Source: Roseburia sp.
GTDB taxonomy: Bacteria > Bacillota > Clostridia > Oscillospirales > Ruminococcaceae
Reading direction: 5' to 3'
NCBI GenBank assembly: GCA_023666265.1
Contig: JAMPCH010000003.1
Coordinates: 1-64,000, forward strand
DNA: 64,000 nucleotides
A program made the position numbers and the translations under genes. Positions within the stretch are counted from its first letter, which is position 1, and each line of letters begins with the position of its first letter. Shown here one piece after another: positions 1 through 64,000 of this stretch. The notes under the pieces were generated by a model. It made no database searches. It worked only from the letters and a program-made list of their open reading frames with translations, and had not been told where the DNA came from.

Positions 1-2189
1 GCGAGACGACCGCCGCCGCGATCGCGGACGAGACCGAGCCGCCCCGCGCGGCGGAGAAACAGCCGCTTCGCGTCGCGCTCGACAGCTATAGCTATACATA
101 TAGCCCCTTTTATTCCGAGGGTGATTTTGACGCGTTTATTACAAAGCTTACGGGCGTTCGGCTCTTAGAGCGCGATCGGAGCGGATATGTCGTCTCCGAC
201 GGGATCGGCGGCGAACGGCGGCTCTATAACGGGAGCTATTATTCCTATGAGGGGATCGCCTCGGTCGAGGCGGACTACGACGAGGAGGCGGACGAGACGG
301 TCTTTTCGATCCGGCTACGCGACGATGTCGTTTTTTCGGACGGCGAGCCTCTGACCGCCGACGACCTGATCTTTACGCTCTATGTCCTTTTAGACCCCTC
401 TTTTTCTTGGGAAACGTCGCTTCGCGGCGCGGGGATCAAGGGGGAGATCAACTATCGCCTAAACAGTACGATCGCCGACGCGCTCACCGAGGACGAGATC
501 GCCGAGGCGCTCGCCTCGGAGGAGGTCGCGGAGCGGATCCGCGCGACGATCGTCGAGCCGCTTTTAAAACAAGAGCTGGAATGGGTAAGATCGCTCTACG
601 GTGAGACGAGCTATTCGGTCTATACCGAGGCTTATCCCGAGCCGAAGGACTTAATGGCTTTCTTTTACGCGGTCGACAGTACTTATCGCTCCGAGGAAGC
701 GGACGAGGCTCGGGTATTGAGCGATCTCGCGGATATGTACGGTGGGAATTACGCTCTCCTCGGGAGTATGTATCGCGGCGATCCCGATTACTTCCTGACC
801 GAGGCACAGATCTGCGCGATCGGCTATCTCTCGGAGCAAAGCGAGACGGCGGAGACGGTCGATCGGATCGAGGGGATCGATAAAAAGGGCGAATATGAGA
901 TCGCCCTTACCGTATCGGGACAAGCCTCGGCGGATACCCTTTTCGCGGGGCTTACGATCGCGCCGCTCCATTATTACGGTGATAAGCGGCTTTATTCCTA
1001 TGACGATGATCGTTTTGGCTTTGTGAAGGGCGAGGGAAGGGCGATCGCCGAGGAAAAGGCGGGTTCTCCGCTTGGCGCGGGCGCTTATGTCTATGAGCGG
1101 AGCGAGAGCGGGGTCGTCTATCTGAACGCGAACGAGCGATATTATAAGGGAACGCCCAAGACCGATAAGCTCGAGGTCTTACAGACCTCCGACCCGGTCG
1201 CCGCCGTTTCGGATGGGGCGGCGGAGCTGTCTTATCCCGAGAGCTCGGCTCTGACCTCGGCGGCGGTCGAGAGCGCGAACGAGGCGCTCGAGAAGCTCTC
1301 GGCGTATACGATCGGCTCGGACGGCTACGGCTTTATCGGGATCAACGCCAAGCGCGTCAATATCGGCGGCGACCCGCGCTCCGACGAGAGCATCGCGCTT
1401 CGGAAGGCACTCGCGACCGCGATCTTTTTAAACCGCGACGAGTCGGTCTACCGCTACTTCGGCGAGGGCGGCGTTACGGCGAATTATCCCGCGGCGGCTT
1501 CTGAATATTTAAGCGGCTCGGCGTATTCCGCCGCCGCGCCCTATGAGGTCGACCGCGACGGCGAAGCGATCTATACGGCGCATATGACTGAGGAGGAGCG
1601 GTTCGACGCGGCGAAGGCGGCTTGTCTCGGCTTTTTTGAGGCGGCGGGCTATACGGTGAAGGATCGGCTCGTCACCGAAGCGCCCGAGGGCGGTTCGATG
1701 ACCTTCCGCGCGATCATCGCGGCGGAGGGGAAGGGAAATCACCCCTCCTACTACGCGCTGACGGGGGCGAAGCGGCTCTTGGGCGAGATCGGGATCACGC
1801 TCTCGATCACGGATACCGCCGACGCGTCCCAGCTTTGGTCGGCGATCAACAGCGGGACACAGGAGATCTGGGCGTCGGTGTGGGAGACGGGGATCCGCCC
1901 GCGTTTAAGCGAGATGTACGGCGACGACAATCTCTTTGGGCTCGAGAGTGAGACGCTGGCGGAATGTGTTTTGGCGGCGGAGACCTCGACCGACCCCGAG
2001 ACGCTTCGCGAGGCGTTCGCCGGCGCGTATGAAATGTTATTCGATTATTACGCGGTCGAGATCCCGATCTATCGGCGGTCGAGCTGTATTTTACTGAGTA
2101 CGCTCCGCGTCGACTCCTCGACCCTCCCTCAGAATATGACGAGCTGTTACGACTGGACGGACGAAGCGGAAAAGATCGCGTTAAAATAA
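1..2189 (+). CDS. ABC transporter substrate-binding protein, family 5 (5'-truncated)
   Basis: The reading frame is open from base 3, so this is the C-terminal ~728 residues of a gene that starts outside the window. The stretch around bases 298-400 (FSIRLRDDVVFSDGEPLTAD and the following DLIFTLYVLLDPS) is the hallmark of oligopeptide/dipeptide-type extracellular solute-binding proteins (SBP_bac_5). The visible N-terminal part is Thr/Glu/Pro-rich, as in a linker after a lipoprotein signal peptide, so a membrane-anchored lipoprotein is likely (inference). The long insertion after the DLIFTLY motif, rich in acidic residues, makes it larger than usual. No permease or ATPase gene follows; the next gene is a DtxR-type regulator 44 bases downstream. 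The ligand cannot be deduced. Confidence 0.85.
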   Translation, partial: ETTAAAIADETEPPRAAEKQPLRVALDSYSYTYSPFYSEGDFDAFITKLTGVRLLERDRSGYVVSDGIGGERRLYNGSYYSYEGIASVEADYDEEADETVFSIRLRDDVVFSDGEPLTADDLIFTLYVLLDPSFSWETSLRGAGIKGEINYRLNSTIADALTEDEIAEALASEEVAERIRATIVEPLLKQELEWVRSLYGETSYSVYTEAYPEPKDLMAFFYAVDSTYRSEEADEARVLSDLADMYGGNYALLGSMYRGDPDYFLTEAQICAIGYLSEQSETAETVDRIEGIDKKGEYEIALTVSGQASADTLFAGLTIAPLHYYGDKRLYSYDDDRFGFVKGEGRAIAEEKAGSPLGAGAYVYERSESGVVYLNANERYYKGTPKTDKLEVLQTSDPVAAVSDGAAELSYPESSALTSAAVESANEALEKLSAYTIGSDGYGFIGINAKRVNIGGDPRSDESIALRKALATAIFLNRDESVYRYFGEGGVTANYPAAASEYLSGSAYSAAAPYEVDRDGEAIYTAHMTEEERFDAAKAACLGFFEAAGYTVKDRLVTEAPEGGSMTFRAIIAAEGKGNHPSYYALTGAKRLLGEIGITLSITDTADASQLWSAINSGTQEIWASVWETGIRPRLSEMYGDDNLFGLESETLAECVLAAETSTDPETLREAFAGAYEMLFDYYAVEIPIYRRSSCILLSTLRVDSSTLPQNMTSCYDWTDEAEKIALK

Positions 2190-2233
2190 AGGATCGCGGG
2201 TGTGTACGCCTGCACAAAAAGAAAGGACAAAAA

Positions 2234-2608
2234 ATGGAAATTTCCGAGGCAATTGAAAACTATCTCGAGACGATCTTGATCTTATCAAAGAAAAAACCGG
2301 AGCTTCACGCGATCGACATCTGCGACGAGCTGGGCTATTCGCGCCCGACCCTCTCGGTCGTCTTAAAGCGTATGAAAAAGGGCGGGCTGATCCTCGTCGA
2401 CGAGAATAACCACATCACGCTCACCGACGAGGGGCGCGCGATCGCCGATAAGATCTATGAGCGCCATACCGTGATCTCAAAATTTTTTATGGACATCGGC
2501 GTCGAGGAGAGCGTCGCGCTCCACGACGCCTGTAAGATCGAGCATGACCTGAGCGACGAGACCTTTCGCTGTATCAAAAATTATATTATGAAAAATATGT
2601 CCGACTAA
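2234..2608 (+). CDS. DtxR/MntR-family metal-dependent transcriptional regulator
   Basis: This 124-residue protein has an N-terminal winged helix (about residues 5-65, recognition helix near SRPTLSVVLKRMKKGG) and a short metal-binding/dimerisation domain. Aligned by eye with MntR/DtxR, the primary-site positions are Asn9, Glu12, His78, Cys100, Glu103 and His104. Cys at the fifth position resembles the iron sensors DtxR/IdeR rather than MntR, which has Glu there. Asn9 replaces the usual Asp or Met. It has no SH3 domain, so it is a short MntR-size form. The RBS AAAGGA lies 6 bases before the ATG. It follows the solute-binding gene by 44 bases and precedes ybaK by 13, so co-transcription is likely. 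Metal identity is inference. Confidence 0.85.
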   Translation: MEISEAIENYLETILILSKKKPELHAIDICDELGYSRPTLSVVLKRMKKGGLILVDENNHITLTDEGRAIADKIYERHTVISKFFMDIGVEESVALHDACKIEHDLSDETFRCIKNYIMKNMSD

Positions 2609-2621
2609 AGGGGAGCGGAAA

Positions 2622-3098
2622 ATGTCAAAGGAAACAAAAACGAACGCTATGCGCTTCCTCGATCGGGCGGGGATCCCCTATGAGGTCGCGGTCTATGAAT
2701 GTGAGGAGTTTATCGACGGTCTGACCGTCGCCCGCGCGCTCGGTCAGCCGCCCGAGGAGACCTTTAAAACGCTTGTCGCGCGGGGAAAGAGCGGCGCGTA
2801 TTACTGCTTTCTCCTCCCGGTGGCGGAGGAGCTCGATCTTAAAAAGGCGGCGAAAAGCGCGGGCGAAAAATCGGTCGAGCTTTTACCCGTGAAGGAGATC
2901 AATGCCGTGACCGGCTATGTACGCGGCGGGTGTACGCCGATCGGTATGAAAAAACAGTTCCCGACCGTCGTCCACGCCTCGGCGCTCTCGCTCGACGAAT
3001 TTTATATCAGCGGCGGGCGGCTCGGGGCTCAGATAAAGCTTTCGCCGCGTTCGCTCGTTGAGGCGATCTGCGGCAAGTTTGAGGATATAATTTTATAG
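2622..3098 (+). CDS. ybaK: Cys-tRNA(Pro)/Cys-tRNA(Cys) deacylase YbaK/EbsC
   Basis: The 158-residue product is a full-length YbaK-type editing protein, which hydrolyses mis-acylated Cys-tRNA(Pro) in trans in the cytoplasm. Recognisable elements are the FKTLVARGKSG segment with the catalytic-region lysine, LDLKKAAKSAGEKSVEL, the VRGGCTPIGMKKQFPT motif near residues 105-120, and the C-terminal GGRLGAQIKLSP segment typical of the family. The start is supported by AAAGGGGAGCGG upstream of the ATG. It is probably the last gene of a unit with the DtxR regulator, because a good rho-independent terminator lies 14 bases after its stop codon. Confidence 0.93.
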   Translation: MSKETKTNAMRFLDRAGIPYEVAVYECEEFIDGLTVARALGQPPEETFKTLVARGKSGAYYCFLLPVAEELDLKKAAKSAGEKSVELLPVKEINAVTGYVRGGCTPIGMKKQFPTVVHASALSLDEFYISGGRLGAQIKLSPRSLVEAICGKFEDIIL

Positions 3099-3111
3099 CT
3101 TATCTTTTTTG

Positions 3112-3133
3112 ACCGCTCTTTGAGCGGTTTTTT
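3112..3133 (+). terminator. Rho-independent terminator after ybaK
   Basis: A 7-bp stem ACCGCTC/GAGCGGT with a 3-base loop is followed directly by a run of T residues. It sits 14 bases after the ybaK stop and points in the same direction. Confidence 0.85.
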
Positions 3134-3173
3134 ATTTTGGGAAGGTGTTGGAGGGGCAGGCTTCGGTTTCCTT

Positions 3174-3947
3174 TTAAAGGTGAATTTGAAATTCCCCGAA
3201 ATCGTAAAGCCCGCTCCCCCGGAAGAGCTTGTCCTTAGCCGAAAGCGCGGCGAACGCCGCCTCAATCCGATCGACGATCCCCGCCGATAGGGAAAGCGCG
3301 TGATGCCCGGGAAGGATACGGTCGACCGCGAGGGCTTGGATCTTTTGGATCGACCGCCAAAATAAGAGCGGGTCGGTCGTCGGATAAAACGCGTCGAGAC
3401 AGCCTCCATAGATCAGGTCGCCGCTGTAAAGCGTTTTTCGCTCCGCCTCATAAAAACAGCAATGTCCCGGCGAGTGTCCGGGCGTATGGATCGCAGTAAG
3501 CGTTCTCCCGCCGAGATCAAACCGATCGCCGTCGCGATAAACGCTTTTCGCCTCGCCCTGATAGACCCGATATTCCGAAGGGCGAAAGCCCTCGGGGAAG
3601 TCGCAAGGCGGGCGCGTCAGATTGCTCCTTACGACCGCTAACGGGATCGGGAAGCTTTTGAGCCATTCCCGCCCGGCTTCATGCACCGCGACGTCCTCAA
3701 ATAAGCCGTGTCCGCCGATATGATCCCAGTGAACGTGTGTGGTGAGGACGCTTATGGGGAGGTCGGTAAGGCTTTTAACGACCCGATCGATCCGCCCGAC
3801 CCCGAGTCCCGTATCGATGAGGACGGCGCGTCTCCTTCCCGTTAAAAGATAGGCGTGCGCCTCCTCCCAGTGCTTATATTCGCCGATCGCGAAAGTATCG
3901 CCGTCGATCTCCTCGACGGTGAACCAGCCACCTTCTTCTTTTTTCAA
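3174..3947 (-). CDS. MBL-fold metallo-hydrolase
   Basis: The 257-residue protein has the metallo-beta-lactamase signature HVHWDHIGGH at residues 71-80 (His71, His73, Asp75, His76). Further metal ligands are TPGHSPGH around residues 155-162, SGD near 176, and a late LPGHH near 214. This is the glyoxalase II-like subgroup of two-metal hydrolases. The substrate cannot be told from the sequence. The gene lies 3 bases after the large permease gene on the same strand, so it is probably co-transcribed with the efflux adaptor and permease. Its C-terminal end abuts a possible solo arm of repeat family D (3129-3150). Confidence 0.88.
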   Translation of the reverse strand: MKKEEGGWFTVEEIDGDTFAIGEYKHWEEAHAYLLTGRRRAVLIDTGLGVGRIDRVVKSLTDLPISVLTTHVHWDHIGGHGLFEDVAVHEAGREWLKSFPIPLAVVRSNLTRPPCDFPEGFRPSEYRVYQGEAKSVYRDGDRFDLGGRTLTAIHTPGHSPGHCCFYEAERKTLYSGDLIYGGCLDAFYPTTDPLLFWRSIQKIQALAVDRILPGHHALSLSAGIVDRIEAAFAALSAKDKLFRGSGLYDFGEFQIHL

Positions 3948-3950
3948 GTC

Positions 3951-6803
3951 TTAATCCTCCCCGAGCTTTAGCGCCTTATTGATATTGATCTTTTTAATGA
4001 GCCGCCCGAGAATGGCGAAGCCGCCGCCCAGCATGAGAACGATCAGGATATAAATTTTAATATAGTCGCTTTGCGCCGCCGCCACGCGGAAGGGTGGAAC
4101 TTGGTCGGCGGGGCGGTACATCGAGCGAAAGAGCGGGACGAAAAGATCGCTCACGACCCCGCCGATGAGGAAGGACATCGCGATCGACACGCCCGAGACG
4201 AGGATCTGTTCATACCCGATGATCCCGACGATCTCCTTAAACGTCACGCCCATCGCGCATAAGATCCCGAACTGGAGCGTTCGGCTGCGGATCGAGAGGA
4301 TCCAGTAGATGAGGAAGCCGATCACCGTCATCACCATAATGATGATAAAGCTCATGGTGAGCGCGCCGTTCATGCCTTGGAGCTGTGGCTCGTTTTTTTC
4401 GCGAATGAGGAGCTGAGACGCGTCGGTGATCGATTCGATCGGGATGCGCTTTTCGGAAATGTCCCGATAAAGCGCCTCGCTCGTCGCCCCGTCCGCGAGC
4501 TTTAGCCATACCTCATAAGGCTCTATATCCGTCAGGTTATAGATATAGTTATAATTCATGACGATAAACGACTTGACCGCGTAGGTGTCGACCGGCTCGT
4601 CCGATTCCTCCGCCTCTCTCGCGCGGCGCTCGTCCCCGGGTGAAACGGCGCGGTTCGCCTCGTTTGGGTTGATCCCCGGCCAATAGTCGACGATCGCGAC
4701 GATCGTCGCGGTGATCGTGTCGTTCCCCGACCATTTCGCCCCGATCGCGTCCCCGAGCTCGAGCTCATATTTCTCGGCGAGCGCCCGCGAGACGATCACG
4801 CCGGCGGGATACTCCTGTAACGCGTTGCAGTAATTCCACCAGTGAACGGGGAGGAGGTCGTTTCTGAACCACGCGGTATGGGCGAATCGATACGGCTCGA
4901 TCGCCATGAGCGTGACGTTATTCTCGGTCGTTTTATCGACCGTGACCCGCGCGGAATTGTTGATAAGGACGCGCGTCGCCGTCTCGACCCCCGCTAAATT
5001 CTCAAAACGGTCAAAATCCCGCTCGACATATCCCGTTACCGTCATGCTCTCGTCGGTCGTCGTCGTTTCGAGCCAATATTCCTTTAACCGAATATCCGCG
5101 CCCGTCGCGTAGTTGATCCGATCCTCCTTTTGGTCGTTGATCGTTCGGGCTGTATTCGCCGAAAAGATCCCGAGGGAAAACGTCACGATGAGGAAGAGCA
5201 TCAAAAAGCGGATCTTCCCGCCCTGTGCGCGGCTCACCGACGTGATCGCCATATATTGGGCGGGCGACCAGAGCGGGCGGAATACGGTATAGATCCCCCG
5301 AAGGAAATACGGATAGATACGGATAAATAAAAGCCCGAGACCCATCACGAGACAGGTCGAAAAGATAAAGAACAGGGGATTGATCTCCCCGGTCGACTCC
5401 GTGGGGATCGTCTCGTTCGCGGTATAGATCCCGTAAAAAACGACGCCCGCCGCGATCAGGAGGAGGTCGACGCAGCATTTTTCCCAAAGGGCGGCTTTAA
5501 CGACCTTCGTTTGGCTTTGTTTATACTCGACGATCGAGAGCTTTGACGCGGGGATGATCGGGATCATCGTCGTGAGGAAAAAGACGATGACCGCGACGAG
5601 CGCGTAAAGAACCGCCGTTCCCGTGATCTTCGCGGCGATCCCGGTACGGTTCACAAATTCGAGGAAGCCGTTCGACACGCCGAGGAAGCGGCAGAATAAA
5701 AGCCCGAGGAGCGGCGCGGTCACGAGCGTGACCAGCCCGAGAATCCCGGACTCCGCCGCGTAGAGGAAGAAGATCTGCTTTGAGCTCGCGCCCCGGCTTT
5801 TAAAGACCGCAATCTCGTTTTTCTCCTGCTCGACGTTGAGCTGAGAGACCATAAAGAGATAAAAGGCGATCATCACCATCGTCGGGATCTGGAGCGTCCA
5901 GAGGATACCCGTGAGCTTCTCCGCCTCGACGGCGTATTCCTCTAAAATGTCAAAGATCCCCATTCGGAAGGTATAGCCGAGCGACGCGTAACGCTCAAAA
6001 TCCTCCCCGATCGCCGCCGTCACGGAGGGAAGGTCGTTCATATCCATCGACTGATAGGCGAGGGCATAGCTGACCGAAATATCGGTCAGCTGGGCGTGAC
6101 CGCCGCCGAGAAGGTGTTCGGAGAAACAGTCGTAATCCGTCACGAGCGCGTTCACGTATCGATCCATCGTCTCCGACCAATAGATGTCGTTCGGGTCGGA
6201 CTGTTCATAGATCCCGACGATACGGACGCGGATCGCCTCCCGCCCCGTGTCAACCGAGTGAACCTCATATTCGTTCCCGAGAACCGCTTCGAGGGTCTTT
6301 AGCGCCGTTTCCGAGGCGACGACCTCATAAACGCCGTCCTCCGCGATCCCGCCCGCGCAGTACATTCTCCCGCTTTTGAGGACGGTATGCTCCGCGAAGC
6401 CGGTCATCGCCGCGAGCTTAACGCGGGTCGAGGCGGCTGTTCCCTTATTCGTCCCGTTGATGAGGTATTGAAGGTTGTCGTAAACGACCGTTTTTGATGA
6501 CCCGACCGGGATACGGATCGCGCCGACCTCATTTTTTACGAGCGCGGGAAGCTCGTCGATCATGGCGCTTTGTTCCGCCGCGCTCGTTCCCGCGCTGAGC
6601 GTTTTGGAAACGGAATAAACGCCGGGAAATTCCCCCGTCGCGAGCTGATACGCCTCCATATCCTTGATGAGCATACGCTGTAAGGACGCGTCCATATAGA
6701 TCGGTACGGCGCTCATCATCCCCGCCGCCATCAAAAAACCGATGAACAGACATAAGACCATCCATTTGGTTTTGACCATTTTTCTGAAAAGTAATGTAAA
6801 CAA
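3951..6803 (-). CDS. FtsX/MacB-type ABC transporter permease
   Basis: This 950-residue membrane protein has the layout of a double FtsX-domain permease. There is an N-terminal membrane segment (about 14-36), a ~265-residue extracytoplasmic domain, and three membrane segments around 300-410. Two more follow, then a second signal-anchor-like segment and extracytoplasmic domain, and three C-terminal segments. The start codon appears to be TTG: GGAG stands 7 bases upstream and the next in-frame ATG is codon 9, inside the first conserved segment. A periplasmic-adaptor-like lipoprotein gene lies 22 bases upstream, but no ATP-binding protein gene is in the cluster, so its ATPase must be encoded elsewhere (inference). 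Likely role: export of a toxic or signalling compound, or of a lipoprotein. Confidence 0.9.
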   Translation of the reverse strand: MFTLLFRKMVKTKWMVLCLFIGFLMAAGMMSAVPIYMDASLQRMLIKDMEAYQLATGEFPGVYSVSKTLSAGTSAAEQSAMIDELPALVKNEVGAIRIPVGSSKTVVYDNLQYLINGTNKGTAASTRVKLAAMTGFAEHTVLKSGRMYCAGGIAEDGVYEVVASETALKTLEAVLGNEYEVHSVDTGREAIRVRIVGIYEQSDPNDIYWSETMDRYVNALVTDYDCFSEHLLGGGHAQLTDISVSYALAYQSMDMNDLPSVTAAIGEDFERYASLGYTFRMGIFDILEEYAVEAEKLTGILWTLQIPTMVMIAFYLFMVSQLNVEQEKNEIAVFKSRGASSKQIFFLYAAESGILGLVTLVTAPLLGLLFCRFLGVSNGFLEFVNRTGIAAKITGTAVLYALVAVIVFFLTTMIPIIPASKLSIVEYKQSQTKVVKAALWEKCCVDLLLIAAGVVFYGIYTANETIPTESTGEINPLFFIFSTCLVMGLGLLFIRIYPYFLRGIYTVFRPLWSPAQYMAITSVSRAQGGKIRFLMLFLIVTFSLGIFSANTARTINDQKEDRINYATGADIRLKEYWLETTTTDESMTVTGYVERDFDRFENLAGVETATRVLINNSARVTVDKTTENNVTLMAIEPYRFAHTAWFRNDLLPVHWWNYCNALQEYPAGVIVSRALAEKYELELGDAIGAKWSGNDTITATIVAIVDYWPGINPNEANRAVSPGDERRAREAEESDEPVDTYAVKSFIVMNYNYIYNLTDIEPYEVWLKLADGATSEALYRDISEKRIPIESITDASQLLIREKNEPQLQGMNGALTMSFIIIMVMTVIGFLIYWILSIRSRTLQFGILCAMGVTFKEIVGIIGYEQILVSGVSIAMSFLIGGVVSDLFVPLFRSMYRPADQVPPFRVAAAQSDYIKIYILIVLMLGGGFAILGRLIKKININKALKLGED

Positions 6804-6825
6804 AGGTGCGCTCCTTCTCCCGTCG

Positions 6826-7806
6826 TTATTTTACGATGACCTGTTCGCCCGCGCCGAGCCCGCTTACGATCTCGATCTCGGTCGCGTTATAGATCCCCGT
6901 CGTTACGTCGCGCTCGGTCTTTTCGCCGTTCTCAAAAAGCTGGACATATTCCCGCTCTCCGTCTGTCTTGACGAGATGCTTTGGGATCACGACCGCGTTC
7001 TCCGCCGTCGCGTTGACCTTTACGATGTCCGCGAGCGCCCCGAGATAGGAGAAGGGAGGCTTTTCGTCCTTAAATTCGACATAAAGCGCGTTGACGTTCT
7101 CCGCGCCCTCCTCGCGAGCCTCCTTCGGACTGTACGAAACGACGCCCGTGTAGGATTCGCCGTCGATATTGACCGTTACCTCGTCGCCGACGGAGAAGGT
7201 ACGACCGTCGCTGTAGCTCGCTTCAATAAAAAGCGCCTCGGGGTCGGCGATCCGCGCGATGACCTTATAGGGGTCAAATTCCGTCCCGGGGTTAAGCTTA
7301 AAGACATAAGAGACTTGTCCCGCGATCGGCGCATAGACCCGCGCCCCGTCGTATTCCGCCTGATACATGGCGAGGGTATTCTGTTCGATCTCGAGCTGTA
7401 AAAGATCCGCGCGCGAGCCGGTGGAGTTGTATTGTAGCTGAGCCGCCTCGCTCTTTAGCCGCTGGATCTCGAGCTCGTATTCGAGCGCGCCGGTATTCAT
7501 TTCGGCGACGAGATCGCCCTCCTCGACGAGATCCCCCGCCCGGACATAAACATTTTTCACCTTCCCGGTATAGTCGGTGAAATAACACTCCCGCTCGGTA
7601 TGCGATTTTACATAGCCGGTGACGGTGACGGTATTTTGGATGGTCTTGAGCCGCGCGGTGAAGGTCGAATAAGCGACCTCGTCGGGCGCGATCACGGGCG
7701 GATCTAAAAGCTCCTCCTCGGCGGGGAAGAAGTAACAGCCCGACAGGCTCATGATCCCGAGCGCCGCGACACAGGCGAATAATTTTCTTTGAAATAAAGC
7801 GGACAT
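6826..7806 (-). CDS. HlyD/MFP-family efflux adaptor lipoprotein
   Basis: The protein is 326 residues long when started at the ATG at 7806, which has GGAAAGGATC just upstream; an in-frame upstream codon at 7845 lacks an RBS. The signal peptide ends in a lipobox (LSGC about residue 24), so it should be lipid-anchored outside the membrane. The body has a beta-barrel/lipoyl fold: YVKSHTERECYFTDYTGKVK, then VRAGDLVEEGDLVAEMNTGALEYE (lipoyl half), a short coiled coil over about residues 105-150, YAPIAGQVSYVF, and a C-terminal VIPKHLVKTDGEREYV domain. This is the membrane-fusion family that works with MacB-type permeases, and the permease gene follows directly. Loading specificity is unknown. Confidence 0.88.
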   Translation of the reverse strand: MSALFQRKLFACVAALGIMSLSGCYFFPAEEELLDPPVIAPDEVAYSTFTARLKTIQNTVTVTGYVKSHTERECYFTDYTGKVKNVYVRAGDLVEEGDLVAEMNTGALEYELEIQRLKSEAAQLQYNSTGSRADLLQLEIEQNTLAMYQAEYDGARVYAPIAGQVSYVFKLNPGTEFDPYKVIARIADPEALFIEASYSDGRTFSVGDEVTVNIDGESYTGVVSYSPKEAREEGAENVNALYVEFKDEKPPFSYLGALADIVKVNATAENAVVIPKHLVKTDGEREYVQLFENGEKTERDVTTGIYNATEIEIVSGLGAGEQVIVK

Positions 7807-7961
7807 AGCTGATCCTTTCCGATATATGAAAATTTTACCGTACATTTTTATACCATTTTAACATACTTTTCGTTTTTTTTCAATGCTTTTGGTAAAATTT
7901 ACGAAAAACTTTCGGAAAGAAAAACTTTTTCGGTATTTTTTAAGGTTTTTTTAAAAATCAC

Positions 7962-7990
7962 TTGAAATTTTCCTCGGAAAGTAGTATAAT
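7962..7990 (+). promoter_or_regulatory. Sigma-A promoter for oadG-oadB
   Basis: TTGAAA (7962-7967) and TATAAT (7985-7990) are separated by 17 bases. Transcription would start near 7997, giving a ~125-base leader before oadG. Confidence 0.8.
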
Positions 7991-8008
7991 AAATTCGATT
8001 GCGGTACT

Positions 8009-8086
8009 GCTTTTTTTGGAAAAAAGCGGTAACCCGCTTCCGTAAAAAACGGACTCGTTCCACGCTGATCCATGGGGTCGAGTCCG
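8009..8086 (+). promoter_or_regulatory. Structured leader upstream of oadG (unidentified)
   Basis: The leader holds a hairpin GCTTTTTT/AAAAAAGC at about 8009-8027 and a second perfect 8-bp stem, CGGACTCG (8050-8057) with CGAGTCCG (8079-8086), enclosing a 21-base loop. The second stem ends 21 bases before the RBS. There is no T-tract, so it is not a terminator. It could be an mRNA-stabilising or regulatory structure; I do not recognise a known riboswitch class in it. Confidence 0.45.
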
Positions 8087-8123
8087 ATCCGTGAATAAAA
8101 AATTTTTGAAGGAGATGAACGGT

Positions 8124-8528
8124 ATGTCAGAATGGTTCGCGCCGCGCTTACTCAGCGCCGCGCCCGCGACGGACTACTGGGGGACGGTCGGCTCGACCGT
8201 CGTTACGGGTATCGTTGTTGTATTCCTGATCCTCGCGATCTTGGTCGGGTTTTTGTCGCTGATGGGCGTTCTTTTAAGGAAGAAGAAAAAAGACCCCGCC
8301 CCCGCCGCGCCCGCGCCGTCCGTTTCCGCGCCCGTGATCCGCGAGGCGGCGGAGGAGACGGAGGAAGAGGACGACGGAGAACTGATCGCGGTGATCTCCG
8401 CCGCCGTCGCCGCATACGGCGAAGCGGAGGGGAAACAGTATCGCGTTGTCGGCGTAAGGCAGCGCGAAAAAACGCTCCGCTCGGGCTGGAGCGCGGCGGG
8501 GATCGCCGAAAATACGCGCGGGCTTTAA
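8124..8528 (+). CDS. oadG: Sodium-pump decarboxylase gamma subunit (OadG family)
   Basis: The product has one membrane helix (VVTGIVVVFLILAILVGFLSLMGVL) near the N-terminus, a Lys/Pro/Ala-rich linker, and a C-terminal segment EDDGELIAVISAAVAAYGE ending in RSGWSAAGIAENTRGL. That is the usual layout of OAD_gamma proteins that tether the carboxyltransferase to the membrane beta subunit. I prefer the ATG at 8124 because AAGGAG stands 9 bases upstream; a GTG at 8091 and an ATG at 8115 are in frame but placed worse. The beta subunit gene follows 42 bases later. The carboxyltransferase (alpha) and biotin-carrier genes are not in the window, so the substrate (oxaloacetate, methylmalonyl-CoA or glutaconyl-CoA) is undetermined. 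Confidence 0.85.
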   Translation: MSEWFAPRLLSAAPATDYWGTVGSTVVTGIVVVFLILAILVGFLSLMGVLLRKKKKDPAPAAPAPSVSAPVIREAAEETEEEDDGELIAVISAAVAAYGEAEGKQYRVVGVRQREKTLRSGWSAAGIAENTRGL

Positions 8529-8570
8529 GTCTAACGATACGATGAAATTCAAAATAAAGAGGGTTCAGAC

Positions 8571-9761
8571 ATGATTGATGTATTTCTTAATACGATCTCT
8601 GATCTATGGCAGGGGTCGGCGTTTTGCAACATCACCTGGCAGCAGGGGCTGATGCTTTTGATCTCGTTTGTGCTGATGTATCTCGCGATCGTGAAACAGT
8701 ATGAGCCGATGCTCCTTCTCCCGATTGCGTTCGGTATGGCGCTTACGAATATCCCGGGCGCGGAGCTTTACCACCCCGAGTTTTTCCTTACGACCGATAT
8801 TGATTTCGGGCAGGTGTTGCACGACGGCGGTCTGCTCGATATTCTCTATCTCGGCGTTAAGCTACAGCTTTTCCCGCCGCTGATCTTCCTCGGGATCGGC
8901 TGTATGACCGACTTCGGTCCGCTGATCGCGAATCCAAAGAGTTTTTTCCTCGGCGCGGCGGCGCAAGGCGGGATCTTTTTGACCTTCCTCGGCGCGTGCG
9001 CGCTGTCGGCGACGGGGATCGTCGATTTCTCGCTTCGTCAGGCGGCGTCGATCGGGATCATCGGCGGCGCGGACGGACCGACCGCGATCTATCTTACGTC
9101 TAAGCTCGCGCCGGAAATGCTCGGCTCGATCGCGGTCGCGGCGTATTCGTATATGGCGCTCGTCCCCGTGATCCAGCCCCCGATCATGAAGCTTTTAACG
9201 ACCAAGAAGGAACGCTCGATCCGTATGGAACAGCTCCGCCAGGTCTCAAAGCGCGAAAAGATCATTTTCCCGATCGCGGTAACGGTGATCGTCGCGTTTA
9301 TCGTTCCTTCGGCGACGCCGCTCGTCGGGATGCTCATGCTCGGGAACTTATTTAAGGAGAGCGGCGTTGTCGAGCGTCTCGTTAAGACCGCCTCAAACGA
9401 ACTGATGAATATCATTACGATCATGCTCGGCGTTACGGTCGGCGCGACGGCGACCGCCTCAAACTTCTTAAAGATCGAAACGCTCCTCATCATCGGTCTC
9501 GGTCTGATCGCCTTCTGTGTGGGGACAGCCTGCGGCGTTCTTCTCGGGAAGCTGATGTGCGTTCTCTCAAAGGGGAAGCTCAATCCGCTGATCGGTTCGG
9601 CGGGCGTATCGGCGGTGCCGATGGCGGCGCGTGTTTCCCAAAAGGTCGGTCAGGAGGAGAATCCCTCCAACTTCCTCTTAATGCACGCGATGGGACCGAA
9701 CGTCGCCGGGGTCATCGGCTCGGCGGTCGCGGCGGGCGTACTCCTCGCGATCTTCGGCTAA
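8571..9761 (+). CDS. oadB: Sodium-ion-translocating decarboxylase beta subunit
   Basis: This 396-residue polytopic membrane protein is the ion channel of the biotin-dependent sodium-pump decarboxylases. The conserved core is intact: [20 protein letters not shown] around residues 162-181 (with the key Asp and Tyr), [15 protein letters not shown] near 204, [15 protein letters not shown] near 251, and the late [20 protein letters not shown] and [15 protein letters not shown] segments. Decarboxylation in the cytoplasm drives Na+ export, so this is an energy-conservation gene. The RBS is AAAGAGGG. Its stop codon overlaps the stop of the convergent gene at 9758 by three bases. It belongs to an operon with oadG. 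Confidence 0.95.
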
Positions 9762-10291
9762 TACAATTTCCCGAGCTCGGAATCAAAATCGTCGAGCAGT
9801 AGCCGAAGCGCGGTAAAACGCATCAACGTATCATGATCCAGCCCCTCCTTTAAAACAGGAAGCTCGAGGGGCTGGATCTCTTTTCCCGAAAGGGCTGTGA
9901 TCGCACGATTGAGCGTCACGACGATCGTTTCGTCCGTCTCGCTCGAAAAAGAGACCGTCGCCGTAGCGCTCACCCCACAGGCGATCGTCCTTAGCCGCCG
10001 CTCCCTTACGGCGGCTCGCTGGGCTTCGCTGTCCGCGCTGACGATCGCGGTACAGTCGTCGGGGAGACGCGCGGGGAGCGCCGCGCCCTCCTTTAAAATG
10101 AGGACAGCGCCCGCCGCGCCCTCGACCTCGCGCGGATTCCCGTCGTAAAAGAGAAGGTCGTAGCCCTTCCCGAGACGGAGAAATCGCCCCTCGGCGATAT
10201 AGGTGATCCGATAGGTCTTTGAGAGCCGCCGTCGGATCATTCCGCCCAAGCGGTCGTCGCCCGGGTCGCCGAAAAGAAAAATATCGGTCAT
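9758..10291 (-). CDS. Conserved hypothetical protein, 177 aa
   Basis: I do not recognise a named family. The protein is soluble, with no signal peptide. It begins with an alternating beta-strand pattern ([20 protein letters not shown], then [10 protein letters not shown] and [11 protein letters not shown]), reminiscent of a nucleotide-binding or receiver-like fold. The C-terminal half runs [16 protein letters not shown], then [23 protein letters not shown]. This resembles short Mur-ligase-like hypothetical proteins I recall from Clostridia, but the call rests on impression only. The gene is convergent with oadB and the two stop codons overlap. The RBS GAGAGGAAGG lies before the ATG. An almost perfect 29-base palindrome lies 30 bases upstream and covers the -10 box. 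Confidence 0.7.
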
Positions 10292-10320
10292 TTTTGCGCC
10301 TTCCTCTCCCGAAAAAATTT

Positions 10321-10349
10321 CCCGTTACGGTTATTATAACCGCAACGGG
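10321..10349 (-). promoter_or_regulatory. Palindromic operator over the -10 box of gene 9758-10291
   Basis: Two 14-base arms, CCCGTTACGGTTAT and its complement with one mismatch, surround a single central base. Read on the minus strand the centre contains TATAAT (10333-10338). The palindrome sits 30 bases upstream of the divergent ATG, where an operator for a dimeric repressor would be expected. No good -35 box is seen at 10356-10361; MITE copy A1 begins just beyond, at 10364. Confidence 0.5.
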
Positions 10350-10363
10350 AATTTCCATACTTT

Positions 10364-10668
10364 TTAAGGCTACACCGCATAATTATTGTCGTTCGAGTGG
10401 CAGTCAGAGGTTTTTCTGACATTCGCTTTGTTTTGCGCCGCGTCCGTGCGGCGCTTGGGGCGAATGTCACGCAACATCCTGTTGCGGTCAGATTGTACCG
10501 ATTTTATGCAGGAAGGCTGACCTGTCGGTCAGCCCCTCTGTCACTGCGTGACACCTCCCCCGCCCGGGGGAGACCACCTTTCAAAAAAATTCTGTGCGAT
10601 ATGGCGGAAAATATGGCTGTCAATCGGACGGCAAAGGCGTAGCCGGTAATTGTGCGGTGTTGCCTTAA
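10364..10668. mobile_element. MITE-like repeat family A, copy 1 (305 bp)
   Basis: The element begins TTAAGGCTACACCGCATAAT and ends with the complement of TTAAGGCAACACCGCACAAT, giving ~20-base terminal inverted repeats with two mismatches. Copy 2 (19423-19601) is the same element in the opposite orientation and matches along its length. Copy 1 carries two extra blocks of about 69 and 55 bases, each made of small hairpins (for example CTCCCCCGCCCGGGGGAG near 10555). It holds no transposase. Small ORFs reading MAENMAV... in it are by-products of the repeat. It lies 2 bases after the stop of the gene at 10671. Confidence 0.85.
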
Positions 10669-10670
10669 GG

Positions 10671-11000
10671 TTATTTCAGGAATGCTCGATCCTTCTCTGG
10701 GACGCCGTTTTCGTCGGATAAATAGCGCTCCGCCTTAGTGTGAAGCCCGTATTTCTCCCGAAGCGCCGCGATCCGACCCATCATCGGGGAGGCGTGGTGC
10801 GCGTCGATCGCCGCCTGATCCCGCCAGCTGTCGATCAAGAGGACGGTCTCCCGATCATCGAGCGGGAGGTAGTATTCATAGCGGAGGTTTCCTTCCTCGG
10901 CGCGGATCAGCTCCACGATCCCGCTTTTGGTCATTTCCTCCGCGAACCGCGCCGCGCTCCCGTTTTCGCCGGTGTAATAAAGATGTACCGTGATCGCCAT
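10671..11000 (-). CDS. Antibiotic biosynthesis monooxygenase-like (ABM) domain protein
   Basis: Started at the ATG at 11000, which has AGGAGGAGC 8 bases upstream, the product is 109 residues. It fits the dimeric alpha-beta ABM/YgiN ferredoxin-like fold: MAITVHLYYTGENGSAARFA, then EEGNLRYEYYLPLDDRETVLLIDSW, then AAIDAHHASPMMGRI. The pair WRDQAAIDAHHAS is the recurring motif of putative quinol monooxygenases and heme-degrading-like enzymes. An in-frame upstream start at 11063 lies on the promoter and is not used. A consensus promoter lies 43 bases upstream. The stop codon is 2 bases from MITE copy A1. The actual substrate is unknown. Confidence 0.85.
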   Translation of the reverse strand: MAITVHLYYTGENGSAARFAEEMTKSGIVELIRAEEGNLRYEYYLPLDDRETVLLIDSWRDQAAIDAHHASPMMGRIAALREKYGLHTKAERYLSDENGVPEKDRAFLK

Positions 11001-11042
11001 ACAGTCGCTCCTCCTTTTGTAATAGATAGCTTTACTGAAACA

Positions 11043-11071
11043 ATTATACAATGAAACGCTCAAAATGTCAA
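11043..11071 (-). promoter_or_regulatory. Sigma-A promoter for the ABM gene
   Basis: On the minus strand TTGACA (11066-11071) and TATAAT (11043-11048) are separated by exactly 17 bases. Both boxes match consensus fully. Confidence 0.9.
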
Positions 11072-11145
11072 TCCGAAGAATAAAATTCTTATTTTACGGA
11101 GTTTTTTCCGTTTTGGAATAGAATTTTGCCGCTTGTCCAATACTT

Positions 11146-11275
11146 GTTACGGAACTGACAGCGGGGTCACCCCGTATTTATATATCCCAATTTCCGCAAT
11201 CTCGTTACTACGAGGCAGAAACCCGCCACTTACTCAAAAGTCGTTACGGAACTGACAGCGGAGGTACTCCGCCCA
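11146..11275. repeat. Dispersed repeat family B, copy 1
   Basis: A perfect 19-base direct repeat GTTACGGAACTGACAGCGG occurs at 11146-11164 and 11243-11261. Each copy is followed by a small hairpin (CGGGGTCACCCCG and GCGGAGGTACTCCGC). Between them lies CTCGTTACTACGAGGCAGA. A diverged second copy of the whole arrangement lies at 48303-48432. The right half of this copy encodes the last residues and stop codon of the lipoprotein gene 11230-12780. Confidence 0.75.
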
Positions 11276-12780
11276 CCCCATTCGACGAGAGTAAAGCCCT
11301 TTCGCTCGGTCGGCGTCAGTACCTGTTCGGGAAGCTCGACCGCCGTTTCGCTCGGATAGTAGGCCATAAATACGCGAAGGATCGTATCGGGCGCGGGCGT
11401 GACCGTGAGCGCCGCGCGGTCGGTATAGGCTTCTCCTTGGAAGTAGATCACGTTATACGGGTTATTTTGCATTTTCGGGAGCCAGTAGACGATGAATTCG
11501 TTATATTCGCGCGGGGTAAGCCCGAGAAGGGCGAGTTTTTCGCGAAGGAACGCCGCCGTATCCTCGCCCTTTATACAAAATCCCTCGCTGAGATCATAGG
11601 CTTCGTTTGAATCGCCTTCCCAAAAGAGATAGGAGTATTCGTTCCCGTCCTCGTCGGTGAGTGTCCCGTCGGGTCGGGCGACCACGCGCCAGCCGTCCTT
11701 GTACTCGGGATAGGTCACGGTGAGCCGCCCGCGATAGTCGAGCTTTACCTCGACCTTGGTCTCCTCCTCGGGATAAAGATAGATGACGGGCTTCGCGTCC
11801 AAGTTCGGATCGAGGGCGTAGTCGCTCGGATAGACCGCCTCGGCGGCGATACGGTATTCCCAGTCCCCGCGCTTATAGAGCGCCGCGAACTCGACCTCGA
11901 TGTTGTCCCCGACGCAAAAGTCGGGGTAGTCCGACGGGTCACAGAGGACCGTAAAGCGGGCGGGGTACGGCCACGGGAATTGACAGAGATAGCCATCGGC
12001 GTAAATTTCCAGAATTTGGAGCGTGTACGACCCCTCCTCGGCTTCGATCGTCCAGTCCGCATCGTCGAGCGGAAGGCGACAAAGCGCTTGGATCTCAAAC
12101 TTGGCGGTCAACGTAATTTCCCCGATCGGCTTTACCACGCGGTACGTCCCCCCGATCAGCGGTTCGTCGTAAAACCCGTCGCGAAGCGAGACCTCCGTGT
12201 ACTGGTTCGGACTCTCCGTCCCGATGAGATAGCCGAGCTCGTCAAAGGCGGCGATCTCCGAGAAGGGAACGACCTGCCATTCGCCGTCCGTAAGCCTTTC
12301 GAGCGTGTATTCCGCGCCGAAGCAGTACTCCGCGTTGACCGCGTCGCCGACATAGCGATAGCGGAGCGTGAGCCGCTCGGTCTCGTCGGTGATCGTCTCC
12401 TCCGTGATCGTCATTTCGATGTCGCCTTCACGGAGCGGCGGGGTCTCGTCGAGTTTGTCGATCGTGTCCGATTCGGCGGGCGCGGGATCGGTCTCGTTCT
12501 CGCTCGGTTCGGTGGGCGGAGAGACCGTCGTGTTCGCGGACGGCTTGCTTGATGTCGCAACCTCCCGTTCGTCCGTATCGCGGACGACGATCTCGTTTTC
12601 TTTTTGATTTAGGGCAGGCGCGGACGTCGGCGCGTCCGCCGGGGCGGCGGGTTCGTCGTTTTTATTCATAGCGGTCGGGGCGGGCGTATCCGCGATCGGC
12701 TCGCTTTCTTCGGCGTTACAGCCGCAAAGGCTTAACGAAAGCGTCAAAGCACACAGGAACGAGAGAATTTTTCGTTTCAT
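11230..12780 (-). CDS. Large lipoprotein with Ig-like and conserved C-terminal domain
   Basis: The 516-residue product starts at the ATG at 12780 (signal peptide MKRKILSFLCALTLSLSLCG with lipobox SLCGC). Next comes a low-complexity Ala/Pro/Thr/Glu linker to about residue 130. An Ig-like domain follows, including TLRYRYVGDAVNAEYCFGAE and GGTYRVVKPIGEITL. The C-terminal ~200 residues begin KPVIYLYPEEETKVEVKLDY and contain FWEGDSNEAYDLSEGFCIKG and EFIVYWLPKMQNNPYN. This domain recurs in secreted proteins of gut Clostridia and I know of no assigned function. The last ~14 residues after VEWGG are encoded by repeat B1, so the original C-terminus may have been altered. It is probably cell-surface anchored. 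Confidence 0.85.
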   Translation of the reverse strand: MKRKILSFLCALTLSLSLCGCNAEESEPIADTPAPTAMNKNDEPAAPADAPTSAPALNQKENEIVVRDTDEREVATSSKPSANTTVSPPTEPSENETDPAPAESDTIDKLDETPPLREGDIEMTITEETITDETERLTLRYRYVGDAVNAEYCFGAEYTLERLTDGEWQVVPFSEIAAFDELGYLIGTESPNQYTEVSLRDGFYDEPLIGGTYRVVKPIGEITLTAKFEIQALCRLPLDDADWTIEAEEGSYTLQILEIYADGYLCQFPWPYPARFTVLCDPSDYPDFCVGDNIEVEFAALYKRGDWEYRIAAEAVYPSDYALDPNLDAKPVIYLYPEEETKVEVKLDYRGRLTVTYPEYKDGWRVVARPDGTLTDEDGNEYSYLFWEGDSNEAYDLSEGFCIKGEDTAAFLREKLALLGLTPREYNEFIVYWLPKMQNNPYNVIYFQGEAYTDRAALTVTPAPDTILRVFMAYYPSETAVELPEQVLTPTERKGFTLVEWGGRSTSAVSSVTTFE

Positions 12781-12884
12781 AATAGAGGACTTCCTTTCCG
12801 TTTTGTTTGTATTTCCGAAGGATAGGAACGAGGTCAATGATCGTTCCCGTCCGTAAAAACGTAAAAAGTGGAAAAAGTTGCGGA

Positions 12885-12913
12885 TTGACAAATTTTTTTT
12901 GAAATGGTATAAT
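12885..12913 (+). promoter_or_regulatory. Sigma-A promoter for the CAP-domain gene
   Basis: TTGACA (12885-12890), a 17-base spacer and TATAAT (12908-12913) match consensus at every position. Transcription should start near 12920. Confidence 0.9.
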
Positions 12914-12951
12914 GATAGGGATCTCGGGTGGAGAAAAAGGGAGGTTCGGGC

Positions 12952-13935
12952 TTGCGAAGGTTCACAAAAAAGCAAAAAAAGATGTTGCGCGGAATGATCA
13001 CCGGGCTTTCCTGTTGTACGTTCCTTTCGATCACGCTCGCGGCGGCGGCGGTCGTGAACCGTCCAAACCCCGTTCCCGTTCGCTTTTCCGATATTCTCGA
13101 GGGCGCGTCGGTGACCGCCGCCGACCTCGGCGAGGACGCGCCCGCGTCCGAATATACCCTCGACCCCGAATATCTATACGAGACGCTTTATCCGACCGAG
13201 CTTTTGATCGAGGAGACGACCGAGCCGACCCATACGACCGAGCCGGACGACCTCGCGGTCGGGGCGGGCGGGACGCTCTTGATCTATACGACCGAGCTTA
13301 CGACGACCCCGCCCGAGACCGAGCCGACGACCCGGGAAACAACGACCGAGCGGACGACCGCTCCAACGACCGCCGAGCGGTCGTCGCGAACGACGATGAT
13401 ACGGACAACGACGGCGGCGCGGACGACGACGACCGCCGCGACCGCCGCCCCCGTCACGACGACGACGCGAACGGCGGAGGAGACGACCACCGCTAAGACC
13501 GCCTTTACGAATATCGGCGGCGGCGTGATCTCGAACGACGATACGGTCTATCTGACGATGCTCAGTCTCGTCAATCAGGCGCGGCGTGAGAACGGCTTGG
13601 ACGAGCTTTGGTACTCCGCGCGTGTCCACGAGGTCTCGACGCTCCGCGCCGTCGAGCTTTCCTCCTATTATTCCCATACCCGTCCGAACGGAGAAGGGTT
13701 TTATACCGCCTTCGCCGAGGTCGGTGTGAGCTACCGCTTCGCGGGGGAGAATATCGCCTACGGGCGGAATATGTTCGAGACGCCGGGCGAGGTCTTTGAG
13801 GCTTGGATGAATTCCGAGTCGCACCGCGAGAATATCCTAAATCCCGATTTTGAGTGCGTCGCGTTTGGGCTTACGACCCTAAAGGTCGGCGCGAATACCT
13901 ACTATTACTGGTCACAGGAGTTCGCGAAGTTCTGA
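12952..13935 (+). CDS. Secreted CAP (SCP/PR1)-domain protein with Thr-rich linker
   Basis: Several start codons are possible. GTG at 12928 lies only ~8 bases after the predicted transcription start, whereas TTG at 12952 has GGGAGG 7 bases upstream, so I prefer TTG (327 residues). Residues ~10-35 form a membrane anchor or signal segment (GMITGLSCCTFLSITLAAAAV). A very Thr-rich linker (about 95-185, many TTT and TTE units) suggests a wall-spanning or glycosylated stalk. The last ~120 residues are a CAP domain: LVNQARRENGLDELWYSARV, SHTRPNGEGFYTAF, AGENIAYG and WMNSESHRENILNPDFECV. The conserved His and Glu residues are present. Known bacterial CAP proteins are extracellular, but their activity is generally unassigned. 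Confidence 0.88.
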   Translation: MRRFTKKQKKMLRGMITGLSCCTFLSITLAAAAVVNRPNPVPVRFSDILEGASVTAADLGEDAPASEYTLDPEYLYETLYPTELLIEETTEPTHTTEPDDLAVGAGGTLLIYTTELTTTPPETEPTTRETTTERTTAPTTAERSSRTTMIRTTTAARTTTTAATAAPVTTTTRTAEETTTAKTAFTNIGGGVISNDDTVYLTMLSLVNQARRENGLDELWYSARVHEVSTLRAVELSSYYSHTRPNGEGFYTAFAEVGVSYRFAGENIAYGRNMFETPGEVFEAWMNSESHRENILNPDFECVAFGLTTLKVGANTYYYWSQEFAKF

Positions 13936-13960
13936 CTCTTCATAAAATAAGAACGAAGAA

Positions 13961-13996
13961 AAAGCGGGGCAGGGGACAAAGACCCGCCGCTTTTTT
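13961..13996 (+). terminator. Terminator after CAP-domain gene
   Basis: An AAAGCGGGG...CCCGCCGCTTTTTT hairpin with a run of six T residues begins 25 bases after the CAP gene stop. Confidence 0.7.
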
Positions 13997-14027
13997 CTCC
14001 TTCCGTAAAATAAAAACGACTAAAAAA

Positions 14028-14071
14028 GCGAAAAGAGCGAGAGGGACGCGTTAAACGTCCCCTTCGCCCTT
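14028..14071 (-). terminator. Terminator after pepF
   Basis: On the minus strand a GGGCGAAGGGGACG/CGTCCCTCTCGCTC stem with mismatches and a TTTAACG loop is followed by TTTTCGCTTTTTT. It begins a few bases after the pepF stop codon. Confidence 0.6.
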
Positions 14072-14077
14072 ATTTTT

Positions 14078-15886
14078 TCAGTCCAGCTCCTCCGCGAGCT
14101 TTTCCATTTCGTCGAGAAGCTCGCCGAAAAGCTTCAGCGCGTCGTCCACGACCCTCGGGTCGGTCATATCCACGCCCGCGCCCTTTAAAAGCTCGACGGG
14201 GGTCTTTGAGTTCCCGCCCTTTAAAAAGCCGAGATACGCTTCCGCCTCCGCCGCCCCGCCGTTTAAGACGCGGCGCGAGAGCGCGATCGCCGCCGCGAAG
14301 CCCGTCGCGTATTGATACACGTAATAGTTGTAGTAAAAATGCGGGATCCGCGCCCATTCATAGCGGATCTCCTCGTCCGCGACGATTCCGTCTCCAAAAT
14401 AGAGAAGGTTCAGCTCGCCGTACAGGTCACAGAGGAAATCCGACGTGATCGCCTCGCCCCGCGCCTGTGCCTCGTTGATCTTGAGCTCAAATTCCGCGAA
14501 CATCGTCTGGCGATAGAGGGTGGTGCGGAACTGTTCGAGAAAGTAGTTGATGAGATAGGCTCGGCGGCGCTTGTCGGTCGTCGTCTTTAAAAGATGCTGC
14601 ATTAAAAGCGACTCGTTAAAGGTCGAGGCGACCTCGGCGACGAAGATCTCGTATTCGGCGTAGACGGTCGGTTGATTTTTGTTGGAGAGATAAGAGTGGA
14701 GCGCGTGACCCATTTCGTGGGCGATCGTGAATTCCGACTGGAGGTCGTCGGTATGGTTTAAGAGGACATAGGGGTGGACGGAAGCGCCCGCAGAATACGC
14801 GCCGCTGCATTTCCCCTCATTTTCATACACGTCGATCCAGCCGCTCTCAAAGCCGTTTTGCATGATCGCGCGATAGTCCTCGCCGAGCGGACGGATCGCC
14901 TCGAGTACCGTTTCCTTCGCCTCCTCATAGGAGATCTCCCGCTCCGCCTTCTTTACCATCGGGGCGTAAAGATCGTAATAATGAAGCTCGTCGACCCCGA
15001 GGATCTTTTTACGGAGCGCGACATAGCGATACATACGATCCATATTGCGGTGGACGGCGTCGATGAGGCTGTGATAAACGCTCTGAGGGACCTCGGTCGA
15101 GTCGAGCGCCGCCGCGAGCGTATTTTCATAGCGGCGGATATTCGCGTTGAAGGAGAGCGTTTTTAAATGCCCCGAGAGGATCGCGGAGTAAGTGTTCTCA
15201 AAGCCGCGATAGGTCTTATAGAGGTTTTCAAAGGCGGATCTTCTTAGGACGCGATCCTCGCTCTGCATGAGCGGGATATAGCTCCCGTGGGTGAGCTGGC
15301 GGGCGTTCCCGTCGGAGTCGATCGCGTCGGGGAATTTCATATCCGCGTTATCGAGCATGGAAAAAACGGCGGAGGGGGTATTTCTCATTTCTCCCGTCAT
15401 CGCGGCGATCCGCTCCTCCTCGGGGGAGAGGATATGCGCGCGGCGGTTCAGGATACGGCGTAAGGACAGCTCATAGAGCTTTAGCCCTTCCTCCTCCGCT
15501 AAGAATTTTTTCAGCGTTTCGTCCGAGATCGTTAAGATCTCGGGGACGGCGAAAGCCGCCGCGCTCCCGATCGCGGTCAAAAGCGCCTCGGTACGCTCAC
15601 AGTAGCCCGAATAAAGGCTCACGCGGGTATCCTCGTCGCTTTTTCGATTTGCGTAATGGAGGAGGTCGCGTACCTTCTCGGTGATCTCGTCGTCGAGGCG
15701 AAGATAGGCGAGGAGCGCCTTCGCGTCGGCGGAAATTTTTCCTCGGTAAGCGGCGATCTTTTCGGGATACTCTCCCGCCTCGGCGAGCGCCGTTTCAAAA
15801 GCGCCGTCGCTCGGGAAGAGATCCTCGAGCCGCCATTTATACTTGTCCTCGATCTCGCTTCTTTGGGGGATCTTTTTTTCTGCCAT
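14078..15886 (-). CDS. pepF: Oligoendopeptidase F
   Basis: The 602-residue cytoplasmic protein is a full-length M3B metallopeptidase that degrades oligopeptides of roughly 7-17 residues. The zinc motif HEMGH lies at residues 390-394 within FTIAHEMGHALHSYLS, and the third ligand Glu is in the EIFVAEVASTFNE segment about 24 residues later. The C-terminal substrate-binding motif IPHFYYNYYVYQYATGFAAA is present. The N-terminal EDKYKWRLEDLFPSDGAFE is also typical. The ATG at 15886 has GAAAGGAAA upstream. The flavodoxin-type gene follows upstream on the same strand with 19 bases between, so the two may be co-transcribed. Confidence 0.96.
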   Translation of the reverse strand: MAEKKIPQRSEIEDKYKWRLEDLFPSDGAFETALAEAGEYPEKIAAYRGKISADAKALLAYLRLDDEITEKVRDLLHYANRKSDEDTRVSLYSGYCERTEALLTAIGSAAAFAVPEILTISDETLKKFLAEEEGLKLYELSLRRILNRRAHILSPEEERIAAMTGEMRNTPSAVFSMLDNADMKFPDAIDSDGNARQLTHGSYIPLMQSEDRVLRRSAFENLYKTYRGFENTYSAILSGHLKTLSFNANIRRYENTLAAALDSTEVPQSVYHSLIDAVHRNMDRMYRYVALRKKILGVDELHYYDLYAPMVKKAEREISYEEAKETVLEAIRPLGEDYRAIMQNGFESGWIDVYENEGKCSGAYSAGASVHPYVLLNHTDDLQSEFTIAHEMGHALHSYLSNKNQPTVYAEYEIFVAEVASTFNESLLMQHLLKTTTDKRRRAYLINYFLEQFRTTLYRQTMFAEFELKINEAQARGEAITSDFLCDLYGELNLLYFGDGIVADEEIRYEWARIPHFYYNYYVYQYATGFAAAIALSRRVLNGGAAEAEAYLGFLKGGNSKTPVELLKGAGVDMTDPRVVDDALKLFGELLDEMEKLAEELD

Positions 15887-15905
15887 TTCTATATATTTCC
15901 TTTCT

Positions 15906-16517
15906 TTATCGTATGTAGTTAAAGATCACCTTTTCGCCCGGTTCGGGGATCGGGAGCGTGCTTCCCTCGCGGAGCTTTAAGAGATACGCCATATTCCGCC
16001 CGATCCCGCGCGCGACGGAGATCCCCTCGAGGTCTTGCTCCGCCTCGCCGGGTAAGCGCCCGTGAATGCCCGGCCAATAGCTCGTCGGCGTGATGAGCAT
16101 TTCCGCGATCGTAAAATAATTATAGATCGTCTGATACGCGTGAGTCACGCCGCTTCGGCGGAGGACGACGAGCGCCGCGCAGGGCTTAAAGCGCATTTTT
16201 GCGCTGTTGACGTAAAAAAATCGGTCGAGGAAGCACTTGAGCGTCCCGTTGATGTCCGCGTAATAAACGGGCGAGCCGACGATGAGCCCGTCCGCCGAGG
16301 CGGTCTTTTCCGCGAGCTCGTTCAGTCCGTCGTCGATCACGCACTTCCCGAGCTTCGCGCAACCGCCGCAGGCGCGACAGCCGGTGAGCTTCAGCGAGCC
16401 GATGCTTAGGATCTCGGTCTCGATCCCCTCGGCGTTTAGGACGTCACAGGCGGCTTTGAGCGAGAGATAGGTGTTCCCGTTCTTACGGGGGCTTCCGTTA
16501 AGGGCAACGACTTTCAT
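15906..16517 (-). CDS. NAD(P)H-dependent FMN reductase / flavodoxin-family protein
   Basis: The 203-residue protein begins MKVVALNGSPRKNGNTYLSL, the phosphate-binding loop of the flavodoxin-like NADPH-dependent FMN reductases. Around residues 47-60 lies CRACGGCAKLGKCVIDD, a cysteine cluster often found in the WrbA/iron-sulfur flavoprotein-like clostridial subgroup. GSPVYYADINGTLKCFLDRF follows, as expected for the isoalloxazine-contact segment. It probably transfers electrons from NAD(P)H to flavin or small acceptors in the cytoplasm. It lies downstream of the PrsA-like gene and upstream of pepF on the same strand. A solo family-D repeat arm (16578-16594) separates it from the PrsA-like gene. 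Confidence 0.9.
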   Translation of the reverse strand: MKVVALNGSPRKNGNTYLSLKAACDVLNAEGIETEILSIGSLKLTGCRACGGCAKLGKCVIDDGLNELAEKTASADGLIVGSPVYYADINGTLKCFLDRFFYVNSAKMRFKPCAALVVLRRSGVTHAYQTIYNYFTIAEMLITPTSYWPGIHGRLPGEAEQDLEGISVARGIGRNMAYLLKLREGSTLPIPEPGEKVIFNYIR

Positions 16518-16577
16518 TGGCGATGACCTTCCTTTCGATGGTTTTGATTATTTTATGAGTGATCCGATTTTTTTATT

Positions 16578-16594
16578 CTTTTTGGGAAGGCGTG
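16578..16594. repeat. Family D repeat, solo arm
   Basis: TTTTTGGGAAGGCGTGC matches the ends of the complete family D elements at 28214-28310 and 36815-36962. It lies directly after the stop codon of the PrsA-like gene. No second arm is visible nearby. Confidence 0.5.
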
Positions 16595-16595
16595 C

Positions 16596-17924
16596 TTACT
16601 CGCCGTCTTCTTCGTCTTCGCCGATCTCTACGTTCGGGTCGTCGAGACGGAGCGTTTCATATTCGACCATATACGGGAACCGCGCGAGCCATTCCTCATA
16701 TGCCCGCTCCTGAACGGCGGTGGTCTCCTGACTGATGAGAAATTCCTTCATACTCTGTTTGATCTCGACGATATCCTCGTCCGAGACAAAAGCGTCCCCC
16801 TCATAGCGGATAATGTGAACGCCGTAATCGCTCACCGACGGTTCGGAGATCCCGCCGATCTCCTCGATCGAAAAGACCGCTTCGGTAAATTCGGGGACAT
16901 AGCGTTGCGCCCCGACGATGACCGCGTAGGGGTCGTCTCCGCTGTCGTCGTTATACTCGGCTTGGAGCGTGTTAAAATCCTCCCCGTTGTTTAGCCTCGT
17001 TATAAGCTCCTCCGCCCGCTCCTTTAGTCCGCTCTCATACGCCTCGTCCCTGATCCGATCCGCCTCCTCGTCGTTCCCGGCGGTTCGCGCCTCCGAGATC
17101 GCGTCCATCGTTTCGTCGTCAAAAATAAGGAGGATCTGATCGGCGAGCCGCGTCCCCTCGGGGATATAGATCCATGTATAGGTCGAGTTCGCCTCATAGC
17201 TGAGCGGATCCTCGGTGAGCGCGTCCTTCGCCATTTGGACGTATTCGTCGAACATTTCGTCTACCTGTGTTTCGGTGATCTCGATGTTCTCGGTGAGCTT
17301 CGTAAGGAGCTTCTCCTGTACAAAAGCGTTCTTTTCCCAAGTTAAAAAAATATCGGTCGTTAGCTCCGCGCGGCTCAGATCCGCCGTTAAAAGCTCCTCC
17401 TCGCGGTTCGCGATCGCCTCCGCCGAGGCGTCGTCGCCGAGCTCCTCGACGGCGGCGGAATAGTACTTATAGCGGAAGTTCTCGTGCGCCTGTTCGGCGG
17501 ACTCCTCGATCTCGTTCAGCTCCTCCGCCGTCAGGGAAGAAAGCCCGACCCCCATCTCCTCCGCGACCTTTAAAAAGATCCGCTCAAACTGGAGATAAGA
17601 GATAATATCCTCGCGAAAGCTGTCGCAGGTGCTTTTATACGTCGCGCTCGTATCGTCGTCGATCCCGTAGGAGAGGAGGTAATAAAGATATTCGCTGTAA
17701 AATTCGCCGAAGGTGATGTTAAACGCCTCGGGGTCTTCCGCGCCGTCGACATAGGCGACGACAAGGTCGCGGTCGATCTTGTCCCATTCCCCGAGTGATC
17801 CCGAGACGGGGCTATCGTCCGCGTCCCCGGCGGGGTCGACCGTCCCCGCGCTCTTGCTGTTACAGGCGGTGAGCGATAAGATCATCGTCGCCGCCAAAAA
17901 TAAAGCCTGTATTTTTTTCTTCAT
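16596..17924 (-). CDS. PrsA-like peptidyl-prolyl isomerase lipoprotein
   Basis: Started at the ATG at 17924 the product has 442 residues; the longer frame to 18083 crosses the promoter and is not used. The signal peptide ends in LSLTAC, a lipobox. A SurA/PrsA-like N-terminal chaperone region is rich in Glu and contains several long helices (about 60-270). A parvulin domain follows: ERAEELITRLNNGEDFNTLQ, EYNDDSGDD, then VPEFTEAVFSIEEIGGISEP and YGVHIIRYEG. It should assist folding of secreted proteins on the outer face of the membrane. The acidic C-terminal tail (DDPNVEIGEDEEDGE) is typical of secreted proteins in this window. It shares a divergent intergenic region with the BMP-type lipoprotein. 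Confidence 0.9.
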   Translation of the reverse strand: MKKKIQALFLAATMILSLTACNSKSAGTVDPAGDADDSPVSGSLGEWDKIDRDLVVAYVDGAEDPEAFNITFGEFYSEYLYYLLSYGIDDDTSATYKSTCDSFREDIISYLQFERIFLKVAEEMGVGLSSLTAEELNEIEESAEQAHENFRYKYYSAAVEELGDDASAEAIANREEELLTADLSRAELTTDIFLTWEKNAFVQEKLLTKLTENIEITETQVDEMFDEYVQMAKDALTEDPLSYEANSTYTWIYIPEGTRLADQILLIFDDETMDAISEARTAGNDEEADRIRDEAYESGLKERAEELITRLNNGEDFNTLQAEYNDDSGDDPYAVIVGAQRYVPEFTEAVFSIEEIGGISEPSVSDYGVHIIRYEGDAFVSDEDIVEIKQSMKEFLISQETTAVQERAYEEWLARFPYMVEYETLRLDDPNVEIGEDEEDGE

Positions 17925-18000
17925 CTTTCTTGTTGTTCCTTTCTTTTGTGAATGTGAACAGAATGTTTTTTCACGATCCGCGACCGTTTGAATACAACTT

Positions 18001-18029
18001 ATTATATCATGTACATATGAAAAAATCAA
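18001..18029 (-). promoter_or_regulatory. Sigma-A promoter for the PrsA-like gene
   Basis: On the minus strand TTGATT (18024-18029), 17 bases, then TATAAT (18001-18006). A separate plus-strand TATAAT at 18093-18098, with a weak -35, probably serves the divergent lipoprotein gene. Confidence 0.75.
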
Positions 18030-18151
18030 ATAAATCCGAAAAAATTTTTGTGTTTTTTTGAAAAAAGTAATGATTTTTTTCAAAAAGTGTGCTATAATGA
18101 ATATGCTTCTTATTTTGATCCCGATATTCCAAGGAAAGGAACGGTTATAAA

Positions 18152-19387
18152 ATGAAAAAGTTAAAAAGAACAGCGGCGCTTTTTCTGTGCGCCTGTCTTA
18201 CCTTGAGCGCGGGTGGGTGCGCCCCGGAGGAAGAACCGGTCGAGACCGATGAAAACGATCCCGCCCTTACCGCCGTGACCGACGAAAACGGTACGCCCGT
18301 CACCGACGAGGCGGGGAATATGATCGCCGACGTCCCCGAGGAAAAAACCGTCTATAAGGTCGGCTTTTTATATAACCTCGGCGTAGAGGAGGGCTCGACC
18401 GCGAAGATCTTTGAGAGTGCGCGGAAACAGCTCGAAAAATCGCTGGCGGTCGAGACCTGTTACATAGATAACGTCCTCGTGTCCGAGATCCCTGCGGCGG
18501 TCTACGAGCTTCAGGAATACGGCTGTAACATCATCGTCTCATGTAGCCCGCGCTTCAGCAACTCGATCGACAAGGAGGCGAAGGCGGCGTCGGATACTTA
18601 TTTTATCAATTTCGGCGGTTCGAGCTCCGCGCGGAATCTTTCCGCCTTCGGCGGCGAGCTGTATCAGACGGCGAACGTCTGCGGGATCGCGGCGGCGTAT
18701 AATACCGAGACGAACGTCCTCGGGGTCGTCGCCGACCCGAGCTCTTATAACGCCTACGGCGTGATCGACGGCTATGTCCTCGGGGCGAAGGAGATCTGGG
18801 GCGTCCAGACGGATGTTCGGCTAAACTGGGTCTGGTCAAATGACCACGTACAGATCGAGGCGGCGGTCGACGACCTGATCGATCAGGGCGCGGACGTCAT
18901 TATGTGTTATACCGAAACGGACTATACGGCGGAATACGCCGCCTCGCGCGGGGTAAAAGTCGTCGCGAATTCCTGCGATCTTCCCGAGCTCGCGCCCGAC
19001 AGTTATCTGACCGGCTTTTTCTTGAATGCCTCTACCTTTTTAGTGGATACGATCCGTTCGATCTGCGCCGAGGTCTTTAGCTCCTCGGTCCACGAGGGCG
19101 GGATCGCGGCGGGGACGGCGCGGCTCGTCGAGCTTTCCGACTCCTGTAAAGAGGGAACGGAGGAGATCACGACGAAGCTTTACGACTATCTCAAAAACGG
19201 TCAAGCTTATCCCTTCACCGGCGAGATCAAAAACCGCTCAAACGAGGTCATGGTCGATAAGGGTCAGCGTATGTCCTTCTCGGGGATCCGCGCGATCAAC
19301 TGGCTCGTCCAAGGGGTAACGGCGGTCGGCGACTTTACGACGGTCACCTATGAGTTGACGCCGAACGAGCTTGTGATAAAAAAGTAA
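18152..19387 (+). CDS. BMP-family ABC transporter substrate-binding lipoprotein
   Basis: The 411-residue product has a signal peptide ending at LSAGGC, an acidic linker, and the BMP/Med (basic membrane protein, PnrA-like) fold. Signature segments are YKVGFLYNLGVEEGSTAKIF, a periplasmic-binding pattern IPAAVYELQEYGCNIIVSCS, FGGELYQTANVCGIAAAYNT, and GVVADPSSYNAYGVIDGYVLGA. Family members bind purine nucleosides or related ligands; the ligand here is unknown. No permease or ATPase gene is adjacent. RBS AGGAAAGGAA precedes the ATG. MITE copy A2 begins 36 bases after the stop. Confidence 0.88.
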   Translation: MKKLKRTAALFLCACLTLSAGGCAPEEEPVETDENDPALTAVTDENGTPVTDEAGNMIADVPEEKTVYKVGFLYNLGVEEGSTAKIFESARKQLEKSLAVETCYIDNVLVSEIPAAVYELQEYGCNIIVSCSPRFSNSIDKEAKAASDTYFINFGGSSSARNLSAFGGELYQTANVCGIAAAYNTETNVLGVVADPSSYNAYGVIDGYVLGAKEIWGVQTDVRLNWVWSNDHVQIEAAVDDLIDQGADVIMCYTETDYTAEYAASRGVKVVANSCDLPELAPDSYLTGFFLNASTFLVDTIRSICAEVFSSSVHEGGIAAGTARLVELSDSCKEGTEEITTKLYDYLKNGQAYPFTGEIKNRSNEVMVDKGQRMSFSGIRAINWLVQGVTAVGDFTTVTYELTPNELVIKK

Positions 19388-19422
19388 ATTATACCCACAG
19401 CATAAGAGCGGCGCGCGTGAAA

Positions 19423-19601
19423 TTAAGGCAACACCGCACAATTAACGCCTGCGGCTTTGTCGTCCCGTCGACAGCCATATTTTCCGTCATATTGCACCGA
19501 TTTTCTTTGAAAGGCGTCAGCCTTCCTGCATCAAATCGGCACAATCTGACAAAAAATCTGACTGCCGCCGGAACGACAATAATTATGCGGTGTAGCCTTA
19601 A
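19423..19601. mobile_element. MITE-like repeat family A, copy 2 (179 bp)
   Basis: It begins TTAAGGCAACACCGCACAAT and ends with the complement of TTAAGGCTACACCGCATAAT, the same two ends as copy A1 but inverted. Inside, GCAGTCAGA, the TGCAGGAAGGCTGAC segment and GGAAAATATGGCTGTC are shared with copy A1. It lacks the two extra hairpin blocks of A1. The following 19602-19757 contains an AAAACGTG/CACGTTTT inverted repeat and a GC-rich stretch ending GTACTGCCTTAA, and no gene. Confidence 0.85.
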
Positions 19602-19757
19602 AAAACGTGCACCGATCCTATTGAGACACGTTTTAAAGCCCGGACGGGCGACGCCGCCGCGCCGTAGGTCATACCCGCGAGCCGGGGGCGGGGCGCAGTA
19701 CTGCCTTAAAAAATAAACCACAAATTTACAGACTTTTAAGAAAGGATCGATCGAGAC

Positions 19758-20507
19758 ATGAAAAAGCCGACGGTTTTATGGATCGGGACGAACCGTAGCC
19801 GCTGTACGGTTTTGGCGGAGCTTTATCGCGATGTGATCGACTCCGTCCACGCCGATACCTCGGACGGGGACGTGCTTCGCGAGCGGACGTTGAGAGCCGA
19901 CGCGATGATCCTTGTGCTTGACTGCGACGAGCGGGCGGATACGCCGCCCTGTCGCGCGGTTTATACCTATTCGGCGAAGCAACGCGTCCCCGTCTATCTG
20001 ATGGGTCAGCCTCACCACCTTCGTGCCGCGCTTATGATCAGCCCGAACGCGGTTCTCTACCCGATCGCGGACGAGGAGATCGCCGAGGTTTTTTCCGAGG
20101 GCGTTCCGCGCCGATCACCGCTACCGCCCGTCGCGGTCGCCTTTTTGGAACACCCGCTTTATTTCACGTTCCTCGAGGAAAATCTCGACCCCGGTCTCAC
20201 GTCGTGGCTTCGGCTCATATACGCCGAGCCGAACCCAAACTATATCGACCGAATGGCGCGAAAAGAGATCGAGCCTAAGCTGTTTCTTTTTGACAAGGCG
20301 GTTTTGGGCGGAGCGTGCGATTTTTTCACCGATCGCCTTTTTGAGAAGGGTTCTTTCCGACAAGTCCCGTATTTGATCCTCGGGGATAGTGATAAGTTCC
20401 CCGATACGGCGGCGGGAGATCGCGAACCGCTCCTTAAGCTCAACATCCGAAAGGAATGCGGCTCTCGTCTGAGCGATGCGATCCGCGAGGTACTCGGGAT
20501 AAAGTGA
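19758..20507 (+). CDS. Hypothetical protein, 249 aa
   Basis: I do not recognise the family. The protein is soluble without a signal peptide. The first ~110 residues show strand-helix alternation (PTVLWIGTNRSRCTVLAELY, ADAMILVLDCDERADT, QRVPVYLMGQPHHLRAALMI), with an acidic Asp cluster after a beta strand. That is reminiscent of a response-regulator or Rossmann-like fold, without clear catalytic motifs. The C-terminal half contains ILGDSDKFPDTAAGDREPLL. RBS AAGAAAGGATC precedes the ATG. It lies 74 bases upstream of comEC on the same strand. Codon use matches its neighbours, so it looks native. Confidence 0.75.
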   Translation: MKKPTVLWIGTNRSRCTVLAELYRDVIDSVHADTSDGDVLRERTLRADAMILVLDCDERADTPPCRAVYTYSAKQRVPVYLMGQPHHLRAALMISPNAVLYPIADEEIAEVFSEGVPRRSPLPPVAVAFLEHPLYFTFLEENLDPGLTSWLRLIYAEPNPNYIDRMARKEIEPKLFLFDKAVLGGACDFFTDRLFEKGSFRQVPYLILGDSDKFPDTAAGDREPLLKLNIRKECGSRLSDAIREVLGIK

Positions 20508-20581
20508 TCACGGAGAATGAGCGTTATACCGCGCGATCGACCGACGGATAATCAAGATGAGGCGAAAAGGAGGGAGCGCTG

Positions 20582-22594
20582 ATGAGCGAGCGGATCGGCG
20601 GACGGATCGGGTTCGTGTACCTGCTCGGGTTTTTTTGCGCTTCTTTTTTCGAGACGCTTCCATGCCTTCTCGCGGGCGCATTCCTTTTATCGATCGGGGC
20701 GATCCTTTTCCTTTTTAAAAGGCGGGGATCGCTCTTTTTCGTCGCCGCGCTCGGGGCGGCGGCGCTGATGTTCGGGCTTTATCGGTCGACGGTGATCGAT
20801 CCCCAGCGTGCCTTGATCGGCGGCTCCGCGCTCGTGACGGGGACGGTTCGCGACTGTTCTTATCCCGATAACGATACCGTTCTCTTAACGGTCGAGGGCG
20901 AGGCGGAGGGCGTATCGGTGCGTCTCTCGCTATATACGCCCGATTTTGGGGCAAAGGTGGGCGATACCGTCTCGTTTCGCGCGGTCTTTACGGATTTCCG
21001 CGAGAGCGCGGATTTTTCCGAGTCCGATTATTCCTTCTCAAAAGGGATCTTTTTAAAGGCGCGGGCGGCGGACGAGCCGACGATCCTTTCGCGGGGCGGC
21101 TTTTCGCTCCTTCGGCTTCCGGGTGAATTTTCCGCCTATCTTCGCGAGCGGATCGCTACGCTCATTCGGGGCGACGCGGGCGGACTGATCCGCGCGATGT
21201 TTTTCGGCGACCGTTCGGGGCTTTCGCCGTCGCTCTCGGTCAGCCTTAAAAGGGCGGGACTTTCTCATATGACCGCCGTCTCGGGTATGCACCTCTCGCT
21301 CATGATCCATACGGCGGCGATCGCGATCGGGCTTATCTCAAAGCGGCGGATATACCTTCGGTTCGCGCTTACGGCGGCGCTGATCGTCGCGCTTATGCTC
21401 TTTTTCGGCTTTTCCGCCTCGGTCTTGCGTTCCGGCGGGATGCTCCTCTTATATTACGGCGCGGAGCCGCTTCGGAGGAGGACGAGCGTGACCCATACCC
21501 TCGGCGCGGCGGTGTTCGCGATCCTACTGGTCTCTCCCTACGCATGCCGCGATCTTGGGCTTTGGCTCTCCGTCCTCGGGACGTTCGGTACGGGCGCGGT
21601 CGCGCCGAGAATGTGCCGCGTCCTGATCCGGACGGAGCGCTTTCGTAAGCTGAAGGAATCCCTAATCGCCTCGGTCTGTGCGGTGGTCTGTACCCTCCCC
21701 GTGAGCGCACTTTGCTTCGGTGGGGTCTCGCTCCTTTCGCCGATCGCGACCCTCGCGGTCTATCCGCTCTTTTCGCTGATCCTTTTCCTGATGCTCCCCT
21801 TGCTGTTGACGGGAGGACTGCTCGCCGAGGCGCTTTTACTTCCCGCAGGGCTGGCGGCGCGGGGAATGGCGGCGATGATCCGATTTTTCGGCGGACTGTG
21901 GTTCGGCTACGCGGAGCTTAGCGACGGGTCATATCCGTTTTTGATCGCCCTAACCGCGCTCGGCGCGATCGTCCTCTATCTCTTGACAAAAAGCTATCGG
22001 CGGCTGGCGGGGTTTCTCCTCCTCTCGCTATGTGTGTTGACGACCGCTTCCGTTTCGGAGACGCTCGCGAACTGGGACAGTATCCGTCTGACGGTGTATT
22101 CCGACGGGTCGGACGCGCTCCTTCTCGCGGAGAGCAGGGCGGGGGTCTCGGCTTTCGCCACCTCGGACGGGAGGCGGATCAGCCGCGCCGTTCTCGAGGC
22201 GGCGGCGGGGAAGAACCTTCTCTTGATCTGTATCACCGAGGGGGAGGAGAATAACCTTCACGAAACGGCGTCGCTCGCCCCGATCCTTTTTCACGCGCCC
22301 GACAGCCCCGATCGCGTCTATGACGTGAGCGGGGAATATACCGCGCGGGTCGGGGAAGGTCGGATCACGCTCGAGATCCGAGGGGTCGCGGTCGAGCTTC
22401 TCTCGGCGGACGATCGGTCGAGCGCCGACTTCGCCGTCATAAGCGGGTATCGGAAGAACCGCGACCCCTCGGGCGCTTTAAACGAGATATTTTGTGACAA
22501 ACGCTATCTCCCCGAGACCGAGGCGAGCGCCTATTATGAGAGCGTTTCGCTCACGATCCGCTCGGACGGGGCTGTCTTATACCGACATACATAA
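20582..22594 (+). CDS. comEC: ComEC/Rec2-family DNA-uptake channel protein with degenerate C-terminus
   Basis: The 670-residue membrane protein shows the ComEC order: N-terminal membrane helices, an OB-like extracytoplasmic domain (VTGTVRDCSYPDNDTVLLTV), then the competence domain with GLSHMTAVSGMHLSLMI near residues 228-244, several helices, and FSASVLRSGGMLLLYYG. ComEC forms the inner-membrane channel for single-stranded DNA in natural transformation. The C-terminal part normally carries a metallo-beta-lactamase-like nuclease domain starting LDVGQGD. Here residues ~500-670 read RLTVYSDGSDALLLAESRAG and contain no HxHxDH motif, so the domain is degenerate. RBS AAAAGGAGGGAG. dprA, another competence gene, lies at 30.6 kb. 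Confidence 0.9.
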   Translation: MSERIGGRIGFVYLLGFFCASFFETLPCLLAGAFLLSIGAILFLFKRRGSLFFVAALGAAALMFGLYRSTVIDPQRALIGGSALVTGTVRDCSYPDNDTVLLTVEGEAEGVSVRLSLYTPDFGAKVGDTVSFRAVFTDFRESADFSESDYSFSKGIFLKARAADEPTILSRGGFSLLRLPGEFSAYLRERIATLIRGDAGGLIRAMFFGDRSGLSPSLSVSLKRAGLSHMTAVSGMHLSLMIHTAAIAIGLISKRRIYLRFALTAALIVALMLFFGFSASVLRSGGMLLLYYGAEPLRRRTSVTHTLGAAVFAILLVSPYACRDLGLWLSVLGTFGTGAVAPRMCRVLIRTERFRKLKESLIASVCAVVCTLPVSALCFGGVSLLSPIATLAVYPLFSLILFLMLPLLLTGGLLAEALLLPAGLAARGMAAMIRFFGGLWFGYAELSDGSYPFLIALTALGAIVLYLLTKSYRRLAGFLLLSLCVLTTASVSETLANWDSIRLTVYSDGSDALLLAESRAGVSAFATSDGRRISRAVLEAAAGKNLLLICITEGEENNLHETASLAPILFHAPDSPDRVYDVSGEYTARVGEGRITLEIRGVAVELLSADDRSSADFAVISGYRKNRDPSGALNEIFCDKRYLPETEASAYYESVSLTIRSDGAVLYRHT

Positions 22595-22599
22595 TACAA

Positions 22600-22629
22600 A
22601 TCACCGCAGGAGCAAGCTCTTGCGGTGAT
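22600..22629. terminator. Hairpin between convergent comEC and dehydrogenase genes
   Basis: A 9-bp stem ATCACCGCA/TGCGGTGAT encloses a 12-base loop between two converging genes. There is no clear T-run, so it may be a weak bidirectional terminator. Confidence 0.45.
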
Positions 22630-22651
22630 CTGTATAAGCGCGGAGCGAATG

Positions 22652-23650
22652 TCAGTGCGGGAGTCGAACTTCGTTCGTAAGGCGGTGATCGCGGAAGAAG
22701 GAGACGATATTTTCGACCGTTGTTTCCGCGATGTTTCCGAGCGCTTCCTCCGTCAGGAACGCCTGATGAGAGGTAATGAGGACGTTCGGGAGGGTGATGA
22801 GCCGCGCGAGGGTATCGTCTTGGACGATATGCCCCGAATAATCCTCAAAAAAGATGTCGGACTCCTCCTCGTATACGTCGAGACAGGCGGCGCCGATCTT
22901 TTTTGACTTGATCCCCGCGATGAGCGCGTCGGTATTGATGAGCGCCCCGCGCGAAGTATTGATGAGGACGACCCCTTTTTTCATCATCTCGATCGACTCG
23001 GCGTTGACGATATGGCGGTTTTGTTGCGTGAGCGGACAATGGAGCGAGATGATATTGCTTCGGCGAAAGAGCTCGTTCAGCTCGACATACTCGATCCCGC
23101 TGTCTTTCGCGGGGTAGGGGTCATAGGCGATGACGTTCATACCGAAGCCGCGACAGATATTGATAAAACAGCGCCCGATCTTTCCCGTCCCGATGATCCC
23201 GGCGGTCTTACCGTGGAGGTCAAAGCCCGTAAAGCCGTTGAGGCTGAAATTAAAATCCCGCGTTCGGATATACGCCTTATGGATACGGCGGATACTCGTG
23301 AGGAGCATCGCCATCGCGTGTTCGGCGACCGCGTAGGGGGAATATTCGGGGACGCGGACGATCGGGAGCTTTCCCTCCGCGTATTTCACGTCGACATTAT
23401 TAAAGCCGGCGCATCGCATGGCGATCAGCTTTACGCCGTTTTGTACGAGCGTATCGATCACGGCGGAGGAGATCGTATCGTTTACAAAGGCGATCACAGC
23501 GTCATAATTTCTCGCGAGCTCGGCAGTGTCCTCGTTTAGCTTCGCCTCAAAGCATTTCAGACGGATCTCGGTATTTTCCGTGCTTTTTTCAAAAATTTCA
23601 CGGTCATAATTTTTTGTGTCAAACATAGCCGCGTGGATCATAAAAGTCAT
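22652..23650 (-). CDS. D-2-hydroxyacid dehydrogenase (D-lactate dehydrogenase type)
   Basis: Started at the ATG at 23650 (RBS AAAGGAAGC) it has 332 residues, the usual size. The NAD site reads GKTAGIIGTGKIGRCFINIC, and the family signature LHCPLTQQNRHIVNAESIEMM and INTSRGALINTDALIAGI follow. Catalytic residues are visible: Arg in INTSRGALI, Glu in DVYEEES and His in ITSHQAFLT. AMRCAGFNNVDV and VPEYSPYAVAEHAMAM are typical of fermentative D-lactate dehydrogenases (LdhA subgroup), which reduce pyruvate with NADH. In an anaerobe this would regenerate NAD during sugar fermentation. It is downstream of ThuA on the same strand. Confidence 0.93.
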   Translation of the reverse strand: MTFMIHAAMFDTKNYDREIFEKSTENTEIRLKCFEAKLNEDTAELARNYDAVIAFVNDTISSAVIDTLVQNGVKLIAMRCAGFNNVDVKYAEGKLPIVRVPEYSPYAVAEHAMAMLLTSIRRIHKAYIRTRDFNFSLNGFTGFDLHGKTAGIIGTGKIGRCFINICRGFGMNVIAYDPYPAKDSGIEYVELNELFRRSNIISLHCPLTQQNRHIVNAESIEMMKKGVVLINTSRGALINTDALIAGIKSKKIGAACLDVYEEESDIFFEDYSGHIVQDDTLARLITLPNVLITSHQAFLTEEALGNIAETTVENIVSFFRDHRLTNEVRLPH

Positions 23651-23696
23651 TGCTTCCTTTCTGAAGATAGATTGCTTTTTATGGTTATTGTAACCT

Positions 23697-24398
23697 TTAT
23701 TCCGCCGTACATTCGTAGTCGGAGGAAAGTTTTTTATACGGTGTCGCCCAGTATACCGCATTTCGGATAATTTTACGGATCGCGGGGTCGTAATAGATCG
23801 GGTATTCCTCGTGACCGGGCTGAAAGTAAAAGATCCTCCCGCGCCCTCGGGTAAAGGTCACCCCGCTCCTAAAAACGTTCCCGTCCGAAAACCAGCCCAA
23901 AAAGACCGTTTCGTCGGGCTTGGGAATGTCAAAAAACTCACCATACATCTCCTCTTGCGCCAGCTCGATCGGCTCATCGATCCCCGCCGCGATCGGGTGA
24001 GCGGGGTCGATACAGACGAGCCGCTCCCGCTCGCCGTGCTTCCAGCGAAGGTTCAGCGTCGTCCCGAGCAGGGCTTTCATGATCTTACTGTGGTGCGTCG
24101 AATGGAGTGCGATCAGACCCATTCCGCGAAGGACCTCCCGCTTTACGCGGCGGACGATCTCGTCCTCGACCGCCTCATGGGCGCGATGTCCCCACCAGAT
24201 CAGGACGTCGGTCTTCGCCAAAACCTCCTCGGTCAGCCCATGCTCGGGTTGATCAAGCATCGCGTAGCGAACGGCGATCTTCTCGTCCTCGGCGAGGAAT
24301 TTCCCGATACAGCCGTGTATCCCCTCGGGATAGACGGCGCGGATCGCCTCGCTCTCCCGCTCCTGAATAAATTCGTTCCATATCGTTACGTTGATCAT
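23697..24398 (-). CDS. ThuA-like domain protein (trehalose-utilisation family)
   Basis: The 233-residue protein starts INVTIWNEFIQERE and contains KTDVLIWWGHRAHEAVEDEI and GLIALHSTHHSKIMKALLGT, then RIFYFQPGHEEYPIYYDPAI near the C-terminus. These are the class I glutamine-amidotransferase-like ThuA motifs common beside carbohydrate genes. Family proteins are linked to sugar catabolism, for example 3-keto-glycoside pathways, but the reaction is not established. ATG at 24398 is preferred; an upstream in-frame ATG at 24410 sits within repeat C1 and is an alternative. The neighbouring upstream gene is a sugar isomerase/epimerase-like protein, a frequent ThuA partner. Confidence 0.88.
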   Translation of the reverse strand: MINVTIWNEFIQERESEAIRAVYPEGIHGCIGKFLAEDEKIAVRYAMLDQPEHGLTEEVLAKTDVLIWWGHRAHEAVEDEIVRRVKREVLRGMGLIALHSTHHSKIMKALLGTTLNLRWKHGERERLVCIDPAHPIAAGIDEPIELAQEEMYGEFFDIPKPDETVFLGWFSDGNVFRSGVTFTRGRGRIFYFQPGHEEYPIYYDPAIRKIIRNAVYWATPYKKLSSDYECTAE

Positions 24399-24407
24399 TT
24401 TTATGAC

Positions 24408-24505
24408 CATTCCCTTCCTCTGGAGGCAGTTTGTGCCGAGAAGTGTAGCTTTGCTACGCCGAGGCACAAACAACGGGTTTGAAAAATCTTCGATTTTTCA
24501 AACTT
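24408..24505 (-). repeat. Dispersed double-hairpin repeat family C, copy 1
   Basis: Read on the minus strand, the element has a perfect 12-bp hairpin GTTTGAAAAATC/GATTTTTCAAAC with loop GAA. A second hairpin TTTGTGCC/GGCACAAA encloses a variable inner stem GTAGC/GCTAC, and an RBS-like AGAGGAAGGG follows. Copy C2 (53710-53797) is nearly identical except in the inner stem. Here the first hairpin contains the stop codon of the upstream isomerase gene, and the element supplies the RBS of ThuA. Confidence 0.8.
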
Positions 24506-25304
24506 CCCACCTCGTTAGATTTTCCGCCGATCGCCGAATGTCCGCAAGCTGATCCGCCGAGCCGAAATGCTCGATCGCGAGCCAGCCCCGATACCCGTCC
24601 GCGAGAAGCGCGCGGACGATCGGCTCGATCTTTACCGTTCCCTCGCCGACGGCGGCGGGGTACATTTTTTCGCCCGTGACCGCTTCCTTTTCCTCCTCGC
24701 CCGGGCGAAGGGGAGCGCGTCGGCGATCCTTACAATGGAGGTGGACGATCCGAGGCTTTAGCCGCCCAAAAGCGCTAAGCTCGTCCTCGCCCGAATAGCG
24801 AAAATTCCCCGTGTCGAACGCACAGCCGAGCCGAGGGAGCTTATCCAAAAAATACAAAAGCCCGTCGGCGGTCGAAAAGGGCGCGTTCTCGTCGTCAAAG
24901 TCCTCGAGACAGACCGCGATCCCCCGCGTCTTGGCGCTTTCGATCAGTCGCTCCATACCCTCGATCATGCGATTGAGGACGGCGCGGCGGTCGTCGCCCG
25001 GGGCGAAAAAGCCCGGGATCGCCATCAAAAGGCGGATCGCGTTTTTGTCAAGCGCATCTAACACCGCCTCGATCCGCGCCGTGTCGTCGGAATGTCCGAA
25101 GTCAAAAAACGCGTAAACACACGCGATCTCCAGCCCGCTTTCGCGCAGTAGCCGAGGGAGACGCGGGTTGTCGTTTAGGCGCTCGTGATCGAGCTCAACG
25201 CCGCCGATCCCGAGGGCGCGGACGGTTCGTAGGATCTCGCCGAGCGGCTTCCCGCTCTGACGCGCCGCCTCGTATAAATGCTCTGTAAATACGGATAGTT
25301 TCAA
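24498..25304 (-). CDS. Sugar phosphate isomerase/epimerase (xylose isomerase-like TIM barrel)
   Basis: The 268-residue protein fits the AP endonuclease 2/IolE-type TIM-barrel family: KPLGEILRTVRALGIGGVEL near the N-terminus, SGLEIACVYAFFDFGH, GIAVCLEDFDDENAPF with a metal-ligand Glu, GCAFDTGNFRY with Asp and Asn, then IVHLHCKDRRR and GWLAIEHFG with the final ligand Glu. These metal-binding residues are in the expected order. Substrate specificity cannot be told. The last codons (Glu-Val-stop) fall in repeat C1: its hairpin supplies the TGA. It stands between PAP2 and ThuA genes on the same strand. Confidence 0.88.
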   Translation of the reverse strand: MKLSVFTEHLYEAARQSGKPLGEILRTVRALGIGGVELDHERLNDNPRLPRLLRESGLEIACVYAFFDFGHSDDTARIEAVLDALDKNAIRLLMAIPGFFAPGDDRRAVLNRMIEGMERLIESAKTRGIAVCLEDFDDENAPFSTADGLLYFLDKLPRLGCAFDTGNFRYSGEDELSAFGRLKPRIVHLHCKDRRRAPLRPGEEEKEAVTGEKMYPAAVGEGTVKIEPIVRALLADGYRGWLAIEHFGSADQLADIRRSAENLTRWEV

Positions 25305-25321
25305 AATTCACTCTCTTTTTG

Positions 25322-25882
25322 TTATGGTGAAGGCGTACTGTCGGGCGGCTTTTTTCGCCTGTCCCCGATCTTGTTAAAAATAAAGAGCCAGCCAAGCCCG
25401 ATCCCGACCCCGAGGATCGCGCCGACCGCGACGTCGCTCGGGAAGTGGACGTATAAGTAAAGCCGTGAAAAAGCGACGAGCGCCGCGAAGCCCAAGCCGA
25501 CGATCCCCCAAAGCCGCCTTCCTTTAAAGAGCGGAATCGCCCCCGCGAAGGACATCCCCGTATGGGAGGAGGGAAAGGACGTTCCGAGCGGGACGGAGAC
25601 CGCGAGCGCGACGTCGGGGTTCGCGAGATAGGGGCGCTCGCGAAGGACGATAAGTTTAATGATAAATTCCGTCAGGACGAGGGCGGTCAGCGACGAGGCC
25701 AATACCGCGATCCCACAGGAGCGGTACTTCCAAAAAAACAGGAGGATGATCCCGACCGCGATCCAAAGCACCCCGCCCCCGAGGAAGGAGACGCCCGCCA
25801 TGAGCACGTCCGCGAGGTCGGAGCGAAGCGCCCTTTGGATCGCGTCGAGGATCGCGAAGTCCATTCTTTCGATCGCTTCCAT
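25322..25882 (-). CDS. PAP2-family membrane phosphatase
   Basis: The 186-residue polytopic protein has the three phosphatase motifs: KLIVLRERP (KX6RP), PSSHTGMSFAG (variant PSGH) and SRLYLYVHFPSDVAVG (SRX5HX3D). Five or six membrane helices are visible. Enzymes of this family dephosphorylate undecaprenyl pyrophosphate or phosphatidate at the outer face of the membrane. The chosen ATG at 25882 overlaps the stop of the upstream GH3 gene in a TAATG arrangement, which implies translational coupling. A longer frame to 25975 runs inside the GH3 coding region and is rejected. Substrate unknown. Confidence 0.88.
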   Translation of the reverse strand: MEAIERMDFAILDAIQRALRSDLADVLMAGVSFLGGGVLWIAVGIILLFFWKYRSCGIAVLASSLTALVLTEFIIKLIVLRERPYLANPDVALAVSVPLGTSFPSSHTGMSFAGAIPLFKGRRLWGIVGLGFAALVAFSRLYLYVHFPSDVAVGAILGVGIGLGWLFIFNKIGDRRKKPPDSTPSP

Positions 25883-28167
25883 TACGATCCTTGATTGACC
25901 TCGTCCAAAAGCTTTTTCAGCTTCGGGATCGTGAACTTCGCGCCGAACATAGACGTCATATTCCGTAAAATACACCAGTCGAAGGAGAGGAGCGCGTCCT
26001 TCTCGTCGTCGGAGGCGACCTCTTTTTCCTCCTTCCCGACGAGCTTTAAGAGGCTCGCCGCCGCCTTCGCGCCGTTCGGGTGGAGGCGAAGGTCGCGGAA
26101 GGTGCTGTAGATCGTGAGCTTTTTCGGCGGATTATCCGCCTCGATCTCGACCTCCTCCGTTAAGCGGATGTCCGCCGACGAAGCGCCGATCATGACGGTG
26201 AATTTCCCGCTGTCCACGCGCCAGCGATGCTCCGTTTCGTCCCAGTAGGCGAAGGCGCGGCGATCGAGGCGAAATTCCGCCGTCTTTTTTTCGCCCGCCT
26301 TCAACTCGAGCTTCTCGAAGCCCTTCAGTTCCTTCGCGGGTCGCGCGACCCGGGGCGAATTTTCCGAGACGTAAAGCTGGACGATCTCTTTCCCGGCGCG
26401 CTTCCCCGTATTTTTTACATCGACGCGGACGATGAGCGTGTCCTTTTCGCCGAGCTTCTTTTCCGAGACGACGAGGTCGGCGTATTCAAAGGTCGTATAC
26501 GATAGCCCATAGCCGAACGGGAAGAGGACGGGCGTTTTCTTTTTCTCATAATAGCGATAGCCGACGAAGATCCCTTCGCCGTAGTCGACGGTCTCGCCGT
26601 TCCCGCGAAAGTTAAGGTATGAGGGATTGTCCTCGAGCGCGAGGGGGAAGGATTCCGCGAGCTTCCCCGAGGGATTCGCCTTCCCGAATAAGATCTCCGC
26701 GACCGCCGCCGCGCCCGCCTGACCGCCGAGATACGCCTCTAACACCGCGCCCGTTTCATTGAGGAAGGGCATAACGATCGGCGCGCCGTTACAGAGGACG
26801 ACGACGAGCTTTTGATTGACCTCATAGACCCGTCGGATCAGCTCGATCTGACCTTCCGGGATATTTAGGTGGGTGCGGTCAAAGCCCTCGGACTCATAGC
26901 TGTCGGGAAGCCCCGCGAATAGGACGACCGCGTCCTTTCCCTCGGCGGCGCTCACCGCCTCGTCGATCCGCGAGCGGTCGTCGTCGCGTTCGAGCGAATA
27001 CCCCTTCGCATAGGTGACCTTCGCGAATTTTTTGAGCTCGTCAAGCGGCTTTATGACCTTATGGGAATTGACGCGGGAGCTTCCGCTCCCCTGATAGCGG
27101 GGATCCTCCGCCATTTCGCCGATGACCGCGAGCTTGATCCCCTTCGCGAGAGGGAGAAGCCCGCCGTCGTTTTTGAGGAGAACCATACATTCCCGCGCGA
27201 TCTCGGCGGCGAGGTCGCTATGCGCCTCATAGTCGCATTTTTTCCCGCCCTCCTTTTTATCGAGCGATAATACGAGGTCGAGCATACGCCCCGCGCAAGC
27301 GTCGATCTGTTTTTCCGAGAGCTTACCGCTAAAGCCCTTATCGGTCGGCTTTAGCGCCGTTTTTTCGCCCTTATGCGCCTTTACGATCTCCTTATCGTTT
27401 ATGCCGCCGGAGGAGGGCATCTCGAGATCGAGACCCGCGTATACGCCCTGCGGGCGATTATCGACCGCGCCCCAGTCGGATATGACCACGCCGCGAAAGC
27501 CCCACTCCTTCCGAAGAATATCGGTCAGAAGCCATTTGCTTTGGGAGCAGTATTCGCCGTTGATCCGATTATACGCGCACATAACGGTGGTCGGCTTCGC
27601 CTCCTTGATCGGGATCTCATAAGAGGCGAGATAGATCTCGCGGAGCGCGCGTTCGGAGATACGCTCATTGATGACGAGGCGGTCGGTCTCCTGAGAGTTG
27701 GCGGCGAAATGCTTGAGCGACGTCCCGACGCCCTTACTCTGGATCCCCTCGATCAGCCCCGCCGCCATATGCCCCGAGAGGAAGGGATCCTCCGAGAAGT
27801 ACTCAAAGTTTCGACCGCAAAGCGGCGAGCGCTTGATATTGTTCCCGGGTCCGAGGACGATCTTAACGTTTTGGTCGAGCGCCTCCTCGCCGATCGCCCG
27901 ACCCTGTTTCTCGGCGAGCGCTTTGTCCCAAGAACAGGCGAGCAGGGAGGCGGTCGGGAAACAGGTCGCGGGGACGCTGTTCCCGATCCCGAGGTCGTTC
28001 CCCTCCCGCTGTTTACGTAGCCCATGCGGTCCGTCGGTCATCATGATCGACGGTATCCCGAGCCGCTTCACGGGCTTTGTGTTCCAGCCGTCCAGCCCCG
28101 AGAGCAACCCCGCCTTTTCCTTGATCGTCATTTTTTCGAGGATCTTTTCGATCTCCTTCTTTCTCAT
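25882..28167 (-). CDS. Glycoside hydrolase family 3 beta-glycosidase
   Basis: The 761-residue protein has no signal peptide, so it is probably cytoplasmic and acts on imported oligosaccharides. The GH3 N-terminal barrel has MMTDGPHGLRKQREGND and the catalytic nucleophile motif GFRGVVISDWGAVDN near residue 236. The alpha/beta sandwich includes GEMAEDPRYQGSGSSRVNSH. A C-terminal fibronectin III-like domain is present (VRVDVKNTGKRAGKEIVQLY). Start ATG 28167 follows GAGGAAAGG. An in-frame upstream extension to 28296 would be encoded by repeat element D and is rejected. Probably a beta-glucosidase, beta-xylosidase or similar; specificity is not fixed by the sequence. The mutarotase gene precedes it and PAP2 follows coupled. 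Confidence 0.93.
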   Translation of the reverse strand: MRKKEIEKILEKMTIKEKAGLLSGLDGWNTKPVKRLGIPSIMMTDGPHGLRKQREGNDLGIGNSVPATCFPTASLLACSWDKALAEKQGRAIGEEALDQNVKIVLGPGNNIKRSPLCGRNFEYFSEDPFLSGHMAAGLIEGIQSKGVGTSLKHFAANSQETDRLVINERISERALREIYLASYEIPIKEAKPTTVMCAYNRINGEYCSQSKWLLTDILRKEWGFRGVVISDWGAVDNRPQGVYAGLDLEMPSSGGINDKEIVKAHKGEKTALKPTDKGFSGKLSEKQIDACAGRMLDLVLSLDKKEGGKKCDYEAHSDLAAEIARECMVLLKNDGGLLPLAKGIKLAVIGEMAEDPRYQGSGSSRVNSHKVIKPLDELKKFAKVTYAKGYSLERDDDRSRIDEAVSAAEGKDAVVLFAGLPDSYESEGFDRTHLNIPEGQIELIRRVYEVNQKLVVVLCNGAPIVMPFLNETGAVLEAYLGGQAGAAAVAEILFGKANPSGKLAESFPLALEDNPSYLNFRGNGETVDYGEGIFVGYRYYEKKKTPVLFPFGYGLSYTTFEYADLVVSEKKLGEKDTLIVRVDVKNTGKRAGKEIVQLYVSENSPRVARPAKELKGFEKLELKAGEKKTAEFRLDRRAFAYWDETEHRWRVDSGKFTVMIGASSADIRLTEEVEIEADNPPKKLTIYSTFRDLRLHPNGAKAAASLLKLVGKEEKEVASDDEKDALLSFDWCILRNMTSMFGAKFTIPKLKKLLDEVNQGS

Positions 28168-28213
28168 GCTGATACCCAGCCTTTCCTCTTTAAATAAGAT
28201 TTTATGCTGATTG

Positions 28214-28310
28214 TTTTTAGGGCAGGAGTGCGTGTCCGCGCACCCGCTAAAAGATCGGATCGGATCGCCCGGTTCGTTAAGCGTGCCGACGCGCACTCCT
28301 GCCCTAAAAA
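28214..28310. mobile_element. Family D element, complete copy 1 (97 bp)
   Basis: Perfect 19-base inverted repeats TTTTTAGGGCAGGAGTGCG (28214-28232) and its complement (28292-28310) bound a 59-base interior. The element lies between the mutarotase and GH3 genes in the same transcription direction and would form a strong hairpin in the mRNA. It carries no ORF of its own. Confidence 0.8.
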
Positions 28311-28320
28311 ATAAATTAAA

Positions 28321-29184
28321 TCATATTGCCTCGATCAAAAGCTTATACGTTTTAGTTTCTCCCGGGGCGGCGGTCTGTATACCGCGTTTTTTGGCGAAGT
28401 CGCCGCCGTCGGTGTCATAGTCGTCACAGCCGCACCACGGCTCGATACAAAGAAACGGCGCGTTTTTATGATCGGGCGTCCAGACCCCGAGCGTCTCAAA
28501 GCCCGCCCAGCTTACCGAAACGCCCCTTCCCGACTCAAAGATCAGGGAACAGCGCTTAGAGCGTAGCGTATCAAAGTAAACACAGTCGCGGTCAAACAGG
28601 GGATAACTCAGCGGGAAGACCCGCTCGTTCTCGAGCCGCTTAACGCGGTCGCGGTCGCCCCATAGGCGGGTCTCGAGGTTCATAATCGGACTAAAGACCG
28701 TCTCGTTCTCCGCGAATTCGAGGCGGGCGCGGTCAAACTCGCCTTCGACCGCGAAGGCGGGGTGCGCCCCGATACAATAGTGCATATTCGTTTCCCCGCG
28801 ATTTTTGACGTCGTATAAAATTTCGAGCGCGTCGGGCGCGAGCCGATAAGAGAGCGTCACCGTAAAGTCGAAGGGGAAACACTTTTTCGTCTCCTCGTTC
28901 GCCGAAAAGCTAAAGACCGCCTCCGTCTCGCCGCTCGAGAGGAGCGCGAATTCGTTGTCCCGCGCGAAGCCGTGCTTCCCGATCGCGTATTCCTTCCCGT
29001 CGATCCGCGTTTTCCCCTCGCGAAGGTTCCCGATCATCGGGAAGAGGAAGGGCGAGGTCTTTCCCCAGTATTTTTCATCCCCGCTCCACATCAGCTCGCG
29101 CTCGCCGACGCGGTAGGACTTTAGCTCCGCGCCCTTTGTGTCGATCGCGGCGAAGGCGTTTTTATTTTTCAGTTCGATCCTCAT
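28321..29184 (-). CDS. Aldose 1-epimerase family protein (mutarotase)
   Basis: The 287-residue protein has the galactose-mutarotase fold of the YeaD/YihR-like group: IDTKGAELKSYRVGERELMW, SPFLFPMIGNLREGKT, MHYCIGAHPAFAVEGEF with the family His, and late CIEPWCGCDDYD where the catalytic Glu is expected. It interconverts anomers of free or phosphorylated sugars in the cytoplasm. It lies between GH26 (9 bases upstream) and GH3 (via element D), so these form a transcription unit for mannan or other glycan use. No signal peptide. Confidence 0.9.
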   Translation of the reverse strand: MRIELKNKNAFAAIDTKGAELKSYRVGERELMWSGDEKYWGKTSPFLFPMIGNLREGKTRIDGKEYAIGKHGFARDNEFALLSSGETEAVFSFSANEETKKCFPFDFTVTLSYRLAPDALEILYDVKNRGETNMHYCIGAHPAFAVEGEFDRARLEFAENETVFSPIMNLETRLWGDRDRVKRLENERVFPLSYPLFDRDCVYFDTLRSKRCSLIFESGRGVSVSWAGFETLGVWTPDHKNAPFLCIEPWCGCDDYDTDGGDFAKKRGIQTAAPGETKTYKLLIEAI

Positions 29185-29193
29185 ACGCGCGGT

Positions 29194-30537
29194 CTATTCT
29201 CCTTCCTCGGCTCGGGTCTGATTGATAAAGAAAAGATTTCCCTCGATCGACTCGGGTAGGTTTCGCTCCGTCCCGCCCCAGTCGGGAAGCTCGGACCATG
29301 TGATCACTTTCTCGTGAGTCATGACTTTTTTCAGAAATTCCGCGTCCATTTTTTCAGTATTGATCTTCGGGATTCCGTAAACGTTCGTCTCCTTATAGAT
29401 AAATTCGCCGTTCCACGGCATAAAGAAGAGCCAGTTCGTCGTCGCCGCCTCGTCGGGGTCGGGGATATAGCCGACCTCCGAGAGAGCGAGCATTTTCCCG
29501 TCGTCGGTGATCGCCTGTAGCTCGCTGTATTTCTTTTCCTGCGCGGAGTGATCGACGGAACTCGGATAAACGTCGATCCCCGAGATGTCATAGGTGTTCG
29601 GGTGGACTTGGGTATGCTTATTCTGTCCGTTCCATACCCAGATAAGGTTCGTGAGCTTGTGATAGTTCTCGAGGCGGTCATAGATCATATACCAAAGCTT
29701 TTGATAATATTCGCCCTCGGCGATCTCGCGATTCGCCACGCCCCACCAAAACCACGCGCCGCTCGCCTCGTGGAGCGGACGCCAAAGGACGGGTACGCCC
29801 GCCGCCTCGAGCTTTTGAAGCTCGATCGCGATCAGGTCGATGTCGTGGACGACGACCTCATATTCCGCCGTCCCGGGCGTGACCGCGTTTTTTAGGCTGA
29901 AATTTTTGATGTTCTCGGAATAAAAGGCCTTCGCGGTCGATTCCTTATCCTGATTTACGTCGATGGGTACGTTCCAATGCCAACAAAAGGCGACGATCCC
30001 GTTGGACTTGGTGTGCCACTCGATCGCCATATCCGTCCATTCGCTCGGGTTTTCCGTATTCGTCGTCGTAAAGATAAAGTCAAATCCCTTGATCGCGGGG
30101 AGGTCTTCGCTCTCGAGATAATAGACGAGATCCTCGGTCTGCTTCTTCCCGCTGACCTGTTGGGCGGAGATGATGTTCTTTCCGTAATTCTCGCGAAGCC
30201 AGTCATAAAGCGCCTGTGTTTTTTCGTTCGTCTGATTTGAGACGGTCTCGCCCTCGGCGACCGTCTTTTTGTCGAGCGATTTTAAGAGCGCGTCAAAGTC
30301 GGTCTCATAGGCGAGCGCGACCTCCATATCCACGTCGCCGTTTTCGTCGACCGCGACGGGATTTGAGAGCGTCGTCACGGCGGTGTTCGTCTCCGACCCG
30401 GCGGACGCGTCGTCCGACGTGGGGCTGTCCGTTTCGGCGGGGGTCGTTTGATCGGCGCTGTCCGCCGCCTCGTTCCCACAGGAGGCGAGGAGGGATAGGG
30501 CTAAGAGCAGTGCGGTGATTTTTTTGAGGTGTTTCAT
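29194..30537 (-). CDS. Glycoside hydrolase family 26 lipoprotein (beta-mannanase type)
   Basis: The 447-residue product has a signal peptide ending LLASCG (lipobox LASC) and a Thr/Asp/Glu-rich linker to about residue 80. The GH26 barrel follows: ALYDWLRENYGKNIISAQQV, VAFCWHWNVPID, the acid/base motif WRPLHEASGAWFWWG, WVWNGQNKH, YDISGIDVYPSS, and nucleophile LALSEVGYIPDPD. The Trp-rich active site is typical of beta-1,4-mannanases, though some GH26 are lichenases. It would be displayed on the cell surface and feed oligosaccharides to the cytoplasmic GH3 enzyme. No carbohydrate-binding module is obvious. RBS AGAAAGGAAAA precedes the ATG. Confidence 0.94.
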   Translation of the reverse strand: MKHLKKITALLLALSLLASCGNEAADSADQTTPAETDSPTSDDASAGSETNTAVTTLSNPVAVDENGDVDMEVALAYETDFDALLKSLDKKTVAEGETVSNQTNEKTQALYDWLRENYGKNIISAQQVSGKKQTEDLVYYLESEDLPAIKGFDFIFTTTNTENPSEWTDMAIEWHTKSNGIVAFCWHWNVPIDVNQDKESTAKAFYSENIKNFSLKNAVTPGTAEYEVVVHDIDLIAIELQKLEAAGVPVLWRPLHEASGAWFWWGVANREIAEGEYYQKLWYMIYDRLENYHKLTNLIWVWNGQNKHTQVHPNTYDISGIDVYPSSVDHSAQEKKYSELQAITDDGKMLALSEVGYIPDPDEAATTNWLFFMPWNGEFIYKETNVYGIPKINTEKMDAEFLKKVMTHEKVITWSELPDWGGTERNLPESIEGNLFFINQTRAEEGE

Positions 30538-30570
30538 TGGGCTTTTTCCTTTCTGATTTGATTTTTTATT

Positions 30571-31440
30571 TTAATCGTATTCGGGATATTCGTTTAAAAT
30601 ATCGTCATGGTTAAAGATCGGGGTCGCCCCCTCGCGGAGGAATTTCACCACGCCGGAATAGCGCGGGTCAAAAATATCGGGCGGGGGAACGCAGAAAACG
30701 TCTCGCCCCTCGTCGACCGCGTAAGAGGCGGTAATGAGCGCGCCGCTCTCCGCGCCCGCTTGAAAGACCGCCGTCCCGCGCGAAAGTCCCGCGAGGATAC
30801 GGTTTCGCGCGTGGAAATAATCGGGCGAGGGCGGCGTACCGGGGATCAGCTCGGAGAAGATCGCTCCGCCGCTTTGTACGATCCTTTGGCGAAGCTCGGC
30901 GCTCCCCCTCGGGTAATCGTAGTTGATCCCACAGGCGAGAACGCCGACAGTCGGGCGACCCGCATTGATACAAGCTTGATGAACGGCGGTATCGACCCCG
31001 CGCGCTAAGCCGCTCACGAGGATCGCGCCGCGCTCCGCGAGATCGGTACAGACCCGCCCGCAAAGCTTTTTGATATACGGCGTGATCTCGCGCGAGCCGA
31101 CGGCGGTGATCGCGAGTCCCTCGTCGAGACATTCGGGCTTCCCGCGATAAAAGAGGAGGAGCGGCGGGTTATAGATCTCCTTTAAAAGAGAGGGATAGCG
31201 CTCGTTCGTGAGCGAGAGGAGACCGTATTCGCGCTTTTCGCAATACGCGGCGATCTCCCGCGCCTTATCGAGCGTGATCCGGGGGAGGGCGGCTTTTTGC
31301 GTCTCGTCGAGTAGGGCGAGGTCGCCGCCCGTGATCGCGCGGTACGCCTCCTCGGCGTTCCCATAGCGGTCGAGGACGGCTCGGAGAACAGGGTTCGCGG
31401 CATGAAACAAAAGAACCAGCCAAAGGCAGTAAATTTCCAT
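30571..31440 (-). CDS. dprA: DNA-processing protein DprA/Smf
   Basis: The 289-residue protein carries the Smf Rossmann domain: AVGSREITPY, AILVSGLARGVDTAVHQACI, TVGVLACGINYDYPRG, GGAIFSELIPGTPPSPDYFH, RNRILAGLSRGTAVFQAG and SGALITASYAVDEGRDVF. DprA loads RecA on incoming single-stranded DNA during natural transformation. The ATG at 31440 follows GGAG by 8 bases; a longer frame to 31503 overlaps the promoter and is rejected. It is shorter than many DprA proteins and lacks the C-terminal winged helix. It has its own consensus promoter. Confidence 0.94.
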   Translation of the reverse strand: MEIYCLWLVLLFHAANPVLRAVLDRYGNAEEAYRAITGGDLALLDETQKAALPRITLDKAREIAAYCEKREYGLLSLTNERYPSLLKEIYNPPLLLFYRGKPECLDEGLAITAVGSREITPYIKKLCGRVCTDLAERGAILVSGLARGVDTAVHQACINAGRPTVGVLACGINYDYPRGSAELRQRIVQSGGAIFSELIPGTPPSPDYFHARNRILAGLSRGTAVFQAGAESGALITASYAVDEGRDVFCVPPPDIFDPRYSGVVKFLREGATPIFNHDDILNEYPEYD

Positions 31441-31462
31441 AACGTTCGCTCCTTTTTTATCA

Positions 31463-31491
31463 AGTATAGCATAGAATCCCGAAATTTTCAA
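31463..31491 (-). promoter_or_regulatory. Sigma-A promoter for dprA
   Basis: On the minus strand TTGAAA (31486-31491), 17 bases, TATACT (31463-31468), located 23 bases upstream of the ATG. Confidence 0.75.
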
Positions 31492-31595
31492 CAAAAAAAT
31501 CAAAAAAACGGGAAGAAATTTTGGAAAATTTTTATTTTTCTTTTTATTTAGGGGCAGGCGTGCTTACGGGGAGCGACGCTTTCCTTTTGAGGGGA

Positions 31596-31766
31596 TCAGT
31601 TCTTTTTCTTTTCCGCGAGCGTTTTAACCCGCTCAAAGACTTGACCCTTCCCAAAATCGTCCAAGCGCCGAAAGTTCTCTAAAAGCTCGCGCTTCTCGGC
31701 GGATTCGGGCGAAGCCGTTTTTCCGTTCGAGAGCTCGGCGAGGTAATCGAGCGAAACGCAATATGA
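31596..31766 (-). pseudogene. C-terminal fossil of an XRE/Cro-type HTH regulator
   Basis: The minus strand encodes 56 residues, SYCVSLDYLAELSNGKTASP, continuing through RELLENFRRLDDFGKGQVFE and ending AEKKKN-stop, with host-like GC-rich codons. VSLDYLAELSNG is the usual segment just after the helix-turn-helix of XRE-family proteins. An in-frame TAG lies directly upstream (31767-31769), and the HTH region and start are missing. The adjacent upstream DNA is AT-rich and unlike it, so the 5' part seems to have been lost at an insertion or deletion boundary. A family D solo arm lies 30 bases beyond its 3' end at about 31553-31571. Confidence 0.6.
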
Positions 31767-31845
31767 CTATTGCTTCCGTTACTTTATATTATATCATATT
31801 GTTGTGAAAATGTAAATGCCGTTGCCGGAAAAAATCCATGGGGTG

Positions 31846-31874
31846 TTGACAAAATCATTTCGGGGTGCTATAAT
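31846..31874 (+). promoter_or_regulatory. Sigma-A promoter in AT-rich island
   Basis: TTGACA (31846-31851), 17 bases, TATAAT (31869-31874), a full consensus match. It reads into the small ORF at 31890 and, about 355 bases further on, the membrane-protein gene at 32237. Confidence 0.9.
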
Positions 31875-31889
31875 TAAGGTAAAATAAGC

Positions 31890-32090
31890 ATGAACGGTGA
31901 TGTGGAATGTACGCACCTTGCTTCGAGTGAACGCGTTCGCGATCTTATGCCGAATCAAGTGACGCAACTACGGAATGAAAAAGAAAAAATGACGCTTACT
32001 TTTGGAGGGAAGTCGGATTCTCCGTTTTTGTACGCTCCATGCGGAGGATTCGCTGAAAAAGCGGTCAGTCGGTGGCTACACTCCGCATAG
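31890..32090 (+). CDS. Possible small protein or leader region, 65/66 aa
   Basis: An ATG starts about 8 bases after the predicted transcription start; the nearest SD-like sequence (AAGGT) is weak. The translation (MNGDVECTHLASSERVRDLM... ending GGFAEKAVSRWLHSA) matches no family I know. It could be a real small ORF, a decayed fragment, or part of a long structured 5' leader for the gene at 32237: CTCCATGCGGAG and GGATTCTCC-type hairpins occur in 32000-32050. The rest of 32091-32236 is AT-rich with no other gene. Confidence 0.3.
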   Translation: MNGDVECTHLASSERVRDLMPNQVTQLRNEKEKMTLTFGGKSDSPFLYAPCGGFAEKAVSRWLHSA

Positions 32091-32236
32091 GGACGGGGAT
32101 AAGTTCAAGAAGAATATGGCGTAGCAAATGTTATTTAACAATTCGTAATTTTTTCATTACAGCAAAAACGATACCTTTGCTTTAAAAATATACAAAGTCA
32201 TATGTATATAAATAATGAGAAAGGCGGTTTTTAAGT

Positions 32237-32875
32237 ATGGAGAGAATTTATTCATTGTGCGTGATGACTGCTTTGATTTCTTTTTTGGGCTTTATTGTGG
32301 AAAATATTTGGATCGGCTTGAGAAAAGGCTATATGGATAACCGTAATATGGTTTTTCCTTTTTTGTTTGGTTATGGGATTGCGGTCGTGGGAATATATCT
32401 TGTGTTTAACACACCGAGACATCTTTCTTTATTGGATAACAATATTCCCCTCTCTGATGAGCGAGTGAGTATTTTGTTGTATTTTGCTATTGTAATGCTT
32501 TGTATATCGCTTGGAGAAATCATTCTCGGGAAAACCGTTGAACGATTTTGTCATATAAAATGGTGGGACTATTCAACGCTCCCTTTACATATCACACAGT
32601 ACTCATCCTTTTTTACCAGCTTTGGCTTTACATTGATGATCGTGTTTTTTATGGATAAGATCTTTGTACCATTATATGATTGGTTTTTAAGTTGGGATTC
32701 TACCGTGCTTGCCATTACCTCGACCGTACTGATCGTAATTATGACGGTGGATTTCGTTTACAGCGGCTATTTGATGTATACCAAAAGAGCAACAACACAA
32801 AGGTGGATGCTTGATCTTTCGGATTCACGATTGTATAAAAAGATGTGCAATTGGAGAGAATGTCATAAAATGTAA
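32237..32875 (+). CDS. Putative ABC-transporter-type membrane protein (CmpB family)
   Basis: The 212-residue protein has five to six membrane helices and the family core CHIKWWDYSTLPLHITQYSS, matching the KWWDYS...LHI signature of the ABC_trans_CmpB family of clostridial integral membrane proteins. Its role is not established. RBS GAGAAAGG lies 12 bases before the ATG. Base and codon use differ from every neighbour (many TTT, ATA and AAA codons, about 40% GC against well over 55%), which indicates horizontal acquisition. It is the main gene of an island between two host-gene fossils. Confidence 0.75.
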   Translation: MERIYSLCVMTALISFLGFIVENIWIGLRKGYMDNRNMVFPFLFGYGIAVVGIYLVFNTPRHLSLLDNNIPLSDERVSILLYFAIVMLCISLGEIILGKTVERFCHIKWWDYSTLPLHITQYSSFFTSFGFTLMIVFFMDKIFVPLYDWFLSWDSTVLAITSTVLIVIMTVDFVYSGYLMYTKRATTQRWMLDLSDSRLYKKMCNWRECHKM

Positions 32876-32890
32876 GCAAATGACGAATAA

Positions 32891-32959
32891 ATGTACTTTA
32901 ATCGGTTAAGGGGGATCGTGAAGGACGGTACGTCCTATCTCATGACCTATAAAAAGTAA
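32891..32959 (+). pseudogene. Short C-terminal gene fossil
   Basis: At the edge of the AT-rich island the sequence switches back to host-like composition, and a frame ending GIVKDGTSYLMTYKK-stop is followed 13 bases later by a good terminator. It is probably the 3' end of a lost gene. The parent family cannot be named from so few residues. Confidence 0.35.
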
Positions 32960-32971
32960 AGCACAAAAACC

Positions 32972-33003
32972 GAAAAGGACGGCGAACCCGCCGTCCTTTT
33001 CTC
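32972..33003 (+). terminator. Terminator at right edge of island
   Basis: AAAAGGACGGCG and CGCCGTCCTTTT form an 11-12-bp stem with loop AACC followed by CTCCTT. It lies between the fossil ending at 32959 and the sigK promoter region. Confidence 0.75.
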
Positions 33004-33035
33004 CTTCCCTAAATAAAAAAGAAAAAATAAAACCC

Positions 33036-33065
33036 GAATATTGCCCAAGCGGTCGGTCATAAGCT
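33036..33065 (+). promoter_or_regulatory. Candidate sigma-E-type promoter for sigK
   Basis: GAATATT (33036-33042), a 15-base spacer and CATAAGCT (33058-33065) resemble the mother-cell sigma-E pattern (xATATT, 13-15 bases, CATAxxxT). No sigma-A boxes of similar quality are seen. In Bacillus, sigK is transcribed by sigma-E with SpoIIID, so the assignment fits established knowledge. Confidence 0.5.
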
Positions 33066-33101
33066 ATTATCGTGAAAAACCGATGAAAAGGGGAGATCTT
33101 T

Positions 33102-33818
33102 ATGCTCGATGTGATCGAGACCGCGATCCGAAGCCTTTTGTTCTTCGCGCTTCGGCTCGACGGCGGGAGCTATCCGCGCCGCTTAACGAAGAAGGAGGAG
33201 CGCGAGCTTCTTTTACGGATCGCGGAGGGGGACGAGGGGGCGCGAAACAGCCTCATCGAGCATAACCTTCGCCTCGTCGCCTATATCGTCAATAAGCATT
33301 ACGGCGACTCGCGCGAACAGGAGGATCTCGTCTCGATCGGGACGATCGGCTTAATTAAGGCGGCGGAGACCTTTAACCCCGAGAAGGCGATCAGCTTCTC
33401 GACCTACGCGAGTACCTGTATCCAGAATCAGATCAAAATGTACTTCCGTAAAACGAAGCACAAAAGCGCCGAGGTCTATATGAACGAGCCGATCGACACC
33501 GATAAAAACGGGAACGAGATCACGATCGCGGACATTTTTAAGGACGATACCTGCGTCGACGACGAGGTCGACCTAAAGATCAATATGGAGAAGCTTTATC
33601 GCTATGTCAACAGCGTTCTCGACGACCGCGAGCGGCTCATCGTCTCGCGGCGTTACGGCTTGACCGGGGCGGACGGGACGGTCTCGCGACCTCTCGCCCA
33701 GCGCGAGGTCGCCCGTCTCCTCGGGATCTCGCGCTCCTACGTCTCGCGGATCGAGAAAAGGGCGCTCGAAAAGCTCAAAGCCGAATTTGAAAAAAGCGAA
33801 AAGCCGGGGACTTCGTAA
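33102..33818 (+). CDS. sigK: RNA polymerase sporulation sigma factor SigK
   Basis: The 238-residue sigma-70 family protein has region 2 (NLRLVAYIVNKHYGDSREQEDLVSIGTIGLIKA), the -10 recognition segment FSTYASTCIQNQIKMYFRK, and region 4 with HTH LAQREVARLLGISRSYVSRIEKRALEKLK. An N-terminal extension (MLDVIETAIRSLLFFALRLD) is hydrophobic and matches the pro-sequence of sigma-K, which is removed by SpoIVFB-type proteolysis in the mother cell. The gene is continuous, without a skin-type interruption. The RBS AGGGGAG precedes the ATG. The stop codon lies inside the loop of the terminator hairpin. Confidence 0.92.
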   Translation: MLDVIETAIRSLLFFALRLDGGSYPRRLTKKEERELLLRIAEGDEGARNSLIEHNLRLVAYIVNKHYGDSREQEDLVSIGTIGLIKAAETFNPEKAISFSTYASTCIQNQIKMYFRKTKHKSAEVYMNEPIDTDKNGNEITIADIFKDDTCVDDEVDLKINMEKLYRYVNSVLDDRERLIVSRRYGLTGADGTVSRPLAQREVARLLGISRSYVSRIEKRALEKLKAEFEKSEKPGTS

Positions 33819-33838
33819 AAACAAAGTCCCCGGCTTTT
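33799..33838 (+). terminator. Terminator overlapping the end of sigK
   Basis: A ~13-bp stem AAAGCCGGGGACTT-type arm pairs with AAGTCCCCGGCTTT, with the sigK TAA in the loop and TTTT after it. It can also serve the convergent permease gene ending at 33852. Confidence 0.8.
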
Positions 33839-33851
33839 CCTTCATATAAGA

Positions 33852-35432
33852 TCACATCGCGCTCTCCGCGTATTCCATAGTCTCCGAATACTCCGCGCTC
33901 TCCGCGTACTCCGCCGTATCGACGGGATCGTCGAAATCGTAGGGTCGATCTACCGTGACATAGCCGAGTTGTATCAACTCGGAATACATCGCGTCCGCCT
34001 CCTTTCGCGAGATCGTGAGATCCTGACGAAAGTCGAGGTGATAGCCGTCCTTCTCCTGCGTGAATTGTCCCCGGATCGGCGGGTAGTCAAAGGCGGTCGT
34101 CCCGTCGGCTCGGATATTGATCAACACGGCGTCCTTATCGTTATAGGCGTATCCGCCGAAAAGGAGCGTAAACGCGCTTAACTCCGAGCGCCCTTGGATC
34201 AAGTGTTTTTTTACGATCTCCATGACCCGATCCGCGTCCTCGGCGGGGAGCGCGTCCGTTCGGAGATCCTTTAAGCCGTCGCCGTAATAGCGAACCGCGC
34301 CGTCAAAAAATTCGATCGAATACGTCGCCCCCTCGAGATATTCGGCGGCGGGGCGGAGCGCGATCGCACCGAAGCCGCCCGTTTTGAGCGCCGCGATGAG
34401 GACGACCGCCGAGACCGCCGTCGTCGCGAGGTACTTCCCGATCCATTTTAGGAAGGTGAAAAGTCCGAGCTTCGCGCGGGAGACGACGACGTTGATGATG
34501 AGATAGGCGACCCCCGCGATGAGAACGCCCCAAAGGGTCGCGGTACTCATCGAGAAGCAGGAAAAGAGCGTAACGCACCCGAGGATCAGCATGATCTCAA
34601 AAAAGACGCGGCTCACGATCGGTTCGCCGACCGAGCGCCCGTCGCGGCGCACGAAGATCAGCCCCGAGAGGAGTAAGACGATGACCGAGACGAGACAGCC
34701 GATCGCGCAATGGAGGATCAGATTATCCGTCCCGAAGAAGAGGTATAAAAAGCCCCAGTAGCCGACGTCGACGAAGCCGTTCCAGTACAGTCCCAGTCCC
34801 GAGCAATTCTCGATCACGTTATAGATAAAGCTCACCGGGAGGGCGTTTATGATAAACATCAGGATCAGGGAGAAGTACGCGCTCTCGGCGACCGCGCCGC
34901 AGCAGCAGGCGCAAAGCACCGTGATCGCCATGACGAAAAGACAGGCGGCGAGATAGACGAAAAGGAGCGAATACACCGTTTCGGTCGTGTCGCCCCGCCC
35001 GAGCGCGCCGCGAAAGAGGAGCGCGAGCGTATTCCCGCCGAGGATCGAGACGATAAGCGGCGCGACCTGGATATAAAACAGGCATAAAAGCTTGGAAAAA
35101 AATCGCTCGCCCGCCCCGATCGGGAGCGTGAGCGCGACGTCCGAGAGCGGACGGCTACTCAGGTCGCGAAAGACGTTCAGGTCGGCGAAATAGCCCGACC
35201 CCACCCCGAGGAAGGCGAAGAACAAGCCCCACATCGACGGCGTGAAATAAAAGGAACGGTCGCTGTATTCGATGTAGTTGACATACGAGTCAAAGATAAA
35301 GAGGAGCGCCGCCACGCCGTAAAGGACGAAGGAGATCACCGCGAGCTTTTTATGAACGCGTACCTCCGCCGCCGCGGCGCGGGCGATCTTTTCAAAGGAT
35401 AACCGCGCGGGTCTAGAGAATGTCTGAGCCAT
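33852..35432 (-). CDS. ABC-2-type permease-like membrane protein
   Basis: Started at the ATG at 35432 (RBS GGAGGCGAGAGG; a GTG/ATG at 35453 is an alternative) the product has 526 residues. It has an N-terminal cytoplasmic stretch, then about ten membrane helices between residues ~30 and 350. A C-terminal soluble domain of ~170 residues follows. VLYGVAALLFIFDSYVNYIE, RDLSSRPLSDVALTLPIG and GAGERFFSKLLCLFYIQVAP resemble YtrC/YtrD-like or bacitracin-type ABC-2 permeases. The C-terminus ends in near-tandem acidic units (EYAESAEYSETMEYAESAM), mirrored by a direct DNA repeat. The gene overlaps the ATPase gene by 20 bases, so coupling is expected. Likely acts in cell-envelope stress or antibiotic export. 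Confidence 0.85.
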   Translation of the reverse strand: MAQTFSRPARLSFEKIARAAAAEVRVHKKLAVISFVLYGVAALLFIFDSYVNYIEYSDRSFYFTPSMWGLFFAFLGVGSGYFADLNVFRDLSSRPLSDVALTLPIGAGERFFSKLLCLFYIQVAPLIVSILGGNTLALLFRGALGRGDTTETVYSLLFVYLAACLFVMAITVLCACCCGAVAESAYFSLILMFIINALPVSFIYNVIENCSGLGLYWNGFVDVGYWGFLYLFFGTDNLILHCAIGCLVSVIVLLLSGLIFVRRDGRSVGEPIVSRVFFEIMLILGCVTLFSCFSMSTATLWGVLIAGVAYLIINVVVSRAKLGLFTFLKWIGKYLATTAVSAVVLIAALKTGGFGAIALRPAAEYLEGATYSIEFFDGAVRYYGDGLKDLRTDALPAEDADRVMEIVKKHLIQGRSELSAFTLLFGGYAYNDKDAVLINIRADGTTAFDYPPIRGQFTQEKDGYHLDFRQDLTISRKEADAMYSELIQLGYVTVDRPYDFDDPVDTAEYAESAEYSETMEYAESAM

Positions 35433-36348
35433 AGCCTCTCGCCTCCAATTCATAAATAAAGATCTCCTCGAGGGTAAGAGGGATCAGCTCGCGGATCTCG
35501 CACCCAAAAGCCGCCGAACGCGCGTTGATCTCCTCCTCCGACCCTCTGATGACCGCCCGCGCGACCGACCCGTCGGCGGAATATTGTACCACGTCGAGCC
35601 CCGCGTCTTTGAGCTCCTCGGGCGTGACCGCGCCGCCGCTTCGACCGAGCTGGAGCTTCCCAAAGCCGCTCTTGATCTTATCGATCTCGTCGGCGAAGAT
35701 CATCTGTCCCCGGTGGATCAGTATCGCGCGGTCACAAAGCTCGTTGATCTCGGTGATGTTATGCGACGAGACGACGAGCGTCGCCTCGCGGTCGACGAGC
35801 TCGCCGACGATGATCTGTTTAATGAACCGCCGCATGGCGGGGTCGAGCCCGTCAAAAGCCTCGTCGAGGAGAAGGTACTTCGTATAACAGGACAGCCCGA
35901 TCACGACCACTGCCTGACGCTTCATGCCCTTCGAGAAATCGCTCATACGCTTATTTCGCGGAAGCCCGATCTTAGCGACGAGCCGCTCATAGGTCTCGCG
36001 CGAAAAGGTATCGTAATAGCTCGCGTAATACCGCGCGAGACCGTCGAGGGTAAAGCCCGCGTACTGGATCGTTTCGTCGTTGACAAAAAAGACCTTCGCT
36101 TTGGCGGCGGGGTTGTTAAAAACGTCCTCGCCGTCGATCCTAACGCTCCCGCGCTCGGTCTTATAAATGCCGCAGATCATACGGAGGAGGGTCGATTTCC
36201 CCGCGCCGTTTGAGCCTAAAAAGCCGTAGATACAGCCGTCCGGGATCGTGAGCGTGATATTGTCGAGCGCCTTAAAGTCCTCGCGCTCGTCCGCCTTACC
36301 GATCCCTTTTTTGTGAAAGATCATGCTTGTTTCGCTGATCTCGATCAT
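35413..36348 (-). CDS. ABC transporter ATP-binding protein (YtrB-like)
   Basis: The 311-residue ATPase has Walker A GSNGAGKST (residues 45-53), signature FSKGMKRQ (138-145), Walker B YLLLDEAFDGLDP (158-170) and the switch His in VVSSHNITEINELCD. The C-terminal ~90 residues are an extension common in BcrA/YtrB-type ATPases. Its start overlaps the GntR stop by four bases (ATGA) and its end overlaps the permease start. These are hallmarks of GntR-ABC operons regulated by envelope-active compounds. Confidence 0.94.
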   Translation of the reverse strand: MIEISETSMIFHKKGIGKADEREDFKALDNITLTIPDGCIYGFLGSNGAGKSTLLRMICGIYKTERGSVRIDGEDVFNNPAAKAKVFFVNDETIQYAGFTLDGLARYYASYYDTFSRETYERLVAKIGLPRNKRMSDFSKGMKRQAVVVIGLSCYTKYLLLDEAFDGLDPAMRRFIKQIIVGELVDREATLVVSSHNITEINELCDRAILIHRGQMIFADEIDKIKSGFGKLQLGRSGGAVTPEELKDAGLDVVQYSADGSVARAVIRGSEEEINARSAAFGCEIRELIPLTLEEIFIYELEARGYGSDIL

Positions 36349-36704
36349 GGTGTTTCCCCCTTTATGTTGTCGATGATTTTTTTGAGCGCTTCCGCCGAAA
36401 CGCCCGCCCTCAGCGCCTCACGCGTCCTTTCCTCGAAATCCTTCGTGAGCGCCGAGCTCGCCTTTCCGTTTTGGGCGGCGATAAAGCTGCCTTTCCCCGC
36501 GAGGGTATAGATGATCCCGTCTCGTTCGAGGTTCGAGTACGCCTTCGCGACGGTGTTCGGGTTTAAGCCGAGCTGCTGCGCGAGCGTCCTCGACGGGGGG
36601 ATCTGATCATTCTCCTTTAAAAGCCCCCGCGTGATCTCGCCGCAGATCGCGCGATAGATCTGTTCATAGATCGGCGTTCGCCCGGTTACGTCTATACTGA
36701 TCAA
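36345..36704 (-). CDS. GntR-family transcriptional regulator, YtrA subfamily
   Basis: The 119-residue protein has an N-terminal winged helix (YEQIYRAICGEITRGLLKEN, PSRTLAQQLGLNPNTVAKAYSNLERDGI, AGKGSFIA) and a short ~40-residue helical tail. This is the size and layout of YtrA regulators, which lack a large effector domain and repress the ABC operon they head. The RBS AAAAAGGAGGCGG lies before the ATG. An inverted repeat between the -10 box and the start is the likely self-operator. Confidence 0.92.
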   Translation of the reverse strand: MISIDVTGRTPIYEQIYRAICGEITRGLLKENDQIPPSRTLAQQLGLNPNTVAKAYSNLERDGIIYTLAGKGSFIAAQNGKASSALTKDFEERTREALRAGVSAEALKKIIDNIKGETP

Positions 36705-36748
36705 AAGCCCGCCTCCTTTTTTGAGTTATTTGTAATATTTGATTTAAT

Positions 36749-36769
36749 TGAACTATTTCGACTAGTACA
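36749..36769 (-). promoter_or_regulatory. Candidate YtrA-type operator
   Basis: On the minus strand TGTACTA and TAGTTCA form an imperfect inverted repeat (6 of 7 positions) separated by 7 bases. It lies immediately downstream of the -10 box, where binding would block transcription. YtrA-subfamily sites are known to be TAC/GTA-type palindromes. Confidence 0.55.
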
Positions 36770-36770
36770 T

Positions 36771-36799
36771 ATTATACACGATGATCCGGGCTTTGTCAA
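36771..36799 (-). promoter_or_regulatory. Sigma-A promoter for the GntR-ABC operon
   Basis: On the minus strand TTGACA (36794-36799), 17 bases, TATAAT (36771-36776). The -35 box lies inside a GGGCTTTGTCAAGCCC hairpin (36788-36803) followed on the plus strand by TTTTTTA, which would act as a plus-strand terminator. Confidence 0.85.
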
Positions 36800-36814
36800 G
36801 CCCTTTTTTATATT

Positions 36815-36962
36815 TTTTTGGGAAGGCGCGGAGGCGCTCGCCTCCACATCTCCTTGTCCTCTTTGTGCTATTGTATGGCGAAAAAGTAATGGTAAATTTT
36901 GAGAAGAAATGGTATAATAAAAAAGGAACGATGGGCGCGAAGTCTCCGCGCCTTCCCAAAAA
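36815..36962. mobile_element. Family D element, complete copy 2 (148 bp), carrying a promoter
   Basis: Perfect 19-base inverted repeats TTTTTGGGAAGGCGCGGAG (36815-36833) and its complement (36944-36962) bound the element. Its interior holds TATAAT at 36913-36918 with a weak -35 (TGGTAA, 36890-36895), reading toward the GH43 gene that starts 27 bases beyond. The element thus appears to supply the promoter of the GH43-cupin-GH43 unit. Confidence 0.7.
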
Positions 36963-36988
36963 TAAACACGAAAGGGAAGGGTCTCTCT

Positions 36989-38299
36989 ATGGCGAACCCC
37001 TATCTCCCCGGCTGGGAATATATCCCCGACGGCGAGCCGCGCGTATTCGGCGATCGGCTCTATATCTACGGCTCTCACGACCGAGCCGGCTCCGACCGCT
37101 TCTGCGATCATATCCTAAAAGTCTGGTCCGCGCCGCTCTCCGACCTCACGCGCTGGACGTCCCACGGGATCGTTTTTTCGACCGTCGACTATCCGGGTCA
37201 CCCCGCCGACGTGAACTGGACGGATCACGAGCTTTACGCGCCCGACGTCGTCGAGAAGGACGGGAAATATTATCTTTACGCCTATATCGTCGGCGCGAAG
37301 GGCTGTGTCGCGGTAAGCGACCGCCCCGAGGGACCGTTTCGTCTCCTTTCGCGTTATCGCTATTCGCTCGAGAAGCACTACGACGACGGGACGTTTATCG
37401 ACCCGGGCGTTCTCGTGGACGACGACGGGCGGGTCTATATCTATTGCGGCTATCTCGGCTCATATATGGCGGAGCTGAGCGTCGCGAATATGTTTGAGGT
37501 CGTCGAGGGAAGCTATCGCGAAAATATCCTCCCGACCGACGAGCCGCACGAATTTTTTGAGGCTTGTTCGCCGCGAAAGGTCGGCGACACCTATTATCTG
37601 ATCTATTCGCCGAAGCGCGGGAGCAGGCTCGATTACGCGGTCGCGAAATCGCCGACCGGTCCTTTTGAGCATAAGGGGACGATCGTCGATAACGGCGTGG
37701 ATTTCCCCGGCGGGAATAATCACGGCTCAATCTGTAACGTCAACGGACAATGGTATATTTTTTATCACCGTATGACGAACGGGACGATCATGTCGCGGCG
37801 CGGGTGTGTCGAGCGGATCGAGATCCTCCCCGATGGGACGATCCCCGAGGTCGAGATGACCTCGCTCGGCTTTGAGCGCTCGCTCGACCCCTACCGCGAA
37901 ACGGCGGCGGATACCGCCTGCGTCCTCCTCGGCGGGGGAACGATCACCGAGCTGAACCCCTTTGAGCGGGTCGTGACGAATATCACGGACGGCTGTATCA
38001 TGGGCTGGAGGTACTTTGACTTCGGGAGCGGCGGCGACGGCGAAATGAAGCTCCTCTTAAAGCTCGGCGGACGCGGCTGTCGCGGGAAGATCCGTATCCT
38101 TTTGGATCGCGCCGACGGCGCGGAGATCGGCGCGGCGGAGTTTCGCGAGGGCGGCGGGATCGCCGAGGCGGCGGTCGAGCCCGTGACGGGTCGCCACGCG
38201 CTCTTTCTCCGCGCGGAACAGGGCTATGAGGGCTGGGCGGCGGAGATGTTTAAAACGAGAGATTTGTTTGATCTGTACGGATTTTTATTTGTGCGTTAG
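36989..38299 (+). CDS. Glycoside hydrolase family 43 protein (arabinofuranosidase/xylosidase type)
   Basis: Started at the ATG at 36989 (GGGAAGGG upstream) the protein has 436 residues and no signal peptide, so it is likely cytoplasmic. The five-bladed propeller motifs are visible: YIYGSHDRAGSDRFC, ELYAPDVVEKDGKYYLYA, FIDPGVLVDDDGRVYIYCGY, EFFEACSPRKVGDTYYLIYS with the catalytic Glu, and GNNHGSICNVNGQWYIFYHR. A ~120-residue C-terminal domain resembles a CBM6-like beta sandwich. Expected role: removal of arabinose or xylose from hemicellulose oligosaccharides. An upstream extension to 36899 is encoded by element D and is rejected. Confidence 0.93.
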   Translation: MANPYLPGWEYIPDGEPRVFGDRLYIYGSHDRAGSDRFCDHILKVWSAPLSDLTRWTSHGIVFSTVDYPGHPADVNWTDHELYAPDVVEKDGKYYLYAYIVGAKGCVAVSDRPEGPFRLLSRYRYSLEKHYDDGTFIDPGVLVDDDGRVYIYCGYLGSYMAELSVANMFEVVEGSYRENILPTDEPHEFFEACSPRKVGDTYYLIYSPKRGSRLDYAVAKSPTGPFEHKGTIVDNGVDFPGGNNHGSICNVNGQWYIFYHRMTNGTIMSRRGCVERIEILPDGTIPEVEMTSLGFERSLDPYRETAADTACVLLGGGTITELNPFERVVTNITDGCIMGWRYFDFGSGGDGEMKLLLKLGGRGCRGKIRILLDRADGAEIGAAEFREGGGIAEAAVEPVTGRHALFLRAEQGYEGWAAEMFKTRDLFDLYGFLFVR

Positions 38300-38320
38300 A
38301 TCGGTATCCGACGGAGGTAT

Positions 38321-38635
38321 ATGATGATGAATGACTTTATGACGCCCCCAAATCACATCAATTTTCGGGCAAAAAAATTATTTGACGACTGCGGGCGGAT
38401 CGTTGACGGTTCAATTGCGTACATTTCCTTAAACGGCGGAGGACCGACCGAACAGCATACCCATGATCACGACCACCTGTTTATTGTTGTACAGGGCGAG
38501 GCAAAAATCCTTTTAGATAAAGAAACGGTTATCGTTAAGAGGAACGAGAGCTTTCTCGTGAAAGGATCGATCCTTCATTCCGTATGGAATAACGCGGAGG
38601 AAGAAACGATCATGATAGGGATAACCGTCGTATAG
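38321..38635 (+). CDS. Small cupin-domain protein
   Basis: The 104-residue protein is a single-domain cupin. Motif 1 reads GGPTEQHTHDHDHLFIVVQG with several metal-binding His residues, and motif 2 reads FLVKGSILHSVWNNAEE. It may bind a metal and a small ligand; enzymatic or sensory role is unknown. It is placed between two GH43 genes with 21- and 33-base gaps, so it is co-transcribed with them and may be a sugar-handling or sensing protein. RBS CGGAGG; three ATG codons overlap at the start and the first is taken. Confidence 0.85.
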   Translation: MMMNDFMTPPNHINFRAKKLFDDCGRIVDGSIAYISLNGGGPTEQHTHDHDHLFIVVQGEAKILLDKETVIVKRNESFLVKGSILHSVWNNAEEETIMIGITVV

Positions 38636-38668
38636 ATCCCGGTCAACCGAATAAAAAGGAGAGAAACA

Positions 38669-40162
38669 ATGAAGTACACCAACCCGATCCTGCCCGGCTT
38701 TCGCCCCGATCCCTCGATCTGTCGCGTGGGGGAGGACTTTTATCTCGTAAACAGTAGCTTTGAGTATTTCCCCGCGATCCCGCTTTATCACAGCACCGAT
38801 CTCGTACACTGGGAACAGCTCGGACATGTCCTCACCCGGACGGAACAGCTTTCGCTCAAAAAGGGCGCGCCGAACTGTCTCGGGATCTACGCGCCGACCA
38901 TTCGCCACGCGAACGGGCGCTTTTATTGTATCGTCACGAACGTCGGCGGGAACGACAACTTTTTCGTCTATACGGACGATATTCGCGGCGAATGGTCGAA
39001 CCCCGTCCAGCTCCCTTTTAAGGGGATCGACCCGTCGCTTTTCTTCGACGACGACGGGCGGGTCTATTACAGCGGGACGGACGATGGGATCTTTCTCAGC
39101 GAGATCGACATTACGACGGGGGCGGCGCTCGGTGAGCGAAAATGCGTCTGGAACGGGAGCGGCGCGAATAACCCCGAGGGACCGCATCTCTATAAGATCG
39201 GCGGGAAGTATTATCTTATGATCGCCGAGGGAGGGACGGAGCAAGGGCATATGGTCACGATCGCGCGGAGCGACAGCGTTTTCGGCGAATATGAGGCTTG
39301 CCCGCGAAATCCGATCCTGACAAATCGGGGGACGGAGCTTCCCATTAAGGCGGTCGGTCACGCCGATCTCGTCGACGACGCGAAGGGGAACTGGTGGGCG
39401 GTCTGTCTCGGGAATCGTCCGCTCGGCTATCCCTTTACCCATAACCTCGGGCGAGAAACGATGCTCGTCCCGTTCGTCTGGGAGGGCGGCTGGCCTCGCT
39501 TTGGCGCGGGCGGTCACGTTTTAGAGGAGACAGAAGCGCCCTCGGCGGGCGAGCCGACCGTTACGGGGCGTTACGTCCCCGGGAGCGATACCCGCGACGA
39601 TTTTACGGCGGGCGATTTCCCGCCGTATTGGAACACGATCTACTGCCCGATCGGCGAGATCGCCGATCGGACGGAGGAGGGGCTTCTTTTACGCGGGAAC
39701 GCGTTCACGATCTCGGACGATGAGCCGAAGGCGATCCTCCTTCGACGCCAAGAGCATTTTGACTTCATGGCGGAGGTCAAGCTTTCGCCGCTCGCCGAGG
39801 ACGGCGAGGCGGGGCTGACGGTCTATATGAATAACCGTCATCACTACGAGGCGGCGGTCGTTCGGCGCGGCGGCTGTTCGGTGATACGGCTTCGGCGACA
39901 GCTCGGGACGCTCAAAGCCGAGGAGGGCGAGCTTCCCATTGATGAGGAGGCGGGCGAGATCACGCTTCGTCTCGAGGGTAGCCGCGACCGATACGGCTTC
40001 TCCGTCCGTATCGGCGAGCGGGCGTTCTCACCGCTCGGCGGTGGGGAAACGCGCTATCTGACGACCGAGGTCGGCGGCTGTTTTACGGGGAATTACGTCG
40101 GGATCTACGCCTCCGGGGCGACCGCCCGCTTCCGCGATTTTATGTATGAAAAGCGTGGGTAA
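38669..40162 (+). CDS. Glycoside hydrolase family 43 beta-xylosidase-type protein
   Basis: The 497-residue protein begins YTNPILPGFRPDPSICRVGE, the classical start of GH43 xylan beta-xylosidases, and continues FYLVNSSFEYFPAIPLYHST, APTIRHANGRFYCI, DPSLFFDDDGRVYYSG and NPEGPHLYKIGGKYYLMIAE with the acid Glu. The C-terminal ~190 residues form the concanavalin-like domain usual in two-domain xylosidases (EHFDFMAEVKLSPLAEDGEA). No signal peptide, so it acts on imported xylo-oligosaccharides. RBS AAAAGGAGAG. It is last in the GH43-cupin-GH43 unit. No convincing terminator follows. Confidence 0.95.
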   Translation: MKYTNPILPGFRPDPSICRVGEDFYLVNSSFEYFPAIPLYHSTDLVHWEQLGHVLTRTEQLSLKKGAPNCLGIYAPTIRHANGRFYCIVTNVGGNDNFFVYTDDIRGEWSNPVQLPFKGIDPSLFFDDDGRVYYSGTDDGIFLSEIDITTGAALGERKCVWNGSGANNPEGPHLYKIGGKYYLMIAEGGTEQGHMVTIARSDSVFGEYEACPRNPILTNRGTELPIKAVGHADLVDDAKGNWWAVCLGNRPLGYPFTHNLGRETMLVPFVWEGGWPRFGAGGHVLEETEAPSAGEPTVTGRYVPGSDTRDDFTAGDFPPYWNTIYCPIGEIADRTEEGLLLRGNAFTISDDEPKAILLRRQEHFDFMAEVKLSPLAEDGEAGLTVYMNNRHHYEAAVVRRGGCSVIRLRRQLGTLKAEEGELPIDEEAGEITLRLEGSRDRYGFSVRIGERAFSPLGGGETRYLTTEVGGCFTGNYVGIYASGATARFRDFMYEKRG

Positions 40163-40354
40163 GGCGGTTTTTGGGGGTTCTAAAAAAATTACCATTATTT
40201 TTTGGGGAAGGTGCGGAGATTTCCGCGTTTAGTTGTCCTTTCGGGGGCTGTCTTGGGCGGCTCGGGAAGCGTCGCGGGATCGTCCCGATCGGGGGGCTGT
40301 TTCGGAAATAAAAAAATTTGGCGCGGTTTTGGCGAACCACGCCGAATTTATCAT

Positions 40355-40477
40355 TTACTTTATCGTATATTTTAAGGTCAATACCTTCGCCCGAACGCCG
40401 TTTACGAATACCGCCGCGCTGACCGTCGCGCTTTTGTTTAGGGAGATCGGCGCGGTATACTCCGGCGAGAGGGCGCG
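40355..40477 (-). pseudogene. C-terminal fossil resembling a chitobiase/hexosaminidase C-terminal domain
   Basis: The minus strand reads RALSPEYTAPISLNKSATVS, continues AAVFVNGVRAKVLTLKYTIK and ends with a stop. An in-frame TAA lies directly upstream (40478-40480). YTAPISLNKSATVSAAVF fits the last beta strands of the CHB_HEX_C / Ig-like domain that closes many family 20, 29 and other glycoside hydrolases. It is therefore the stump of a lost, probably glycan-degrading, gene. The plus-strand ORF 40233-40481 is its antisense shadow. A family-D-like solo arm TTTTTTGGGGAAGGTGCGG lies at about 40198-40216. Confidence 0.55.
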
Positions 40478-40520
40478 TTAAGCTTGATCTTTAGCGAGAT
40501 CGAGCGAATGAGTAGGTGAT

Positions 40521-41258
40521 CTAATCTTGTCTGCTTAGTTTTATTCTCCTCTGATATTCCCCGGGCGTGATCCCCGTCCGATCGTGGAAGCACTTACAAA
40601 AGTGGCTTTGTGTCGAGTAACAAAGCATATGCGAGATCTCGACGAGCGGCGTCCCTCCCTCGATAAGACTTTTCGCCACCTCGATCCGTTTTTGATGAAT
40701 ATATTCGTTAATCGGACAGCCCATCTCCTCGCGGAATTGTCTCGAGAGCGTCCTTCGATCGTACCCGATCCGCTTGGCGATTTCCAAGGTTGAGAGCTTT
40801 GTGTAAATATTGTTGTTGACATATTCGATCACCTCTCGGACGCGGGGCGAGACCGGGTGGTTGATGATTTGTTTCATCCGGGAGGCAAATTCAAGCGCCA
40901 TTTCGTCGTTGATCGCGCGAACCTCGCGGACGCTCGTACACTGATCCGCGCGGCGGATCAAAAGGTCGCTCAAGGTATACGCTTCCTCTTGCGGCATTCC
41001 CGCCACGATACATCGGCGCGTCATGATCGTACAGTTTACCACGAAATGATAGATCGCGTTCCTGATCGGGTCGTCGGAGAGGACGCCTTTTTCCGTTTCC
41101 TCCGGCTCCGCCGCGTATTGATCGCGGAGATTTAAGATCCCCTCGGTATCGCCTGCGGCGACGAGGTCATAAAAAGCGTGTTCCTCATTATAAGGCGGGT
41201 GGGGCGAGCGATAGCTTTTTGATAAATTGAGCCGATATTCGAGTTCGAGCCGATCCAT
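40521..41258 (-). CDS. AraC-family transcriptional regulator
   Basis: The 245-residue protein has a C-terminal AraC double HTH: VREVIEYVNNNIYTKLSTLE, IAKRIGYDRRTLSRQFREEM, INEYIHQKRIEVAKSLIEGG, EISHMLCYSTQSHFCKCFHD, RTGITPGEYQRRIKL. The N-terminal ~130 residues are helical (TLSDLLIRRADQCTSVREVR), without a cupin, of the type seen in clostridial AraC regulators of carbohydrate genes. It is divergent from the GH5 gene, and tandem 12-base direct repeats in the shared region are likely its sites. It probably controls GH5 and perhaps the GH43 genes. Confidence 0.92.
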   Translation of the reverse strand: MDRLELEYRLNLSKSYRSPHPPYNEEHAFYDLVAAGDTEGILNLRDQYAAEPEETEKGVLSDDPIRNAIYHFVVNCTIMTRRCIVAGMPQEEAYTLSDLLIRRADQCTSVREVRAINDEMALEFASRMKQIINHPVSPRVREVIEYVNNNIYTKLSTLEIAKRIGYDRRTLSRQFREEMGCPINEYIHQKRIEVAKSLIEGGTPLVEISHMLCYSTQSHFCKCFHDRTGITPGEYQRRIKLSRQD

Positions 41259-41323
41259 ACGGTTTCCTCCTTTTTCGGGACAGGAACGAAAAGCGGGCGC
41301 TTTGTACGCCTTCTATAAAAAAT

Positions 41324-41352
41324 ATTATAATACATTTTTGATAAAATTGCAA
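41324..41352 (-). promoter_or_regulatory. Sigma-A promoter for the AraC regulator
   Basis: On the minus strand TTGCAA (41347-41352), 17 bases, TATAAT (41324-41329). It overlaps the direct repeats at 41332-41363, so the regulator may repress itself. Confidence 0.75.
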
Positions 41353-41363
41353 CATTTTTGATA
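41332..41363. promoter_or_regulatory. Direct repeats, candidate AraC-family operator
   Basis: ACATTTTTGATA occurs twice without mismatch, at 41332-41343 and 41352-41363, with a 20-base period (two helical turns). The second copy lies ~70 bases before the GH5 start codon. Confidence 0.6.
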
Positions 41364-41432
41364 GAAATATCACCGGGCGGGTGGTATTCTTTTTTTATGA
41401 AAAGGGCAGACGTCATTACGAAAGGAGCTTTT

Positions 41433-42650
41433 ATGATGAAAAAGAAACTGACGGCGTTTTTGTTATCCTGCGCGATGATCTTGACCGCCTGCGCGGGCGA
41501 AGCGCCCTCCGCCACGGCGGAGACCGCGAAAATGACGGAGACGGAGACGCCGCAAGCCGAAACGACCGCCGCGCCGACCGAGGAAATGACCGAGCTGTCC
41601 TCCATGGAGCTAGTGAGTCGGATCAAGATCGGATGGAATCTCGGCGATACGCTCGACGTATGTCAGGCGGATCGCGACGGCGACGGGCGGGTAAACGAAC
41701 ACGTCGAGGAGGGCGAGGAGGTCGACGAGACCCTTTGGGGAAATCCCCCCGCGACGAAGGAGCTGTTTGAGGCGCTTTGGGAGAGCGGCGTGAACGCCGT
41801 AAGGATACCCGTAACGTGGCGCGATCATATCGACGAGGCGGGGAACGTGAACGAGGCGTGGCTGGAGCGCGTGCGCGAGGTCGTCGATTACGCCTATGAC
41901 CTCGGTATGATCGTCATTATCAATATCCACCACGACGGCGGCGGCGACCCCGATTTCGGCGCGTGGATCTGTCACGCCGCGACGGACTTTGACGGTACGC
42001 TCGCGCGGTACGAAACGCTCTGGGGTCAGATCGCGGAGCGCTTTCGCGATTACGGCGAACGCCTGATATTTGAGAGCATGAACGAGGTCGGCTTTGACGC
42101 GCTCCCCCTCGCGGAGGCTTACGAGACGCTGAACGCGCTCAATCGGGCGTTCGTGGAGCTGATCCGCGCGTCGGGCGGGAATAACGCGCGGCGGCATTTA
42201 TTGATCGCGGGCTATTGGACGGACATCGCGATGACCTGCGACAGCCGTTTCGTCCTCCCGGACGACCCGGCGGGGCGGCTGATCGTTTCGGTGCATTACT
42301 ACACGCCGTGGGATTTTTGTACGACGAACATAAAAAAAGAGTGGGGGACGGCGGCGGAACAGCGCCAAATGGAGGAGCTGATCGGGCGGATGAAAACGAC
42401 CTTCGTCGATCAAGGCGTTCCCGTGATCGTCGGGGAATACGCCGCGAGCGGCGACGACTTTAACAGCTGTGTTTTCTTTTGTGAAAAGCTGGTAAAGCTC
42501 TGTCACGATTACGGGATCGGGACCTTCCTCTGGGACAACGGGAACGGACAAGTCGACCGAAAAACGGGGAAGTGGCGGAGCGAGCAGATGCTGAACGCTC
42601 TTACCCGCGCCGTCAGCGGCGAGGAATATACGCCCGAAAAGGCGGAATAA
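41433..42650 (+). CDS. Glycoside hydrolase family 5 lipoprotein (endoglucanase type)
   Basis: The 405-residue product starts at ATG 41433 (AAAGGAG 6 bases upstream). Its signal peptide ends ILTACAG (lipobox LTAC) and a Thr/Glu linker follows to about residue 50. The GH5 barrel reads KIGWNLGDTLDVCQ, GVNAVRIPVTWRDHID, VIINIHHDGGGDPD, IFESMNEVGFD with the acid/base Glu, SVHYYTPWDF, and VIVGEYAASGDDFN with the nucleophile Glu. The GWNLGDTLD and MNEV motifs are typical of clostridial cellulases; mannan or xyloglucan activity is possible. Anchored at the cell surface. Likely induced through the divergent AraC gene. Confidence 0.94.
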   Translation: MMKKKLTAFLLSCAMILTACAGEAPSATAETAKMTETETPQAETTAAPTEEMTELSSMELVSRIKIGWNLGDTLDVCQADRDGDGRVNEHVEEGEEVDETLWGNPPATKELFEALWESGVNAVRIPVTWRDHIDEAGNVNEAWLERVREVVDYAYDLGMIVIINIHHDGGGDPDFGAWICHAATDFDGTLARYETLWGQIAERFRDYGERLIFESMNEVGFDALPLAEAYETLNALNRAFVELIRASGGNNARRHLLIAGYWTDIAMTCDSRFVLPDDPAGRLIVSVHYYTPWDFCTTNIKKEWGTAAEQRQMEELIGRMKTTFVDQGVPVIVGEYAASGDDFNSCVFFCEKLVKLCHDYGIGTFLWDNGNGQVDRKTGKWRSEQMLNALTRAVSGEEYTPEKAE

Positions 42651-42665
42651 CTCTCGATAACAACA

Positions 42666-42712
42666 CCGCGTGTAAGGAAGACGAAAATTCCTTACGCGCG
42701 GCGTTTTATTTT
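42666..42712 (+). terminator. Terminator after the GH5 gene
   Basis: CCGCGTGTAAGGAA and TTCCTTACGCGCGG form an almost perfect 13-bp stem with loop GACGAAAA, followed by GCGTTTTATTTTTG. Confidence 0.85.
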
Positions 42713-42713
42713 T

Positions 42714-42735
42714 GTTTTTATTTTTTAGGGAAGGC
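42714..42735. repeat. Family D repeat, solo arm
   Basis: TTTTTAGGGAAGGCGTGCG matches the arms of the complete family D elements. It follows directly after the GH5 terminator. No partner arm is seen within 500 bases. Confidence 0.5.
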
Positions 42736-42823
42736 GTGCGTAGCGTCCGTTTTCGTTCACCCTGTCGATCCTAATATCGGTCGGCAATTAAAACCGTAGA
42801 CAACAATCGGCACAAAATCGTGT

Positions 42824-42994
42824 TTATTCTACCGAAACGACCTCTCTCGTCCACTCGCCGTCCGTCCTTTGGAGAACGACCCGAATATCTATGGCGTCGG
42901 AAAAATCGCCGCCTACCTGCGTTGCGATCTCGATCCGATCGTCCGTCTCGGAAACCAAATACATGGGATAAAAATAATATCGGTCGTCGTGATA
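42824..42994 (-). pseudogene. C-terminal fossil or small gene, 56 residues
   Basis: The minus strand encodes YHDDRYYFYPMYLVSETDDR, then IEIATQVGGDFSDAIDIRVV and an end REVVSVE-stop, in host-like codons. An in-frame TAA lies directly upstream, so it is either the truncated end of a lost protein or a 46-residue ORF from the internal Met. A TTGACA/TATAAT pair with only 15 bases between (42994-43020, minus strand) reads into it. No SD precedes the Met. No family is recognised. Confidence 0.4.
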
Positions 42995-43056
42995 TTATAT
43001 CAAAATCGTCTGAATGTCAACACAAAAGCGGTAAACGATCAAAAAACGTGGCTTCG

Positions 43057-43093
43057 GAAAAAAACAATACCGCACACACGATGCGGTATTGTC
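43057..43093 (-). terminator. Terminator after the DUF1893 gene
   Basis: On the minus strand ACAATACCGCA pairs perfectly with TGCGGTATTGT (11 bp, loop of 7) and is followed by TTTTTTCC. It begins 11 bases after the stop codon. Confidence 0.85.
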
Positions 43094-43103
43094 CGAAATG
43101 TGT

Positions 43104-43535
43104 TCAACCCTTCATCTCCGCGAGCCGTTTCAGCTTTTCGCGGATCGCTTCATACGCTTCCTTTGGGGAGGTACAGTCCGCGACCGCCGTCTCCATCGGG
43201 CATTGTCCCGTTTGATCGCGGTTGATGATCTCCTCCGTCAGTACGCCGTAAGAGTAGGGAATCTCGTTTTCCTCCAAAAGGCGCGCGGCGGGGCGGCTCA
43301 ATACCTCGGCGTAAAGCTCGCCGATCCCGAGAAGGAGATAAAGCCACGCCGCCGCCTTCCCGACGATCCGATCTGCGGCGGAGTAGCCGCGAAGCTCCTC
43401 GCCCGATCCGACGATGCGGACGAGCGGTTTGATCCCGCGCTCGTCGCTCTCGATGATCCGTTCGCCGTAACAGAGAACACAGGAAAGTCCCTTTTCCTCT
43501 AAGACCGCTTTCGCCCGCGCGGTATCGCTCCTCAT
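43104..43535 (-). CDS. DUF1893-family protein
   Basis: The 143-residue protein matches the small clostridial DUF1893 family: LEEKGLSCVLCYGERIIESDERG, GIKPLVRIVGSGEELRGYSA, ADRIVGKAAAWLYLLLGIGE with its conserved Lys, RPAARLLEENEIPYSYGVLT and INRDQTGQCPMETAVADCTS. The last motif has Asp, Cys and Pro-Met residues reminiscent of cytidine-deaminase-like enzymes; function is unassigned. Its ATG overlaps the stop of the ECF S-component gene by four bases (ATGA). These two genes often occur together, so it may act on the imported vitamin or nucleobase-like compound (inference). Confidence 0.85.
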   Translation of the reverse strand: MRSDTARAKAVLEEKGLSCVLCYGERIIESDERGIKPLVRIVGSGEELRGYSAADRIVGKAAAWLYLLLGIGELYAEVLSRPAARLLEENEIPYSYGVLTEEIINRDQTGQCPMETAVADCTSPKEAYEAIREKLKRLAEMKG

Positions 43536-44086
43536 TGCTTCGCGTGCTCGACGCGGAAGAGAATGAGCGGGAGAAGCACCCATTGAAGCACCAACCCGAA
43601 AAGACCCGTCGCGATTGAGTTCCAGATCGTCGCGACTTTGATCGATTCATTCCCAAAAGCATAAACCGCGAGTAAGATCGCGCCCGCGCGGATCAGCCGC
43701 CCCGCGACCTGAACGATCAGTACCTTCACCACGGCGGGAAGCTTCACGTTCCTTAAAAGCCCGGCGGTAAGCCCATAGACAAAAAGCTCGATCATCATAA
43801 ACGGGAGCATGGTCGCGCCGGGCATTCCCGTCAGGAGGAAGCTTAACGCGGAACCTAAAAGCCCCGAGATCGCGCCGACGTAAGGACCCGCCAAAAGCCC
43901 AACGAGAATGATCGGGAGGTGCATCGGGAGAAACGTTTCGCCGAGCGAAGTCCCCATACCCGAGATCGACCCGATGACGTGAAAGATCTGCGGTACGGCG
44001 ACCGCCGCGACGATCGCGGCGAGCGTTGCGAGCGTCTGTGCCTTTACGGAGAGGCGCGGCTTTTGAAGTGCGTTTGATTGTGTCAT
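43532..44086 (-). CDS. ECF transporter substrate-capture (S) component
   Basis: The 184-residue integral membrane protein starts at ATG 44086 (AAAAGGAG upstream). It has about six helices, with the S-component core LGETFLPMHLPIILVGLLAG (Met-His-Leu-Pro segment), GPYVGAISGLLGSALSFLLTG, and MLPFMMIELFVYGLTAGLL. S components bind a vitamin or metal-related ligand and work with the shared EcfAAT energy module, which is not in this window. The ligand is unknown; partner DUF1893 may use it. A full consensus promoter lies 44 bases upstream, and I see no known riboswitch in the short leader. Confidence 0.9.
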   Translation of the reverse strand: MTQSNALQKPRLSVKAQTLATLAAIVAAVAVPQIFHVIGSISGMGTSLGETFLPMHLPIILVGLLAGPYVGAISGLLGSALSFLLTGMPGATMLPFMMIELFVYGLTAGLLRNVKLPAVVKVLIVQVAGRLIRAGAILLAVYAFGNESIKVATIWNSIATGLFGLVLQWVLLPLILFRVEHAKQ

Positions 44087-44129
44087 AATTAGGACTCCTT
44101 TTCTGATTATTCGGTGAATTGCTATCCTT

Positions 44130-44158
44130 ATTATAACAGCTTTCCGCGCTTTTGTCAA
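44130..44158 (-). promoter_or_regulatory. Sigma-A promoter for the ECF S/DUF1893 operon
   Basis: On the minus strand TTGACA (44153-44158), 17 bases, TATAAT (44130-44135), a full match to consensus. Confidence 0.9.
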
Positions 44159-44218
44159 GGATCTGAGCCGAGAAAAGGACGCCGTACCTCCCGCGACCTC
44201 CGATCGGGCTGTTTGAGA

Positions 44219-46834
44219 CTATATTTCGATCGCGTCGACGGCGAATTCTCTGCCCTTTACCACGATCCGAACGTCGTGAGACCCGTCGTCGACGTTCGCT
44301 GTGTAATAGCATTGTCGCTCTCTCGCGCCCGAAACGCTCACCGCCTCAAGCAACTCGCCGTCCACATAAACGTCAAATTCTGCGGCGCTCGTCTGACCGA
44401 TCAGCGCGAAGCGCCTTCCCACAAAGGAAAAATCAAAGCTCTTTTCGTCCGTGCTTTCCTCGTTTACCGCCGCCTTGGAGCGGGTGCGGTTAAAATGAAC
44501 GTACCCGTCGGGTACAGTCCTGTCCCAGTCGCCCGTATAGGTGATCCGCGCGTCGTGGTCGTCGATCCTCGTGATCGTATGATCGTCGCCGACGGGCGAC
44601 ACCTTTAGGTTGTCGAACATATTATTGTATAGCCCGCTCCCGAGAGAGACACGCCCCGAATTGTTGTGTGCCTTTTCGTCGGTGTATTCGGCGATCTTCG
44701 CTCCGTCGATCGCGGCGGTGAGGAGATTCCCGTCCGCCGTGAGCCTTACCGTGTGCCAAGCGCCCGCGTCAAAGCCCTCGATATTCCCGTTTAAGACGGA
44801 GGAGCTGTTGGCTTTGATCTCCCATTTCCCCGACGGATAAATTTTAAGCTCATATCCGTTCTCGGCGGTGTTGGTGTTGATCTCGGCACAAAGATAGCGG
44901 CATCCGAGGAAAATATAGTTGTCGTCGCCGCTCCCGCTCTCGTCAAAGCGAAAGTCGATCTCGGCGGAATAATTGCTCCAGCGGTCGTCGCCGAGCGAGG
45001 TGATCGGGTTCGGCGTACCCCTAAACCGCCAGTCGGTCGGCTTATTATCGGCGTTGATCTTTTGTGTGAGGACCTTATTCCCGTCGACCTCCGCGACCTC
45101 AAAAGCTCCGCCGTAATCGGTGGTATAGAGCGGCGCGCCGCCCCTCTCGGCGAGAAACTCGTCGCTGTACTCAAAGTTGTCCGTATAGTTGATGTCGAGC
45201 GGCGCGTCCTCGTATTTACAGTCCGAGACGGCGATCTCGCCGTCCTTATCGAGCGTGGTGACGGTCACGATCGAGTAAGGTTTTACTTCGATCGAGAAGG
45301 CGTACTTTCCGTCCGTCTCGGCGGGGCGATACGTCCCGAGCTTCTTTAAATAATTTTCGTTATAGTCCTGCCCCTCGTCCGGACCTCTCGTTTCCCAGAC
45401 CGTAACGGGCGCGTCGGCTTTTTCCATATTTTCGAGCGTAAAGGTATAATTGCGCTGTTCCTCGCTGTCGTTACAGATGACTAGGGTATAGTTGCCGGTC
45501 TCGGTATCCGTGACCGTCATATAGTTATTCGTCGTCTCGGTGATGGAGTGGCTCTCCTTCCCGTCGCCGTAACAGGCGCTGTCAACGTATCGCCAGCCGT
45601 TTTTGATGAAGTGGGTAAAGTGGGCGGAGGTCCATATGCCGCTGTCGGCTTCGTAATAGCCGCTCCAAGGGTTTTGGGCGTTTAAAAGGGATTTTGGGAA
45701 GTACTTCGCGCCCGAGTAATACGCCGCGACGGCGGGCTGATACTCATACATCGTCATTTTCCCGTTATAATAGCCGTTGATGATCCGATTACATACGTCG
45801 AGTGAGCCGTTCGCGCCGTTGAGACCGCTCCCGTTGCTTGTTACGGCGAGCCGCGCGATATTCGTCGAGGCGACCCCTTCGGTGTACCAGACCTCTTTTC
45901 CATAGTTTATGTTGAGATCCTTTACGCTTTCGTTTGCCCATGTGTTATAATGCTCCGCGAGAATATCGACCGCATCGCGTAAAGCCTCATTCTCCGTCAT
46001 TTCCTTGGCGATCTTCCACGACCCGACCTCGTCGGAGGCGATGATCTTTATCTCGCCGTAGTTATAGCGCTGATCGTTCTCGTTTTTTAGCCGATCGGCA
46101 AAATAGATGATCCATTCGGTATCGATCTTATCCGCCTCGTTCATATCCGCGCTGATATGGGTGAATTTCATCCCGTACTTGTCATACGCCCCGTCGAGCG
46201 CCGCCTTATACCATTTATACCGCGCCTCAAAGCCGTTTTCCTGCGATACGTCAAAGGCGTCCGTGACCCATTTCGGCTCGCCCCAACGGAGTAGGTCGAC
46301 GGTTATGTCGGGGTTGATCGTTAGCGCGTCTGCAGCGAATATAAAGCCCGCCCCTCTCGTTACGTCCGCTTCTTCGTCGGCGGAGCGCATGATCGACGGT
46401 TCTGTACCCGAGGAGGAGTTTACGTCCGAGCCGAATTCGATCTTGATATGGCTGAGTCCCGCGCCATAGTCCGGCTTAAAGAGGAGATTCATGATCTCCC
46501 AATACGCGTCGGGGTTTTGAGCCTTATAGTCTAAGAGGAGGCGCGAGGAATTATTCCCCGTCACCGCGCCGAGCCCCCGATAGACCGTCCCCTCGTCCAT
46601 GTTTACGGTGTCCCCGTCGATCGATACAGCTTTATAAGAGAGGTCGACCTTCGCTGTCGGGATCTCCTTTTCGGGTTCGGCGGTCGTTACGAGGGTCGTT
46701 TCGACCGAGGTCTGTTCGCTCTGCATAAAAGTTTCCTCCGTTTCGGTGGTGCTTACGTTTCCCGAACAGCCGGTCAGACAGCACGGGAGCATGACCGCGC
46801 ACACGGACGCGGATATAAATTTTCTGATATTCAT
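44219..46834 (-). CDS. Glycoside hydrolase family 59-type galactosidase lipoprotein
   Basis: The 871-residue product has a signal peptide ending in LTGCSG and a Thr/Glu linker. The N-terminal barrel matches the galactocerebrosidase (GH59) pattern: RGLGAVTGNNSSRLLLDYKA, NLLFKPDYGAGLSHIKIEFG, GTEPSIMRSADEEAD, LLRWGEPKWV, ISADMNEADKIDTEWI with the acid/base Glu, and YTEGVAST with the nucleophile Glu. A central beta domain follows. A lectin-like jelly roll around residues 600-740 (SNYSAEIDFRFDESGSG, GAWHTVRLTADGNLLTAAID) and a C-terminal carbohydrate-binding-like domain complete it. Expected at the cell surface, cleaving beta-galactosides; the natural substrate is uncertain. Divergent from an AraC gene. 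Confidence 0.88.
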   Translation of the reverse strand: MNIRKFISASVCAVMLPCCLTGCSGNVSTTETEETFMQSEQTSVETTLVTTAEPEKEIPTAKVDLSYKAVSIDGDTVNMDEGTVYRGLGAVTGNNSSRLLLDYKAQNPDAYWEIMNLLFKPDYGAGLSHIKIEFGSDVNSSSGTEPSIMRSADEEADVTRGAGFIFAADALTINPDITVDLLRWGEPKWVTDAFDVSQENGFEARYKWYKAALDGAYDKYGMKFTHISADMNEADKIDTEWIIYFADRLKNENDQRYNYGEIKIIASDEVGSWKIAKEMTENEALRDAVDILAEHYNTWANESVKDLNINYGKEVWYTEGVASTNIARLAVTSNGSGLNGANGSLDVCNRIINGYYNGKMTMYEYQPAVAAYYSGAKYFPKSLLNAQNPWSGYYEADSGIWTSAHFTHFIKNGWRYVDSACYGDGKESHSITETTNNYMTVTDTETGNYTLVICNDSEEQRNYTFTLENMEKADAPVTVWETRGPDEGQDYNENYLKKLGTYRPAETDGKYAFSIEVKPYSIVTVTTLDKDGEIAVSDCKYEDAPLDINYTDNFEYSDEFLAERGGAPLYTTDYGGAFEVAEVDGNKVLTQKINADNKPTDWRFRGTPNPITSLGDDRWSNYSAEIDFRFDESGSGDDNYIFLGCRYLCAEINTNTAENGYELKIYPSGKWEIKANSSSVLNGNIEGFDAGAWHTVRLTADGNLLTAAIDGAKIAEYTDEKAHNNSGRVSLGSGLYNNMFDNLKVSPVGDDHTITRIDDHDARITYTGDWDRTVPDGYVHFNRTRSKAAVNEESTDEKSFDFSFVGRRFALIGQTSAAEFDVYVDGELLEAVSVSGARERQCYYTANVDDGSHDVRIVVKGREFAVDAIEI

Positions 46835-46896
46835 TGAGAAATCTCCTTAATAATGATCTTTTCCGTCATTATAATATATTTTCCCGATCATATCAT

Positions 46897-46931
46897 TATA
46901 AAATCCGATGATTTCTATAAAAAATCCGCTG
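46897..46931. promoter_or_regulatory. Direct repeats, candidate AraC-family operator
   Basis: TATAAAATCCGATG (46897-46910) and TATAAAAAATCCGCTG (46916-46931) repeat with a 21-base period measured at TCCG. They lie between the GH59 gene and the -35 box of the AraC gene. Confidence 0.5.
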
Positions 46932-46937
46932 TTTTTA

Positions 46938-46966
46938 TTGCTTTTTGAGAATGGATATGCTATACT
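46938..46966 (+). promoter_or_regulatory. Sigma-A-like promoter for the AraC gene at 46981
   Basis: TTGCTT (46938-46943), 17 bases, TATACT (46961-46966). Transcription would start near 46973, only about 8-11 bases before the ATG pair. Confidence 0.55.
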
Positions 46967-46980
46967 GATAAAGGGTGATC

Positions 46981-47769
46981 ATGATGGCGATTATCGAACA
47001 CGCGGGGTATTACGAGGATCCCATGTACGGGGTGAGCCATGTTCACACGTCCTGCGAGATCATCTATGTCGCGGGCGGACGGCTCAACGTCACGATCGGC
47101 GGGCGGGAGATCCGTTTAGCGGGAGGTCAAAGCCTATTGATCAAGAGCCGTTGTCATCACGCGGCATACGCGGCGGACGACGGTTATCGGCGCTTTATTT
47201 CCATGATCAATCCTTGGGAGCTGAGGAAACAGCTCGTCCGTCCCGATCTTTTCGCCATGCTGACCGATACGGGGAAAAGCGGCTTTATCCGGATCGAAAA
47301 CGCGAAAGGGCTATACCCCGATTTTGAAAAAATGACGGATATTTTTAAAAACGGCGGGAATATATACGAGGAATTGAGCGCGGCGCTGAAGGTTCTTTCC
47401 GCTTTTTACGAGGAGGTAAGACCGCAGGAGGAACGCTCCGCCGAGCGCTCCGCGAAGCGGATCGCCGACCGTGTCCGCTTTTATATCGAACAAAATTACG
47501 CCGATAATATCAAGGTGTCGCGCTTAGCGGAGGAAAGCTTTATAAGCGAAGGATATCTTTCCCATGCGTTCAAATCCGAGACAGGAATGTCTCCCCGCGA
47601 ATATCTTACGCACATACGCTGTACGAGAGCCTATGAGCTGATCTGTCACACGGCGATGAAATTCTCGGACGTCGCCGAAAATACGGGCTTTCCCTGCGCG
47701 AACGATATGAGCAGGAAAATACGGGAGTATTACGGGAAGTCTCCTACGGAGATCCGTTTCGGGAAATAA
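46981..47769 (+). CDS. AraC-family transcriptional regulator with N-terminal cupin
   Basis: The ~262-residue protein has an N-terminal cupin-like sensor domain (VSHVHTSCEIIYVAGGRLNV, GGREIRLAGGQSLLIKSRCH) and a C-terminal AraC HTH: RVRFYIEQNYADNIKVSRLA, EESFISEGYLSHAFKSETGM, PREYLTHIRCTRAYELICHT, VAENTGFPCANDMSRKIREYY. It is typical of regulators of sugar-degradation genes and is divergent from the GH59 gene. GTG 46975, ATG 46981 and ATG 46984 are all possible starts; the RBS is weak and the leader very short. The downstream 2-helix membrane gene is 10 bases away. Confidence 0.92.
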   Translation: MMAIIEHAGYYEDPMYGVSHVHTSCEIIYVAGGRLNVTIGGREIRLAGGQSLLIKSRCHHAAYAADDGYRRFISMINPWELRKQLVRPDLFAMLTDTGKSGFIRIENAKGLYPDFEKMTDIFKNGGNIYEELSAALKVLSAFYEEVRPQEERSAERSAKRIADRVRFYIEQNYADNIKVSRLAEESFISEGYLSHAFKSETGMSPREYLTHIRCTRAYELICHTAMKFSDVAENTGFPCANDMSRKIREYYGKSPTEIRFGK

Positions 47770-47779
47770 GGAGAGAAAT

Positions 47780-48271
47780 ATGCGCCGTTTTTTGAATGTT
47801 ATTTTGATTTTGGGCTTGATTTTGTCGCTGACTGTATTCGTCTCTTGTATCGCGACCCGTATCGGGCGAAGCGACTGGGTCGTTACGACGGCGGAAATTA
47901 CGTTCGTGGCTTTGCCGGACGGTCTCGTTTTCGGTACGTTCGAGGATCGCGAAGGGATCATACGGGAAGATCAAGCCTTATACCGCGACCTTCGTTTTAT
48001 GCCAAAGCTGATCATATCGGGAGGACCGATCGTGAACCCCGAGCCCTATTACGGTAAAACGGTTCGGATCATGTACGACCCCGAGCGGCTGTCGACGGGA
48101 GAACCGGGCGAGGACGGTATTGACAGCTATGATAACCGGCTGATCCTGTTGATCGGTTCGGGCGGCTGCTTCGGGTTATTTCTCCTCGTTCTTGCGCTCT
48201 TATTCCGTAAATGGCGACAACGGAGACGGTCGGCGATGGACTTCGTAAAAAATCATCGCCTGTTTCAATGA
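47780..48271 (+). CDS. Two-helix membrane protein (DUF3592-like)
   Basis: The 163-residue protein has an N-terminal membrane helix (FLNVILILGLILSLTVFVSC), a ~95-residue extracytoplasmic domain, and a C-terminal helix (LILLIGSGGCFGLFLLVLAL) followed by a basic tail KWRQRRRS. The middle part includes YGKTVRIMYDPERLSTGEPG, close to the DUF3592 pattern in which V.V.YDP.nP precedes the last helix. No function is known. RBS AAGGAGAG. It may be co-transcribed with the AraC gene and is followed by a strong terminator. Confidence 0.75.
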   Translation: MRRFLNVILILGLILSLTVFVSCIATRIGRSDWVVTTAEITFVALPDGLVFGTFEDREGIIREDQALYRDLRFMPKLIISGGPIVNPEPYYGKTVRIMYDPERLSTGEPGEDGIDSYDNRLILLIGSGGCFGLFLLVLALLFRKWRQRRRSAMDFVKNHRLFQ

Positions 48272-48274
48272 AAA

Positions 48275-48306
48275 AACCGCTCCCGTTCGATCGGGAGCGG
48301 TTTTTT
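48275..48306. terminator. Strong bidirectional terminator
   Basis: AAACCGCTCCCG and CGGGAGCGGTTT form a perfect stem with a short loop, with A-run and T-run on either side. It begins 4 bases after the stop at 48271. Confidence 0.9.
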
Positions 48307-48432
48307 CGGAACTGTCGATGGAGGTGCTTCGACTTCTTGATAACTCGTTTTTCGCGATCTTGTTACTGCGAGGCAGAGACCAACGCTTTAAACAAATGTT
48401 GCCACGGAATTTCCGGCGGAGGTACTCCGCTA
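48303..48432. repeat. Dispersed repeat family B, copy 2
   Basis: It shares CGGAACTG, the ATCTTGTTACTGCGAGGCAG segment and GCGGAGGTACTCCGC with copy B1 at 11146-11275, in the same order and orientation. Overall similarity is clear but lower than for families A and C. The stop codon of the small membrane-protein gene (48430-48432) lies at its right edge. Confidence 0.7.
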
Positions 48433-48618
48433 CTTCTTTTGATCGCGGAAAAAGAACAGGTAGATCAATATCTGTCCCACCGAGAGCGCCGCGACCAACA
48501 GCAACACAAAGACCGTCGCGACGTTCCACATGGAATGAAGCGTAAAATAAACGATCAAGAGGACGGCGACGGCGGCGAGGATCAGCCCGTTGACGAGCGG
48601 CGAATTTCCTTTTTTCAT
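48430..48618 (-). CDS. Small two-helix membrane protein, 62 aa
   Basis: The protein is MKKGNSPLVNGLILAAVAVL and continues through a second helix (VATVFVLLLVAALSVGQILI) to a basic-acidic tail FFRDQKK. Its ATG overlaps the folD stop by four bases (ATGA), so translation is coupled to folD. No family is recognised. The stop codon is at the edge of repeat B2. Confidence 0.7.
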   Translation of the reverse strand: MKKGNSPLVNGLILAAVAVLLIVYFTLHSMWNVATVFVLLLVAALSVGQILIYLFFFRDQKK

Positions 48619-49454
48619 CTGCTTTGAAGGCGCTTCGCCATCAGCGTGTTCTTCATCAGCATTGCGATCGTCATCGGTCCGACCCCGCCGGGAACGGGCG
48701 TAATGAACGAAGCCTTTTTCGCCGCCTCCTCAAATTTCACGTCGCCGCAAAGCTTTCCCTCGGCGTTACGGTTCATACCGACGTCGATCACGACCGCGCC
48801 CTCTTTGATCATGTCGGCGGTCACGAAATCCGCCTTTCCGACCGCGCTCACCAAGAGATCGGCGCGGCGGCAGACCTCCGCTAAATTTTTCGTCCGCGAG
48901 TGACAGATCGTGACCGTCGCGTTCTCGTGGAGGAGGAGCATCGCCATCGGCTTCCCGACGATATTCGAGCGCCCGATCACGACACATTCCTTCCCGCCGA
49001 TCTGTGTTCCCGTGCTGTGGATCAGCTCCATAACCCCTGCGGGTGTACAGGGGAGGAAGGCGTAATTCCCGATCATGATCCTCCCGACGTTCTCCGCGTG
49101 AAAAGCGTCCACGTCCTTGAGCGGCGAGATCCGCTCGATCACCTTCTTTTCGTCCAGCCCTTTCGGGAGCGGGAGCTGGACTAAGATCCCGTTGATCTTT
49201 TCGTCCGCGTTGAGCGTATCGATCAGCTCTAAAAGCTGCTCCTGCGTCGTCTCCTCGGGGAGCGCGTACTCAAAGGAGCGGATCCCGCAGACCTCGCACG
49301 CCTTCTTTTTATTGTTTACATAAACGCGGCTCGCGGGGTCGTTCCCGACGATCACGACCGCCAGCCCGACCGAGAGCCGATCCCGCTCGATTTCCGCGCG
49401 GATCGCCTCTTTTATTTTTTGTGAAACCGCTTTTCCGTCAATGATCTCTGCCAT
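48615..49454 (-). CDS. folD: Bifunctional methylenetetrahydrofolate dehydrogenase/cyclohydrolase FolD
   Basis: The 279-residue protein is a full-length FolD, which converts 5,10-methylene-THF to 10-formyl-THF with NADP. Signatures are GLAVVIVGNDPASRVYVNNK with the conserved Tyr and Lys, GILVQLPLPKGLDEKKVIER, PCTPAGVMELI, VVIGRSNIVGKPMAMLLLHE, and FITPVPGGVGPMTIAMLMKN. Cytoplasmic, one-carbon metabolism. RBS GAAAGGAAG. It lies downstream of lgt on the same strand with a 58-base gap. Confidence 0.97.
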   Translation of the reverse strand: MAEIIDGKAVSQKIKEAIRAEIERDRLSVGLAVVIVGNDPASRVYVNNKKKACEVCGIRSFEYALPEETTQEQLLELIDTLNADEKINGILVQLPLPKGLDEKKVIERISPLKDVDAFHAENVGRIMIGNYAFLPCTPAGVMELIHSTGTQIGGKECVVIGRSNIVGKPMAMLLLHENATVTICHSRTKNLAEVCRRADLLVSAVGKADFVTADMIKEGAVVIDVGMNRNAEGKLCGDVKFEEAAKKASFITPVPGGVGPMTIAMLMKNTLMAKRLQSR

Positions 49455-49512
49455 ATAGATCTTCTTCCTTTCTTTATTAGACCAACTCGGAAACTTCCGA
49501 AATGCTGTCTGA

Positions 49513-50550
49513 TTAGTCCTTTTTGTTCCGCTCCTCGTCGCCGAAAATGCTCGGGGCGATCTCCTCTGCTTTTCCCGCCTTTTTGAGCGCCTTATAGGCT
49601 TTTTGGGTCTCTTTTTCGAGCTTTATATTGAGTTCATATTCCGCGATCCTTCGTTTTCGCTCCTCGGTATCCCTTTGGAGCTGATAGCCCGCGTCTTTTT
49701 TCACCTTCCCTTTAAAATAAAACAAAAGGATCAGACAAAAAGCCGCCGAGGCGAAGCCGAGGAGCTGGGACACCCGAAGCGGACCGATATAGAGGCTGTC
49801 CGTCCTTAGCCCTTCGATCAAGCCGCGCCCCGCCCCGTACCAGATCACGTAGTAGAGGAAAAGCTCTCCGTCAAAGGTCTGGATCCGCGAAAGGACGAAA
49901 TGGATCAAGATGATCCCAAGCCCGCACCATAAGCTCTCGTATAAAAAACAGGGGTGGACGAGCGCGTATCCGCTCGTACCGAGCTCCTCCTGCGCGGCGA
50001 TCACCTCGGGATAACGCGCGATGACCGACCCCGTCATTCCCCAAGGGAGGTCGCCCGCCGTCGGCGCGCCGAACGCCTCTTGGTTGACGAAGTTCCCCCA
50101 GCGACCGATCGCCTGACCGATGAGAAAGCCCGTCCCACCCACGTCCATCATGGGGAGGATCGGCGCTTTTTTGACCTTACATACGAGTACCCCGACGATC
50201 ACACCCGCGATGATCCCGCCGTAAATGGCGAGACCCCCTTTATGGATCTCGGTGAGCGCCGACCAAAAGGTGAATTTTTCCTCGTTCGCGGGGTTTAAGT
50301 TCCAAAAAATACAGTAATACGCCCTCGCGCCGACAAAGCCCGCGATCCCGCCGTAAAGCGCCACGTCGAATACCTCGTCGCCCGTTACGCCGTATTTTTT
50401 TCCTCTTTTTGAACAGTATAGGACGGCGAGGAAGATCCCCGCCGCGATAATGATCGCGTACCAGTAGATGTTAAAGCCGAAAACGGAGAAGGCGGCTCGG
50501 TCGATCTGTATCTCTCCCGAGAAAAGATTCGGAAATTCAATGGTTTCCAC
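49513..50550 (-). CDS. lgt: Prolipoprotein diacylglyceryl transferase
   Basis: The 345-residue membrane enzyme transfers a diacylglyceryl group to the lipobox cysteine. The Lgt signature GRWGNFVNQEAFG is present near residue 147. HKGGLAIYGGIIAGVIVGV (variant of the HGGL motif) and late GAGRGLIEGLRTDSLYIG with the essential Arg are also present. Seven membrane helices are expected. A Lys/Glu-rich cytoplasmic tail of ~70 residues exceeds the usual length. The many lipoproteins in this window would be its substrates. It lies 5 bases after the M16 peptidase gene. Confidence 0.96.
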   Translation of the reverse strand: METIEFPNLFSGEIQIDRAAFSVFGFNIYWYAIIIAAGIFLAVLYCSKRGKKYGVTGDEVFDVALYGGIAGFVGARAYYCIFWNLNPANEEKFTFWSALTEIHKGGLAIYGGIIAGVIVGVLVCKVKKAPILPMMDVGGTGFLIGQAIGRWGNFVNQEAFGAPTAGDLPWGMTGSVIARYPEVIAAQEELGTSGYALVHPCFLYESLWCGLGIILIHFVLSRIQTFDGELFLYYVIWYGAGRGLIEGLRTDSLYIGPLRVSQLLGFASAAFCLILLFYFKGKVKKDAGYQLQRDTEERKRRIAEYELNIKLEKETQKAYKALKKAGKAEEIAPSIFGDEERNKKD

Positions 50551-50555
50551 GCGGC

Positions 50556-51839
50556 TTATCCCTCCTTTTCCTTCGGCGGCTCGATCACGGAAAGACTGTG
50601 ATTGTCGAGATCGAGCGCTTTCAGCGCCTCGTTTACGTCCTCATAGCTCGCCGCCGCCGTATATTCGATATTCGCGTAAGCGTTCGAGCCGAATAGGTGC
50701 GCGTTCAGCACCCTCCGCGCGATCCCGCCGACGCTCCGAAACGACTTCAGCGTGTCGCCGTAGGTCATCTTTTTCACGATCTCAAAGTCCTCGCGGGGAA
50801 GTCCCTCTCGCTGACAGCGCGTAAGCTCCTTTACGACCTCGTCGCATAGACGGCGCGGGTCGCGCGATTCGCCGCTCACGAAGGGGAGGAAGAAGCCTCG
50901 CCCCTCGAATAAGCCCGTACAGAAATTGTCGTCGATCAGCCCCTCGTCGTACAGGCGGCAGTAGAAATCGGAATTTCGTCCGAGCGCCGTGTTGAGCGCG
51001 AGGGTCAGGAGGATAAAGCGCCGCTTCTGCTCGCTCTTCTCGGGGAGCGGTACTTTAAAGCCGATCTGAAAGAGCGGGATCGCACAGGGAAATTCACGTA
51101 CCGTGTATTTTTCCCGAACCTCGGGCGGCTCCTCCGGGACGAGGACGGAGAGACGGGGGTCGTCCCCCGGCTTTAGCAGCTCGTCACAGATCGCGAGCGC
51201 CTCGTCGGGGTCAAAGCTCCCCACGATGGAGAGTACCATATTGTTTAAGTTGTAGAAGGTGTTGTAACAGCGATAAAGAAGCTCTTTATCGATCTTTTGG
51301 ATACTCTCGACCGTACCGGCGATGTCGATACGGACGGGGTTATGATGATAGACTGCGTCGAGACAGTTATAGAATACGCGCGTCCCGGGGTCGTCGAGAT
51401 ACATCTTGATCTCCTGCTCGATGATCCCGCGCTCCTTCTCGACGTTTTCGTCGGTGAAATACGGCTTTTGTACGAAATCGAGGAGGAGGCGGAGATTTTT
51501 GGCGAAATCCTTTGTACTCATAAAAAGATACGCCGTCGAATCAAAGCTCGTATAAGCGTTGACGTCCGCGCCCGTCTCGGCGAATCGGTCAAAGGCGTTA
51601 CACTCCTCGCTCTCAAAAAGCTTATGCTCGAGGTAATGGGCGATCCCCTCGGGGACGGTCACATAATCGTCGTCCGAGGCGGTCTTAAAGGTCGTATCGA
51701 CCGAGCCGTAACGGGTCGAAAAGAGCGCGACCGCCGTCCGATCCTTCGTCGGATAAAGACAGATCGTACAGCCGCTCGGGTGATGAACGACCGTATACTG
51801 TTCGCCGAGCCGTTCGGAGGAAATGATCTCTTTTTTCAT
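50556..51839 (-). CDS. M16-family metallopeptidase, catalytic-type (YmfH-like)
   Basis: The 427-residue protein carries the inverted zinc motif HYLEH in GIAHYLEHKLFE (HxxEH) with the downstream Glu in ERGIIEQEIKMYLDDP, which are the M16 zinc ligands. TSFDSTAYLFMSTKDF and the C-terminal inactive-like domain follow. It corresponds to YmfH in the conserved YmfF-YmfH pair. Its start overlaps the stop of the YmfF-like gene by four bases (ATGA), so the two are coupled and probably form a heterodimer in the cytoplasm. The biological substrate is unknown. Confidence 0.92.
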   Translation of the reverse strand: MKKEIISSERLGEQYTVVHHPSGCTICLYPTKDRTAVALFSTRYGSVDTTFKTASDDDYVTVPEGIAHYLEHKLFESEECNAFDRFAETGADVNAYTSFDSTAYLFMSTKDFAKNLRLLLDFVQKPYFTDENVEKERGIIEQEIKMYLDDPGTRVFYNCLDAVYHHNPVRIDIAGTVESIQKIDKELLYRCYNTFYNLNNMVLSIVGSFDPDEALAICDELLKPGDDPRLSVLVPEEPPEVREKYTVREFPCAIPLFQIGFKVPLPEKSEQKRRFILLTLALNTALGRNSDFYCRLYDEGLIDDNFCTGLFEGRGFFLPFVSGESRDPRRLCDEVVKELTRCQREGLPREDFEIVKKMTYGDTLKSFRSVGGIARRVLNAHLFGSNAYANIEYTAAASYEDVNEALKALDLDNHSLSVIEPPKEKEG

Positions 51840-53149
51840 GCGTTCTCCTTTCCCGGGGCGAGGATATAGGTCGTATCGAGGCGAAACGATCGCGCCGCCT
51901 CGACGATCTCCTCTCTTGTGACGGCGAGGAGCTTTTTAAGCCTCTCCTCCGGGGTCTCGATGTCGTTCTCGAGTATCCGCGCCATATACCAGTTCGACGC
52001 GTTGTTTACCGTGTCGTACCACGCGCCGTAGTTGTTTTCGAGCGCGGTCTTGATCTTTATAAGCTCCTCGTCGCTAAAGCTCCCGTTTTGGATCTCGCCG
52101 AGCTGGCGTAAGATCTCCTCCTTCGCTTTTTCGGCGTTCTCCGCCTCGATCCCGCTCTGGACGGTCATCGTCCCCTTTTCGGCTTCGAGGCTCGCGGCGC
52201 AGTAGTAGCAAAGCGAGAGCTTTTCTCTCACGACGGTAAAAAGCTTTGAGGTAATGCCCCCGCCGAAAAGATCGCACATCATAAGCGCGGCGTGACGATC
52301 CTTTATATCGGCTTTTAACGAGAGGACGAGCTTACTTTGAGCGACCTCCATCGGCTGAACGACCGAGATCGGCTCGGTTTTAAGAAGGCTCGGTCGGTTC
52401 TCGGGGCGGGGAAGGGGATCGCGCCCGATCTCGCCGAACGCCGCGCGAAAGCGCTCCTTCACCTCGGCGAAATCGCTTCGCCCGACGCAGAGGATCTCGA
52501 TGTTCTTCGTCCGAAGCGCCTCGGTATATGTCCGATAAGCCGATCGAGGCGTAAGCGCGCGAATATCCTCGTTCTTCCCGTAGACACAGACGGCGGCGGG
52601 TTCGCCGCGATAGGTCTCCTCCGTGCCGCGCCGATAGGCATAGGTCGCCTTATCGTTGATCTCCGCGTCGTTCATATCGATCAAAAGCTGTTGATAGACC
52701 TCAAAATTCTTCTCGGGGAAGATCCCGTCCTCGAGGACGGGGCGAAAAAGACAGCCGCAAAGAAGCTCCGCCAGCTCGGAGAGGATCTTTTCGCCCTCGA
52801 GCGCGTAAACGTCGTCGAGCGCCGTCCCGCAAAGCCCGAATTGCTGAATGTCTCCCGATTTCCCGACATGATCCCATATCCCCGCCGAATACAGCGCCGA
52901 AAGACGTCGGTTCAGGGCGCGCATCGTCGGGTGATCGACGCTCGACCGCGAAAGAATGAGCGGAAAAAACGCGTTCGCGGAGGCGCTTTCTTCGCTTAGT
53001 CGGTCGATAAAGCTCACGTCGATCTGATTGCTTTTAAATCGGCTGTTACGAAATGACGAGAAAAAAACGCCCTTCGCGATCTCCTCCCGTGAAAATTGTT
53101 GATCCAAAATTTTTTCATTCCTTTCTTTTTCGTAGGTATGAAGATCCAT
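51836..53149 (-). CDS. M16-family peptidase, non-zinc partner (YmfF-like)
   Basis: The 437-residue protein has the M16 fold but no HxxEH motif. It retains the substrate-binding C-terminal segment LFGGGITSKLFTVVREKLSL, then CYYCAAS with the conserved Arg/Tyr. This matches the YmfF subunit that completes the active site of YmfH. The ATG at 53149 has a weak SD and lies ~9 bases after a TATAGT box; a TTG at about 53107 with AAAGGA upstream is an alternative. It heads the YmfF-YmfH-Lgt-FolD series. Confidence 0.9.
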   Translation of the reverse strand: MDLHTYEKERNEKILDQQFSREEIAKGVFFSSFRNSRFKSNQIDVSFIDRLSEESASANAFFPLILSRSSVDHPTMRALNRRLSALYSAGIWDHVGKSGDIQQFGLCGTALDDVYALEGEKILSELAELLCGCLFRPVLEDGIFPEKNFEVYQQLLIDMNDAEINDKATYAYRRGTEETYRGEPAAVCVYGKNEDIRALTPRSAYRTYTEALRTKNIEILCVGRSDFAEVKERFRAAFGEIGRDPLPRPENRPSLLKTEPISVVQPMEVAQSKLVLSLKADIKDRHAALMMCDLFGGGITSKLFTVVREKLSLCYYCAASLEAEKGTMTVQSGIEAENAEKAKEEILRQLGEIQNGSFSDEELIKIKTALENNYGAWYDTVNNASNWYMARILENDIETPEERLKKLLAVTREEIVEAARSFRLDTTYILAPGKENA

Positions 53150-53214
53150 ACCTTATTACTATATCACAAAATCCTCGGATTTTCCATACTTTTCATAAAA
53201 AATTCAAAGAGATT

Positions 53215-53700
53215 TCAGTCGGCTGTGTATTTTTCGTGGCGGAGGTCGATCGTTCCGTCCTTTTCGATCGTGATGACCCCATAGGAGGGGTCGCTTCGCC
53301 CGCGCGGGAGCGTCGGACTTCCCGGGTTAAAGAGGCGAACGCCGCCGACCGTCTCGTTAAAGGGGACGTGCGTATGTCCAAAAAGCGCGAGCATACAGTC
53401 GTTCGCCGTCGCGGAGGCGGCGAGGGAGTTATACAGATAGCCGCGCATATATTGACTTCCGTGGGTGAGGAAAAAGCGATAGCCCCCGAGCGAAAAAACG
53501 TGGGTGATCGGATAGTCGCCCCAATCGTTATTCCCGCGCAACATTAAAAACGCGCGGTCGGGATAAAGCGCTCGAACGTCCTCATATTCCCGTTCGCCGT
53601 CGCCGAGGTGGATAAAAAGATCGGCGGAGCGGTTGTCGCTTACGATCCTCTCCATCGCCTCAAAATTATCGTGCGTGTCCGAAATGACGATGATCTTCAT
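53215..53700 (-). CDS. YfcE/MJ0936-type metallophosphoesterase
   Basis: The 161-residue protein begins MKIIVISDTHDNFEAMERIV, the first motif (DTHDN) of the calcineurin-like YfcE group. It continues FIHLGDGEREYEDV (GD), LMLRGNNDWGDYPITHVF (GNND), FLTHGSQYMRG (HG) and LALFGHTHVPFNETVGGVRL (GHTH) with NPGSPTLPRGRSDPSYG at the end. These are all five metal-binding blocks. It probably hydrolyses phosphodiesters or cyclic nucleotides. ATG 53700 is chosen; ATG 53712 within repeat C2 is an in-frame alternative. C2 supplies the RBS region. Confidence 0.93.
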   Translation of the reverse strand: MKIIVISDTHDNFEAMERIVSDNRSADLFIHLGDGEREYEDVRALYPDRAFLMLRGNNDWGDYPITHVFSLGGYRFFLTHGSQYMRGYLYNSLAASATANDCMLALFGHTHVPFNETVGGVRLFNPGSPTLPRGRSDPSYGVITIEKDGTIDLRHEKYTAD

Positions 53701-53709
53701 AATTATAAT

Positions 53710-53797
53710 CATTCCTTTCCTCTGGAGGCAGTTTGTGCCGAGAGGATTTGCCGAGGCACAAACAACGGGTTTGAAAAATCTTCGATTTTTCAAACTT
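53710..53797 (-). repeat. Dispersed double-hairpin repeat family C, copy 2
   Basis: Same architecture as copy C1 (24408-24505): hairpin GTTTGAAAAATC/GATTTTTCAAAC, then TTTGTGCC/GGCACAAA, then AGAGGAAAGGA before an ATG. The inner variable stem of C1 is replaced by a short AAATCC loop. It lies between the P-loop protein gene (ends 53811) and the YfcE-like gene. Confidence 0.8.
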
Positions 53798-53810
53798 TTT
53801 TCTCCTTCTT

Positions 53811-54326
53811 TTATGGCAGAACTGCCGCTTCTCGGCTTTTGAGCGCCTCGATAAACGCGTCCGCCTCTTCGCGGGAATGAAACACAACGATCCGCCTTCC
53901 TTCCCGATATTTTTCGAGGAGCGCGTCAATTTTCGGAAACTGTTCCGCGCGAAAGCCGACGATCCATTGACGAAGCTCCTCGCTAAGCTCCGTATCGAAC
54001 CAAGGCATATCCTCGCGCTTTTTCCCGAGTCGCGCCGTCGCCCCCGCGAGACAAACCTCGGTCGGGAGGTCGAACAGAAAAACGGTATCGGCGGCTTTCA
54101 TCCGCGTTTCGAGCGTTCGGTTATAATTCCCGTCGATGATCCAGCGCTCCTCCCGAAGCCATTCGCCGAGCCGACGGTCGAATTCCTCGCGGCTGATATT
54201 CGTTCGATCCGGCTTATGCCAGAGCAGGTCGAGATGATAGAGCGGAAATCCCGTCGCGTCGCGGAGCTTTCGCGAAAAGGTGCTTTTCCCCGCGCCGGGG
54301 CTACCGATGACGATGATCTTTTTCAT
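53811..54326 (-). CDS. P-loop NTPase, adenylate-kinase-like (FlaR/topology-modulation family)
   Basis: The 171-residue protein has a P-loop GSPGAGKSTFSRKL (residues 8-21), then YHLDLLWHKPDRTNISREEF and REERWIIDGNYNRTLETRMK, then TVFLFDLPTEVCLAGATARL. This WIIDGNY...R and FLD.P pattern marks the small adenylate-kinase-like proteins annotated as DNA topology modulation protein FlaR. Its true substrate is not known. The RBS is weak. It is the first gene of a minus-strand series that continues with the YfcE-like gene after repeat C2. Confidence 0.88.
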   Translation of the reverse strand: MKKIIVIGSPGAGKSTFSRKLRDATGFPLYHLDLLWHKPDRTNISREEFDRRLGEWLREERWIIDGNYNRTLETRMKAADTVFLFDLPTEVCLAGATARLGKKREDMPWFDTELSEELRQWIVGFRAEQFPKIDALLEKYREGRRIVVFHSREEADAFIEALKSREAAVLP

Positions 54327-54361
54327 GGCGTTTCCTCACAATGAATACTTGGGTTTAAGGC

Positions 54362-54390
54362 TTGACTTTTCGGTGTAAGAAGTGTAAAAT
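54362..54390 (+). promoter_or_regulatory. Sigma-A promoter for the small ORF-mnmA unit
   Basis: TTGACT (54362-54367), 17 bases, TAAAAT (54385-54390). Confidence 0.8.
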
Positions 54391-54417
54391 AGACAGCGTA
54401 GAGAAAGGAGGGATCGT

Positions 54418-54666
54418 ATGCTCCCAATTAAAACGCTTTCCGCGCTCGGCGATCTCCCCGCGGGGGAGGGCTTCAGCGCGATTCTCGGGGCGGCGCTTAA
54501 CGGACTGCTCGCGCTCGCGCTTATTTTCGCGGTACTGATCGTGATGGATCGGGTAAGGAAAAAGAAGGAGACGGAGAAACCGCCGAACGAGCCGAACGGC
54601 ACGCCTTCACAAAAAGAAAAGGACGAAACGGGAAAAAAAGAAGAAACGAGGGATAAGGAAGAATGA
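54418..54666 (+). CDS. Small single-helix membrane protein preceding mnmA
   Basis: The 82-residue protein has one membrane helix (FSAILGAALNGLLALALIFA) and a long charged C-terminal tail rich in Lys/Glu/Pro. The membrane part looks like the anchor of OadG-type proteins but the conserved gamma C-terminus is absent, so no family is assigned. Its stop overlaps the mnmA ATG (ATGA). The RBS is AAAGGAGGG. The tail segment at 54599-54615 resembles the complement of a family D arm with one mismatch, which suggests the tail could be partly repeat-derived. Confidence 0.7.
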   Translation: MLPIKTLSALGDLPAGEGFSAILGAALNGLLALALIFAVLIVMDRVRKKKETEKPPNEPNGTPSQKEKDETGKKEETRDKEE

Positions 54667-55739
54667 AAAAGGTCATGGTCGCGATGAGCGGCGGGGTAGA
54701 TAGCTCGGCGGCGCTCATCTTATTAAAAGAAGGATATGAGATCCTCGGCGTGACGCTAAAGCTCCACGACGGGGAGTATGAGACGGAGGGTGGTAAGACC
54801 TGCTGTTCCCTGAGCGACGTCGAGGACGCGCGTCAGGTCGCCTCCCGCTTCGGCGTCCCGCATTACGTGTATAATTTTAAAGAGCTTTTTCGCGAACAGG
54901 TGATTGAGCGCTTTGTCCGAGGCTATGAGCGGGGCGAAACGCCGAACCCCTGTATCGACTGTAACCGCTTTATTAAATTTGAGGGGCTACTCGACCGCGC
55001 CCGCTCGCTCGGCTGCGACCATATCGCGACGGGGCATTACGCGCGGATCGAGCGGGACGGGGAAAGCGGGCGGTATCTCTTAAAAAAAGCGATCTCGATC
55101 GACGGAAAAAACGAAAAGGATCAGTCCTACGTCCTTTATGACCTAACCCAAGAACAGCTCGCGCACACTTTATTCCCGCTCGGCGAGCTGGAAAAATCGG
55201 AGGTTCGCGCCCTCGCGGCGAAAAACGGTCTCGTCAACGCCGAGAAGCCCGACAGTCAGGATATTTGCTTCGTCCCGAACGGGGATTACGCCGCGTTTAT
55301 CGAGGGCTATACGGGGAAGTCCTACGCCCCGGGCGACGTACTCGACACGGGCGGCGCGGTCGTCGGGCGGCATGGCGGGCTGATCCATTATACCGTCGGA
55401 CAGCGGCGCGGTCTCGGGATCGCGTTCGGGAAGCCCGCCTATGTGATCGGGAAGAACGCCGACGAAAATACGCTCGTCGTCGGGTCGGAGAGGGAGCTGT
55501 ACGCCGATACCTTCCGCGCGCGGGAGCTGAACTGGATCTCGATCGAGGCGCTAAACGAGCCGATCCTTTGTAAGGCGAAGATCCGCTATCGTATGGAGGA
55601 GCAGTCCTGCGCCGTTTATCCCAAGGCGGACGGCTCGGTCACGGTCGTTTTTCGCGAGCCTCAAAGAGCGGTCACGCCGGGACAGCGGGCGGTCTTTTAC
55701 GACGGCGATACCGTGATCGGCGGGGGCGTGATCTGTTAA
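54663..55739 (+). CDS. mnmA: tRNA-specific 2-thiouridylase MnmA
   Basis: The 358-residue protein is a full-length MnmA, which thiolates uridine 34 of Lys, Glu and Gln tRNAs. The PP-loop AMSGGVDSSAALILL (near residue 6) is present. Further motifs are TPNPCIDCNRFIKFEGLLDR (first catalytic Cys), TGHYARIERDG, KDQSYVLYDLTQEQLAHTLF, KPDSQDICFVPNGDYAAFIE (second Cys), HYTVGQRRGLGIAFGKPAYV and AVTPGQRAVFYDGDTVIGGG. Cytoplasmic. It is translationally coupled to the small membrane ORF upstream. A convergent lipoprotein gene ends 4 bases after its stop. Confidence 0.97.
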   Translation: MKKVMVAMSGGVDSSAALILLKEGYEILGVTLKLHDGEYETEGGKTCCSLSDVEDARQVASRFGVPHYVYNFKELFREQVIERFVRGYERGETPNPCIDCNRFIKFEGLLDRARSLGCDHIATGHYARIERDGESGRYLLKKAISIDGKNEKDQSYVLYDLTQEQLAHTLFPLGELEKSEVRALAAKNGLVNAEKPDSQDICFVPNGDYAAFIEGYTGKSYAPGDVLDTGGAVVGRHGGLIHYTVGQRRGLGIAFGKPAYVIGKNADENTLVVGSERELYADTFRARELNWISIEALNEPILCKAKIRYRMEEQSCAVYPKADGSVTVVFREPQRAVTPGQRAVFYDGDTVIGGGVIC

Positions 55740-55743
55740 AACT

Positions 55744-57300
55744 CTAATCGCCCAGCCTTTCCGTATAATGCCCCGCGCCCTCGTCGATCTGTACGACCCT
55801 GTTTTGGATCAGATAGGTGCGGTAATAGGGAAGGGGATAGACCGCTCCCTCTCCGTCCTCCGTCTCGGCGGGGAGGGTAAAGTTTACGTGTAGGAGGTAC
55901 TCTCCGCCGCGAAGATACATCCCGACGATCTCCGCGCCCTCGGGGTAAAGCGAAAGTTCGGCTTTCAGCTCGTCGAGCGCCGTGAGAACGTCCGCGCGGT
56001 CGGCGAAATCCTCCTCCGTCACGGGGACGGCGGTCAGCTCCGTACAAGGGTACACAAAAAAGTACGGCTTATGGGTATGGGAAGGCTCAAAGGTCGAGTC
56101 ATAAAGGACAAATTCGTCGTTGAAGTTACATTCAAACGGGTAATATTCGCTCGGTCGGATCAACATTCCTCGACAGGAATTTTCATGTTCATAAAATTCT
56201 CCATCATGAACGCCGTAGATCGAACAGGGCAACCCGTTCCTGAACGGCTGAACAAAAAGAAGGTCGCCGATCCGCGTGAAATCGTATGCTCCGCCCGTTT
56301 CCGAGCCGGGGATCTCGCTGAACCCCGCCCCGTCCCAAAACTGGATCGCGTCGCTCGGCGAAGCCTGTACAAAAGCCTCATACTTCCCGTCTTGATCGAA
56401 GTCGTCAAAGGCGAAAAGGCTCGGCACTTCGCCGAACTTTTCCTCCGCCGCGTTTTTCGCCGCGATATATTGATGATAGAGCGAAACGATCGCGTCGGCG
56501 CGTTCGCCGTCGTCGGGAAGTTCGGTGAGATCACAGACGCAAAGTGAAAGCTCGTTCGCCTCGCGGGTCATACGCTCGCCCTCAAAAAGCCGGGTGTTAT
56601 ACGCGTCGTTATAGCTGTCCCGATCCGTCTCCTCCCCGTCGAGGAAGTAGGCGGGTTCTTTGAGCGGGAAGTTGTCCCCGACCGCGGCGGGTCGCCAAAA
56701 AAGATCTTCGGTCATGAGGACGCCGTCCTCGATCGCCGCGCGGGTCACAAGGTCACAGGAGGAGTGCGCCGAATGTTCATATTTGTTATGAATGTAAACA
56801 CAGTCCTCGCCGTAGCTGAAGCGGCAAAAGCCTTCGCGGGAGTAGCCGTCGAACGACCCGAGCTCCTCTCCGTCGAGGGTATAAACGACGGTCGGCATCA
56901 GCCCCTGTCCGCCGCTATGATAGACGAGATAAAGCTCGGGAACGCCGTCAAGGGTGAAGTCAAACAGTCCCGGATAAACGCCGAAGCCGATCGACGGGTG
57001 ATCGGCTAAGATCGCGGCGATCCGCTCCTTCGCCGCCTCGGTGAGGTGTCCGCTTTCGTCGATATACGCCCGTTCGCGGGGCGTTTCACGCTCCGTCTCG
57101 GCGGACGGAGCGCTACCTTCCGTATCTTCGGGTTCGGGCTTCGCTTCGGCGGGGTCTGTTTCTTTTTCCGCTTCCTCGTCCGGGGCGGCGGTCGTCGCGG
57201 TCGTTTCGGGCGTTTCCGCGTCTCGCGCGGAGCAAGCGCCACTTAGGAATATCACGCCAAGGAGTAGGGCGGACAGCCGCCGCCTTTTGTTCGTCTTCAT
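55744..57300 (-). CDS. Hypothetical lipoprotein, 518 aa
   Basis: The product has a signal peptide with lipobox LSGAC and a Thr/Glu/Pro linker to about residue 75. The rest is not a family I recognise. Two FG-GAP/EF-hand-like Asp-rich motifs are present, LFDFTLDGVPELYLVYHSGG and FAFDDFDQDGKYEAFVQASP, a pattern often seen in gut Clostridia surface lipoproteins where the loops may bind calcium. The Shine-Dalgarno AGGAAGG precedes the ATG by 5 bases and lies within the extended rex frame; the first ~62 codons of this gene also overlap that frame out of phase. Likely surface-exposed. Confidence 0.8.
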   Translation of the reverse strand: MKTNKRRRLSALLLGVIFLSGACSARDAETPETTATTAAPDEEAEKETDPAEAKPEPEDTEGSAPSAETERETPRERAYIDESGHLTEAAKERIAAILADHPSIGFGVYPGLFDFTLDGVPELYLVYHSGGQGLMPTVVYTLDGEELGSFDGYSREGFCRFSYGEDCVYIHNKYEHSAHSSCDLVTRAAIEDGVLMTEDLFWRPAAVGDNFPLKEPAYFLDGEETDRDSYNDAYNTRLFEGERMTREANELSLCVCDLTELPDDGERADAIVSLYHQYIAAKNAAEEKFGEVPSLFAFDDFDQDGKYEAFVQASPSDAIQFWDGAGFSEIPGSETGGAYDFTRIGDLLFVQPFRNGLPCSIYGVHDGEFYEHENSCRGMLIRPSEYYPFECNFNDEFVLYDSTFEPSHTHKPYFFVYPCTELTAVPVTEEDFADRADVLTALDELKAELSLYPEGAEIVGMYLRGGEYLLHVNFTLPAETEDGEGAVYPLPYYRTYLIQNRVVQIDEGAGHYTERLGD

Positions 57301-57955
57301 TTTTCCTTCCTTTCTCGCTGTTCTCCTCGCCGCTTACGCGGTAGCATAAGACGAGGAGACTATCGCCGAGATGTACGTTTTCGACGATGATGTCGCTGTA
57401 TTCGAGATTGATGTCATAGTGAGAGAAGTTCCAAAACGCCTTTACGCCGAAGCCGATCAGGGTCTCACAAAGCGCGGGCGCGGCGGATCGCGGGACACAA
57501 AGGATCGCGATCCTCGGCTTTTCTTCCCGACAAAAGTCGACCAGCCCGCGAACGTCCATGATCCGGTTTTCGCCGATCTTCGTCCCGATGATCGCCGGGT
57601 CGGTATCAAAGACACCGCAAAGCTTACAGCCGTATTTTTCAAAATTCAAGTGAAGCGCGACCGCCCGTCCGAGATTTCCCGCGCCGATTAGGACGGTCTT
57701 ATGCTGTCTGTCCACGCCGAGGATCAGACCGATCTCGCCGCGAAGCTCGGAGACGTTATAGCCGTATCCCTGTTGACCGAATCCGCCGAAGCAATTCAGA
57801 TCCTGTCGGATTTGAGAGGCGGTCAGCCGCATACGCTCGGCCAGCTCACGGGAAGAGATCTTTTCCGTGCCTTCTTTTAAAAGCTCTCCGAGGAAGCGGT
57901 AATAGCGGGGGAGCCGCTGGATCACCGAGTTGGATATTTTTTCACTTTTTCTCAT
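57113..57955 (-). CDS. rex: Redox-sensing transcriptional repressor Rex, with overlapping C-terminal extension
   Basis: Residues 1-212 are an intact Rex: N-terminal winged helix (RLPRYYRFLGELLKEGTEKI, SSRELAERMRLTASQIRQDL), FGGFGQQGYGYNVSELRGEI, and the NADH-binding GAGNLG at 91-96, with FDTDPAIIG, ILCVPRSAAPAL and NFSHYDINL. Rex senses NADH/NAD and represses fermentation genes. No stop occurs at the usual place (about residue 210). The frame continues 68 more residues, rich in Arg, to 57113 and overlaps the next lipoprotein gene by 188 bases in another phase. This may be a true extension or an error or frameshift. It is downstream of icd. Confidence 0.9.
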   Translation of the reverse strand: MRKSEKISNSVIQRLPRYYRFLGELLKEGTEKISSRELAERMRLTASQIRQDLNCFGGFGQQGYGYNVSELRGEIGLILGVDRQHKTVLIGAGNLGRAVALHLNFEKYGCKLCGVFDTDPAIIGTKIGENRIMDVRGLVDFCREEKPRIAILCVPRSAAPALCETLIGFGVKAFWNFSHYDINLEYSDIIVENVHLGDSLLVLCYRVSGEENSEKGRKNEDEQKAAAVRPTPWRDIPKWRLLRARRGNARNDRDDRRPGRGSGKRNRPRRSEARTRRYGR

Positions 57956-57970
57956 AAGCCTCTCCTAAAG

Positions 57971-57992
57971 ACCCTGCCGCGCGGCAGAGCCT
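57971..57992 (-). promoter_or_regulatory. Palindromic hairpin between icd and rex
   Basis: CTGCCGC/GCGGCAG (57974-57987) is a perfect 14-base palindrome, extended imperfectly to GGCTCTGCC...GGCAGGGTC. It fills most of the short icd-rex gap. There is no T-run, so an mRNA-processing or attenuation role is possible but unproven. Confidence 0.4.
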
Positions 57993-57993
57993 T

Positions 57994-59208
57994 TTATCGG
58001 AGCATTTCCTTAAGGCGGTCGTTGATCTCAAAAAGGAATTGCTCCGTGTTGACCTTTTTCTTATTTTTTAAGGAAGAAAGTACATAGAGATCGCCCGTCA
58101 TCACGCCGTCCTCGATCGTCTGAACGGTCGCTTTTTCGAGCTTTACGGCGAAGTCGGAGAGCGCCTTGTTCCCGTCGAGCTCGCCGCGCTTTTTAAGCGC
58201 GCCTGTCCAGGCGAAGATCGTCGCGACGGAATTCGTCGAGGTCTCCTCGCCCTTGAGGTGTTTATAGTAGTGGCGGGTGACCGTCCCGTGCGCCGCCTCG
58301 TATTCATAGATCCCGTCGGGGGAAACGAGAACGCTCGTCATCATACCGAGACTGCCAAAGGCGGTCGCGACCATATCGGACATCACGTCGCCGTCATAGT
58401 TTTTACAAGCCCAGATATACCCGCCCTCGGAGCGGATCACGCGGGCGACCGCGTCGTCGATTAGGGTATAAAAATACTCGATCCCCGCCTCGGCGAATTT
58501 TGACTTATACTCGGTCTCAAAAATTTCGGCGAAAATATCTTTAAAGGTATGGTCGTATTTCTTAGAGATCGTGTCTTTTGTCGCGAACCAAAGATCCTGT
58601 TTTGTATCGACCGCGAAGTTAAAACAGGAGCGCGCGAAGGAGGCGATGCTCTTATTCACGTTATGAAGCCCCTGAATGATCCCGTCCGAGCCCTCGAAGG
58701 TAAAGATCGGCTCGCGCGTCTCCGTCCCGTCCGCCGCCGTGACCACCAGCTCGCATTTTGAGCCGTCCTTTACCTTCATTTCGGTATTTTTATATACGTC
58801 GCCGTAGGCGTGACGCGCGATCGTGATCGGCTTTGTCCAAGTCGGGATCAGCGAGTTGATCCCCTTTACAAGGATCGGGGCGCGAAAGACCGTCCCGTCG
58901 AGGATCGCGCGGATCGTCCCGTTCGGCGACTTCCACATTTCCTTTAGGCTGTATTCGGTCATGCGTTGGGCGTTCGGCGTGATCGTCGCGCATTTTACCG
59001 CGACGCCGTACTTTTTCGCGGCGTTCGCGCTGTCGATCGTGACTTGGTCGCCGGTCTCGTTGCGGTGAACTAAGCCGAGGTCATAATACTCGGTCTTTAG
59101 GTCGATATACGGCGTTAAAAGGGTATCCTTGATCATCTTCCAGATGATCCGCGTCATTTCGTCCCCGTCCATTTCGACGAGGGGGGTCGTCATTTGTATT
59201 TTGCTCAT
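57994..59208 (-). CDS. icd: NADP-dependent isocitrate dehydrogenase
   Basis: The 404-residue protein is of the eukaryote-like (type II) isocitrate dehydrogenase subgroup: [60 protein letters not shown] with isocitrate-binding Ser/Asn/Arg, [20 protein letters not shown], and late [20 protein letters not shown]. It produces 2-oxoglutarate, which in an anaerobe supplies glutamate rather than a full TCA cycle (inference). It is 33 bases downstream of the small acidic membrane ORF and just upstream of rex, forming an acn-icd-rex unit. Confidence 0.96.
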
Positions 59209-59241
59209 TTTTCGTTGTCCTTTCCTTAATGAGAGAGCTTG

Positions 59242-59430
59242 TTAAAAAGCGTAATCCTCGTCGTCTTCGTCATCTTCGTCCTCGTCATACTCGTCGAGGT
59301 CGTCCTTATGTCCGATCTGATTATGGCTTCCGATCGTGATCCCGTTTTTCGCGGGCGAGAGGATAAGACCGAGCGTTACGCCGCAAAAGAATGCGGCGAG
59401 CGCCAAAAAAGTCGCGGTGCTTTTTTCCAT
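59242..59430 (-). CDS. Small membrane protein with acidic tail, 62 aa
   Basis: The protein has an N-terminal helix (ATFLALAAFFCGVTLGLILS), a short HNQIGHKDD linker and an extremely acidic tail (DLDEYDEDEDDEDDEDYAF). The composition resembles YtxH-type small membrane proteins, but no family is certain. RBS AAGGGA precedes the ATG by about 9 bases. It lies between acn and icd on the same strand, so it is likely part of their operon. Function unknown; the tail might bind cations. Confidence 0.65.
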   Translation of the reverse strand: MEKSTATFLALAAFFCGVTLGLILSPAKNGITIGSHNQIGHKDDLDEYDEDEDDEDDEDYAF

Positions 59431-59503
59431 GGTGATTTTTCCCTTCTTGATTTTTTATTTTTTATGGCAGGAGCAAAAGCGGGCGGTCTCAGCGCCGACC
59501 GAT

Positions 59504-61444
59504 TTACTTTTTTAAAGACTCGCGCGTATAGTCGAGTAGCCCGCCCGCGAGTACGATATCCTTCGTCCTCCCCGTCAGCTCACAGAGTATCGGGATCTCC
59601 GCGCCGTTCGTGCGGTCGAGGACGATAAGGCGCGTCTTTCCCTCGGCGACCGCCGCGCGGACGTTCTCGATCACGAGGCGGTCGCCCTCGGCGATCTTTT
59701 CATAATCCGCCTCATTCTCAAAGGTGAGCGGGAGGATACCGGCGTTGATGAGGTTCGCCCGATGGATCCGCGCAAAGCTCTTGACGAGGACCGCCTTGAC
59801 CCCGAGATAGAGCGGGGCGAGCGCCGCGTGTTCGCGGGAAGAACCCTGTCCGTAATTCGCGCCGCCGACGATGACGCTTTCGCCCATTTCCTTCGCGCGC
59901 GCGGGGAATTTCTCGTCATAGACGGTGAAGCAGTAGTTCGAGATCGCGGGGATATTCGAGCGGAGGGGGAGGATCTTTGCCCCGGCGGGCATAATATGAT
60001 CGGTCGTGATATTGTCCCCGACCTTTAACGAACAGTCGCAGTCGATCGTTTCCGCGAGGGGCGCGGTCTTGGGGAAGGGCTTGATATTCGGTCCGCGAAG
60101 GATCTCGACTGCGTCCGCCTCCTCGGCGGGGGCGGGCGAGACGACCATATTGTCGTTGATCAGGAATTCCTCGGGGAGCGTAAATTCGGGCATTTCGCCG
60201 AGCATCCTCGGGTCGGTGAATACGCCCGCGATCGCCGAAGCGGCGGCGGTCTCGGGGGAGACGAGATAGATCTGACCGTCCTTGGTGCCGCTCCTTCCCT
60301 CAAAATTACGATTAAAGGTACGAAGCGAGATCCCCTTTGAGTTCGGCGACTGTCCCATACCGATACAAGGACCGCAGGCGCTCTCGAGGATCCGCGCGCC
60401 CGCGTCGATAAGGACGGAGAGCGTACCGTTCTGCGCGAGCATATTCAATACCTGCTTTGAGCCGGGCGCGATCGCGAGCGAAACGTCGGGGTGAACGGTC
60501 TTACCTTTTAATATATAGGCGACCTTCATCAGGTCGAGGAGCGAGCTGTTGGTACAAGAACCGATACACACCTGATCGATCTTCATTTCGCCGATCTCGG
60601 CGGCGGTCTTAACGTTATCGGGGGAATGAGGACAGGCAGCGAGCGGGACGAGCGACGACAGGTCGATCGTTAGCGCCTCGTCATATACCGCATCGGGGTC
60701 GGCGGAGAGCTCTGTCCAATCCTCCTCGCGCTTTTGTGCCTTTAAGAATTTTTTCGTCACCTCGTCCGAGGGAAAGATCGAGGTCGTCGCGCCGAGCTCC
60801 GCGCCCATATTGGTGATCGTCGCGCGCTCGGGGACGGATAGGGTCTTAACGCCCTCGCCGGTGTATTCGATGACCTTCCCGACGCCGCCCTTGACGGACA
60901 TCCGACGTAATACCTCGAGGATAATGTCCTTCGCCGCGACCCAAGGAGAGAGCCTCCCGACGAGCTCGACCTTTACGACCTTTGGATAAGTTATGTAATA
61001 AGCGCCGCCGCCCATCGCGACCGCGACGTCTAAGCCGCCCGCGCCCATCGCGAGCATACCGATCCCGCCGCCCGTGGGGGTATGGCTGTCCGAGCCGATA
61101 AGGGTCTTCCCGGGGATCCCGAAGCGCTCGAGGTGGACTTGGTGACAGATCCCGTTCCCGGGTCTGCTGAAATAAATCCCGTGCTTTTTCGCGACCGAGC
61201 CGATAAAGCGGTGATCGTCGGCGTTCTCAAAGCCCGACTGGAGCGTGTTATGGTCGATATAGGCGACGCTCCGCTCGGTCTTTACGCGCGGTACGCCCAT
61301 CGCCTCAAATTCGAGATACGCCATCGTTCCCGTCGCGTCTTGGGTCAAGGTCTGGTCGATCCTTAGCCCGATCTCCGTCCCCTTTACGGGTTCGCCGTCG
61401 ACGATATGCGCCCGAATGATCTTTTCCGTTAATGTCAGTCCCAT
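59504..61444 (-). CDS. acn: Aconitate hydratase
   Basis: The 646-residue protein is a short, mitochondrial-like clostridial aconitase with iron-sulfur ligands in DQVCIGSCTNSSLLDLMKVA and ESACGPCIGMGQSPNSKG. Other motifs are HGIYFSRPGNGICHQVHLER, IGSDSHTPTGGGIGMLAMGA, and the C-terminal swivel domain VGGANYGQGSSREHAALAPL. It isomerises citrate to isocitrate, feeding icd downstream. The length and bacterial LeuC/AcnA-type domain order are normal for this subgroup. A consensus promoter lies ~70 bases upstream. RBS AAAGGAACG. Confidence 0.95.
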   Translation of the reverse strand: MGLTLTEKIIRAHIVDGEPVKGTEIGLRIDQTLTQDATGTMAYLEFEAMGVPRVKTERSVAYIDHNTLQSGFENADDHRFIGSVAKKHGIYFSRPGNGICHQVHLERFGIPGKTLIGSDSHTPTGGGIGMLAMGAGGLDVAVAMGGGAYYITYPKVVKVELVGRLSPWVAAKDIILEVLRRMSVKGGVGKVIEYTGEGVKTLSVPERATITNMGAELGATTSIFPSDEVTKKFLKAQKREEDWTELSADPDAVYDEALTIDLSSLVPLAACPHSPDNVKTAAEIGEMKIDQVCIGSCTNSSLLDLMKVAYILKGKTVHPDVSLAIAPGSKQVLNMLAQNGTLSVLIDAGARILESACGPCIGMGQSPNSKGISLRTFNRNFEGRSGTKDGQIYLVSPETAAASAIAGVFTDPRMLGEMPEFTLPEEFLINDNMVVSPAPAEEADAVEILRGPNIKPFPKTAPLAETIDCDCSLKVGDNITTDHIMPAGAKILPLRSNIPAISNYCFTVYDEKFPARAKEMGESVIVGGANYGQGSSREHAALAPLYLGVKAVLVKSFARIHRANLINAGILPLTFENEADYEKIAEGDRLVIENVRAAVAEGKTRLIVLDRTNGAEIPILCELTGRTKDIVLAGGLLDYTRESLKK

Positions 61445-61512
61445 TGTTTTTACCGTTCCTTTCTTTTCGCGGGGAGAATTTTTGTCCGTTTCCCGTCGAT
61501 CGTTCTGTTCTC

Positions 61513-61541
61513 ATTTTACTATGTTTCGGGTGGTTTGTCAA
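61513..61541 (-). promoter_or_regulatory. Sigma-A promoter for the acn-icd-rex unit
   Basis: On the minus strand TTGACA (61536-61541), 17 bases, TAAAAT (61513-61518). No clear TTGTGA/TTGTTAA-type Rex operator is seen next to it. Confidence 0.8.
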
Positions 61542-61645
61542 GAAAAAAACGAATGTTTCGGGGGAATCCTATCCTTTAGCGGGCGTTTCGTTTTGTTTTT
61601 TTGGACAAAATCGTCCTCGGGAAGGGTAAAATCCGCGAAAACGGA

Positions 61646-61674
61646 TTGACAAACCGAGTAAAATAGGATATAAT
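61646..61674 (+). promoter_or_regulatory. Sigma-A promoter for secA
   Basis: TTGACA (61646-61651), 17 bases, TATAAT (61669-61674), a full consensus match. The start codon is 50 bases further on. Confidence 0.9.
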
Positions 61675-61723
61675 AATTTCTATATGTTATATTATCACAG
61701 TAAAACGAAAGGACAAAAGAAAA

Positions 61724-64000
<2,277 letters not shown>

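What the first reader, a model, noticed from the sequence alone, without database searches (positions are those of the whole stretch)
24408..24505. Double-hairpin element family C sits at gene junctions, touching one stop codon and carrying the next RBS
Copies C1 (24408-24505) and C2 (53710-53797) are nearly identical. Both lie on the minus strand between two genes, directly before a start codon. In C1 the first hairpin includes the TGA of the upstream isomerase. The second hairpin (TTTGTGCC/GGCACAAA) lies just before the SD, and its inner stem varies. Such a repeat could be a mobile cis-regulator: a terminator-like hairpin plus a leader that controls translation of unrelated genes (ThuA and a YfcE-type phosphodiesterase).
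Basis: partly seen in the sequence, partly recalled or inferred. Interest (0 to 1): 0.75.

Follow-up and report, generated by a model that had tools for sequence, protein, structure and literature searches.

The report
Start-codon-targeting mini insertion elements
The two near-identical double hairpins are copies of a tiny jumping element that lands between a gene's ribosome-binding site and its start codon and supplies replacements for both; its ends match RNA-guided IS110 insertion sequences whose guide RNA appears to be written for start sites.

Summary
In detail: C1 and C2 are two of about 35 copies in this genome. They are insertions, not ancestral leaders. Each sits exactly between a gene's Shine-Dalgarno (SD) and its ATG. 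The thuA ortholog in two relatives is an empty site, and C2's orthologs have a plain SD-ATG. Excising 27 copies restores SD-ATG spacings mostly of 5-9 nt. The element brings its own SD, an ATG usually in frame with the gene, and two hairpins with compensatory changes.

Both termini (AAG[G/T]TTGAAA... and ...GGAAAGGAATGGTCATAA-NN-ATG) match those of ~1.65-kb IS110-family insertion sequences in Clostridia, which also sit between SD and ATG. Their candidate bridge RNA carries an SD-like guide, and a second guide whose variable dinucleotide predicts the two bases before the gene's ATG in 15 of 18 elements (at most 3 of 18 in other registers).

C1 and C2 are best read as MITE-like derivatives mobilised in trans by an IS110 recombinase plus bridge RNA; no partner was found in this genome's assembly. 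SD-ATG targeting is known for IS900. The miniature derivatives, rebuilt initiation region and guide explanation appear new in the literature searched. Regulation of host genes is not shown.

The parts
24401..24503 (-). Element copy C1, 103 nt (GTTTGAAA...GGTCATAA), inserted between the SD and ATG of the thuA-like gene
24504..24505 (-). AA core dinucleotide, also present as the last two bases of the element (CATAA)
   Evidence: sequence; 94% A at each of the two positions in 54 left flanks
24510..24513 (-). Native Shine-Dalgarno GAGG, now cut off from the ATG
   Evidence: empty-site orthologs L066/L067
24477..24503 (-). Hairpin 1 (GTTTGAAAAATC-GAA-GATTTTTCAAAC); left terminus of the element; contains the TGA that now ends the isomerase ORF (24498-24500)
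24430..24470 (-). Hairpin 2 (TTTGTGCC...GGCACAAA) with a variable inner part
24411..24421 (-). Element-borne Shine-Dalgarno (AGAGGAAGGGA)
   Evidence: conserved in the copies
24401..24410 (-). Element right end ATGGTCATAA: element-borne start codon (24410-24408) in frame with the gene; matches the terminus of the IS110 elements
24399..24400 (-). NN dinucleotide (AA) between the element and the gene's ATG; in the autonomous elements this is predicted by the guide
23697..24398 (-). Downstream gene, ThuA family (PF06283)
24498..25304 (-). Upstream gene, xylose-isomerase-like TIM barrel (PF01261); last codon and stop supplied by the element
53703..53795 (-). Element copy C2, 93 nt, between the SD and ATG of the phosphodiesterase gene
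53769..53795 (-). Hairpin 1 of C2
53732..53762 (-). Hairpin 2 of C2, short inner part
53802..53805 (-). Native Shine-Dalgarno GGAG of the phosphodiesterase gene, cut off from its ATG
   Evidence: uninterrupted SD-ATG in orthologs
53215..53700 (-). Downstream gene, YfcE-type calcineurin-like phosphoesterase (PF12850)

Best explanation
C1 and C2 are members of a family of miniature, protein-free transposable elements (MITE-like, about 60-260 nt) derived from IS110-family insertion sequences whose bridge RNA is programmed for translation start sites. The inferred target on the gene strand is SD-n-AA-NN-ATG. The inferred mechanism is that an IS110 recombinase with its bridge RNA, acting in trans, recognises the element's joined ends as donor (...GGTCAT-AA-G[G/T]TTGAAA...) through the donor loop and the SD/ATG site through the target loop, and recombines at the AA core. 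The product is SD-AA-[G(T/G)TTGAAA...GGTCATAA]-NN-ATG. The native SD is cut off from the ATG, but the right end supplies a new SD (GAGGAAAGGA) and a new ATG, usually in frame (adding M-V/I-I-x), so the host gene probably stays translated. Shown: insertion between SD and ATG, shared ends with autonomous IS110 elements, guide-target covariation in those elements, compensatory changes in the hairpins. Inferred: trans-mobilisation, use of the element's SD and ATG, and any effect on expression.
For: About 35 copies in G000. 27 copies with both ends: 23 have the gene's ATG exactly 2 nt after the element; left-flank pairing with the anti-SD averages -9.9 kcal/mol against -3.3 for random sites; excision gives SD-ATG spacings of 4-15 nt, 20 of 25 between 5 and 9. 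Empty site of C1: in G004 and G021 the isomerase ORF runs into SD-n-ATG of thuA with nothing between. C2 orthologs have plain SD-ATG. Autonomous ~1.65-kb elements in other Clostridia carry the same ends, with SD on the left and NN-ATG on the right; the one tested encodes DEDD_Tnp_IS110 plus Transposase_20 and matches IS621 recombinase. Within the window's own genus, G074 has such an IS at SD^ATG. Guide NN predicts target NN in 13/16 (permutation mean 1.9, 0 of 100,000 reach it) and 15/18 with two more records, at most 3/18 in any other register within 30 nt. The donor-loop strand reads AACCUU in most elements whose left end is AAGG and AAACUU in two of the four read whose left end is AAGT. Annotated IS110s of Roseburia, Lactococcus and Enterococcus plasmids sit in the same kind of site. 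A 22-bp donor works with bridge RNA given in trans in IS621 (PMC11208160).
Against: No IS110 recombinase and no bridge-RNA-like sequence was found in G000, although its copies are nearly identical and so look recent; the partner may be lost, diverged or unassembled. No transposition was observed. About 2 of 27 copies have no clear native SD and 4 have a disturbed ATG junction. Donor-loop agreement is imperfect: L084 has a mismatch and L105 needs a G-T pair. The orientation of the guide loops relative to IS621's own convention was not checked. Some G000 genes carry only the 3' end of the element without hairpins, which the model explains only as relics.
Confidence: 0.88

Rival explanations
1. 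A conserved, non-mobile cis-regulatory RNA leader (riboswitch- or regulon-like) that is vertically inherited upstream of a set of genes.
For: Same orientation and position at every gene, stable fold (z -4.1 for C1, -2.8 for C2), compensatory changes in both stems.
Against: Orthologs in relatives lack it; genes are unrelated, from argS, aroA and def to a phage portal protein; native SD stranded on the far side; ends shared with insertion sequences; no Rfam match.
Confidence: 0.04
2. A MITE mobilised by another transposase type (for example a Y1/IS200-IS605 single-strand transposase, suggested by the palindromic ends) that happens to prefer SD-ATG sites.
For: Terminal palindrome; no IS110 recombinase found in G000.
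Against: Both ends match IS110 elements and the target rule (AA-NN-ATG after SD) is the one written in the IS110 guide loop.
Confidence: 0.05
3. Domesticated leader: spread by IS110-type transposition, but copies are now kept because the hairpins plus element-borne SD/ATG tune translation (for example by coupling through the short TTG-initiated leader frame that the stranded SD could drive). This adds to the best explanation rather than replacing it.
For: Hairpin 1 is present in the MITE lineages read and absent from the autonomous elements read; stems keep pairing by compensatory change; TTGAAA lies at SD distance, and the frame runs into the gene in about a dozen of the copies read. IS900 carries an ORF (hed) without its own RBS or start codon on the strand opposite its transposase (PMC8141618).
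Against: The leader frame is not conserved: it stops early in the 103-nt type and after 4 codons in most G012 copies; no expression data; hairpins might serve transposition instead.
Confidence: 0.3

Closest known systems
IS900 (IS110 family, Mycobacterium avium subsp. paratuberculosis)
   Same: IS110-family element with target motif CATGNNNNNNTCTCCTT (PMC8141618), i.e. the reverse complement of SD-n-ATG: insertion between SD and start codon.
   Different: Full-length, encodes its transposase; mycobacterial; I found no description of miniature derivatives or of an element-borne SD plus in-frame ATG; its guide loop was not examined here.
IS621 and bridge-RNA IS110 elements
   Same: DEDD/Ser recombinase (PDB 8wt6 match), non-coding region upstream of the gene with two internal loops, guide-target agreement, core dinucleotide kept at both ends (PMC11208160).
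   Different: IS621 targets REP sequences with a CT core (core from PMC11208160; REP target from general knowledge); here the target is a translation start with an AA core, and C1/C2 carry neither recombinase nor bridge RNA.
Bacterial MITEs / REP-type palindromic repeats
   Same: Short, multicopy, protein-free, hairpin-forming, ends shared with an autonomous IS.
   Different: A 2024 review of prokaryotic MITEs does not mention IS110, start codons or Shine-Dalgarno sites (PMC10969869); insertion here is confined to SD^ATG and rebuilds the initiation region.

Membership tests
IS110-derived non-autonomous element (MITE-like) | Multicopy, short, no coding capacity for a transposase | tested here: met
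   57-262 nt in the copies measured, about 35 copies
IS110-derived non-autonomous element (MITE-like) | Both ends match an autonomous IS110 element | tested here: met
   AAG[G/T]TTGAAA and GGAAAGGAATGGTCATAA in L084, L095, L105, L114, L144, L157, L162, and (one mismatch) L192 of the same genus
IS110-derived non-autonomous element (MITE-like) | Same target preference as the autonomous partner | tested here: met
   SD on the left; NN-ATG on the right in 23/27 G000 copies found without requiring an ATG
IS110-derived non-autonomous element (MITE-like) | Empty sites in relatives | tested here: met
   C1 in G004 and G021; C2 orthologs
IS110-derived non-autonomous element (MITE-like) | Autonomous partner in the same genome (usual, not strictly required) | tested here: not met
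   No PF01548 hit, tnp homolog or bridge-RNA-like sequence in G000; present in other species of the genus
IS110-derived non-autonomous element (MITE-like) | Mobilised in trans by the recombinase and bridge RNA | not testable with these tools
   Needs a transposition assay
Bridge-RNA IS110 (the autonomous relatives) | DEDD RuvC-like plus Transposase_20 recombinase with catalytic Ser | tested here: met
   Pfam hits; alignment to 8wt6 keeps the Glu, two Asp and Ser positions shown
Bridge-RNA IS110 (the autonomous relatives) | Target-loop guide agrees with the insertion site | tested here: met
   15/18 exact NN, at most 3/18 at other registers
Bridge-RNA IS110 (the autonomous relatives) | Donor-loop guide agrees with the element's ends | tested here: inconclusive
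   AACCUU with AAGG ends in most; AAACUU with AAGT ends in L144 and L192 but a mismatch in L084 and a wobble in L105, read by eye
   3 G-C pairs of 12, tail CCGTTGTTTG
Known Rfam RNA family | Match at gathering score | tested here: not met
   no credible weak match

The most novel reading that the evidence does not exclude
A protein-free mobile element family spreads with an RNA guide that encodes the ribosome-binding-site/start-codon signature itself, and each insertion replaces the host gene's translation start with a portable two-hairpin initiation module, so that the genome acquires a shared translational control element at dozens of unrelated genes.
Probability: 0.3. Interest if true: 0.88.

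Novelty: new variant of a known kind. Interest (0 to 1): 0.74.

Why it matters
It ties an old target preference (IS900 at SD-ATG) to the bridge-RNA mechanism: in the related elements here the guide loop carries an SD-like stretch, and its two variable bases match the two bases before the start codon. It shows what looks like a solution to the problem of landing in an essential site, by bringing a replacement SD and in-frame ATG. It also gives natural, very small IS110 donors that can be tested directly as bridge-RNA substrates, and warns that gene-start annotation and N-termini in these Bacillota genomes are rewritten by mobile DNA.

Tried and rejected
Intrinsic terminator (no U-run). Known riboswitch or sRNA (Rfam). 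IS200/IS605-type ends, attC-like sites and Rickettsia-type in-ORF palindromes were considered from the anatomy and dropped once the IS110 ends and empty sites were found. A conserved leader peptide from the TTG in GTTTGAAA: frames differ among lineages, so not claimed. A classic target duplication longer than the AA core: left and right flanks do not repeat. A viral-contig scan gave only 2 loci, not analysed further.

Full report
What is there. On the minus strand both copies read GTTTGAAAAATC-GAA-GATTTTTCAAAC (hairpin 1), CCGTTG, TTTGTGCC...GGCACAAA (hairpin 2, variable inside), CTGCCTCCAGAGG-AA[A/G]GGA-ATG-[A/G]T[C/T]-ATAA, then two bases and the gene's ATG. The element is 103 nt in C1 (24503-24401) and 93 nt in C2 (53795-53703). 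In C1 the isomerase stop TGA is within GTTTGA of hairpin 1.

It is a genome-wide family with a strict position. A homology search of the window's own genome (G000, 2.81 Mb, 98 contigs) gives about 35 copies. Of 27 copies read across both ends, 23 are followed by exactly two bases and then an ATG opening an ORF of at least 80 codons. All copies have the same orientation relative to that gene. The genes are unrelated: arginyl-tRNA synthetase, EPSP synthase (aroA), thiD, peptide deformylase, transporters, a phage portal protein and others, named by eye from the translations. The sequence to the left of nearly every copy ends in a Shine-Dalgarno: mean duplex energy with the anti-SD is -9.9 kcal/mol against -3.3 for random positions. 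Joining the flanks in silico gives SD-ATG spacings mostly of 5-9 nt. So the element sits between SD and ATG. Several contigs of the assembly end in copies, as expected for repeats.

Empty sites. In same-genus genomes G004 and G021 the isomerase ORF runs directly into AAGGAGTGGTATA-ATG and AAGGAGTGGTATC-ATG of the thuA ortholog, where G000 has ACGAGGTGGGAA-[element]-ATG. Excising C1 from G000 gives ...TGG-GAA-AAA-TGA-TC, i.e. a classical ATGA stop/start overlap; the insertion replaced the last codon and stop of the isomerase. Orthologs of the C2 gene in relatives have an ordinary SD shortly before the ATG and no element. The element is therefore inserted DNA, not an ancestral leader.

Relatives and the autonomous element. 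Other genomes of the genus carry their own versions with diverged but still paired stems. Counting pairs over 24-29 sequences, most positions of both stems stay paired, several through changes on both sides, for example hairpin 1 pair 9 as A-T in 12 and G-C in 11 sequences, pair 11 T-A/A-T, pair 12 C-G/A-T, and hairpin 2 pair 4 T-A/C-G. A genome in another family of the order (G037) shares only the last ~20 nt, GGAAAGGAATGGTCATAA-NN-ATG, and there these bases are the end of a longer element with a 414-aa protein on the opposite strand. That protein is an IS110-family recombinase: PF01548 and PF02371, matching IS621 recombinase 8wt6 with the catalytic Glu, Asp and Ser positions in the alignment (residues named). 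A scan of genome contigs for the 3' motif returned 111 loci, mainly Clostridia. Where complete, the autonomous elements are about 1640-1650 bp, start AAG[G/T]TTGAAA directly after an SD and end CATAA-NN-ATG; miniature and partly deleted forms (57-444 nt) have the same two ends. In the window's own genus 8 of 71 genomes have a relative of the recombinase, and G074 has it with both junctions, GGAGGTGAAA|AAGTTTGAAAC and AGAAAGGAATGGTCATAA|CA|ATG. Annotated IS110 elements on plasmids of Roseburia sp. 831b, Lactococcus lactis LB7 and Enterococcus raffinosus CX012922 show the same arrangement.

Guide evidence. The ~300 nt between the element's end and the recombinase gene is strongly conserved and can be drawn as two hairpins with internal loops, like the target and donor loops of bridge RNAs. 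Inside the stem GGCACAC...GTGTGCC one side of the loop reads GUGGAGGUGAG, an SD sequence, and the other reads (A/C/U)AU-NN-UUAUG, where AU-NN-UU is complementary to AA-NN-AU(G). The two variable bases of this guide, reverse complemented, equal the two bases between element and ATG in 13 of 16 elements (permutation mean 1.9, none of 100,000 reach 13; 12 of 15 after removing identical regions) and in 15 of 18 with two plasmid elements added, while no other register within 30 nt exceeds 3 of 18. In the second loop AACCUU or AAACUU tends to follow the element's left end, AAGG or AAGT (AAACUU in L144 and L192; L084 mismatches, L105 wobbles), read by eye. This fits the published rule that a left guide, a right guide and the core dinucleotide specify the site (PMC11208160). 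I did not establish how the loop orientation compares with IS621's convention, and the two-loop fold was read from the alignment, not tested with a structure program.

Mechanism. The best-supported reading is that a recombinase and bridge RNA from an IS110 element of this group recognise the short elements' ends as donor and SD-AA-NN-ATG as target. Trans-acting bridge RNA on a 22-bp donor is established for IS621 (PMC11208160), so a ~100-nt element with correct ends is a plausible substrate. The right end supplies a new SD and ATG; the ATG is in frame with the gene in most copies (12 nt apart; 11 nt and out of frame in a few), so the gene can still be translated, with M-V/I-I-x added if the element's ATG is used. 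Steps not shown: actual mobilisation, which start codon is used, and any regulatory effect. Hairpin 1 occurs in the MITE lineages read but not in the autonomous elements read, which suggests a function of its own, perhaps protecting the mRNA, coupling translation, or aiding transposition; I cannot choose among these.

Weak points. No recombinase or bridge-RNA-like sequence was detected in G000, although its copies look recent. A few genes carry the 3' end alone. Four of 27 junctions are disturbed.

Comparison with the known. IS900 of M. avium subsp. paratuberculosis, an IS110-family element, has the target motif CATGNNNNNNTCTCCTT (PMC8141618), so SD-ATG targeting by this family is known. The library searches found no account of IS110-derived miniature elements or of start-site guides in bridge RNAs; the library lacks most subscription papers and all preprints, so priority is not established. 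I file the finding as a new variant of a known kind.

Noticed in passing
L020 (G000:C24), inside a copy of the long type: A further ~105-nt palindromic insert (ATACTGATATGCAATTAAAA...TTTTAATTGCAGATCAGTAT) nested in the inner loop, apparently another miniature element.
   Followed up: no
L207, L209, L222, L225, L233 (G000): Genes whose start has only the 3' end (AAGGAAAGGAATGGTCATAA-NN-ATG or close) with no hairpins upstream; possibly relics, otherwise unexplained.
   Followed up: partly
window 10361-10668 and 19423-19604: A repeat in inverted orientation, 86-94% alike over three segments; probably a different dispersed element.
   Followed up: no
window 11128-11272 and 48340-48430: Another repeat family (GTTACGGAACTGACAGCGGAGGTACTCCGC), 74-77% alike.
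   Followed up: no
L042 (G012:C19:1-118): The element begins at a contig end with an inverted copy of part of itself (TTTGAGGCACAAACCAACGGGTTTGAAAG...), either a head-to-head pair or an assembly artefact.
   Followed up: no
L051 and L056 (G015, G001): The same gene carries an element in two related species with different NN, so NN drifts after insertion or the site was hit twice.
   Followed up: no
L088, L091, L100, L122, L130, L161: Another miniature form, about 140-165 nt, with an internal TTATGACCATTCCTTT segment, i.e. a second inverted copy of the right end.
   Followed up: no
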